A stretch of 32,819 nucleotides of DNA. Source: a virus. This document shows, in pieces, positions 1 to 32,819 of this stretch. Positions within the stretch are counted from its first letter, which is position 1, and the number at the start of each line of letters is the position of its first letter. The notes under the pieces are model-generated. The model was not told the DNA's origin. It saw only the letters and a program-made list of their open reading frames with translations, and made no database searches. The stretch lies in the IMG/VR virus record IMGVR_UViG_3300010411_000008, positions 1 through 32,819 of that record; one strand, given 5' to 3'. The position numbers were made by a program, and so were the translations under genes.

Positions 1-99
1 GACACCGCGAGTGAGTCGCTGATGCCGGCGGTGAATGGTTGATGAAATGATCCACTATTATCTCGTCTACAGAAAGCGCCGTCATACCACCGCGGTGCG
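1..99. repeat. Terminal direct repeat, copy 1 (circular junction)
   Basis: Bases 1-99 are identical to 32721-32819. An exact 99-base overlap at the two ends is the usual signature of a circular molecule assembled with an odd k-mer, and the gene ending at 32742 continues cleanly across the join towards parM at 128. A true packaged terminal repeat of 99 bp is possible but less likely. Confidence 0.93.
3..97. promoter_or_regulatory. CACCGC inverted-repeat cluster upstream of parM
   Basis: CACCGC occurs at 3-8, its reverse complement GCGGTG at 28-33, and a perfect 10-bp palindrome CACCGCGGTG at 88-97. This makes four half-sites in the 125 bases before the ParM start. Actin-type partition operons usually carry the ParR-binding centromere and operator here. 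Assigning that role to these sites is inference, and the half-sites are short in GC-rich DNA. Confidence 0.35.
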
Positions 100-127
100 A
101 CTGAAGCGAAGAGAAAAGGAGAAGAAC

Positions 128-1165
128 ATGATTCGCATCGGACTTGATCCCGGTTTCGGCAATTTCAAGATCGCCACCGTCTCGCAGACCTCCCAGGTCG
201 CCCTCGTCCCCTCCGTCGTCGGCGTGGGAGAAACCGACCTGGGCCTCCTCTCCCTGGGCAAGCTGGGCCGCCGTCGGCGGCATCGCCCCGACCAGGTGAC
301 CTTCGGCGGCGTCTCCTATCTGGTCGGCGAGAACGTGGCCCGCTTCGCCCGCCCCGTCCAGCGCATGGACTTCCTGCGCCTCTCCGATGGTCCCGAGCTG
401 CGCGCCCTCTTCTACGACGCCGTCTTCCGCCTTCTGGGCCAGGGTTACCACCAGGCCGCCCTGATCATCGGCCTGCCCGTGGAGGTCATGGCCGACCGCC
501 AGCAGGCCCTGGATACCCTGCGCTCCCTGAAGGCCTGGATGGTCGGCCAGCACTACTTCAGCGTCAACAGCTCACCCGTCGTTTTGGAGGTGACCCAGGT
601 GCGCGTCATGGCCCAGCCCGCTGGCGCTTTCTTCGCCTGGGGCCTGGACAACTCCGGCCACTGGTCCCGCCCCAAGGCCGACCTCAAGGCCCCCGTCGCC
701 ATCTGCGATATCGGCTTCAACACCCTGGACCTCTTCGCCGTGCAGGGTGGAGAGGTCGTGGGTCGGTTCACGGGAGGCGATACGGCCGGCATGCGCCGCG
801 CCGCCGAACTGCTTATCAACGCCGTGCAGGGACGCTATGGCGTGGACCTCTCCCTCCACGAGGCCGATGCCCTGCTGCGCCAGAAACGTCCCGCCCTCTA
901 CACCCCCCAGGGCGAGGCCGACCTGCGCACCTTCGTCACCCAGGCCCTGGACACCACCGCCGCCGGCGTGCTTCACTTCGTGGAACGCCACTGGGGCAAC
1001 GGACGCCAATTCGCCCACCTGCTCTTCACCGGCGGTGGGGCCGAGACGCTGCGCGAGGCGCTGCTGCGCCAGTATCCCCATGGGGTGGTCCTGCCCGAAC
1101 CGATCACGGCCAATGCCCTGGGCCTGGCCCGCTATGCGCGGCGGGTCTTCAAAGCGGATGGGTAG
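128..1165 (+). CDS. ParM-like actin-fold plasmid segregation ATPase
   Basis: A 345-residue protein of the bacterial actin family (ParM/StbA/Alp type). ParM proteins polymerise with ATP and push plasmid copies apart when capped by ParR bound to the centromere. The phosphate-1 loop is visible near residues 5-14 (GLDPGFGNFK), the phosphate-2 motif near 193-201 (CDIGFNTLD), and the adenosine motif near 300-304 (FTGGG); the C-terminus has PEPITANALGLARYARR, a normal ending for this family. The reading frame is open from 35, but the ATG at 128 follows AAAAGGAGAAGAAC and begins exactly at the conserved first strand, so it is preferred. The next gene encodes a ribbon-helix-helix protein, matching the parM-parR order. 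Codons strongly favour C at the third position, unlike the phage structural genes. Confidence 0.88.
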   Translation: MIRIGLDPGFGNFKIATVSQTSQVALVPSVVGVGETDLGLLSLGKLGRRRRHRPDQVTFGGVSYLVGENVARFARPVQRMDFLRLSDGPELRALFYDAVFRLLGQGYHQAALIIGLPVEVMADRQQALDTLRSLKAWMVGQHYFSVNSSPVVLEVTQVRVMAQPAGAFFAWGLDNSGHWSRPKADLKAPVAICDIGFNTLDLFAVQGGEVVGRFTGGDTAGMRRAAELLINAVQGRYGVDLSLHEADALLRQKRPALYTPQGEADLRTFVTQALDTTAAGVLHFVERHWGNGRQFAHLLFTGGGAETLREALLRQYPHGVVLPEPITANALGLARYARRVFKADG

Positions 1166-1175
1166 CGGATAAACG

Positions 1176-1217
1176 GATGGGTACAAGTGGGGACACTTGG
1201 GGACACTTGTACCCATC
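1176..1217. promoter_or_regulatory. Perfect inverted repeat with tandem GGGGACACTT between parM and parR
   Basis: Fourteen-base arms at 1176-1189 and 1204-1217 are perfect complements around a 14-base loop. GGGGACACTT occurs twice in tandem at 1189-1198 and 1199-1208. The element fills the gap between the two partition genes and ends just before the Shine-Dalgarno sequence of the second. It could be a ParR-binding centromere/operator or an RNA hairpin that sets the ParM:ParR ratio. No T-run follows, so a simple terminator is unlikely. Confidence 0.6.
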
Positions 1218-1233
1218 TCGATGAGGAAGAAAG

Positions 1234-1647
1234 ATGGCTTGTCTGGGAAAAACTGTCGAACTCAAAATTCGCTTCTACCCAGGCCAGGACGATGAGGTGA
1301 TCCGCTGGCTGGAGCAGTTCAACGATAAGCCCTATGGGGTGAAGTCGCAGGCGGTGAAAGAGGCGCTGCGCAGGGGCATTGGCGATGCGGCGGCAAGACA
1401 GGAAAGCGCCGCTCCCCTGGACCTGGCCGAGGTACGCCAGGTGGTGGAGGCTGCCGTCGCCACCGCCCTGGCCCATTTCGAAGGTCAGGTAATCGGTGCT
1501 GCCGCTGCCAACCCACCCCAGGAGGACGAGGAGGTAGAAGACATCATGGACCAACTGGAGGCAGCGTTGGTCCTCGGTGATGATGAGGAGGACCAAGCGC
1601 GTTCACAGGAGCTGGTGGAGCAGATGGATAATGCCAAAGCGTATTAA
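1234..1647 (+). CDS. ParR-like ribbon-helix-helix DNA-binding protein
   Basis: A 137-residue protein. Residues 6-50 (VELKIRFYPGQDDEVIRWLE, then SQAVKEALRRGIG) have the strand-helix-helix layout of ribbon-helix-helix proteins. A variable middle and a very acidic C-terminal tail rich in D and E follow. ParR proteins have this layout: the N-terminal ribbon-helix-helix binds centromere repeats and the C-terminal tail contacts ParM filaments. Position directly after parM supports the call. The ATG at 1234 follows GAGGAAGAAAG. The family is inferred from fold pattern and context; overall sequence similarity in such proteins is normally very low. Confidence 0.72.
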   Translation: MACLGKTVELKIRFYPGQDDEVIRWLEQFNDKPYGVKSQAVKEALRRGIGDAAARQESAAPLDLAEVRQVVEAAVATALAHFEGQVIGAAAANPPQEDEEVEDIMDQLEAALVLGDDEEDQARSQELVEQMDNAKAY

Positions 1648-2014
1648 ACGGGAGCGCACAAAAGGCTGGCGTATGCCGGAGGGCGCGGTTTACGTAGGTC
1701 GTCCAACGCGGTGGGGAAATCCTTACCGCGTTGGACCACACATGACACCCGAACAAGCGGTTCAAGAGTATCGTTCGTGGCTGCGAACGATGCCGACCTT
1801 GGTTGCCGATGCGAAGCGGATGTTGGCCGGCAAAGATTTGGTCTGCTGGTGTCCCCTTGACCAGCCATGCCACGCCGATGTTCTGCTAGAACTAGTAAAT
1901 TCACCTGCCCCTCCAAGACAGGAAAAGGAGAAACACCATGTTGACACAACGCATGCAAATTCACGCGATTGCCAGGCGGATGAAGGGAATCGAGACGGAT
2001 CTCTGCGTGGATGA
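1631..2014 (+). CDS. DUF4326 domain protein
   Basis: A 127-residue protein with the hallmark pieces of DUF4326: VYVGRPTRWGNPY near residues 17-29 and KDLVCWCPLDQPCHADVLLEL near 75-95. The biochemical role of DUF4326 is not established; it is common in phages, plasmids and high-GC bacteria. The conserved cysteines of the CWC and PCH segments suggest metal binding or catalysis, which is inference. The ATG at 1631 overlaps the end of the ParR-like gene by 17 bases; the frame is open further upstream but the domain needs none of that. The last 30 or so residues lie beyond the usual domain end, are polar and unstructured, and are encoded in DNA that also encodes the start of the next gene. Confidence 0.72.
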   Translation: MPKRIKRERTKGWRMPEGAVYVGRPTRWGNPYRVGPHMTPEQAVQEYRSWLRTMPTLVADAKRMLAGKDLVCWCPLDQPCHADVLLELVNSPAPPRQEKEKHHVDTTHANSRDCQADEGNRDGSLRG

Positions 2015-2279
2015 TTTCGACGATCCGTGGTATAACGCATATACAATAAAACAATATAGGAGGTTTCTCATGGATGAACAGATGGATACGCTCTACAAAA
2101 GTACCATTGAGGATTTGCTTGATGAACTTGCCGATTTGCAATGCGAAAACGCACGCTTGCGGCAGGCAATAGAGCAAGCACGGCAGAAATTAGCTCAGGG
2201 TCGCACAGTAGGTCATGACTGGATGCAATGTGCAATACAGGCGGAGAACATTTTGTATGTGGCGTTGCTGGCGGAATGA
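1938..2279 (+). CDS. Small coiled-coil protein with two possible starts
   Basis: A 113-residue protein of unknown function. Residues 50-90 (ending LRQAIEQARQKLAQGR) look like a coiled coil. The ATG at 1938 follows AAAAGGAGAAACACC. A second in-frame ATG at 2070 follows an even better site, AGGAGGTTTCTC, and would give a 69-residue protein holding just the coiled coil. Both products may be made. The N-terminal part (MQIHAIARRMKGIETDLCVDD in outline) is not one I recognise. It overlaps the DUF4326 gene by 77 bases. Confidence 0.55.
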   Translation: MLTQRMQIHAIARRMKGIETDLCVDDFDDPWYNAYTIKQYRRFLMDEQMDTLYKSTIEDLLDELADLQCENARLRQAIEQARQKLAQGRTVGHDWMQCAIQAENILYVALLAE

Positions 2280-2571
2280 GTGGATCTGGCTCGCCGCGCT
2301 GTTGCATGGGATTGATCTGCTACTCACAGCCGCAGCTGGACCTCGTTATGAGGGCAATCCGATAGCATTTCATTTGTGGATGCAATGGGGCTTTGAGAGC
2401 ATCATTCTTCTTAAATGCATCCTCCTGCTTCTGCATTGGCCAGTGCGATGGGCTTGGGCACAATGGCCGAAGGTGGGGGCTGTGGTGTGGGGAATATTCA
2501 TCATGGGTGAATGCGTGGGAATGGCAGTGATTTGTATGTGGAATATCACCATCTTAATCTTGTTCTCCTAA
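2257..2571 (+). CDS. Small membrane protein, DUF5658-like
   Basis: A 104-residue, very hydrophobic protein with about three membrane helices. LLHGIDLLLTAAAGPRYEGNPIAF near the N-terminus resembles the D-TT...NP pattern of DUF5658 membrane proteins, whose function is unknown. The ATG at 2257 is chosen because the hydrophobic part begins here and GGAG lies about ten bases upstream; an ATG at 2215 in the same frame lacks a clear ribosome site. It overlaps the upstream gene by 23 bases. Confidence 0.5.
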   Translation: MWRCWRNEWIWLAALLHGIDLLLTAAAGPRYEGNPIAFHLWMQWGFESIILLKCILLLLHWPVRWAWAQWPKVGAVVWGIFIMGECVGMAVICMWNITILILFS

Positions 2572-2587
2572 TAATTGGCGTCGGAAC

Positions 2588-2617
2588 TTGACAAACGCAA
2601 TGACATTGTGGTAAAAT
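2588..2617 (+). promoter_or_regulatory. Sigma70-type promoter (TTGACA - 18 bp - TAAAAT)
   Basis: The -35 hexamer TTGACA is at 2588-2593 and TAAAAT at 2612-2617, with an 18-base spacer. It drives the small gene at 2645. The 11-mer AACTTGACAAA (2586-2596) recurs at the early promoter near 23455, and CCTAATAA is found upstream of both (2567-2574 and 23430-23437), hinting at control by the same regulator. Confidence 0.7.
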
Positions 2618-2644
2618 TGAAACAGATGTTCGGAGGGTGGTGGT

Positions 2645-2848
2645 ATGATAGAGGTGCTGGACAACGACGAAACCATCCGGGTAGGGGGGCGGGCAGCTAG
2701 GCTGATACACTTTCTGGCCAGGCAGGCCGAAAGGATTAATAAGCCAGAGAAGATGCAGATAACATTTGACTGCGCGGGGAATAGTTTCAGCGTAGAACTC
2801 AAAGAACGTATGAGGCCCCTCTACTGGCAACCTGGCCCAACAAGGTAG
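2645..2848 (+). CDS. Small protein of unknown function
   Basis: A 67-residue protein beginning MIEVLDNDETIRV, with a central basic/aromatic helix (AARLIHFLARQAERINKPEK) and a strand-rich C-terminal half. No family recognised. The ATG follows CGGAGGGTGGTGGT. It sits alone between a consensus-like promoter and a rho-independent terminator, so it is probably expressed on its own, possibly in the lysogen. A monocistronic gene like this in a phage is often a regulator or superinfection gene; the sequence does not show which. Confidence 0.6.
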   Translation: MIEVLDNDETIRVGGRAARLIHFLARQAERINKPEKMQITFDCAGNSFSVELKERMRPLYWQPGPTR

Positions 2849-2885
2849 AGGGATAAAAAGAGGATAGAGGATAGTGGTAGAGTGA

Positions 2886-2917
2886 GGGCCTGATTTGGGG
2901 CCAGGCAAATCAGGCCC
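2886..2917 (+). terminator. Stem-loop downstream of the 67-residue gene
   Basis: Perfect 11-base arms GGGCCTGATTT (2886-2896) and AAATCAGGCCC (2907-2917) surround a 10-base loop. No T-run follows, so this is either an accessory hairpin to the terminator 15 bases further on or a 3' RNA-stabilising structure. Confidence 0.5.
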
Positions 2918-2931
2918 GGTGTTAGCGTAGG

Positions 2932-2964
2932 AAGCGCACCGATCAACAGTGCGCTTTTTGTTTA
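2932..2964 (+). terminator. Rho-independent terminator
   Basis: An 8-bp perfect stem, AAGCGCAC (2932-2939) with GTGCGCTT (2949-2956), has a 9-base loop and runs straight into a T-rich tract to 2963. It closes the 2588 promoter transcript. Just beyond it TTTATCTAAG is repeated at 2961-2970 and 2972-2981, which may be a small operator. Confidence 0.82.
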
Positions 2965-2996
2965 TCTAAGCTTTATCTAAGCAAGGAGGGAAAAAC

Positions 2997-3290
2997 ATGA
3001 GCTGGACGGAATTTCTGAGCTATCTGCGTGGGCCAGGGGTAGCGGCTGTTGTGGGAGTGCTGCTCTCATATATCGTGGAATTTTGGCCGCAATATCAAAG
3101 CCTGGAGTCCAGGTATAAGCGCCTGGTGATCGCTGGTTTGTGCTTCGTGGTACCAGTGGTGGCCACGGCGCTTTCATGTGCGTCAGGGATGACGGTCTGG
3201 GGCGACTGGCCCGACACGTGGTGGCCTGCATTGGTGGCTGGATTCGTTGCCTTCTCCAGCAATCAATTTGCTCATATGCGCAAATTATAG
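2997..3290 (+). CDS. Small membrane protein, holin candidate
   Basis: A 97-residue protein with three hydrophobic stretches: about residues 13-27, 43-60 and 73-86, ending SSNQFAHMRKL. Size, hydrophobicity and the short charged C-terminus fit a phage holin, but no holin family is firmly recognised and it lies before the packaging genes, not next to an endolysin. The ATG follows AAGGAGGGAAAAAC, an excellent site. Alternatives are a superinfection-exclusion or other membrane protein. Confidence 0.6.
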   Translation: MSWTEFLSYLRGPGVAAVVGVLLSYIVEFWPQYQSLESRYKRLVIAGLCFVVPVVATALSCASGMTVWGDWPDTWWPALVAGFVAFSSNQFAHMRKL

Positions 3291-3304
3291 AGTCCCTGTC
3301 CCTA

Positions 3305-3376
3305 GGCAGCTGGGGCGGATGGTCGCGCTGAGCTCTCCCTCCCAACTCACCCCCCCCGGCCTCCGCCCCGGCTGCC
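3305..3376. repeat. Long imperfect inverted repeat before the late operon
   Basis: Fifteen-base arms at 3305-3319 (GGCAGCTGGGGCGGA) and 3362-3376 (TCCGCCCCGGCTGCC) pair with one G:T-type mismatch around a 42-base loop containing an 8-C run. It occupies the gap before the MazG-like gene. It may be an RNA structure guarding the start of the late transcript; no promoter hexamers were visible. Confidence 0.5.
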
Positions 3377-3397
3377 TGGATGGGGAAAAGAGGCAAA

Positions 3398-3787
3398 ATG
3401 TCGCATATTGAGGAAATTCTGGTACGAGTAGAACAGGGCACAGCGACAGTAGAGGATGCCGAAGCGCTGCGGCAGGCATTGGCCCTGATGGCGGTGCGGC
3501 GGGTAAGCCGATGTAGTTTGCAGCGTAGAGTCTATGACGCTGTCGCAGCACGGGGATACGTGGACGGCTGGCTTCCTCAACGCCTGATCGAGCGCCAGGT
3601 GATCAAGGCGCTGGAGGAGCTAGGTGAAGTGGCCAGATATGTGTTTGACGGGCGGATACCACCTGCAGGAGAGCTGGCTGATGTAGTGATTCCGCTGCTG
3701 GTAGCGGCAGAGACGGCAGGGTATGATCTGGGAACAGCAATTTTGGACAAGGTGCAACGAGATGTCCAACGGGGTGTACGAGCCTGA
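3398..3787 (+). CDS. MazG-like all-alpha NTP pyrophosphohydrolase
   Basis: A 129-residue helical protein. The family's EExxE motif appears as EELGE at residues 73-77 and the second metal-binding ExxD as ELAD at 92-95, followed by VVIPLLVAAETAGYDL, ILDKVQRDVQ and a terminal arginine cluster, as in the MazG/phage NTP-PPase group. These enzymes split nucleoside triphosphates into monophosphate and pyrophosphate; phage copies are proposed to clean the nucleotide pool or disturb (p)ppGpp signalling. The first 50 residues are extra helices not typical of the minimal domain. The ATG at 3398 follows AAGAGGCAAA and is preferred over 3380, which has no ribosome site. First gene of the late operon. Confidence 0.7.
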   Translation: MSHIEEILVRVEQGTATVEDAEALRQALALMAVRRVSRCSLQRRVYDAVAARGYVDGWLPQRLIERQVIKALEELGEVARYVFDGRIPPAGELADVVIPLLVAAETAGYDLGTAILDKVQRDVQRGVRA

Positions 3788-4340
3788 ACCGCTGCCAGGG
3801 ATGGAGGCGGATATAGATGCGCTGGATGAGGCGCAGTTGAAGAGCGAGGAAGCGCGGCGGATTTTCGAGGCCAGTGAGAAGGCCGAGCCGTGGATGGATG
3901 ACTACTTCAAGCTGCGGCGGGAGGGATGGTCCTGGCGTCAGGCGTGCTATATGATTTGGGCGGCCCTGCCAGCGGCATCACGCTGGCCCAAAACGCAGCA
4001 GGAGCTGGCCACAGAGGTGCTGGGCCTCAGCAGCGACCGGGCAATACGCAACTGGCGGGCGAACAATCCGGCGATGGAGACGCGCATTGCTCAGCTTGCC
4101 GCCAGCGCATTAGGAAAGGCGCGTGCAGAGATTTACGCCGCGCTCATCGAGGCGGCCAGCAATCCAAACCCGAGAGCGCACGCCGACCGCAAGCTGGCGC
4201 TGGAGATGATGGGGGATTACATACCAAAGCAGCGGGTGGATGTGGGCGCAGTGCTGGCCGATGACCTGAGCGAGGTGGACACTGAGGATTTGATTGCGCT
4301 GGCAGCTCCTGGCGGCGTGGACGATGATGACGATGAGTGA
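3762..4340 (+). CDS. Terminase small subunit-like helix-turn-helix protein
   Basis: A 192-residue protein. A helix-turn-helix lies near residues 75-102 (KTQQELATEVLGLSSDRAIR then NWR), the layout of the phBC6A51-type small terminase subunits that bind the packaging site and recruit the large subunit. A long helical C-terminal part and a D/E-rich end follow. The ATG at 3762 lies 26 bases inside the preceding gene and is followed directly by the large subunit with an 8-base overlap, which supports the role. The frame opens at 3723 but that part adds nothing conserved. Confidence 0.75.
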   Translation: MSNGVYEPEPLPGMEADIDALDEAQLKSEEARRIFEASEKAEPWMDDYFKLRREGWSWRQACYMIWAALPAASRWPKTQQELATEVLGLSSDRAIRNWRANNPAMETRIAQLAASALGKARAEIYAALIEAASNPNPRAHADRKLALEMMGDYIPKQRVDVGAVLADDLSEVDTEDLIALAAPGGVDDDDDE

Positions 4341-5910
4341 TCCGGTGCAATTGGCGCGGCAGGAATTGGCCAGACGGGAGTTGGCACGACGGAAGCTGAT
4401 TTTCTTCGCCTGGTATACCTTCCGAGGGTATCGGGCTTCGCGGGTGCATGAATTGCTGGCGGAATATCTGGAGCAGGTGGAGCGGTTCGTGGCCACGGGA
4501 GGCAGGGAGGGAATCGGGCGGCTGATGGTGTTCATGCCGCCCAGGCACGGCAAGTCGGAGCTGGTCAGTGTGCGCTTCCCTGCTTGGTTCCTGGGCCGAA
4601 ATCCCGACTGTCGGGTGATTCTGGCCTCATGCACGGCTGACCTGGCGGTCGGCTTCAGCCGCCGGGTGCGGAACATCATCATGGACAGTCCATACAGGGC
4701 CGTTTTCGGCGATCGCTCTGGTAAGGCGGAGCCGATTGTCATTTCTGACGACAGTCGGGCGGCGAACGCCTGGGATTTTGCTAGGCATCGAGGGGGGATG
4801 ATCGCCGCCGGGGTAGGGGGCGCGATCATTGGACGGGGCGCGCACCTGGCCATCATTGATGACCCACTCCGCGACCGGCGGGACGCCGAGAGCAAGGCAA
4901 CCCGTGATGCGGTTGATGACTGGTATCGCTCTACACTCTATACTCGGCTTGAAGAGGGGGGGGCGGTGGTGTTAATGCACCAGCGCTGGCATGAAGACGA
5001 CCTGGCCGGGCGGTTGCTGCGGCGGATGGTAGAGGAAGACGGTGCGGACCAGTGGACGGTGCTCTGCCTGCCCGCATTGGCCGAGGATTGGGCCACAGCA
5101 GTGGAGCCTGATGATGTGATCGCGGCAGTGCGGGATGGTTGGTGGAAAGGGGTAGACCCCCTCCAGCGGCAGCCAGGGGAGGCCCTATGGCCAGAGAAAT
5201 ACCCAGTGAAGGTGTTGCAGGCAATCCACAGCAACATCGGGGGATATGAGTGGGATGCTCTCTATCAGCAGCGGCCACGGCGGCTAGAAGGGGCGATGAT
5301 TAAGGCGCACAAGATTCACGTCATCAGCGCTGATGATGTTCCCAAAGATTTGCGAGTAGTACGCTACTGGGATCTGGCAGTCAGCGGGAGAGAGAAGGCG
5401 GATTTCATCGCTGGTGGCAAGGTAGGGCGGGGTAAGGACGGGCGCATCTATATCTTGGACATGGTCCGGCTGCCCGGGCCGTGGGCGGACGCCCGCTCAC
5501 GGATTATTGATACGATGCTCCGGGATGGGGCAGCAGTGGAACAGGGGGTGGAGGTAGCCGGGCAGCAAGGCGGCTACTATCAGGAATTGCAGCGGGATGA
5601 GCGACTGCAGGGGATCACTCTGAGGGCAGTCAATCCCCGCGATGTGGGCAATAAAGAGGTCCGAGCCAACGTATGGGCTTCCCGCATTGAGGATGGGCTG
5701 GTCTACATGATCAAAGCGCCGTGGAATGACGAGTTTATCTCCGAATGTCTGGCCTTCCCGCGTGGGGCACACGATGACCAGGTGGATGCGGTCAGCGGGG
5801 CTGTACAAATGCTGCCCGCGTACGTAAAATTTGAGGATGTGCCCCAGGCTCCTGATCGGCCCAGCCGCTGGGATCCATGTGGACAAGGGAGAATAGCGTG
5901 GCGGATGTAG
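4333..5910 (+). CDS. terL: Terminase large subunit (packaging ATPase-nuclease)
   Basis: A 525-residue DNA-packaging motor. The N-terminal ATPase shows Walker A MPPRHGKSE at residues 68-76 and Walker B LAIIDD at 172-177. The C-terminal RNase H-fold nuclease shows RYWDLA with D347 and HDDQVDA with D481/D482/D485. It docks on the portal, pumps DNA into the prohead and cuts the concatemer. Order, length and motifs match the Terminase_6 type of large subunit seen with Mu-like portals. The start at 4333 overlaps the small-subunit stop as ATGAGTGA; in-frame ATGs at 4324 and 4327 cannot be excluded. Confidence 0.95.
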   Translation: MSDPVQLARQELARRELARRKLIFFAWYTFRGYRASRVHELLAEYLEQVERFVATGGREGIGRLMVFMPPRHGKSELVSVRFPAWFLGRNPDCRVILASCTADLAVGFSRRVRNIIMDSPYRAVFGDRSGKAEPIVISDDSRAANAWDFARHRGGMIAAGVGGAIIGRGAHLAIIDDPLRDRRDAESKATRDAVDDWYRSTLYTRLEEGGAVVLMHQRWHEDDLAGRLLRRMVEEDGADQWTVLCLPALAEDWATAVEPDDVIAAVRDGWWKGVDPLQRQPGEALWPEKYPVKVLQAIHSNIGGYEWDALYQQRPRRLEGAMIKAHKIHVISADDVPKDLRVVRYWDLAVSGREKADFIAGGKVGRGKDGRIYILDMVRLPGPWADARSRIIDTMLRDGAAVEQGVEVAGQQGGYYQELQRDERLQGITLRAVNPRDVGNKEVRANVWASRIEDGLVYMIKAPWNDEFISECLAFPRGAHDDQVDAVSGAVQMLPAYVKFEDVPQAPDRPSRWDPCGQGRIAWRM

Positions 5911-7916
5911 CGCTGAACGAGGCGGGGAAAAGCGGACTGTTGACATTCGCTGGCCAGGTGACCGAGACGTACACGCCGAAACTGTACTGGCCAGAGGCAT
6001 ACAGCGTATACGATGAAATGCGTCGCCGCGATCCTACCATCCGCACAATGTGGAATGCGCTGATCATGCTCTCCCGGACGGCGAGCTGGTACGCTGAGCC
6101 AGGCGGTGTATCTGATGCGGACAAACAGGCGGCGGAGTTTCTCCAGATGTGCCTGGAGGACATGAGTCACACGCTGGAGGATGCGATTGAAGATGCACTC
6201 TCATGCGTGCTGTTCGGCTGGAGTTGGCTGGAGATTTGCTACAAGCGGCGAGAAGGGGCAGGCGGGAAACATAAGAGCATCTATAGCGATGGACGTATCG
6301 GCTGGCGTAAGTGGGCGATGAGACGGCAGTCCTCCTTTGCTCGCTGGGATTTTGATGAAGAGGGCGGCGTCCGAGGCTTATACCAGCGCCCAGCGCCAGA
6401 CTATGAAGAGCGATTCATCCCGATTGAGAAATCACTGCACTTTACTAGCCAAAGAGATGGCGGCAATCCCGAGGGCCTGGCACTGCTGGAGAGCATCTAT
6501 GAGGTCTGGTATTACCTGAAGAATTACCAGATCATCCAGGGCATTGGCTGGCAACGAACGTTTGTGGGGCTGCCAGTTTTCGAGTTCGAGGAGACGCCCT
6601 CCAGTGATGATAGGGCGAAAGTGGAGTCGGTGGGCCAGGCGCTGACAGTGGATGAGAAGCAGTACGTCAGCGTGCCAAGGGGGATCAAATTCCGTCTGGA
6701 GAGCGCGCAGAATGCTGGGGCGGCAGCACTGCTGGAGACAATTCGACATTATCGGCTGCTAATGCTGCAGACTCTGCTCGCCGATTTCATCGCCTTGGGC
6801 ACGGGACAGACTGGGTCCTGGGCGTTGGGGGCGGACAAGAGCCAGTTGTTCCTGATGGCCGTGGATGGGTATCTGGACCGGATTGCCTCAGTGATCAATC
6901 GCTTCGGCGTGCCCCGTCTGATGGAGTACAACGATTTTCCGGGCATGACGGCGCTGCCACGCCTGGTGCACACAAAAGTCGAGAAGCCGTCGCTGACGCA
7001 GCTTGGCTCCTGGCTGCAGCAGGTCTCTGGATTGCTCAACTGGACGCCGGAGGATGAGAACTGGCTGCGGCAACGGAGTGGAATGCCGACGTTGGCAGTC
7101 TCGGAAAGAACCTCGCCAATGGGTAATGGAGAAATGGCTGAGTTCGCTGAGGCAGAGGGTTTCACTGGGCGCGATGAGGAGCGGGCCAAGATTGAGAAGT
7201 CGCTGGCTGATGAGATCGCTCGTTTCCTGGTTGAACAGCGTAAGCGGATCGTGGAGGAGGTCCAGGCGGGGCGGAATCCCGCCGAGGCCGATGATTTCTG
7301 GGAGCAGGAAAGGGAACGGCTCCGGCAGTCGCTCATGGCAGCGTTAATCAAGCATATCAATGAACTGGGGCGGATGACCGTAGAGGACATTGAGAAATCC
7401 CTTACCTCCGGCGCCGATTGGTCGCTGATCAATGTTGATGCATTGAAATGGGCGCGGAAATATGTAGGGGATAAAATCAGAGACATCACTGAAACAACGC
7501 GCTCATCGGTACGGGAGGCAGTGGCCTCGTGGATCGAGACCGGGGCGGCGCTGCCAGACCTGGTGAAGGTTCTGGAGCCCACATTCGGGCGTAGTCGGGC
7601 GGAGATGATCGCCGCGACAGAAGTGACTGATGCATTTGCTGCAGCAAATGACCTGGCGTGGCGGGAGATCGGGTTGCCGCCAGTGGCCTTCAGGCCAGCG
7701 GCGCACCCGCGGTGCCGGTGCTACCTGCGGCCGGTGCGATTGACCAACGGTGAGTGGGTAGTCGTTTGGTCTACTGTTAAGGATGAATTGGTATGCGAAC
7801 GGCCCATTACCACGCCGTGGGGGCGAGTGAACGGTTGCCAGGCTCTGCAGGGCATAATCGTTTCCGAGGGAGATTACCTCGGTCGCCCGCTGCGAGAGGT
7901 GCAGAGAGGTGGCTGA
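5898..7916 (+). CDS. Portal protein (Mu gp29/DUF935-like) fused to a MuF-type head protein
   Basis: A 672-residue fusion. Residues 1 to about 430 are a DUF935/Mu gp29-like portal, the dodecameric ring through which DNA enters the head. Residues about 440-610 match MuF/SPP1 gp7 head-morphogenesis proteins: long helices, RSRAEMIAATEVTDAFAAAND, and the HPRCRCYL signature with H603, C606 and C608. Unusually, the W-T-x-D-E-x-V-C segment that normally precedes HPxCRC comes after it here (WSTVKDELVC, C633) together with GCQALQG (C647). The GTG at 5898 has AGGGAGAATAGC in front; the ATG at 5877 in the same frame has no ribosome site. It overlaps terL by 13 bases. Confidence 0.88.
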   Translation: MADVALNEAGKSGLLTFAGQVTETYTPKLYWPEAYSVYDEMRRRDPTIRTMWNALIMLSRTASWYAEPGGVSDADKQAAEFLQMCLEDMSHTLEDAIEDALSCVLFGWSWLEICYKRREGAGGKHKSIYSDGRIGWRKWAMRRQSSFARWDFDEEGGVRGLYQRPAPDYEERFIPIEKSLHFTSQRDGGNPEGLALLESIYEVWYYLKNYQIIQGIGWQRTFVGLPVFEFEETPSSDDRAKVESVGQALTVDEKQYVSVPRGIKFRLESAQNAGAAALLETIRHYRLLMLQTLLADFIALGTGQTGSWALGADKSQLFLMAVDGYLDRIASVINRFGVPRLMEYNDFPGMTALPRLVHTKVEKPSLTQLGSWLQQVSGLLNWTPEDENWLRQRSGMPTLAVSERTSPMGNGEMAEFAEAEGFTGRDEERAKIEKSLADEIARFLVEQRKRIVEEVQAGRNPAEADDFWEQERERLRQSLMAALIKHINELGRMTVEDIEKSLTSGADWSLINVDALKWARKYVGDKIRDITETTRSSVREAVASWIETGAALPDLVKVLEPTFGRSRAEMIAATEVTDAFAAANDLAWREIGLPPVAFRPAAHPRCRCYLRPVRLTNGEWVVVWSTVKDELVCERPITTPWGRVNGCQALQGIIVSEGDYLGRPLREVQRGG

Positions 7917-8343
7917 GGAAGTAGTTACTGTTGACGGACTGAGCGAGTTGCTGGAGGCGTTTGCTAATTTCCCGACCATCGCGGCGGGAGAGATCAGCAA
8001 AGCCGTGGAAAAGGCGCTCCTGCTCCTGCAGGGAGCGGCGGCTGATTATCCGCCAAAGCCGCCAGAGAGTACATATAGGCGCACGGGGACGCTGGGGCGC
8101 TTGTGGACATCGGCGGCCCGGGTGGTGGAGGAGAACGTGAGCGGGGCTTTCGTGGTGGGGCGGGTGGGCAATGCCACGCCCTATGGGCCATATGTGCAGG
8201 ATCCGAAGGAGCAAGCTAAGGTCCATCGCGGACGGTGGAAGACGACAGAGCAAATCGTGCAGGAGCATCGTGCGGAGATTGATGATATTCTGGCGGAGGC
8301 CGGAGCACAGATTGTGGAACGGATAGCGGAGGAAGCCGAATGA
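7909..8343 (+). CDS. HK97 gp10-like / virion morphogenesis protein
   Basis: A 144-residue protein. The N-terminal helix (LSELLEAFANFP), a middle YRRTGTLGRLWTSA and then GNATPYGPYVQDP with the ending typical of gp10-type proteins (a Tyr/Gly-rich loop, then a helical tail) match the HK97 gp10/phage virion morphogenesis group, which helps complete the head-tail joint or early tail. The GTG start at 7909 follows GAGAGGTGCAGAGA and overlaps the portal gene by 8 bases. In Mu-like modules a gpG-type protein is found here, consistent with the placement. Confidence 0.72.
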   Translation: MAEEVVTVDGLSELLEAFANFPTIAAGEISKAVEKALLLLQGAAADYPPKPPESTYRRTGTLGRLWTSAARVVEENVSGAFVVGRVGNATPYGPYVQDPKEQAKVHRGRWKTTEQIVQEHRAEIDDILAEAGAQIVERIAEEAE

Positions 8344-9791
8344 GGGATTTTTTATTTGCTGAGTTTGCTGAGGGGAAACCAGTTGAGGTGCTGCGTGTTG
8401 GTGAATTTATTGATCGGCATGGTCGGCGGGTGACGATCAGCGAAAATGACCTGGACAGTTTTGTGGCCATGTTCGAGGCGGGAGAGGCGGGCCAGGAGGT
8501 ACCAGTGGACGTGGACCATGAAAAATCCGAAGCGGCTGGCTGGGTGCGCCGCGTATGGCGGGAGGGGCAAAAGTTGCTGGCCGAGATAGATTGGAATGAT
8601 CTGGGTCGTAAGCTGGTCGGCGATCGCATCTATCGCTATCTGTCTGCCACGATTGATCTGCAGCGCAAGGTGATCAAGTCAATTTCTCTCGTGAACTTTC
8701 CGGCGGTGAAGGGCCTGAAGCCGGTGGAGCTGAGCGAGGGAGTTTACACCTTTCAGGGGTCTGGCTTATTGGCCCGGGTCATCGCTGCAGTAGTCGAGGC
8801 GTTCACGGGCGCAGGCGAAGAGCAGCCAGAGGAAACGGAAGAAGCGGAATTCGTCATCCGCAAGGAAGGCAACGAGATTGTTCTGTATTCATCTGACGGC
8901 TCAAAGGTGCTGGGCCGTTTCCCCTTCGGCCCGGGCCGGGAATATGCCAACGAAGAAGCTGCCCGGGCAGCGGCATTGAAGCGAGAGCGACAGATACAAT
9001 GGTTCAAGTATCGGGATCGGGAAGGAGGGTCTATGGAATTGGATTGGGCAGAGTTACAGGGAAATATTAAGCACATCATTGCAGCCTGGCCGAAATGGGC
9101 TGGATCGTTCACCAGGTGCGTGCAGATTCTGCAGGGCAAGCCAGGCATTTATGATCCAGAGCCACTCTGTGCCTGGCTGCACAAGCAGGCAGAAGGGAAA
9201 TGGCCTGCTGAGGGGAGCGAATATTCGCCAACTCTGGCGGAGTTAGAGGCGATGGTGGATGCGTTGATGTCTATCGTCGCAGAATTGAATCAACAGGAGG
9301 TGAAACAGATGGATGAAAAGCAGTTGGCAGAACTGCGGGAGCAGATTCGGCAGGAGCTCTTGGCTGAGATGGAACAGCAGGAGAAGACCCTGTCAGAACT
9401 GCGGGAGCAGGTGCGGGCCGAGGTCGAGGCCGAGTTGGAAGAGCGGCTGGCCAGGCGTCAGGAGCTGATCGAGTTCGCCGAGGAGCTCTGTGGCGGCGAG
9501 GCGGGGTTATCGGCCAAGCCTGACGAAGTGGTGGCTTTCCTGGAGAGCCTGGAGGGTGACCAGCTCGAGCAGGCCAAGCAACTGCTCAAAGCCAAGGTGG
9601 TGGATTTCTCAGAGCGTGGCTCTACTGGCGCTGGACAGGAGCATGGCAAGAAAAAACTGCCTGAGACAGCTCGCACGGATGTTATGTCTGGTGAGCTGAC
9701 CGTGGCAGATTTATTCGCTGTCGGTGCTCTGCCTGGCACGCCGGAGGAGTATGATCTGAGCGAATTCACCGCTGAACAGAAGGGTTTTTAA
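8340..9791 (+). CDS. Mu gpI-like prohead protease with C-terminal scaffold
   Basis: A 483-residue protein. Residues 1-135 resemble the Mu I protease, including the DRHGRRVTISENDL entry and VPVDVDHEKSEAAGWV near 58-73, where the family has a conserved D-H pair; SATIDL and SISLVNFPAVKGL follow. Such enzymes mature the prohead by cleaving scaffold and themselves. Residues about 230-305 form an extra domain (cysteines in RCVQILQGK and PLCAWLHKQ) that I do not recognise. Residues 324-483 are an acidic coiled-coil scaffold. The ATG at 8340 follows GGAGGAAG and overlaps the previous stop by 4 bases. Good ribosome sites inside the gene suggest shorter products. Confidence 0.83.
   Translation: MRDFLFAEFAEGKPVEVLRVGEFIDRHGRRVTISENDLDSFVAMFEAGEAGQEVPVDVDHEKSEAAGWVRRVWREGQKLLAEIDWNDLGRKLVGDRIYRYLSATIDLQRKVIKSISLVNFPAVKGLKPVELSEGVYTFQGSGLLARVIAAVVEAFTGAGEEQPEETEEAEFVIRKEGNEIVLYSSDGSKVLGRFPFGPGREYANEEAARAAALKRERQIQWFKYRDREGGSMELDWAELQGNIKHIIAAWPKWAGSFTRCVQILQGKPGIYDPEPLCAWLHKQAEGKWPAEGSEYSPTLAELEAMVDALMSIVAELNQQEVKQMDEKQLAELREQIRQELLAEMEQQEKTLSELREQVRAEVEAELEERLARRQELIEFAEELCGGEAGLSAKPDEVVAFLESLEGDQLEQAKQLLKAKVVDFSERGSTGAGQEHGKKKLPETARTDVMSGELTVADLFAVGALPGTPEEYDLSEFTAEQKGF
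9309..9791 (+). CDS. Nested scaffold protein (internal start within the protease gene)
   Basis: An ATG at 9309, in frame with the protease-scaffold gene, follows a perfect AGGAGG (9295-9300) with 8-base spacing. It would make a 160-residue protein that is only the acidic coiled-coil part, starting MDEKQLAELREQIRQELLAE. Mu I/Z and lambda C/Nu3 use this same nested arrangement to make scaffold in excess over protease. Another in-frame ATG at 9033 after AAGGAGGG could give an intermediate product. Production from this site is inferred, not shown. Confidence 0.7.
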   Translation: MDEKQLAELREQIRQELLAEMEQQEKTLSELREQVRAEVEAELEERLARRQELIEFAEELCGGEAGLSAKPDEVVAFLESLEGDQLEQAKQLLKAKVVDFSERGSTGAGQEHGKKKLPETARTDVMSGELTVADLFAVGALPGTPEEYDLSEFTAEQKGF

Positions 9792-9811
9792 ATACATGAG
9801 GAGGTGAGATA

Positions 9812-10297
9812 ATGGCTCTCAGCGCGAACAAAACACGGCCCCACAAGGGCGAAGTCGAATATCAAGAATACGGCTGTGTTGGGTATACAGCGTATCAGTC
9901 AGGCAGCACGGAGTATACCATCTACAAAGGCAGCATCGTCTTCATAGACGTCTCCGATGTGGATGGATACGCGCAGAAGTTGCTCGATACCGGTAGCGTG
10001 GCCGCAGCGTCGGGCGATGTGTTCCTGGGCGTTGCCTGCGAGAAGGTGGAGATCACCAGCGACGACACCAGTAATGGCAGCAAGAAGGTCAAAGTCGCCA
10101 CCAGCGGCATCTGGGGCTTTCCAGTTGGCAGCCTCAGCGTAACCGACATCGGTGCTCCGGCATACGCCTCGGATGATGACACCGTGACCACCACCAGCAC
10201 CAACAACCTGTGGATCGGCACCATCGTCAATGTGGATGACACCTACGTCTGGGTGAACATTGGCCACGCGGCTGGGCGGACCAACTCAGCTACATGA
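9812..10297 (+). CDS. Head decoration/stabilisation protein candidate
   Basis: A 161-residue, strand-rich protein between the scaffold and the major capsid gene, the standard place for a capsid decoration protein (lambda gpD or DUF2190-like). Motifs such as YTAYQSGSTEYTIYKGSIVF, VFLGVACEKVEIT and LWIGTIVNVDDTYVWVNIG fit the small beta-barrel layout of DUF2190 proteins. The ATG at 9812 follows AGGAGGTGAGATA. The role rests on position plus fold pattern. Confidence 0.72.
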   Translation: MALSANKTRPHKGEVEYQEYGCVGYTAYQSGSTEYTIYKGSIVFIDVSDVDGYAQKLLDTGSVAAASGDVFLGVACEKVEITSDDTSNGSKKVKVATSGIWGFPVGSLSVTDIGAPAYASDDDTVTTTSTNNLWIGTIVNVDDTYVWVNIGHAAGRTNSAT

Positions 10298-10318
10298 TTT
10301 GAATCCAGGAGGTACAAC

Positions 10319-11218
10319 ATGGCTATTTTTAGAGAAGATGTGGCTGCTCATCTGGAATACGGCGTCAAAACCGGATTCCTGAAAGGGCAGAAGACCTATA
10401 CCCCCATGCGGCAACTGATCGCGCAGGAGACGACTAGCTCGGGGACGCAGGAAGACTATGCCGATCTGGGCGCGGTACCCATGCCGGTGGAATACACTGA
10501 TATGGTTCAGGTGCGGGGTAGCCACGAGGTCTCCCTGACCATCACCAACAAGGACTGGGAGGTGACCATCGGCATCACGCACAATGCCATCAACGACAAC
10601 CGTGTGGGTAATCTGGAGACCTGGGCGCGCCAGGCCGGACGCAACTTCGAAAAGCACATGGACAAGCTGGTCTTTCTGGCGCTGAATGCCGGAGATGGCA
10701 CGACCTACGGCAAGTGTTACGATGGCCTCAGCTTGTTCAATGACTCTCATTACGACCCGGGTGCGGAGTACACCACGACTCAGGACAACAAGTACGCTCT
10801 GACGCTGTCGCTGGACAACTTCGAGACGGTCAGAGTTGCGGCGGCTCGCTTCAAGGATGGACGCGGCGAATACGTGGGCTATGACCATGATTTGCTGATC
10901 GTTCCTCCCGACTTGGAGCGGATCGCGGCTCAGATCACTGGTAACGAATGGGCCTACGATACCGCCAACCGCGAGATCAACCCTTACAATGGCAAAGTGC
11001 GGATGCTGGTGAACCCGTGGCTCGATACAACTGCCTGGTTTTTGGTGGCCAGCGGCGAGATCGTCAAGCCGATCATCTTCCAGCTCCGCCAGGCCCCGAA
11101 GCTCAGCATCTGGGATGATGAGAAAGCGGCGGAGGGTGGCGTGCGCTTCTTCAAATTCCATGCCCGGTACTATGTGGGCTATGGTGATTGGCGCACGGCC
11201 ATCATGGGCAACACCTAA
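10319..11218 (+). CDS. Major capsid protein, Mu gpT-like
   Basis: A 299-residue HK97-fold major head protein of the Mu gpT type. It shows the N-terminal arm (FREDVAAHLEYGVKTGFL), the middle GKCYDGLSLFNDSHY and the late FFKFHARYYVGYGDWR. It would be the most abundant virion protein and make the icosahedral shell, in the order protease-scaffold, decoration, capsid. The ATG follows CAGGAGGTACAAC. A third-position C bias here is common in highly expressed phage genes. Confidence 0.9.
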   Translation: MAIFREDVAAHLEYGVKTGFLKGQKTYTPMRQLIAQETTSSGTQEDYADLGAVPMPVEYTDMVQVRGSHEVSLTITNKDWEVTIGITHNAINDNRVGNLETWARQAGRNFEKHMDKLVFLALNAGDGTTYGKCYDGLSLFNDSHYDPGAEYTTTQDNKYALTLSLDNFETVRVAAARFKDGRGEYVGYDHDLLIVPPDLERIAAQITGNEWAYDTANREINPYNGKVRMLVNPWLDTTAWFLVASGEIVKPIIFQLRQAPKLSIWDDEKAAEGGVRFFKFHARYYVGYGDWRTAIMGNT

Positions 11219-11238
11219 ACCGGATGAGGAGGAGAGCT

Positions 11239-11826
11239 ATGAATAAGAGCTTCATCGGAGGGATGGTGGTTGGTATTGCCATCCTAGCGGTGGTTGTTGG
11301 CCTGCTGTGGATGATGTCGGCGTCCAAATCGGATGAGGTGGTGACCATTCAGGCACTATCTGGTGGCATGACCAATCTCTCTGGCCTGACCATCAGCGGC
11401 AGCAATACCGATGAGTTGATAGTGAATCAGACTGGTACTGGTGACATCGTGGAGCTGCGGGACAATGGCGCGGCTGTAGTGCGCGTTCCCGATGGAGGTG
11501 GTGTGGTGCTGTTAGACGGTGATCTGACAGTCGCCGACGACATCCGTATTTCGGCGCAGACGGCTATCACCGTGACTAATGGCAATCCCTTCACGCCGAC
11601 CGGGACGTATCAGGCTATTACCGCGGCATCTGAAGTGACTCCAACTATCACCGTGGGCAACGCTGGTGATGTGTTGGTGCTGATCAATACCAGCGCGCAG
11701 ACGGTTAACATCGCCGACACTGGCACGGCGAAACTCTCTGCCGCTGCTGCCCTGGGTCAGTATGATACCCTGGTTCTGTGGTGTGATGGTACCAACTGGA
11801 TCGAGATCAGCCGCAGCGACAACTGA
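11239..11826 (+). CDS. Virion-operon fibre-like protein with an N-terminal membrane helix
   Basis: A 195-residue protein. Residues 4-27 form a clear hydrophobic helix (FIGGMVVGIAILAVVVGLLW) after a short basic start, like a signal anchor. The rest is strand-rich, with repeats like those of phage head fibres and a C-terminal LGQYDTLVLWCDGTNWIEIS resembling the end of many phage head-fibre or hypothetical capsid-associated proteins. The ATG at 11239 follows GAGGAGGAGAGCT and is preferred over 11188. A membrane anchor in a capsid-operon protein is odd; it may be a fibre with a processed leader, or an assembly or entry factor. Confidence 0.65.
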   Translation: MNKSFIGGMVVGIAILAVVVGLLWMMSASKSDEVVTIQALSGGMTNLSGLTISGSNTDELIVNQTGTGDIVELRDNGAAVVRVPDGGGVVLLDGDLTVADDIRISAQTAITVTNGNPFTPTGTYQAITAASEVTPTITVGNAGDVLVLINTSAQTVNIADTGTAKLSAAAALGQYDTLVLWCDGTNWIEISRSDN

Positions 11827-11888
11827 GAGGTCATACGGATAGGGGGGGAGTGTACATTACCTCCTGTCCGTTGGCCGAGGAGGTACCT

Positions 11889-12131
11889 ATGGGACGACTG
11901 TATCGGGTGACGGTGACGCCCAGTTACCGCTGGTCTGAGGTGCAGGTTGCAGGGCAGCCATTCTCAAAGCACTCGGTCACTGAGCTCAATGAAGACGCGA
12001 TCAACGATGAGATTCTCAACTCTCCGTTGCTGGAGGTGGAAGTGGTGGAGCCAGAGCCGGAGCTGAAGCCAGAGCGACCGAAGCGCAAGCGGCGCAAGAG
12101 CGAGGTGAACGATGTCAGTAAGAACGGCTAA
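11889..12131 (+). CDS. Small phage structural-region protein
   Basis: An 80-residue protein with a strand-rich N-terminal half (GRLYRVTVTPSYRWSEVQVAG) and a tail of acidic then basic residues (EPEPELKPERPKRKRRKS). No family recognised. The ATG at 11889 follows GAGGAGGTACCT; a GTG at 11850 in the same frame is less likely. It overlaps the next gene by 20 bases, so the two are translationally coupled. Position between capsid and connectors suggests a minor head or head-tail role. Confidence 0.55.
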   Translation: MGRLYRVTVTPSYRWSEVQVAGQPFSKHSVTELNEDAINDEILNSPLLEVEVVEPEPELKPERPKRKRRKSEVNDVSKNG

Positions 12132-12492
12132 AATCGCGGTCACTACTACCGGTAGCGATGGCTCGGCCTCCGGCACCGGCTATAGCGCGAAGCCTGTCAG
12201 CGGTGAGCTGTACGCAATCTACGTGGACTGGCATACCTCGGCACCCGTCACCTCAGACATCACCGTCACCGTGGAAAGCGATGACGATCACCCGGCGATC
12301 ACGCTCTATAGCAAATCGGACAGCGCTACTGATGCCTGGGTCTATCCGGTCGTGCAATGCACCGACACAGGTGGCACGGCAGTGACCGGGGAGTATCAGC
12401 ACATCCTGGTCAGCGGACGCATCAAGGTGGCCGTGGCGCAGTCGAATGCGCTGGATCCCGCGGTGACCGTCTATGTATTTCTCAAGGAGTGA
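12112..12492 (+). CDS. Beta-rich phage structural protein
   Basis: A 126-residue protein made mainly of predicted strands (GELYAIYVDWHTSAP, SDITVTVES, HILVSGRIKVAVAQSN, AVTVYVFLKE). It looks like a small beta-sandwich or jelly roll as in capsid-associated or neck proteins. No family recognised. The ATG at 12112 follows GAGGTGAACG. It lies between the fibre-like gene and the head-tail adaptor. Confidence 0.6.
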   Translation: MSVRTAKIAVTTTGSDGSASGTGYSAKPVSGELYAIYVDWHTSAPVTSDITVTVESDDDHPAITLYSKSDSATDAWVYPVVQCTDTGGTAVTGEYQHILVSGRIKVAVAQSNALDPAVTVYVFLKE

Positions 12493-12498
12493 GCAGCG

Positions 12499-13014
12499 GT
12501 GGCCATCGGAGCGAATTCCTACGGCAGCGTGGCGGAGGTAGCGGCGTTGGTCCCCGCCTATCTCTCCAGCGGAGAGTTCACTGCCTCCACCAGGCCCACG
12601 CTGGCCCAGGTCGAGAGGTTCATTGACCGGGTGAGCGGGATCGTGAACGTGCTGCTGGCCGAGGCGGGGTTCGAGATCCCAGTATCCCAAGCTGATGCGA
12701 AACTGGCCCTGGACGAGTTTGTCGTTGCGCAGGTGGTAGAGTTGTGCCATGCGTCCAATGGGGCCGGCCCCTACGCGCCGGGGTCGGATGAGATGCGGGC
12801 CGGATCGCCTTTCCGCATGATCACCAAAGAGGCGGCGGAATTCATCGAGAAGCACGCTGATGGCCTGGAGGCTCTGGGGGCTAGCCGGGAGAAGCATCTC
12901 TCCTATGGGCTGGCCTGTCGCACCGAGGATGATGCTGGGGATGAGATTCACCCCATGTTCCAGCGCAAGATGATGGGGCATGAAGTGATTGACTGGGATG
13001 AGGATGATGAGTGA
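12499..13014 (+). CDS. Head-tail connector (gp6/gp15-like adaptor)
   Basis: A 171-residue, mostly helical protein. The N-terminal half, with VAALVPAY, PTLAQVERFIDRVSGIVNVL and a long helical LALDEFVVAQVVELCHAS, has the four-helix pattern of head-tail adaptor proteins (HK97 gp6, SPP1 gp15) that bind the portal after packaging. A GTG start at 12499 follows AAGGAGTGAGCAGC. The next gene starts at its stop (ATGAGTGA), as is usual for neighbouring neck genes. Confidence 0.7.
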   Translation: MAIGANSYGSVAEVAALVPAYLSSGEFTASTRPTLAQVERFIDRVSGIVNVLLAEAGFEIPVSQADAKLALDEFVVAQVVELCHASNGAGPYAPGSDEMRAGSPFRMITKEAAEFIEKHADGLEALGASREKHLSYGLACRTEDDAGDEIHPMFQRKMMGHEVIDWDEDDE

Positions 13015-13468
13015 TTCGACGATCCAGGGCGCGTTGCAGACGATCGTCCAGGCTCTGAGTTCATTCGACGATGCGGATGTGACACTAGGTGATTTCCAGG
13101 TACTGGGGCGCGGCTCGCCGCCCTACGCGATCATCGTGCCCGGCGGATTTCGGGCGCATCGGGCCGGGGATTGGAGTCAGGTCACATACGAATGGACGCA
13201 CTACGTTGAGGTGTGGGACCGTTTCACGAGTGATGATTTCTCCAGTATTATAGCGGCCCGGCAGGCCGTGGTGGACCAGCTCAATAGCTATCCGTCGCTG
13301 GGTGGGTTGAGCGGCGTAGCGCAGTCCACGGTCACGGATAGCAGCGATCTGATTTATCTATGGCTTAAGGGTCAGGGGCGGGATACACAGCCTGCCTTCG
13401 TCGGCTTCCGTCTCACGGTGAGTACAATCGAGGAGGTAATGTATGCCGGAAGTGGAGAGTTCACATAG
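13007..13468 (+). CDS. Neck/tail-completion protein candidate (tail terminator-like)
   Basis: A 153-residue protein beginning MSDSTIQGALQTIVQALSS, then SPPYAIIVPGGFRAHRAG and a strand-rich middle (THYVEVWDRF) leading to FVGFRLTVSTIEEV. Size, alpha/beta pattern and position between connector and tail tube match tail terminator/head-tail joining proteins (lambda gpU or SPP1 gp17 type). The ATG at 13007 overlaps the connector's TGA; in-frame ATGs at 12989 and 13004 are possible. Confidence 0.6.
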   Translation: MSDSTIQGALQTIVQALSSFDDADVTLGDFQVLGRGSPPYAIIVPGGFRAHRAGDWSQVTYEWTHYVEVWDRFTSDDFSSIIAARQAVVDQLNSYPSLGGLSGVAQSTVTDSSDLIYLWLKGQGRDTQPAFVGFRLTVSTIEEVMYAGSGEFT

Positions 13469-13709
13469 AATTATCTACAAGTACGTAGGCGATGGGGGCT
13501 ACATCGTAGGGGTTCCAGCACGGAATCTGACGATAGATGATCTCCAGGAGATCGAGAGTCGTGAAGGGATCAGTCAGGCGGTAATCAGGGCATCCAAGCT
13601 TTACGAGAAAGTGAAAGAACAAGGAGGACGCGATGGCAGGACTGAAAGCGTTTCGACGGATTCAAGCGGGTCTGGAGTCAACACCGGGGACGGCGGTAGC
13701 AGCGACTGA
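13443..13709 (+). CDS. Small protein overlapping the tail tube gene
   Basis: An 88-residue protein (MPEVESSHRIIYKYVGDGGYI then VPARNLTIDDLQEIESREGI) with a good site, GAGGAGGTAATGT. The last 25 residues are Ser/Gly/Asp-rich and come from DNA that also encodes the first 25 codons of the tail tube gene, so only about 60 residues are likely to fold. NLTIDDLQEI followed by a helical SQAVIRASKLYEKVK recalls small phage proteins at this place in tail modules. Function unknown. Confidence 0.55.
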   Translation: MPEVESSHRIIYKYVGDGGYIVGVPARNLTIDDLQEIESREGISQAVIRASKLYEKVKEQGGRDGRTESVSTDSSGSGVNTGDGGSSD

Positions 13710-14661
13710 GATTCTGTATGGCACACTGACCACATTTGAGAGTGGGGAGGTGCTCTACCAGCCTGATGAGGATCGGAACTCGCTGGCCAAGCATATGGGC
13801 GATGATTTGTTCGTTGGCAAAGAGGCCAAGTTGGTGTGGACAGGGGACCTCAATTTCAGGCACATTATCTGGGCGTTGGCGATGTCGCTCTGTGGCAATA
13901 TTACGCCTACGCAACCCGATGCGGTAAACGAGCCCAATGCCTACCTGTGGACGTTCACACCGGCATTGACGGCAGCGAACACGCCAGATCAGACTGACGG
14001 AATTGACACATTCACGATCGAGTATGGCGACGATGTACAAGCGTATGAGGCTGAGTATTGTTTTGCCACGCGGCTGCAGATCTCGGGCGCGCCCAACGAG
14101 GTGTGCAAATTCACGTTGGACATCACTGCTCGGCAACAGACCGATACTACGTTTACGGCTGGGCTCTCGGCCCAAAGCGTGCAGCGTGCTCCGTTCAACC
14201 TGGCGAAATTTTACATTGACGACTCCGGAGCAAACATCGGCACCACGCAGAAGACCGGGCTGCTGCGGGCGTTCACCTGGACGCTGGATACCAAGTTCAA
14301 AGCGTTCTACACGGCAGATGGCAATCTCTATTTCTCCTCGGTAGTCGAGGATAAGAAAGCTCCGGAGTTGCAGCTCACCTATGCGTGGGGCTCGGACGCC
14401 GACGCAGAGCGCACCAAATACGAGGATCGCATCACAGCATTTGTGCGTATCGCCCTGTACGGGACGGAGGAATTGGACAGTGGACAATCCAATCCCCCAT
14501 ATCTGTACCTGGATCAGGCCATCCGCTATCGCTCTTGGCCAACTCTGGGCGTGCAGGATGGTCGCAGCACGGTGCAGGTGGTGGCCGACGCAGTCTATGA
14601 TGCGACGTGGGGCAAGATGTTCGAGGCGGCAGTGCTGACTTTGAGCGCGTTCCCGTCGTAA
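13633..14661 (+). CDS. Major tail tube protein
   Basis: A 342-residue, strand-rich protein. It begins MAGLKAFRRIQAGLESTPG and continues AVAATEILYG, a start typical of the siphovirus tail tube family, where stacked hexamers form the tail shaft. It has FESGEVLYQPDEDRNSLAKH, then repeated strand elements and a closing aromatic domain. It precedes the tail chaperones and tape measure exactly as in long-tailed phages. The ATG follows CAAGGAGGACGCG. Confidence 0.8.
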   Translation: MAGLKAFRRIQAGLESTPGTAVAATEILYGTLTTFESGEVLYQPDEDRNSLAKHMGDDLFVGKEAKLVWTGDLNFRHIIWALAMSLCGNITPTQPDAVNEPNAYLWTFTPALTAANTPDQTDGIDTFTIEYGDDVQAYEAEYCFATRLQISGAPNEVCKFTLDITARQQTDTTFTAGLSAQSVQRAPFNLAKFYIDDSGANIGTTQKTGLLRAFTWTLDTKFKAFYTADGNLYFSSVVEDKKAPELQLTYAWGSDADAERTKYEDRITAFVRIALYGTEELDSGQSNPPYLYLDQAIRYRSWPTLGVQDGRSTVQVVADAVYDATWGKMFEAAVLTLSAFPS

Positions 14662-14690
14662 AATACAAAATACAAAGGGAGGGAGTAAAC

Positions 14691-15101
14691 ATGAGATTTA
14701 TCACTAAGGCGGATCGGAAAACCATTCATGCCAATTGGTGGGATGATGACGAGCATGTTGTGATCAAACGATTTTCGTATGGAGATCGGCAGCGCCTCGC
14801 CGATGCAGCGATAAGGATCGGCATAGCGGGGCCAGGGCAAGCAACGATCAATGAAGTTCAGGTGGGCCAGATGAATCTGGTCATCCTGGAATTGGGCATT
14901 CACTCATGGACGCTGAAGCGAGAGGATGGCAAGATAGCACCGCTGACGCGGAAAATGATCGAGGCGCTGCGGGAGGAAGACGCCGAATTTATCTTGGCGG
15001 AGATCAACGCGTTGAATCGCAGGAGGACTGCCGAAGAGCAGAGTAACTTTCGAGGAGATGGTGGAGATAGCTCTGCGGATGGGGAGCCCGCTGCCGCCTG
15101 A
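14691..15101 (+). CDS. Tail assembly chaperone, gpG-like
   Basis: A 136-residue protein between tail tube and tape measure, starting MRFITKADRKTIHANWWDDD. It is helical with an acidic/polar C-terminus. Position and size match tail assembly chaperones, which wrap the tape measure protein during tail building. The ATG at 14691 follows GGGAGGGAGTAAAC; the open frame from 14607 is upstream of any ribosome site. The next gene overlaps it by 44 bases in another frame, as expected for a G/GT pair. Confidence 0.7.
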   Translation: MRFITKADRKTIHANWWDDDEHVVIKRFSYGDRQRLADAAIRIGIAGPGQATINEVQVGQMNLVILELGIHSWTLKREDGKIAPLTRKMIEALREEDAEFILAEINALNRRRTAEEQSNFRGDGGDSSADGEPAAA

Positions 15102-15264
15102 GCTCACGGACATCATTATCTGCAAGGAAATGGGGTGGTCCTGGCAGGAGCTGATGGACACACCTGCGGATGTGGTGGATGATGTCCGAGTCTGGTTGGC
15201 AAAGCGGGCACTGATTGCTGAAGAGCAGCGACAGTTGGCGGAAGCGCGGAGACGGGGGGAATAG
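15058..15264 (+). CDS. Second tail chaperone frame (gpT-like), possible frameshift product
   Basis: A 68-residue stretch beginning MVEIALRMGSPLPPELTDII then ICKEMGWSWQELMDTPADVV, the conserved core of the second tail chaperone segment in many siphophages. It lies in the +1 frame of the gpG-like gene and is open from 15016. In lambda-like phages such a frame is reached by programmed slippage. Two adjacent AGG arginine codons lie at 15021-15026 in the first frame, but no classic slippery heptamer is obvious. Independent starts at 15058, 15061 (GTG) or 15079 are possible but poorly spaced from a ribosome site. Confidence 0.62.
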   Translation: MVEIALRMGSPLPPELTDIIICKEMGWSWQELMDTPADVVDDVRVWLAKRALIAEEQRQLAEARRRGE

Positions 15265-15294
15265 GGAGGGAGATTATGATATAAGAGGCGGGGA

Positions 15295-17109
15295 ATGGCA
15301 ACAAGCCAGGCAGCGCTGGAAATTATCCTGCGGGCCCGGGATGAGGCTACAAAAATCCTAGAGAACACTGGCGGGGCATTGTCTACGCTGGGAGGAATCG
15401 CCGGGAGCATTGCTACCGGCGGTTTGGCGTTGGCAGCCGGAGCCATTGCCGGTCTAGGGACCGCTGCAGTAGGGGCCGCGGCGGGCATCGCTGATCTGGC
15501 CCTCCAGGCCGCGCCGCTGGAGGGCATTGGGGATGCATTTGAAACTATGTCATCCAGGGTAGGATTATCCCTGGATGAGATGCGCAATGCGGCGAAGGAA
15601 ACGATTCCCGATTTCGAGCTGATGCGCATGGCCAACGTGGCCCTGACCGGCGCGGGAGACGATCTGGCAGCGGCATTCGGCGATAAATTGCCGCAGCTAC
15701 TGGAGATCGCGAGAGCCACGGCCAAATCTACTGGCCAAGACGTGGGCTTCATGTTTGAGTCGCTGGTGACCGGCATCAAGCGTACCAGCCCCATGCTCAT
15801 TGACAACACCGGGTTACAGCTCCGACTGGCTGAGGCGAACCAGACGCTGGCTGATCAACTGGGTAAATCGGTCGAGGACCTGACAGCAGAAGAACAACAG
15901 ATTGCACTGCTCAATGCCACGCTGGAAGCCGGGCAGAAAATGGTGGATGAATTCGGCAGCGAGCAGCTCTCTGCTGCCGAGAATGTAGCCCGGCTGAAAA
16001 CGCAGATTCAGAACACCAAGGACCAGATCGGCGTGGCCTTCTTGCCAGCGCTTAATGCCGTCCTCCAGCCGCTGGGCGACCTGGCGGCCACGTACGGGCC
16101 GCAGGTGGTCGAATGGGCAGAGCAGGCTGGGCAATGGCTGGGGGAGAATCTCCCTGTGGCCATCGCCTGGCTGCAGGAAAAATGGACGGAGCTGTGGCCC
16201 CAGGTGCAGGAAGGATTGAGCACGGCCTGGGCTATTGCTGAGCCCATTCTGTCCACCCTGGCTTCGTGGTTCTCCACGGAGGGGCCCGAGGCTGTTTCCA
16301 CATACCAGTCGCTATTTCAGGAGAAATTCGGCTGGATCATCGAATGGTTCCAAGAGAACTGGCCACTGATCCAAGAAACGGCCCAGGTGGTGATGGATGC
16401 CATCCACCAGGTCGTGGGCACGGTATTGGGACTCATCTCTGCCTTCTGGCAGGAGCATGGCGACCGGATCATGGCTATTGTCCGGTCGGTGTGGAACATC
16501 ATCTGGACTATTTTCGATACATACCTCAAGAACATCTTCGACGCGGTCAAGGTGGTGATGCAACTCATCACTGGTGATTGGGAGGGGGCCCACCAAACGC
16601 TGCAGAATATGACTGATCGGGTCTGGGGCATGATTCGGACGATAGTGGAGAATACAATCAATGGCATCCGCGATTGGATCAGAGGATTTGATCTGCGGGA
16701 GGTGGGTCGCCAGTTGCTGGAGAGTCTCAAGCAGGGCGTCCTCGACGCAGCGCGGGGGCTGATAGATGCGGTGCGCAATGCAGTCGGTGACGCACTGCGG
16801 GCAGCGCGAGAGACATTGGGCATCGGCTCGCCCTCCAGGGCATTCGTGGAGATGGGGCAGTATATGATGCAGGGATTACAGATGGGGCTGGAACAATTCG
16901 GCGATCTGCCTCGCCAGGCCCTGGATGTGCAGATGCGGCACTTGATTGAACCGCCAACGCTTGCTCCGGCTTATGCTGGTGTTGGCACTGGAACCTATCA
17001 CATCACTATCAACGTCGGCTCAGTGCGGTCCGACGAGGATATTGAGGAGATCAGAGCAACGATGGAACGGATCATGCTGCTTCGAGGAGTGAGATCATTC
17101 GAGGTGTAG
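15295..17109 (+). CDS. Tail tape measure protein
   Basis: A 604-residue, mainly helical protein that sets tail length. It starts with SQAALEIILRARDEATKILE, a typical tape measure opening, then has a hydrophobic Ala/Gly-rich stretch near residues 27-68, long amphipathic helices and repeated Trp-rich helices (WLQEKWTELWPQVQE) in the middle, and the late LGIGSPSRAFVEMGQYMMQGL motif found near the end of many tape measures. The ATG at 15295 follows AGAGGCGGGGA. At about 0.15 nm per residue it predicts a tail of roughly 90 nm, short for a siphovirus. Confidence 0.88.
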   Translation: MATSQAALEIILRARDEATKILENTGGALSTLGGIAGSIATGGLALAAGAIAGLGTAAVGAAAGIADLALQAAPLEGIGDAFETMSSRVGLSLDEMRNAAKETIPDFELMRMANVALTGAGDDLAAAFGDKLPQLLEIARATAKSTGQDVGFMFESLVTGIKRTSPMLIDNTGLQLRLAEANQTLADQLGKSVEDLTAEEQQIALLNATLEAGQKMVDEFGSEQLSAAENVARLKTQIQNTKDQIGVAFLPALNAVLQPLGDLAATYGPQVVEWAEQAGQWLGENLPVAIAWLQEKWTELWPQVQEGLSTAWAIAEPILSTLASWFSTEGPEAVSTYQSLFQEKFGWIIEWFQENWPLIQETAQVVMDAIHQVVGTVLGLISAFWQEHGDRIMAIVRSVWNIIWTIFDTYLKNIFDAVKVVMQLITGDWEGAHQTLQNMTDRVWGMIRTIVENTINGIRDWIRGFDLREVGRQLLESLKQGVLDAARGLIDAVRNAVGDALRAARETLGIGSPSRAFVEMGQYMMQGLQMGLEQFGDLPRQALDVQMRHLIEPPTLAPAYAGVGTGTYHITINVGSVRSDEDIEEIRATMERIMLLRGVRSFEV

Positions 17110-17110
17110 A

Positions 17111-20100
17111 ATGGCGCTGACAATCACTGTAGGCGGCAATGACATAACGACGTATGTGGACTGTAGATCCATAGTGATCGAGGAGGTGGGCACGGAGCTG
17201 GTGGCCACCTGCTCGTTCAATGTGCGGGATCATACCGGGACGGTTTCCATCGCTACGAAGGATGCTGTGACGATCACCGACGACGGCACTACGCTATTTG
17301 CTGGCGAAGTAGCCGAGGTGATGATGGGGCAGGAGGGCGTGGCCAAGACGTGGTCGGTGCGCTGCCAGGACAACAACATTCTCTTGGACGAGCGGGTAGT
17401 CGCCTCGGAGAGCTATAGCGCAGGGCAGGCGGACAGCGCTATCATCAATGATCTGTTCACCAAGCACCGTAGCGACATCAACTCCACCACGTACGTGGCC
17501 ACGATTGATGCTTCGATGGAGGCTGTGGCTTTTGAGGCACTGACCCTGCGTGAGTGCATGGATGACATCTGCCGCCGCACCGGCGGCAGGTACTATGTGG
17601 ATTACGATAAGAATCTGCATTACTTCACTACCGAGAACAACCCCGCTGGTTTTTCCCTCTCTACATCGCCAGACTATTCCACCTCGTTCCCCTTTGGCGG
17701 CTTCAAAAAGGTCGAATCGGTCACTCGCCTGGCCAATAAAATCTATGTGCTGGGCAAGGAAGTTTCGGGCTGGGTGCAAGATGATGATTCGATCACGGCT
17801 TACGGCGAGCGGCACGCTGTGAGCCGCGATCGGCGGATCACCACATCGCAGGGCGTGACTAACCGGGGCAACGCAATCCTGGATCGCTACGATTTACCCA
17901 GGGAGTCGTATGAGCTTCACTGTTGGCAGGATGGTCTGCGCGCTGGCATGTCAGTCCAGGTGATCAACGAGACCTGGGGGATTAATTCCACCTTCTTCAT
18001 CCGCAAACTGCGGATGGAGGTCATCGATACGGCGGGCGAACAGCGGCGTTATACATTGCAGCTCAACGATGAAGCGCCGGATCCAGCGAAAATCGCCCGA
18101 GCTCGGGACCTGCAGGTGGCCACGCTGGAGCAGGCAGTTGTGGAGGTCTATGATACAACATTCGACACTGACGCCCCGGCCACTCCGGCGTTCGAGGTTG
18201 GCAATCTGACCTCTGGTGTGACCGAGGACGCTGATGGTCACCAGATCGTGTGGGTACAGGCCACCTGGGGGTTGGTCTCTGATTCAGATCTGGACCACTA
18301 TCAGATTCAAATCTCCACCTCGAGCGATTTCAGCGGCTATGCCATTACACGCAATCATCCGGCAGGTGGGGACCGGATAGAGAGGTTCGAGGGGGTCCTA
18401 GGGAACACGGTCTATTACATCCGCGTTCGAGCGGTGGACTGGGTTGGAAACGAATCCTCCTGGGCGGGACCCCTCAGTATCACCACTGCCAAAGACACCA
18501 CAGCTCCAGCCCAGGTGACCGGACTGAATGCGGCGGCCAGCCGCACTCTTATCGGCCTGAATTGGACTGCCAATTCTGAAGCGGACTTGGCCCACTATGA
18601 GATCCAGCGGCACAAGGAGGGAGAGTCTTTTGCTACCATTGCTTATGCGAAACTAAACTTCTACATCGACCAGGATTTCACTGACAGCGAGATCGCCAAC
18701 GGTGACACATTCTACTACCGTGTGCGAGCCATAGATACCTCAGGCAACGAAGGTACCTGGTCGGCTGAGGTGAGTGCGACCCTGACGCAGATCGGCACTG
18801 ACCACATCGCCGCGGCATCCATCACTACAGCACTCCTAGCCGCTGGGGCGGTGACCGCAGAGAAGATTTCAGTGTCACAACTATCGGCTATCTCTGCCGA
18901 CCTGGGGAACATCGCCGCTGGGGCGGTGACCGGGGCCACAATCCGTACTGCAGCCTCAGGGGCACGGGTTCAGCTGGATTCTACTGAAGGGATCCGCTGC
19001 TTTAATTCTAGCGGGATCATGACCTTCCAGGTCAACGTCGACGGTTCCGGGCAGATCGGAGCTTCTGATGGGGATGTCCCGCCGTTGACTTGGAATGCTG
19101 ATGGGCAATTCAACAAGATCCAGGCCAACCAATTAGAGATTGGCCAATCCTTCTTCACTTCTGCTGATGGTCTTCTGCTTCTAGACATGCAGAAGATCAT
19201 CAAAGAGGGGTCAACCAACTACGTCATTGGCTCTCGTGGACAGAGAGCCAGGTTGTCAGGAGCGCTGCATGTGGAGCAGGGCCGCTGGGTGGGAAGGCAA
19301 GGGATAGTCATCGAGGTGGCAACGACCAACCTGATCTCCAATCCATCCTTCGAGGTAGATACCACGGGCTGGACACTGAATCAGGGAGGCTCGGGTGGGG
19401 CAATCGCCCAGGATACTTCGGTGTCCAGATACGGCGTCGCCAGCTTGCGGGTAGACAAAGGCACATCTTGGACACAAGCCTACTCTGGAACTGTCACGGT
19501 GGGCGATGGAGAGACGATTACGGCCAGTGCTTGGGTGTATCTGGACGAGATACCAGCAACCAACACTGTCAGTATCAATATCCGTGACATAACCAATGCA
19601 ACAACTAGGGCCAGCGCCTACACAAACCAAGCAGGATGGGCCAGGCTGAGTTGTACATGGAAGAATGACACTGGGTCGAGTGTTAGTGTACGGGTTCAGC
19701 TTGTGATGAACACCGCTGCTACGAATAGCTCCGCATGGTTTGACGGCGTTCAGCTGGAAAAGAAGGCTTATGCCACTTCCTACTGTGATGGTAGCCTGGG
19801 GGATGGCTACTCTTGGAGTGGGACAGCCCATGCCAGTACCAGTACCAGGACGGTGACCGTTCTCACTGTCCCCGCATCAGGCAACCTCAACGTGCTGTCC
19901 TCACAGGCTGGCACGATCGCAATCCGTTTCCGGCTTCCCTATGCCAGTGGGGAGGCTTGGACCCAATGGGGACGGCTGTTTGATTACGGCAACTACACGT
20001 ATCCCATCACCCAGGACATGTTTGCCTGTTATTTTGACGAGGATGGTGACACCATCAAAGTGGAAATTCGGAGGGCCAGTGATAGTAGCAATAAGAACAC

Positions 20101-21043
20101 GGGCTGGCGGACGGTATCCTACGAGGAAGGGGAAGAAATCCTGCTTGTCGTAGCATATGATTCCACATCACTGGAACTGTACTGGAACGATACGGAGATT
20201 GGCAGCATAACCAGTCCCAATCTGTTCTCCACTTACAACTTCAATGAGTTCCACATCGGAGCGGCAGATGCCAGTGGTAACAACATGTCCAACATGATTT
20301 GCAGCGAATTCGCTACCTTCAACCGCAAGCTCTCTGCGGCGGAAGTGGCTCAGCTCTACAACCTCCAAAGGCCACTGGTGGACATGGGGGCCACAGACAA
20401 ACCAGGCATCTACATCCTGGATGGACAGTTCCGACTCCTGAGCAGCCAGACAGGGAACCGAATTGAGATAACGCCAGAAGGATTCAAAACCATTGATAGT
20501 GATGATGAAGAATGCGCTGTTCACAATCAGGATGGATTCTACATTGTTGATTCTGAATCGTATGAGGACATTCGGTCATACAAGTTTGTGAATAGCTCTG
20601 GTACCTTGCTATCTCGGTTGGCCGGGGCTCTAGATGCAACAGACAACTATGTGATGCTCCGGGCGGAAAGCATTGCCTCTCGTGCCTCACACAACATGCT
20701 GGAGGCATTGGCACCTGCCGGCCAGCAGGGCCGGGTACGCCTGTACGCTGGTTCAGGGACATCATACGGATACTTTGACCTGAGTATCAACAGTTCTGGG
20801 GGAGGGACGAACTACGCAATGCTGGTCGGCCCAGGACTCAGGATTTCAAAGAGTCTGTATGTTGGAGGAGTCGGGACTGAGGCCGACGACGATGATATAT
20901 GGTGTGATGGTGAGATTAGTACTGATGGGGGCAGTACTAAGTGGAAATTGGGAGGGTACTCTGCAAGAGCTGTTACAACTACGGGCTACGTGTCTGTGTG
21001 GATTAACGGGGTCCAACACAAACTGGTATGTAAGAGAATGTAG
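17111..21043 (+). CDS. Multidomain tail-tip / receptor-binding protein
   Basis: A 1310-residue protein. Residues 1-340 look like a baseplate hub/tail-associated domain (TITVGGNDITTYVDCRSIVI, HSP-like strands). Two fibronectin type III-like domains follow at about 350-456 and 457-560, each ending in RVRAVDWVGNESSW or RVRAIDTSGNEGTW. Residues 560-700 contain the TDHIAAASITTALLAAGAVT and ISADLG repeats of central tail-tip proteins. A carbohydrate-binding-like domain starts near 739 with NLISNPSFEVDTTGW, a LamG/concanavalin-type domain spans about 920-1090, and a C-terminal strand-rich region ends the chain. It is the likely host-surface recognition protein. The start lies one base after the tape measure stop. 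Confidence 0.83.
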   Translation: MALTITVGGNDITTYVDCRSIVIEEVGTELVATCSFNVRDHTGTVSIATKDAVTITDDGTTLFAGEVAEVMMGQEGVAKTWSVRCQDNNILLDERVVASESYSAGQADSAIINDLFTKHRSDINSTTYVATIDASMEAVAFEALTLRECMDDICRRTGGRYYVDYDKNLHYFTTENNPAGFSLSTSPDYSTSFPFGGFKKVESVTRLANKIYVLGKEVSGWVQDDDSITAYGERHAVSRDRRITTSQGVTNRGNAILDRYDLPRESYELHCWQDGLRAGMSVQVINETWGINSTFFIRKLRMEVIDTAGEQRRYTLQLNDEAPDPAKIARARDLQVATLEQAVVEVYDTTFDTDAPATPAFEVGNLTSGVTEDADGHQIVWVQATWGLVSDSDLDHYQIQISTSSDFSGYAITRNHPAGGDRIERFEGVLGNTVYYIRVRAVDWVGNESSWAGPLSITTAKDTTAPAQVTGLNAAASRTLIGLNWTANSEADLAHYEIQRHKEGESFATIAYAKLNFYIDQDFTDSEIANGDTFYYRVRAIDTSGNEGTWSAEVSATLTQIGTDHIAAASITTALLAAGAVTAEKISVSQLSAISADLGNIAAGAVTGATIRTAASGARVQLDSTEGIRCFNSSGIMTFQVNVDGSGQIGASDGDVPPLTWNADGQFNKIQANQLEIGQSFFTSADGLLLLDMQKIIKEGSTNYVIGSRGQRARLSGALHVEQGRWVGRQGIVIEVATTNLISNPSFEVDTTGWTLNQGGSGGAIAQDTSVSRYGVASLRVDKGTSWTQAYSGTVTVGDGETITASAWVYLDEIPATNTVSINIRDITNATTRASAYTNQAGWARLSCTWKNDTGSSVSVRVQLVMNTAATNSSAWFDGVQLEKKAYATSYCDGSLGDGYSWSGTAHASTSTRTVTVLTVPASGNLNVLSSQAGTIAIRFRLPYASGEAWTQWGRLFDYGNYTYPITQDMFACYFDEDGDTIKVEIRRASDSSNKNTGWRTVSYEEGEEILLVVAYDSTSLELYWNDTEIGSITSPNLFSTYNFNEFHIGAADASGNNMSNMICSEFATFNRKLSAAEVAQLYNLQRPLVDMGATDKPGIYILDGQFRLLSSQTGNRIEITPEGFKTIDSDDEECAVHNQDGFYIVDSESYEDIRSYKFVNSSGTLLSRLAGALDATDNYVMLRAESIASRASHNMLEALAPAGQQGRVRLYAGSGTSYGYFDLSINSSGGGTNYAMLVGPGLRISKSLYVGGVGTEADDDDIWCDGEISTDGGSTKWKLGGYSARAVTTTGYVSVWINGVQHKLVCKRM

Positions 21044-21057
21044 GAGGAGTAGAAACT

Positions 21058-21228
21058 ATGGCCATAACTCAACAAGAGCTAAATGCGCTCATTCAAATTT
21101 GTAACCGTATCCCACTTTCACAGGCTGAAGCGTTGTGGCTGCAATCACTGTTAAATCGGCTACAAGATACAATTGTTGCTGAGCAAACACAGAAGGCGGC
21201 AACACAGCAGGAACAGGATGCAGAATGA
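21058..21228 (+). CDS. 56-residue helical protein after the tail tip
   Basis: A short gene encoding MAITQQELNALIQICNRIPL followed by SQAEALWLQSLLNRLQDTIV and a Gln-rich end. The ATG at 21058 follows a strong TAGGAGGAGTAGAAACT, and the stop at 21226 overlaps the next start (ATGATGAA). Two amphipathic helices with Trp; no family recognised. Good ribosome site and tight coupling argue that it is real. It may be a small tail-fibre chaperone, which is a guess. Confidence 0.6.
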   Translation: MAITQQELNALIQICNRIPLSQAEALWLQSLLNRLQDTIVAEQTQKAATQQEQDAE

Positions 21229-21836
21229 TGAATGAGTTTTTGGAGTTCATGATTCAGGCTGATGAAACACCTGCTACTATGGAGATGAATGCGGCTGATG
21301 CCATAGCAGCTATCCGGGAAGCCTACAGTGAGGAACTGGACAGGATGCTCACTGAGTTTGAATCACTCCTGGCCAGGCGGCAGGTGGGACAGAAAATCAC
21401 AGTAAGCAGGGTCTTCAACCTGCATCACGATATGTATGGTCCGTACCTAATGCGGGTTGTCGTCACATTGCGAGAGGAGTTACCTTCGGAGGAGCCGTTG
21501 CCCTCTGCGCCAGATTTCACTGGGCATCTGGAGTGGATGGCAGAGATCAGTTTTCAGGGGGGATATGCATTCTGGCGAGCACCTGGCTGGATTTATATAC
21601 TCTATGACGATCACACGTGGGAAAAAATCAAGGATGAGAGTCCCGCCGACGTTGCTGGGTTCGAGTGGATGCTCGTTGGTGAGCGCAGTAAGCGGCTGGG
21701 TATTGTGAACGAGCCGGAGACGCATGGAGATACTGGCTTTGTGGAAGAGCACAGTATCACCTGGCTACAGTCACATCGAGATCAGCGTGTATTTGCGCTG
21801 GACTCGAGCGGGATATGGAAGCAGATGGAGACATGA
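21225..21836 (+). CDS. Unknown protein of the tail-distal region
   Basis: A 203-residue protein. The N-terminal third is helical and acidic; the rest is strand-rich with many aromatics (HLEWMAEISFQGGYAFWRAP, GWIYILYDDHTWEKI). The C-terminal half ends VFALDSSGIWKQMET, a pattern like phage tail proteins that carry short W/G repeats. No lysozyme, amidase or peptidase motif is visible. The ATG overlaps the preceding stop. Fibre-associated or host-takeover roles are both possible. Confidence 0.6.
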   Translation: MMNEFLEFMIQADETPATMEMNAADAIAAIREAYSEELDRMLTEFESLLARRQVGQKITVSRVFNLHHDMYGPYLMRVVVTLREELPSEEPLPSAPDFTGHLEWMAEISFQGGYAFWRAPGWIYILYDDHTWEKIKDESPADVAGFEWMLVGERSKRLGIVNEPETHGDTGFVEEHSITWLQSHRDQRVFALDSSGIWKQMET

Positions 21837-21839
21837 TGA

Positions 21840-22307
21840 GTGGACTTCGCGGAGTTGTGGGCCCAATACGGCCCGGCAGTAGCATTGATAGCGGTGCTAG
21901 TCGTCCCGTTCGCCGGGAAGCTGTGGGACTATATTCTCAAGCTCCTAGAGACGCGGCAAGTACATCTGGCTCATCGTGATCAGGCCAAGCTCAAGACAGA
22001 ACAGGAGTGGAGTCAGCACTGGGTCCTGGAGCTCAAAGATCTGATTAAAGATTACCGGGACCAAAGGGATGTAGCACTGCGGCAGGCTGAGCAGGCTAAG
22101 GCAGAGCGGGGGGAATTGTATCAGGTGTTGCAACAGCGGACAGACTACATGATGGAGCAATACATAGAGATTGTGAAACAACGCGAAAGACAGGATGCGA
22201 TTCTGATCGAGGCGCTGCGCGATGTGTCAGAAACTTTGCGCAGTTTAGTGGATCGCATAGAGCGGTGGGAAGCTCAAAATAAGAGGACGCACGATGAGCA
22301 TTACTGA
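21840..22307 (+). CDS. Membrane-anchored coiled-coil protein, holin/XhlA-like candidate
   Basis: A 155-residue protein with one N-terminal membrane helix (about residues 9-30, YGPAVALIAVLVVPFAGKLW) and a long coiled coil (60-140, rich in K, E, Q). The layout resembles lysis-associated XhlA/holin-like phage proteins at the end of late operons, or spanin-like anchors. No endolysin gene sits next to it, so lysis is only inferred from architecture and position. The GTG at 21840 begins just after the TGA of the previous gene. Confidence 0.55.
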   Translation: MDFAELWAQYGPAVALIAVLVVPFAGKLWDYILKLLETRQVHLAHRDQAKLKTEQEWSQHWVLELKDLIKDYRDQRDVALRQAEQAKAERGELYQVLQQRTDYMMEQYIEIVKQRERQDAILIEALRDVSETLRSLVDRIERWEAQNKRTHDEHY

Positions 22308-22662
22308 TGATTCGTTCCAAGTCTATAGGGAGCTGAATAGGCTGTTGCCATTTGTCTGCCAGCTATTGACGGATTTGGAACGGAATATTCAAAGTCAAAG
22401 ACTGATACACCATGAGCTGAAGAAGGGCCTGCAGGATGCGGTGCCAGCTTTGCATCACATCCGGCAGGCCCTGTTGGAGGCGGAGGATTGGGAGCTGTAT
22501 GTATTGATGCACACAGCTTGGGTACGGGTTCATAACATTGTGAGTTGGTTGGAGCGAACCATCTCTGGAGCGCAGCTCGAGCACGATGCGTTGGTTGAAG
22601 ATGTTCAGGCGTTGCATCTCGCTCTGGAACAGGCCAGGGAGATGCTGTTACAAAGAGAGTAA
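22294..22662 (+). CDS. Helical protein ending the late operon
   Basis: A 122-residue, almost entirely helical protein (MSITDDSFQVYRELNRLLPF to the ALEQAREMLLQRE end). No family recognised. The ATG follows AAGAGGACGCACG and overlaps the previous gene by 14 bases. Its last 15 bases overlap the 3' end of the convergent recombinase gene, leaving no room for a conventional terminator, so late and switch transcripts may interfere. Confidence 0.58.
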   Translation: MSITDDSFQVYRELNRLLPFVCQLLTDLERNIQSQRLIHHELKKGLQDAVPALHHIRQALLEAEDWELYVLMHTAWVRVHNIVSWLERTISGAQLEHDALVEDVQALHLALEQAREMLLQRE

Positions 22663-23400
22663 GTTATCCACAGGACTTGCGCGGTGATGTGCGGCTGCGC
22701 AATCGGTCTGAGCGATTTTCAGGTATCGCCTGACCATATCCAGACTGCTGTGCCCCAGGAGTTGTTGTAACGTGAAAATATCACCTCCATTGCGGAGATA
22801 TGAAATGGCAAATGTGTGACGGAAGCGATGAGGGTGTGTGTTGGGCACACCTGCCCGATCCCCCAGACGCTGCAGGTGCTTCGCCAGGTGGCGACGCTTG
22901 AAGGGACGACCTGTCATGGTGGCAAACAAGACATCGTTAGAATCAGAGGCAGCGCGGAAAGTCACATACTGCCACAACGCACGCCGTGTGTGTTTACCAA
23001 TGAACACGACTCGCGCTTTCCCCTGGCCGCTGTTGAGGCGGCTTTTTCCCCGGACGTGAACCATCCCACTTTTGAGATCCACATCTGAAATACGCAAGTT
23101 GCAGAGTTCAGTGGTGCGGACACCTGTGTCGAGCAGAAATAGAATCAGTGCCCGATCACGCAATTGTAGTTCATGTGGGCGAGTATGAGTTGTACGTGGT
23201 CGGGTGCTCCAGGGTTTGGAGTGTTTCACGGCCTCCAGGAGTGCTCGAATTTGCTCTGCGCTGAATGGCTCAATGGCTGGTGGTTTTGAAAGAACCAAGC
23301 TAATCGTCGAGTGAGAAATGCCAGCCCGGCGTCCCAACTCGCTGTAGCTCCAACCTCGCTTTTCGATTTCCTGATTGAGCCACTCTGAAAAATCTCTCAT
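22648..23400 (-). CDS. XRE-type HTH fused to a tyrosine recombinase catalytic domain
   Basis: A 250-residue protein. Residues 5-38 are a clear XRE/Cro-type helix-turn-helix (SYSELGRRAGISHSTISLVL) where integrases normally have the helical core-binding domain. From about residue 45 it is a tyrosine recombinase catalytic domain with a complete set: R95, K119, H191-x-x-R194, H217 and nucleophile Y226 (MVRRYLKI). It is the only minus-strand gene. The start ATG is six bases after a TATACT -10 box and lacks a Shine-Dalgarno, so the mRNA is probably leaderless, as for lambda cI from PRM. The inference is a combined repressor and integrase/resolvase; a recombinase using the HTH only for arm binding is the simpler alternative. 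Confidence 0.88.
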   Translation of the reverse strand: MRDFSEWLNQEIEKRGWSYSELGRRAGISHSTISLVLSKPPAIEPFSAEQIRALLEAVKHSKPWSTRPRTTHTRPHELQLRDRALILFLLDTGVRTTELCNLRISDVDLKSGMVHVRGKSRLNSGQGKARVVFIGKHTRRALWQYVTFRAASDSNDVLFATMTGRPFKRRHLAKHLQRLGDRAGVPNTHPHRFRHTFAISYLRNGGDIFTLQQLLGHSSLDMVRRYLKIAQTDCAAAHHRASPVDNLLSL

Positions 23401-23406
23401 GTTGAA

Positions 23407-23412
23407 AGTATA
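23407..23412 (-). promoter_or_regulatory. -10 box for a leaderless HTH-recombinase transcript
   Basis: On the minus strand TATGCTATACT precedes the ATG (23400-23398); TATACT occupies 23412-23407. With a normal 6-7 base gap, transcription would begin at or next to the A of the start codon. No good -35 is visible at 16-18 bases (TTGTTA lies further away), so activation by a bound protein, possibly its own product, is plausible. Confidence 0.5.
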
Positions 23413-23422
23413 GCATAAATAG

Positions 23423-23504
23423 TCGTTGACCTAATAACAATTCTCGTGAGAAACTTGACAAAAATTGTTAATTCGTGTATAATGTTATTGCGTCAACGAA
23501 TTCG
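23423..23504. promoter_or_regulatory. Nested operator-like inverted repeats of the switch region
   Basis: Four symmetrical elements surround the early promoter: TCGTTGAC (23423-23430) with GTCAACGA (23492-23499); TAACAATT (23435-23442) with AATTGTTA (23463-23470); TTCTC-GT-GAGAA (23441-23452), just upstream of the -35; and the palindrome CGAATTCG (23497-23504). Arrays like this are typical of phage repressor/antirepressor control regions. The HTH-recombinase and the ribbon-helix-helix protein on either side are the likely ligands. Confidence 0.65.
23455..23483 (+). promoter_or_regulatory. Consensus early promoter (TTGACA - 17 bp - TATAAT)
   Basis: A perfect sigma70 promoter: TTGACA at 23455-23460, a 17-base spacer and TATAAT at 23478-23483. 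It faces the early operon starting at 23542. AACTTGACAAA at its -35 also occurs at the 2588 promoter. Such a strong promoter implies tight repression in the prophage state. Confidence 0.88.
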
Positions 23505-23541
23505 GTAGGTTTATCAACAAGTACGCTCTAAGGAGGACGGT

Positions 23542-23769
23542 ATGCCTGAAAAAGCAGTGGCGAAGACGATTTCTGTGTATCCTCAGGACTGGGATCTGAT
23601 CGTAAAGTTCGCTAAGTGTCACAGGATCAGCAACAGCTTGGCACTGCGCCTGATTCTCCAGCAGTGGCGGAATCATCGGCAAGTTGAGCAGGCGCATCGG
23701 CAGGGCCAGCTCACCGATGCTGAGCGTGACCGGCGGACGCAGGAAATCAGCTTGCTTGACCTGGAGTGA
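23542..23769 (+). CDS. Ribbon-helix-helix (CopG/Arc-like) regulator
   Basis: A 75-residue protein. KTISVYPQDWDLIVKFAKCH and ISNSLALRLILQQW (residues 8-42) follow the strand-helix-helix pattern of CopG/Arc repressors. It is the first gene from the strongest promoter, the place where temperate phages put Cro or an antirepressor. It may bind the nested repeats at 23423-23504 and repress either direction. The ATG follows AAGGAGGACGGT. Confidence 0.7.
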   Translation: MPEKAVAKTISVYPQDWDLIVKFAKCHRISNSLALRLILQQWRNHRQVEQAHRQGQLTDAERDRRTQEISLLDLE

Positions 23770-23776
23770 CGACGCT

Positions 23777-23998
23777 ATGGATGTTCGCGCAATGGTATCC
23801 ATGGTAGCTTGTTACAGGCCCTGCCCAACCAGGCGGGAGAAAGAAGAACTGCGGGATGCTTTGCCGGAATCCGTCTGGCCAGACGACTTCTGGCGGATGT
23901 ATGGCGTCCCGCGTCGTTATTTGCAGGAGGACATAGCTCCCCTGGTCTCTTTTCTGTTGGGAGGCAAGAAGAATCATGCTGAGACGATTCCTTTTTGA
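23777..23998 (+). CDS. Small unknown early protein
   Basis: A 73-residue protein beginning MDVRAMVSMVACYRPCPTRR, then ELRDALPESVWPDDFWRMYG and a basic end. C-x3-C near the N-terminus and the Trp/Asp-rich centre are the main features. No family recognised. The ATG at 23777 lies ten bases after GGAG; the frame opens at 23684 over the preceding gene, which is unlikely to be used. It could be a host-modifying early protein. Confidence 0.5.
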   Translation: MDVRAMVSMVACYRPCPTRREKEELRDALPESVWPDDFWRMYGVPRRYLQEDIAPLVSFLLGGKKNHAETIPF

Positions 23999-24086
23999 GA
24001 CCAAGTTGGGCGACTGGCTGCTCTCCATATTTGAGTATTTAACTGGACTCGCTGTAGTGCCTGTCGAAGAACTGCTTTCACGATAG
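23976..24086 (+). CDS. 36-residue microprotein
   Basis: Encodes MLRRFLFETKLGDWLLSIFE followed by YLTGLAVVPVEELLSR. It is amphipathic and partly hydrophobic, possibly membrane-associated. The ATG at 23976 follows GGGAGGCAAGAAGAATC and overlaps the previous gene by 23 bases. Supported by a ribosome site and the tight packing of this operon, but short enough that chance cannot be excluded. Confidence 0.4.
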   Translation: MLRRFLFETKLGDWLLSIFEYLTGLAVVPVEELLSR

Positions 24087-24146
24087 CACATAATGCGTTG
24101 GTTGTCCAAAAACGGCGGCCAACGGGCATGGAAAGGGATAATTGAC

Positions 24147-24356
24147 ATGGCTACAGTCATCTCTCGTGAACCATTCGTGCCTCGGGAGTTGCGAGGAGAA
24201 CTGGCGCGGATCTGCGATTTGGAAGATCGCGTCGCAGCGTTGGAGACAGAGTACAAACAACTGAAATTGCTTCTCCAAGATGTCGTGGGCGATTTTCCGC
24301 GCGGCATTAGGAGCAATGCGGTGGAGGCCGCTAGGGAATATCTCGAAGAAGCATAA
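24147..24356 (+). CDS. Small coiled-coil protein
   Basis: A 69-residue protein (MATVISREPFVPRELRGEL then a coiled coil ICDLEDRVAALETEYKQLKL). No family recognised. The ATG at 24147 follows AAAGGGATAATTGAC; an in-frame ATG at 24093 has no ribosome site. The coiled coil suggests dimerisation or binding to a partner encoded in the operon. Confidence 0.5.
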   Translation: MATVISREPFVPRELRGELARICDLEDRVAALETEYKQLKLLLQDVVGDFPRGIRSNAVEAAREYLEEA

Positions 24357-24365
24357 GGGGGCCAC

Positions 24366-24677
24366 ATGGGAACGCGTTGCACTCTCACCGAAGTGGATCA
24401 GTTATGTTTCGATTGCCCCTTGCCGGATTGTGACGAGAGCGACCCGCGTTGTCCGCGTCAGCAGGCGCTGGGCAATATGCGCGCCCGGATACAGCAGGAG
24501 ATTTTGCACTACCTGAGCTCAGAACGCTACCTCACGGCATCTGATTTGGCGCGGCAGGCGGGGCTGGAGTTGCCTGACGTGGTCAGCTCTCTGGTTTACC
24601 TGCGTCGGCGGGGGTTAGTGCGCTCGGTCAGGGGCAAGCATAAGGGCGGGAACTGCTATTGGGGATTGCGACAATGA
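24366..24677 (+). CDS. Cys-rich zinc-binding protein with a winged helix
   Basis: A 103-residue protein. Cysteines at 5, 14, 17, 22 and 29 (QLCFDCPLPDCDESDPRCP) make a probable zinc site. Residues 42-100 form a helix-turn-helix/winged-helix-like unit (YLTASDLARQAGLELPDVVS, then LVYLRRRGLVRSVRGKHKGG). Likely a DNA-binding transcription or replication factor of the early operon. The ATG follows AAGGGGGCCAC. Its end overlaps the next start. Confidence 0.62.
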   Translation: MGTRCTLTEVDQLCFDCPLPDCDESDPRCPRQQALGNMRARIQQEILHYLSSERYLTASDLARQAGLELPDVVSSLVYLRRRGLVRSVRGKHKGGNCYWGLRQ

Positions 24678-24985
24678 TCTTTCTAGGGTTATTTCTGTTT
24701 GGCATCGCATACAACGCATTCGTGGCCTGGCTGGAAAGGGCCGCGCTGGACCGGGGATACACAGCTATCTTGGTGGTAGTTGGGACTCTGGTCACTCTGG
24801 GTGGGTATGCTTTGCTAGCTGGGTGGGAGCAGGCATTGACGGTGCTGTTGTGCTTCGTGGCCAGCGGGACGCCGATGATCGCGGGCTCAATTTGGCGTTA
24901 TGTAACGCGCCGCCAACAGGAGGAAAAGTCGCTGGAGACGCTGGTGCGGGAACTGTTGGGGGATGTCTCCGATGACCAAGCCTAA
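24674..24985 (+). CDS. Early-operon membrane protein
   Basis: A 103-residue protein with three hydrophobic helices (about residues 2-19, 31-50 and 55-75) and a charged cytoplasmic end with RRQQEEKSLETLVRELLGDV. The ATG at 24674 overlaps the previous TGA (ATGATC); a TTG at 24659 is possible. Membrane proteins in early phage operons are often superinfection-exclusion factors; the family is not recognised. Confidence 0.55.
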   Translation: MIFLGLFLFGIAYNAFVAWLERAALDRGYTAILVVVGTLVTLGGYALLAGWEQALTVLLCFVASGTPMIAGSIWRYVTRRQQEEKSLETLVRELLGDVSDDQA

Positions 24986-25181
24986 AGTAGGGGGGTATTT
25001 ATGGAGACAGCATCTGGCCCAGGCACTGCGGGCCAACCGTATGGCCCGGCGCGCCCTGTCTAGAATTCTGGATGAGGATCCCAGTCGGTTACAGATGGCC
25101 GTGCTTCTGGCGTTAGTGGGGCGTTATCTAGCCGAGAACTTGGATGCGTTGATGCAATTGAAAGAGATCACGAAGGAATGA
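24972..25181 (+). CDS. Small helical protein
   Basis: A 69-residue basic-helical protein (MTKPKVGGYLWRQHLAQALR, then ANRMARRALSRILDEDPSR and a leucine-rich helix). No family recognised. A start at 24963 (in frame, three residues longer) is equally possible; GGGGG lies nine bases before 24972. It overlaps genes on both sides, so translation is coupled. Confidence 0.5.
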   Translation: MTKPKVGGYLWRQHLAQALRANRMARRALSRILDEDPSRLQMAVLLALVGRYLAENLDALMQLKEITKE

Positions 25182-25360
25182 TGAGACGTTATTGGGTACC
25201 GAGCACCTGTCGGCAACTGCGAGAGGAGCTGCGCAAGGCGGGGATCACCCGCATCAGCGGACGGCCTCTCAGCCGGGTGAGGAAGAAGCAATTGTATGCC
25301 GTTTTCTTTCGCCTGCGGGAAAAGCAGTTGGAGGAAGGTAATGACGTGGCAAAGAGCTGA
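25178..25360 (+). CDS. Small basic SAP/HeH-like protein
   Basis: A 60-residue basic protein: TCRQLREELRKAGITRISGR followed by SRVRKKQLYAVFFRLREKQL. The order of a helix, a glycine turn, and a second basic helix is like SAP/HeH DNA-binding motifs. ATGs at 25178 and 25181 follow GAAGGA. It overlaps the recombinase start by 20 bases and may be an excisionase-like or DNA-bending helper, which is inference from its size, charge and neighbour. Confidence 0.5.
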   Translation: MMRRYWVPSTCRQLREELRKAGITRISGRPLSRVRKKQLYAVFFRLREKQLEEGNDVAKS

Positions 25361-26276
25361 AGAGACATGGTTGGGAACAGCGGCTCGGCGCTCTGCTCAC
25401 ACAGAACGTGCATACCGCAATGCTCTCAACGATTTTAAGCGTTTTATCTCCCCTCGAGGGCTGGGTGAGATTGGTGGTGGTGACGTCGCTGCCTGGGCGA
25501 ACGATTTAGCCCAGCGTGGTCTGGCCGAGTCCACGATCAACGCTCGCCTGGCTGCACTCTCATCATTCTACAGATTCTGTATGACCTCGTTCACCGATGA
25601 GCACGGCATCGGCCTCATCGGATTCAACCCCGTCAGCGCGGTGGAACGCGCGCGCATCACTCCTTATGGCAAGTCTCGTCCATTATCCCCGGAGCAGGTG
25701 CGCACCCTGCTTGATGCTGTGAATCGTTCCACGGTGCAGGGGATGCGGGATTATGCCATGATCCTGATGGCCGTCTTCACTGGTCGGCGGTCGGCGGAGA
25801 TTCGGCATCTGCGCTGGGGTGACATTATGCACACGGCTGATGGCCGTGTGAGATACCACTGGCGCGGGAAAGGGGGCAAGGAACGATGGGATGATCTGCC
25901 GCAGCCGGTTTACGATGCAATCTGTCTTTATCTGGAAGTGGCTGGTCGAACGGATTTACACACCGACGATTACATTTTTGTATCTCTCAACGGGGACAAC
26001 GAACCGCTATCCTCGGAGTGGTATAACCAAACAGTAAAGCGCTACGCTCAAGCAGCGGGACTGCCTGCCTGGGTGCACGCCCACACGCTCCGGCACACGG
26101 CCGCGCACCTGCGGGTGCGTGCTGGCCAGAGCGTGCTGGAGATTCAGCGCCTGCTAGGCCACGCGAATCTGCGCATCACGCAGATTTATCTGGACGCCCA
26201 GTGGGGCTTTCAGGATACAGGCTGGCAAGCGGTTCAGGAAGTGCTTGCTGGCAGCAACGAGGTGGATAGACAGTAG
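25341..26276 (+). CDS. Tyrosine recombinase (XerC/D-like), complete
   Basis: A 311-residue integrase-family protein with both usual domains: a helical core-binding domain at residues 1-105 (SAHTERAYRNALNDFKRFIS) and the catalytic domain after SRPLSPEQVRTLLDAVN. The catalytic set is R150, K177, H248-x-x-R251, H274 and Y283. It cuts and rejoins DNA at specific sites through a 3'-phosphotyrosine. In this element it could integrate the phage or resolve plasmid multimers. The ATG at 25341 follows GGAGGAAGGTA inside the preceding gene. It is the last gene of the early operon and separate from the HTH-fused recombinase. Confidence 0.92.
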   Translation: MTWQRAEETWLGTAARRSAHTERAYRNALNDFKRFISPRGLGEIGGGDVAAWANDLAQRGLAESTINARLAALSSFYRFCMTSFTDEHGIGLIGFNPVSAVERARITPYGKSRPLSPEQVRTLLDAVNRSTVQGMRDYAMILMAVFTGRRSAEIRHLRWGDIMHTADGRVRYHWRGKGGKERWDDLPQPVYDAICLYLEVAGRTDLHTDDYIFVSLNGDNEPLSSEWYNQTVKRYAQAAGLPAWVHAHTLRHTAAHLRVRAGQSVLEIQRLLGHANLRITQIYLDAQWGFQDTGWQAVQEVLAGSNEVDRQ

Positions 26277-26290
26277 CGAGGAAAATTCCG

Positions 26291-26298
26291 AAAGTTCC
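26291..26298 (-). repeat. Single GGAACTTT unit upstream of the primase gene
   Basis: AAAGTTCC, the reverse complement of the octamer repeated ten times at 29193-29512, occurs once here, with a near match AAAATTCC a few bases before. Its presence on both sides of the primase-helicase gene suggests that one protein binds both regions. Confidence 0.6.
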
Positions 26299-26305
26299 AG
26301 AAATT

Positions 26306-26355
26306 CTTGCCCCGCCCCGCCCTGGGCAGGGCTCTCCCCAACCGCGCGGGGCAAG
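26306..26355. terminator. GC-rich stem-loop after the recombinase gene
   Basis: Ten-base perfect arms CTTGCCCCGC (26306-26315) and GCGGGGCAAG (26346-26355) enclose an inner hairpin GCCCT-GGGC-AGGGC. The outer stem is followed by GCGAAAAA and no T-run, so it may be a weak terminator of the early operon or a structured replication element. Confidence 0.45.
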
Positions 26356-26397
26356 GCGAAAAAGGCGCTGCTGGCCAGGGCGGGGAAGCGTGACTTC

Positions 26398-26415
26398 TGA
26401 TAACAGTCATTATCA
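26398..26415. promoter_or_regulatory. Operator-like palindrome TGATAA-N6-TTATCA
   Basis: TGATAA at 26398-26403 and TTATCA at 26410-26415 form an 18-bp dyad, the size of a dimeric repressor site, 126 bases before the primase-helicase start. No convincing promoter hexamers were paired with it. Confidence 0.45.
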
Positions 26416-26540
26416 CAACTACGTTACCGTGTAGAAAGCTGCGAAAGTGACTCCCCCCCCCGCTTGAAATTCGGGGTCTTTCGGGGCCTGGCTGACAGGG
26501 GGGGTAGAAATCGCACCAGTCGTAGAATCAAGGAGAAATC

Positions 26541-29192
26541 ATGGACCTCCAACAAATCAAGGATGCCAACCCTATCGAAGATGTAATCGGAGAGTCTCAG
26601 CGGTTGCGAGGACACGGACGATGGTTACGGGGGGTAGACCATGACAGTCTCGTGGTAGACACACAACAACAGATGTACTACTGGAACAGCGCTGGCGAAT
26701 GGGGAGATGTGATCGAATGGGTACAGCGCCGCCAGCGTGTAGACTTCAAGGGGGCAGTAGAGTGGCTCTGCCAACGAGCTAAACTGCCTGCTCCAGACTG
26801 GAGTGAGAGAGATGTCCAGGCCACGATAGCAGCACGACGGAAGTATGATGTACTGACCGTGGCCGCTCAATACTGGGCCCGGCTCTTGTGGCAGACACCT
26901 GCGGCGTTGGAATACTGTAAATGGCGTGGATGGTCGGACGAAACTATCCGCAGAGCTGGACTGGGATACAGCGACGGGAATGTGAACGCTCTGCGTGGGG
27001 AATTGCAGATGCATGGGGTTGATCTGTCCAGTGATGTGGTCAGGGCAGTGCTGGCCACGCCTGCAGGGATGCTGGTATATCCCTGCATTCGCGGAGGTCG
27101 AGTGACATATTACTTAACCAGGTCCGCGGACAGAGAGACAAAGATGCATTGGAATCCACCGTCCAGTCTAGTGGGGGAACGCCAGATCTATCTTAACTGG
27201 GAATATTCTCCTTTGGCCGAGACAGTAACCGTGGTCGAAGGGCCAGCAGATGCGATCACACTGGCTCAATGGGGAATACCCGCCATCGCGCTGGCGGGCG
27301 TCAGCCCATCGCCGCAGGTGCTGCGGGAGCTGACACGGCATCACGTAATCCTGGGGCTCAACAGCGATGAAACTGGAGTGCGTAACACGAGGAAAATCGC
27401 TGACGCCCTGGGGCCATTGACCAGGATCGTCACCTGGCCAGCGAAAGACGCCAATCAATGGCTTCAGGATGGAGCCACCCAGGACGAGGCTCACAAGTTG
27501 CTACAGGAGGCTCCTGCCTGGATTGAGGTAATGGCCAAAGAGGTGAGCGAAACCGAGGGGCTGGAGCGAGAACAGGCGTTGAAACGAATTTTCACTCTGG
27601 CGGCGCGAATGGACGATTTCGCGATCGCCATGTATCGGCCTGCACTCTGCAAGGCACTGGATCTGCCGATAAGGCAGTTCAACGCGTTGTTCAAGGCGGC
27701 ACGGGGAGATCAGCAGCATCAAACAACCGACGCTGAGCCGTTGATCCATCTTGAGATACCTGGCGGATACATCGCCGAGCACTTACTGGAAATGATTGTG
27801 ATACCTCCAAATGGGAATGGCTATAGCCGTGGACCAAGAGCAGGTTGGCAGACACGCTTTGCATGTCGCTTTCCAGATGGGCGAATAGATATCATTGACC
27901 ACCTGGATATCGAAGGAATACGGTATCATCCTATCATGCCATCAAATCGCGTGTTGACTGAGGGTATAGTCTTATTTCCCTCTGGCATCGGGGAGAAACT
28001 GTCACTGCGGGAATTGGTGCGCTGGATCCAGAGTGTGATCCGCAAGTATGTAGATGTTGACATATTCTACGAGACCCTGGCAGCATACTATGTGTTATTC
28101 TCCTGGCTTTACGATTCGTTCAACACCGTACCGTATTTGCGGCTACTTGGCGACGCAGGTACGGGCAAGTCGCGCTTTATCCAGGTGGTGGGGGGGCTAT
28201 GTTATCGGCCCACATTCATCACAGGGGCAGCGACGACCAGTCCGATCTTCCGCATCTTGGATCGTTACCGAGGGACGTTGATCCTGGACGAGGCGGACTA
28301 TCGCAACAGCGATGAAAGAGCGGACATCATCAAAATTTTGAACACTGGGTATCAGCGGGTGCAGGGGGTGGTCCTGCGCTCTGGAGACAAGAATGCGGGG
28401 TTTGAGCCGGAGGTCTTCGTGGTATATGGACCCAAAGTCATCGCCACACGCAAGAGATTCTCGGACTGGGCGCTGGAGAGCCGCTGTCTCACATACGAGA
28501 CAGGCGGACCTACAACGCGAGCGGACATACCGATTGATTTGCCAATGGATTTCTGGACGCAAGAGGCGCTCCAAATACGGAATGCACTTCTGCGTTACCG
28601 GCTGGATTTTTGGAAGCCCGAGATTGAGCTGGACTATTCGCAAATGGACATCAGCGTTGAGCCTCGACTCAACCAGGTCACCGTAGCACTCCAGACATTG
28701 ATTGATGACGAGGAGCTAAGACGAGATCTTCGGGGATTCATCAAGGAGTACAACCGGCAATTGATCGTCGAACGAGGAATGACTCTCACGGCGAGGGTGT
28801 TAGAGGCGATAGTCGGTCTGCGGGCTATCGCCAATGATGACGGCATGGAACCTGAGCCTGTGATGACGATGAAAACCATTGCCCAGGCCGTTAACGCGCT
28901 GATTGATTCAGAGAATGACGGGGATGAGGAGGACGAGGACAAGCGGCGGGATAATAAACAGGTGACACCCCACAAGGTAGGGCATATCATCCGTAAAGAG
29001 CTACATCTGAAAACGGAGCGGAGCTCGCAGGTCGGGAGGGCGTATGTGGTGGTATGGGATGAGGCGCGGATTACGGCATTACGAAAGCGTTTTGGTCTGG
29101 AGGACGAGTGGCTGACCGAAATAGTGAAGACCCTGCGGCAGGCTCTACCTATCGCTGCTCCACCTCCTCAGCAGGATGAACTGCCATTCTGA
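26541..29192 (+). CDS. Primase-helicase with a TOPRIM fold and an SSB-like C-terminal tip
   Basis: An 883-residue replication protein. Residues 5-85 resemble the DnaG-type CHC2 zinc domain (GEWGDVIEWVQRRQRVDFKG) but lack its cysteines. A TOPRIM domain follows (VVEGPADA with E233 at 231-238; acidic motif NSDETG at 274-279). The helicase/AAA+ domain has Walker A GDAGTGKS at 537-544 and Walker B ILDEAD at 581-586. A charged linker and a winged-helix-like end follow. The last residues, PPPQQDELPF, look like the DDDIPF tip by which SSB binds its partners. It should synthesise primers and unwind DNA for phage-plasmid replication; no separate Rep initiator was found, so it may also act in initiation. 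The ATG follows AAGGAGAAATC. Confidence 0.85.
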   Translation: MDLQQIKDANPIEDVIGESQRLRGHGRWLRGVDHDSLVVDTQQQMYYWNSAGEWGDVIEWVQRRQRVDFKGAVEWLCQRAKLPAPDWSERDVQATIAARRKYDVLTVAAQYWARLLWQTPAALEYCKWRGWSDETIRRAGLGYSDGNVNALRGELQMHGVDLSSDVVRAVLATPAGMLVYPCIRGGRVTYYLTRSADRETKMHWNPPSSLVGERQIYLNWEYSPLAETVTVVEGPADAITLAQWGIPAIALAGVSPSPQVLRELTRHHVILGLNSDETGVRNTRKIADALGPLTRIVTWPAKDANQWLQDGATQDEAHKLLQEAPAWIEVMAKEVSETEGLEREQALKRIFTLAARMDDFAIAMYRPALCKALDLPIRQFNALFKAARGDQQHQTTDAEPLIHLEIPGGYIAEHLLEMIVIPPNGNGYSRGPRAGWQTRFACRFPDGRIDIIDHLDIEGIRYHPIMPSNRVLTEGIVLFPSGIGEKLSLRELVRWIQSVIRKYVDVDIFYETLAAYYVLFSWLYDSFNTVPYLRLLGDAGTGKSRFIQVVGGLCYRPTFITGAATTSPIFRILDRYRGTLILDEADYRNSDERADIIKILNTGYQRVQGVVLRSGDKNAGFEPEVFVVYGPKVIATRKRFSDWALESRCLTYETGGPTTRADIPIDLPMDFWTQEALQIRNALLRYRLDFWKPEIELDYSQMDISVEPRLNQVTVALQTLIDDEELRRDLRGFIKEYNRQLIVERGMTLTARVLEAIVGLRAIANDDGMEPEPVMTMKTIAQAVNALIDSENDGDEEDEDKRRDNKQVTPHKVGHIIRKELHLKTERSSQVGRAYVVVWDEARITALRKRFGLEDEWLTEIVKTLRQALPIAAPPPQQDELPF

Positions 29193-29285
29193 GGAACTTT
29201 AGGAACTTTATTTCATCCTGCTGCTGCTAAAAAAACATTTTGTTTTTTCCCCTCGCCTGGGGGAAAATAAAGTTCCTAAAGTTCC
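29193..29285. repeat. Inverted doublets of the GGAACTTT iteron, left part of the origin candidate
   Basis: GGAACTTTA is repeated in tandem at 29193-29201 and 29202-29210, and the exact inverse TAAAGTTCC twice at 29268-29276 and 29277-29285, giving perfect 18-base arms around 57 bases. The loop contains an AT hairpin (AAAAAACA at 29230-29237 with TGTTTTTT at 29241-29248) and TTTTCCCC/GGGGAAAA (29245-29252 and 29260-29267). The first repeat starts directly after the primase stop codon. Part of a gene-free stretch of 350 bases. Confidence 0.82.
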
Positions 29286-29375
29286 CCCCACCGCTGCGGC
29301 GCAATGGGGATAGTAGTCAGATACATAATCAGACAAGCGGTGATGCAAAATTCCGCAGTTATGTTTAGCAAAACG

Positions 29376-29391
29376 GGAACTTTGGAACTTT
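29376..29391 (+). repeat. GGAACTTT tandem doublet, middle
   Basis: Two GGAACTTT octamers in direct tandem at 29376-29383 and 29384-29391. Unlike the first pair (9-base period) the period here is 8. Between the blocks, 29286-29375 holds no gene and no other repeat that I can see. An AT-rich stretch (29389-29432) follows and could be a DNA-unwinding region; CTATGC/GCATAG dyads at 29430-29435 and 29451-29456 lie beyond it. Confidence 0.75.
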
Positions 29392-29460
29392 AAGAACATA
29401 GATTATAGAGATAAACAGAGTTTAAAATGCTATGCTCGCTACGGCATTACGCATAGTCAA

Positions 29461-29512
29461 GGAACTTTGGAACTTTAAAAAAGGGGGGTTTTCAGCAAAG
29501 TTCCAAAGTTCC
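29461..29512. repeat. GGAACTTT inverted doublets, right part of the origin candidate
   Basis: GGAACTTT twice at 29461-29476 and AAAGTTCC twice at 29497-29512 make a perfect 16-bp inverted repeat around a 20-base loop (A6G6T4-like). This is the strongest hairpin of the region and lies 30 bases before the next gene. It could act as an iteron pair for initiator binding or as an attenuating RNA structure. Confidence 0.82.
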
Positions 29513-29542
29513 CCGGTCTATACGAAAAGAGGAGGGTACACG

Positions 29543-29797
29543 ATGAAAAAAACACGGACTGATGGAGAGTTGCTAGCGCTCTTGCTGGAGCTCATTGCCA
29601 CATTGGCATGGATTGCATCCAATGGAACCACGGGGCTACTGCAGCGCTGGCTGCACGAGACAGCAACACGATATAGCCTGGTCAGCGGCATGCAAGTTGT
29701 GCTAGACCAAGTGAACCTGGATGAACGCACCAGATCTCTGGTTGAACAGGTGATAGACGCGAACCAGAATCTGTGTGAAAAGGATGTCATGCCATGA
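29543..29797 (+). CDS. Small unknown protein after the repeat region
   Basis: An 84-residue helical protein: MKKTRTDGELLALLLELIAT then LAWIASNGTTGLLQRWLHET and an acidic C-terminal helix. Residues 10-35 are hydrophobic but short for a membrane span. No family recognised. The ATG at 29543 follows AGAGGAGGGTACACG; the frame is open from 29432 but that part runs through the repeats. Position next to the iterons makes a copy-control role possible. Confidence 0.55.
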   Translation: MKKTRTDGELLALLLELIATLAWIASNGTTGLLQRWLHETATRYSLVSGMQVVLDQVNLDERTRSLVEQVIDANQNLCEKDVMP

Positions 29798-30165
29798 CCA
29801 CACTCGACCGCTTCATCAAAAGTGAACAACTGAGCCTGGCGGATTTGTTAACCGAGGCCGGTCATCAGTCTGGTGATCAAGCACAGCCCAAACCGGACAA
29901 CGGGGCGAATCTCGTCTACCACGTCTTCCGCCCCGGCAGCCCGGGCCAGAAGGTGCCCGACCTGACCCCGGATCAGGTCCTGGCCTGGGCCCTGGACGCC
30001 TTCCGCAAGCAGTTCGGGGAATCACCCTGGGTGGTGGTCTGCCACCCCACCTGGGCCGAGGCGGTGCAGGCCGCGCTCAACGGGAACAGCATCGCCGTTG
30101 TCCCCGTGGGCGGCTGCCTGGTCCCAGAGCTGTGGCTGGCTCGACCGGAAGGAGCAAAGCCATGA
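29794..30165 (+). CDS. Unknown alpha/beta protein at a composition boundary
   Basis: A 123-residue protein. Residues 1-38 are polar; the rest looks like a compact fold: VYHVFRPGSPGQKVPDLTPD, ALDAFRKQFGESPWVVVCHP and SIAVVPVGGCLVPELWLARP. No family recognised. The ATG overlaps the preceding stop (ATGA) and the gene runs into the FtsK-like gene with a 4-base overlap. The first 40 codons look like phage DNA, and from about 29910 the third positions become strongly C-rich, as in the FtsK-like and parM genes, suggesting a recombination joint within or near this gene. Confidence 0.6.
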   Translation: MTTLDRFIKSEQLSLADLLTEAGHQSGDQAQPKPDNGANLVYHVFRPGSPGQKVPDLTPDQVLAWALDAFRKQFGESPWVVVCHPTWAEAVQAALNGNSIAVVPVGGCLVPELWLARPEGAKP

Positions 30166-31511
30166 GCGACAAACGAGCAGAGGCGCACGACCGGGCATCT
30201 CTCCTGGTGCAAACCGGACAGGCTCTCATCCAGGCTGCCGCCGCCGGAGTCTTCGGCGGCAAGCCCATCACCATCCACCGCGTAGACAGCATCGCCGGCC
30301 CCCGCGCCGGCGGCGTCAATCTCTACGCCGGGGTGCAGACCGGCCTCCTGGCCCGCGCCCTGGGCGCCGACAACGCCGCCCTGGCCGCGCAGTTCATCGC
30401 CTGGCCCTTCCCTCCCAACTCCCGGCCCGCCGTCTATCTCGCCGGCCGTGCCGTCCGCGTCGAGGCCCCCTGGCCGCCACAACTGGCCCAGAACCACATC
30501 CGCCTTCAGGCCGTCGCCCGCAGGCCCCAAGGCGATGGCCGCTGGGCCGCCGGCCTGAACGAACACGGCCAGACGGTGATGATCGGCCTGGACGACCGCA
30601 TCCCCCACTGGCTCTACGCCGGCACCACCGGCTCCGGCAAGACCGTCGGCCTCCATGCCGCCGCCCTCCAGCTCTGCCGCGACCCTAACAATCGCCTGGT
30701 GCTTCTGGACGGCAAGTGGGGCGGTGGCCTGGGCCCCCTGGTCAACCTGCCCGGCACCGTCGGCCCCCTGGCCACGGACGTGCCCTCCGCCCGCGCCGCC
30801 CTGGCCTGGGTCAATCAGGAGTTGCAGCGACGCTATCGCATCATCGCCGCCGAAGGCCCCCAGGCCGCAGGGCAGTTCCCGCGCATCATCGTCATCTTCG
30901 ACGAGTTCCAGGAGTTCGCCGACGATCCCGCCATCCGGGAATGCCTGCGGCGCATTCTGAACAAAGGCCGGGCGGCGCACATCCACGCCCTGCTGGCCAC
31001 CCAGCATCCCACCAAGGCCGCCTTTGGCGATGACGGCACCATGCCCCGCAACCTGGTGGGGCGCATGGCCCTGCGCGTCACCGACGCCAAGGCCAGCGAG
31101 GTCGCCCTGGGCGACTCCTTCCCCCGCGCCGACCGACTGCTGGGTGCCGGCGACGCTTACGTCAAGGGCCCCCAGGCCATCCACCGCACCCAGCTCGTGC
31201 TGGTGGACGAGCGTGACCTGGCCGAGGTCGAGCGCCAGGGGCCCTTGTTGGAGACCTGGCCCGAGCTCGAGGCCGAGGCCCTGGGCCTCGAGCCCGGCCG
31301 CCCTTCACCCTGGCCCCAACCGGTCGAGGTGGGGATGGGACTCATCGCCGCCGCCGAGAACCACGGCCGGCCCTGGCTGAAGAACGCCATTGCCGCCGAA
31401 GGATTGAACCCGCCCGGTTCGGGCAGAGCCGGTGAAATCATGCGTCTGGGACAGGCCGCTCTGGCCTGGCTGAAGGAACAGGGCTGGACCCTGGTCAAGA
31501 TGACTGCCTGA
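30162..31511 (+). CDS. FtsK/SpoIIIE/TraB-like DNA translocase
   Basis: A 449-residue ATPase of the FtsK-HerA group. Walker A is AGTTGSGKTVGL near residues 153-164, Walker B IIVIFDEFQEF near 242-252, and the downstream ATQHPT sensor is present. It has no N-terminal membrane helices; residues 1-135 are a separate Ala/Gly-rich domain. The C-terminal end (RAGEIMRLGQAALAWLKEQG) may be a small winged helix. FtsK-like proteins pump double-stranded DNA; on actinobacterial plasmids a single TraB protein of this kind carries out transfer. Possible roles here are transfer, dimer resolution with the recombinases, or segregation with ParM. The ATG at 30162 follows GGAAGGAGCAAAGCC. Confidence 0.85.
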   Translation: MSDKRAEAHDRASLLVQTGQALIQAAAAGVFGGKPITIHRVDSIAGPRAGGVNLYAGVQTGLLARALGADNAALAAQFIAWPFPPNSRPAVYLAGRAVRVEAPWPPQLAQNHIRLQAVARRPQGDGRWAAGLNEHGQTVMIGLDDRIPHWLYAGTTGSGKTVGLHAAALQLCRDPNNRLVLLDGKWGGGLGPLVNLPGTVGPLATDVPSARAALAWVNQELQRRYRIIAAEGPQAAGQFPRIIVIFDEFQEFADDPAIRECLRRILNKGRAAHIHALLATQHPTKAAFGDDGTMPRNLVGRMALRVTDAKASEVALGDSFPRADRLLGAGDAYVKGPQAIHRTQLVLVDERDLAEVERQGPLLETWPELEAEALGLEPGRPSPWPQPVEVGMGLIAAAENHGRPWLKNAIAAEGLNPPGSGRAGEIMRLGQAALAWLKEQGWTLVKMTA

Positions 31512-31592
31512 CCGAAATTCCTATATACACCCCTGGGCCCCGGGCAGGCGTGGCTGAGGGCGGAAGGGTGTATGGGAGTATTTCGGTCAGGC
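31506..31592. repeat. Large inverted repeat spanning the FtsK-like gene end
   Basis: Arms at 31506-31532 and 31566-31592 (27 bases) match in their outer 13 (GCCTGACCGAAAT) and inner 7 (TACACCC) bases, with a mismatched section between. The spacer is GC-rich. The left arm includes the stop codon of the FtsK-like gene, and the right arm ends just before the ribosome site of the next gene. Candidates are a transfer or loading site for the translocase or a transcriptional hairpin. Confidence 0.65.
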
Positions 31593-31610
31593 AGGCAGGA
31601 GGATACACCA

Positions 31611-32018
31611 ATGAGCAAAACCGAACGTCACCTGCTGATCGTGGGCGCTGTGGGCCTGCTGATTATCGGCTCCATGATAGGGCTGCTCACCTACGCCCTG
31701 CTCCACGCCCATCTCACCACCCTGCGCTGGTGGGCGGGGCTGACCACTCTGGCCCTGCCCCTCACGGGCATCCTGGCCTACAGTGTAGGCCGCCTGGCCT
31801 CCAGGGAGCGCATCAGGGGTCTGGAGACGGGGGTGCAGAAGGTGATGAACGCCGCTCAACAGACGGCGGACCTGCGGGTGCGCATGGTGCAGCAGGCGCG
31901 GAATAAGCCCCAGCCGCAGTCACCGGCGGTGCAGGTCTTCATCCCCGGTGGTCTGCCAACGGGCGGGCCGGTGGTTCTCCCGCCCGTGTCTCACAACGAT
32001 GAAGTGGTAGAGGTGTGA
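31611..32018 (+). CDS. Two-helix membrane protein next to the translocase
   Basis: A 135-residue protein with two membrane helices (about residues 8-29 and 38-62) and a 70-residue cytoplasmic tail: a basic helix (ASRERIRGLETGVQKVMNA) and a Pro/Gly-rich end. The ATG at 31611 follows CAGGAGGATACACCA. As the FtsK-like protein lacks its own membrane part, this neighbour could anchor it, which is inference. No family recognised. Confidence 0.62.
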   Translation: MSKTERHLLIVGAVGLLIIGSMIGLLTYALLHAHLTTLRWWAGLTTLALPLTGILAYSVGRLASRERIRGLETGVQKVMNAAQQTADLRVRMVQQARNKPQPQSPAVQVFIPGGLPTGGPVVLPPVSHNDEVVEV

Positions 32019-32032
32019 GCAGAGGAGGCACG

Positions 32033-32323
32033 ATGAGTCTGGACATCTGGTTTCGCGAGGACATCCTGCACGCTTTGCAGGCCGCCGATCAGGCCTCGGC
32101 CACCACGGCAGCGGCGATGGGCGAGGTGGCGGGCGATCCGCGCTATCTGCGGGCCTACCGCGAGGGCTACCGCGCGGCGCTGGTCACCGTGGCCATAGCT
32201 TTCGGCATCGAACCGGCGGAGGAGAAGTCTCTTTTTGCCGCTACGGGGTCGGTAGCGCCGGGGAGCGCCGACAAGGCGCTACCTGAGCCGCAGCCCGTGG
32301 TGCGACAGAGGTTTTTCGCCTGA
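32033..32323 (+). CDS. Small unknown protein of the plasmid module
   Basis: A 96-residue protein: helical MSLDIWFREDILHALQAADQ, then YREGYRAALVTVAIAFGIEP and a disordered C-terminal 30 residues. No family recognised. The ATG at 32033 follows AGAGGAGGCACG; a GTG at 32015 in the same frame lacks such a site. Placed between the membrane protein and the gene that runs to the circular junction. Confidence 0.55.
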   Translation: MSLDIWFREDILHALQAADQASATTAAAMGEVAGDPRYLRAYREGYRAALVTVAIAFGIEPAEEKSLFAATGSVAPGSADKALPEPQPVVRQRFFA

Positions 32324-32331
32324 GGAGAAAA

Positions 32332-32742
32332 ATGATGAGACAATTACCATTACCAGGTATCAAGCCACCGATTGCCAATCCTAGAAGGAGTCCCAGGAGA
32401 CGCCGCGGCGAATCTTGGCGCAGCTTCTCAGTCAGGTACAACACGTGGTTCTATACCACCTGGCCTGATGAGTTTTGGGCAGAAGCGCATGAGCGGGGTC
32501 GTCGTTGGCAGGAGCGGCGGCGCACTATCGCCGCCGCTGACAGTGCCTACGGCAGGATTCAGCGAGAGCTGGCGCGAATGCGACACTCTCGTGGCGAGGA
32601 TGGTCTTTGGTTTATAGAAGTGGAAACAACTCTCAGCAGCGGGAGGGTTGCTTCCACCTGGATGCTGACTAGCGCCGCCGGCGCATTGTATGCACTGTCT
32701 CGGCTTGGTCTGGTTCAGTGGACACCGCGAGTGAGTCGCTGA
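32332..32742 (+). CDS. Arg-rich unknown protein crossing into the terminal repeat
   Basis: A 136-residue protein. Residues 17-27 are very basic (RRSPRRRRGES), residues 35-60 hold many aromatics (YNTWFYTTWPDEFWAEAHER), and the C-terminal 45 residues are strand-like (LWFIEVETTLSSGR then ALYALSRLGLV). No family recognised. The ATG at 32332 follows CTGAGGAGAAAA. Its last codons and stop (32740-32742) lie in the terminal repeat, equal to positions 20-22, so on the circle it directly precedes the parM leader. It may be a nucleic-acid-binding partner of the partition genes. Confidence 0.6.
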   Translation: MMRQLPLPGIKPPIANPRRSPRRRRGESWRSFSVRYNTWFYTTWPDEFWAEAHERGRRWQERRRTIAAADSAYGRIQRELARMRHSRGEDGLWFIEVETTLSSGRVASTWMLTSAAGALYALSRLGLVQWTPRVSR

Positions 32743-32819
32743 TGCCGGCGGTGAATGGTTGATGAAATGATCCACTATTATCTCGTCTACAGAAAGCGCC
32801 GTCATACCACCGCGGTGCG
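32721..32819. repeat. Terminal direct repeat, copy 2 (circular junction)
   Basis: Exact duplicate of 1-99. It should be counted once on the circular map, which gives a unit of 32,720 bp. Confidence 0.93.

Follow-up and report, generated by a model that had tools for sequence, protein, structure and literature searches.

Mycobacteriophage D29 is a lytic phage derived from a temperate, L5-like parent by the loss of 3.6 kb, one end of the deletion lying inside the repressor gene (PMC5712189). MrpR (YopR), the master repressor of SP-beta, has a tyrosine-recombinase fold in which the core-binding domain has been kept and the catalytic R and H residues have been lost (PMC10516654). Mycobacteriophage BPs shows integration-dependent immunity: its attP is located within the repressor gene, and repressor and integrase are separate proteins (PMC4557955). 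Some temperate phages have swapped integration for partition, as in the extrachromosomal parABS mycobacteriophages (PMC7157519). When the literature was searched for repressor-integrase or XRE-recombinase fusions, no such report was found among the papers listed.

The DNA analyzed here, referred to as the window, is the whole of virus record IMGVR_UViG_3300010411_000008 (32,819 nucleotides), and a direct repeat of 99 bp at its two ends makes a complete genome probable. Positions 22648 to 23400 of the minus strand hold an open reading frame (ORF) of 250 amino acids, the N-terminus of which is that of an XRE repressor, followed by the catalytic domain of an integrase. Judged from the ORF list, it is the sole convincing minus-strand gene, in agreement with the original prediction, which had also recognized an XRE helix-turn-helix (HTH) and, joined to it, an intact catalytic domain of a tyrosine recombinase. 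This domain content was borne out by Pfam, PHROGs and family profiles. Phage_integrase of Pfam covers residues 71–230 (E = 6e-35), the XRE-type HTH matches at about residues 8–57 are weak and below the Pfam cut-offs (HTH_31, 2e-4; HTH_3, 6e-4), and PHROG_769, a ‘transcriptional repressor’, matches the ORF at 5e-5.

To these searches we added two profiles, one built from 27 XRE repressors of related phages and the other from 66 full-length integrases of the relatives. Residues 2–39 match nodes 3–40 of the 66-node repressor profile with 52 bits, a score that places the HTH well above chance, and the match ends there. Residues 1–39 (23284–23400, minus strand) thus comprise XRE helices 1–3 and are homologous, at 38–56% identity, to separate repressor genes of related phages; this homology to the phage group's own repressors rules out that residues 1–40 are part of an ordinary core-binding domain, which the original prediction had named as the outcome that would speak against it. 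The integrase profile is matched from residue ∼39 to residue 247 (nodes 96–304 of 306, 305 bits), the match being opened by the linker PAIEPF, so that similarity begins with a P-x-I-x-P-F linker at residue 40/41 and residues 41–250 (22651–23280, minus strand) make up the tyrosine-recombinase catalytic domain. The two profiles dovetail at residues 38–41, where we place the predicted deletion junction (23278–23289, minus strand). No match to the integrase-profile nodes before 96, which represent the core-binding domain, was found in the ORF, and because the repressor match stops at node 40 of 66, the C-terminal (oligomerisation) part and the full helical domain of a repressor are also absent. 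The HTH had been proposed to replace the core-binding domain; that domain is indeed missing, but the arrangement does not look like one of design, as the junction cuts both parent genes mid-protein, after XRE helix 3 in one and after the recombinase core-binding domain in the other.

The catalytic half is well preserved. The ORF has R95, H191, R194, H217 and Y226, which do not vary among the aligned relatives. As catalytic lysine, K119 appears likelier than K127, because its nearest relatives retain GKSR or SKGR around the former and the latter is R in L054; the catalytic set originally proposed (R95, K119, H191, R194, H217, Y226) is therefore present and conserved in the relatives. The domain holds 34 of 35 strongly conserved columns, and its evolution is not accelerated (terminal branch of 0.28 vs a mean of 0.49). 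Since it evolves no faster, the fusion is probably recent, yet an intact catalytic domain and a short branch would fit a recent fusion and a functional one alike. Like MrpR, the ORF places a tyrosine-recombinase fold at a phage lysis-lysogeny switch. However, its catalytic set is intact, the core-binding domain is absent and the N-terminus is an XRE HTH, and a repressor of the MrpR type was rejected on the grounds of the intact catalytic residues and the absent core-binding domain.

In relatives identified by their terminase, the 250-residue protein finds its matches at two separate places, a recombinase gene and an XRE gene. The recombinase matches span residues ∼40–246 at 43–52% identity in the best four, in open frames of 350–410 aa, while residues 1–51 match the XRE gene at 35–55% identity. 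The closest integrases are those of L053–L055 (56–61% identity; L053 61%, L054 56%), and L053 and L054 have the repressor-integrase layout seen in G010. The gene order of G010 is that of the window, with a primase, a second recombinase, small genes and a 75-aa early protein on one strand, and it continues with a divergent XRE repressor, an accessory gene, the integrase and then a tail-fibre gene. The XRE gene of the relatives is thus syntenic with our ORF, which supports the earlier view that the ORF occupies the repressor position. Repressor and integrase lie on the same strand in 26 of the 29 loci with both genes in view, at a median gap of 1,062 bp. The XRE repressors of the relatives are full-length (103–216 aa) and the recombinase downstream has its own core-binding domain; an N-terminal domain is present in 66 closed relatives of 295–420 aa. 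Each half of the ORF therefore has clear, syntenic homologues among the XRE (CI/Cro-type) repressors and tRNA-targeting tyrosine integrases of related phages (L053–L055 and others). These phages have a gene for each, complete in its domains, with attP in between, whereas in the window there is a single fused ORF.

Two features of the relatives may be recorded here. In L047, the accessory gene that separates repressor and integrase (5856–6569, plus strand) codes for a protein of membrane type containing a long repeat rich in TPTPT, which may be located at the surface or act in superinfection exclusion. Another related phage, G006 (L049, L052), carries three tyrosine recombinases and an XRE repressor within 37 kb.

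The fused form itself was seen only in the window. An alignment-based scan found none among the best 80 viral relatives, and a survey of 396 genomes of the class Anaerolineae, 88 of which gave ∼137 matches, likewise showed none, no match there beginning before residue 16. The suggested check for further proteins of XRE-tyrosine recombinase architecture thus came back empty, with none among about 220 relatives. A query-based viral scan returned distant catalytic-domain matches only, all tblastn matches in phages and plasmids were below 60% identity, and the junction DNA was not found in other viral contigs. A 223-aa ORF at a contig end in L116, with a short linker only and no HTH, does not lend itself to interpretation. 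A search for an intact close relative with primase, second recombinase and capsid queries gave none covering the region, and the two nearest contigs, with about 80% DNA identity, end before it.

The surroundings of the integrase genes suggest what else is missing. Among the 48 relatives with enough upstream sequence, 34 have a tRNA T-arm motif 24–272 bp upstream of the integrase on the same strand, against a background, taken from the same loci, of 0.03 per 600 bases. In 15 viral loci and two contigs from Anaerolineae, L038 and L039, complete tRNA genes are found at the 5′ end of the integrase. Because the 5′ end adjoins tRNA genes or a T-arm motif (attP) in most relatives, we regard the recombinase as an integrase, and the family to which the catalytic half belongs is, to judge from its sequence context, one of tRNA-targeting integrases with attP just upstream. 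This family points to Chloroflexota (Anaerolineae) as hosts. When attP was sought as a tRNA-type motif, no T-arm motif was found near 22648–23400, and the sole match in the window, at 31401 inside an FtsK-like gene, fits chance (1.7 expected). The latter gene (30132–31511, plus strand) encodes an FtsK/SpoIIIE-like ATPase (PHROG_1358) and is present alongside an Xer-like recombinase and a ParM-like gene. The arrangement resembles that of BPs in that repressor and integrase sequences are neighbours on the same strand, with an early gene diverging from them, but in the window attP is absent and the two ORFs have become one. Integration-dependent immunity was rejected, since the attP-like motif, which lies 24–272 bp upstream of the integrase in the relatives, is absent.

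The regulatory region opposite the ORF appears intact. The consensus early promoter that had been predicted there is a sigma-70-type promoter (TTGACA-17-TATAAT, 12/12 match; 23455–23483, plus strand) of a rightward early operon. It is bracketed by an inverted pair of 14-mers, candidate operators by their sequence, which lie within a 17-nt inverted repeat of 88% identity: GTTGACCTAATAAC at 23425–23438 on the plus strand and GTTGACGCAATAAC at 23484–23497 on the minus strand, the second overlapping the transcription start region. The core of the repeat, GTTGACNNAATAAC, is found at just these two sites of the window at up to two mismatches. A comparable 13-mer pair was not seen in most relatives tested. 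The first rightward gene (23542–23769, plus strand) encodes a small, probably DNA-binding protein of 75 aa that has homologues of 37–43% identity at the same position in L053 and L047; in the relatives, the homologues diverge from the XRE gene.

The halves being separate in the relatives, the two profiles dovetailing at residues 38–41, parts of both parents missing and no other fused form being found, it is highly likely that the ORF arose from two ancestral genes by deletion. The ancestor would have had a rightward early operon, a divergent XRE repressor, one or more accessory genes, attP in a tRNA-like sequence and a tRNA-targeting integrase, in this order. A deletion would have taken the C-terminal half of the repressor, the accessory gene(s), attP and the core-binding domain of the integrase, joining the repressor start in frame to the integrase end at residues 38–41. 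From the spacing and gene lengths in the relatives, we estimate that roughly 1–2 kb of DNA is missing. With the core-binding domain and attP gone, integration by this route would likely be lost, and, given that the fusion is real, there is little doubt that the chimera is non-functional for integration. As for repression, the XRE domain ends after helix 3 and has neither its later helices nor the C-terminal part, so that repression would be poor or nil, although we are less sure of this; if the fusion is real, the chimera is likely to be mainly non-functional as a repressor. The phage would then be mainly or wholly lytic, or would persist as an unintegrated prophage relying on its partition gene. 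As a whole, we consider the probable explanation of the locus to be that a temperate phage underwent a deletion within its lysogeny module which fused the two genes in frame, with integration and normal repression probably lost. The closest parallel to the proposed deletion appears to be D29, where a natural deletion ending in the repressor gene likewise turned a temperate lineage lytic, as is presumed here, and left the flanking genes intact. However, D29 has kept a working integration apparatus, while the deletion proposed here extends into the integrase and leaves repressor and integrase as one continuous frame.

No close relative with an intact module was found from which the ends of the deletion could be read at base resolution, and the intact catalytic residues, the open frame and the 34 of 35 conserved columns would also be expected of a functional protein. 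A mis-assembly at the junction is a further possibility: reads from an intact repressor and an intact integrase might have been joined wrongly, the real phage having both genes, as could be suspected of a metagenomic contig with a fusion seen once and an exact junction that recurs in no other viral contig. We consider this quite improbable in view of a join that is in frame, on a single strand and in the syntenic place, of the lack of an evident repeat common to the parent genes in the relatives that could cause a false join, and of a contig that closes on itself through its 99-bp repeat. The original proposal, in which a single protein acts as repressor of the lytic genes and as recombinase on phage DNA and so couples the choice of lysogeny to integration or resolution, draws on the domain content, the intact catalytic residues, the gene position and the operator-like pair. 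It is hardly tenable, as core-binding domain and attP are gone, the relatives have two separate genes and no second fused copy was found. A purpose-built link between repression and integration is likewise not supported, given the separate halves in the relatives, the unique architecture, and the loss of the core-binding domain, attP and the C-terminal half of the repressor.

A further alternative is that the chimera works, as a repressor only. In this case a recombinase helix (residues 48–59) would complete the XRE fold, the catalytic domain would provide protein-protein contacts and the operator pair would be bound, in an unintegrated prophage partitioned by ParM. An AlphaFold model of all 250 residues (pLDDT 91), the N-terminus of which rests on little alignment depth since the XRE rows of alignment A2 were misplaced by MAFFT, shows HTH helices at 4–15, 19–26 and 30–37, then a helix at 48–57 and the catalytic domain; among PDB structures, XerA and XerH match it best. 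In this prediction, of the kind that had been suggested as a check on the packing of the HTH, the position of XRE helix 4 is taken by a recombinase helix. Modelled alone, residues 1–63 form four helices (pLDDT 81) resembling XRE proteins, with Foldseek matches to SinR, HipB, C.BclI, P22 c2 and 434 Cro (TM 0.66–0.77 over 52–61 residues) at weak E values of 0.01–0.15. According to this model, the first helix of the recombinase could stand in place of XRE helix 4, but the input alignment of the 63 residues had itself set XRE helix 4 on the recombinase helix and so favoured a four-helix result. The intact operator-like pair and promoter, the ParM-like gene, the lack of any sign of relaxed constraint and the replacement of the integrase by parABS in about 20% of cluster A mycobacteriophages (PMC7157519) are in line with such a repressor. 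Against it, the C-terminal half of the repressor is gone and nothing points to dimerisation of the catalytic domain at an operator of 14 bp; the unique architecture gives no evidence of long-term selection, and a recent deletion accounts equally well for the lack of decay. We therefore consider a repressor-only chimera unlikely. It is slightly less likely still that the folded chimera is a new repressor born of the repressor-integrase fusion that serves a ParM-partitioned, non-integrating prophage and possibly cleaves DNA at its operators.

The gene at 35–1165 (plus strand) encodes a ParM/Alp-like actin (PHROG_691, 4e-40; Pfam ALP_N, 1e-15) and may allow the phage to persist unintegrated, by analogy with the parABS mycobacteriophages, which likewise combine the loss of integration, presumed here, with a partition gene. 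However, the gene of the window is a ParM-like actin and not ParABS, and a plasmid state is here only a possibility, the gene being a possible phage-plasmid trait. It was also found in 6 of 48 relatives, 3 of the 11 without a T-arm motif and 3 of the 37 with one, counts that are too few for a claim. Directly after it lies a gene for a 137-aa protein (1234–1647) without a Pfam or PHROG family match, by its position a possible ParR-like partner, and a gene for a DUF4326 protein (3e-27; 1577–2014, plus strand) adjoins the partition region. The replication region encodes a second, full-length tyrosine recombinase with a SAM-like core-binding and a catalytic domain according to Pfam (25296–26276, plus strand), located between the small early genes and the primase. 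Homologues of 35–57% identity occur in several relatives that also hold a separate integrase, beside the primase where checked, and this recombinase may be a resolvase. The gene at 17111–21043 (plus strand) codes for a tail/fibre protein of 1310 aa that has carbohydrate-binding (CBM_4_9) as well as laminin-G-like domains.

On the present comparison, the locus fits best among lysogeny-module deletion derivatives, with the chimera as an in-frame scar, and it serves as a warning that a conspicuous fusion of domains, met once in a phage from a metagenome, can turn out to be such a scar. If the chimera does work, it would show a new regulator arising through the fusion of a repressor and an integrase. 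Our survey also reveals a family of tRNA-targeting integrases that is widespread among Anaerolineae and the phages of this class, the order repressor-attP-integrase being conserved. The window is apparently a natural snapshot of a temperate phage that sheds its lysogeny module in a single step, both parent genes being identifiable and the chimera still readable.
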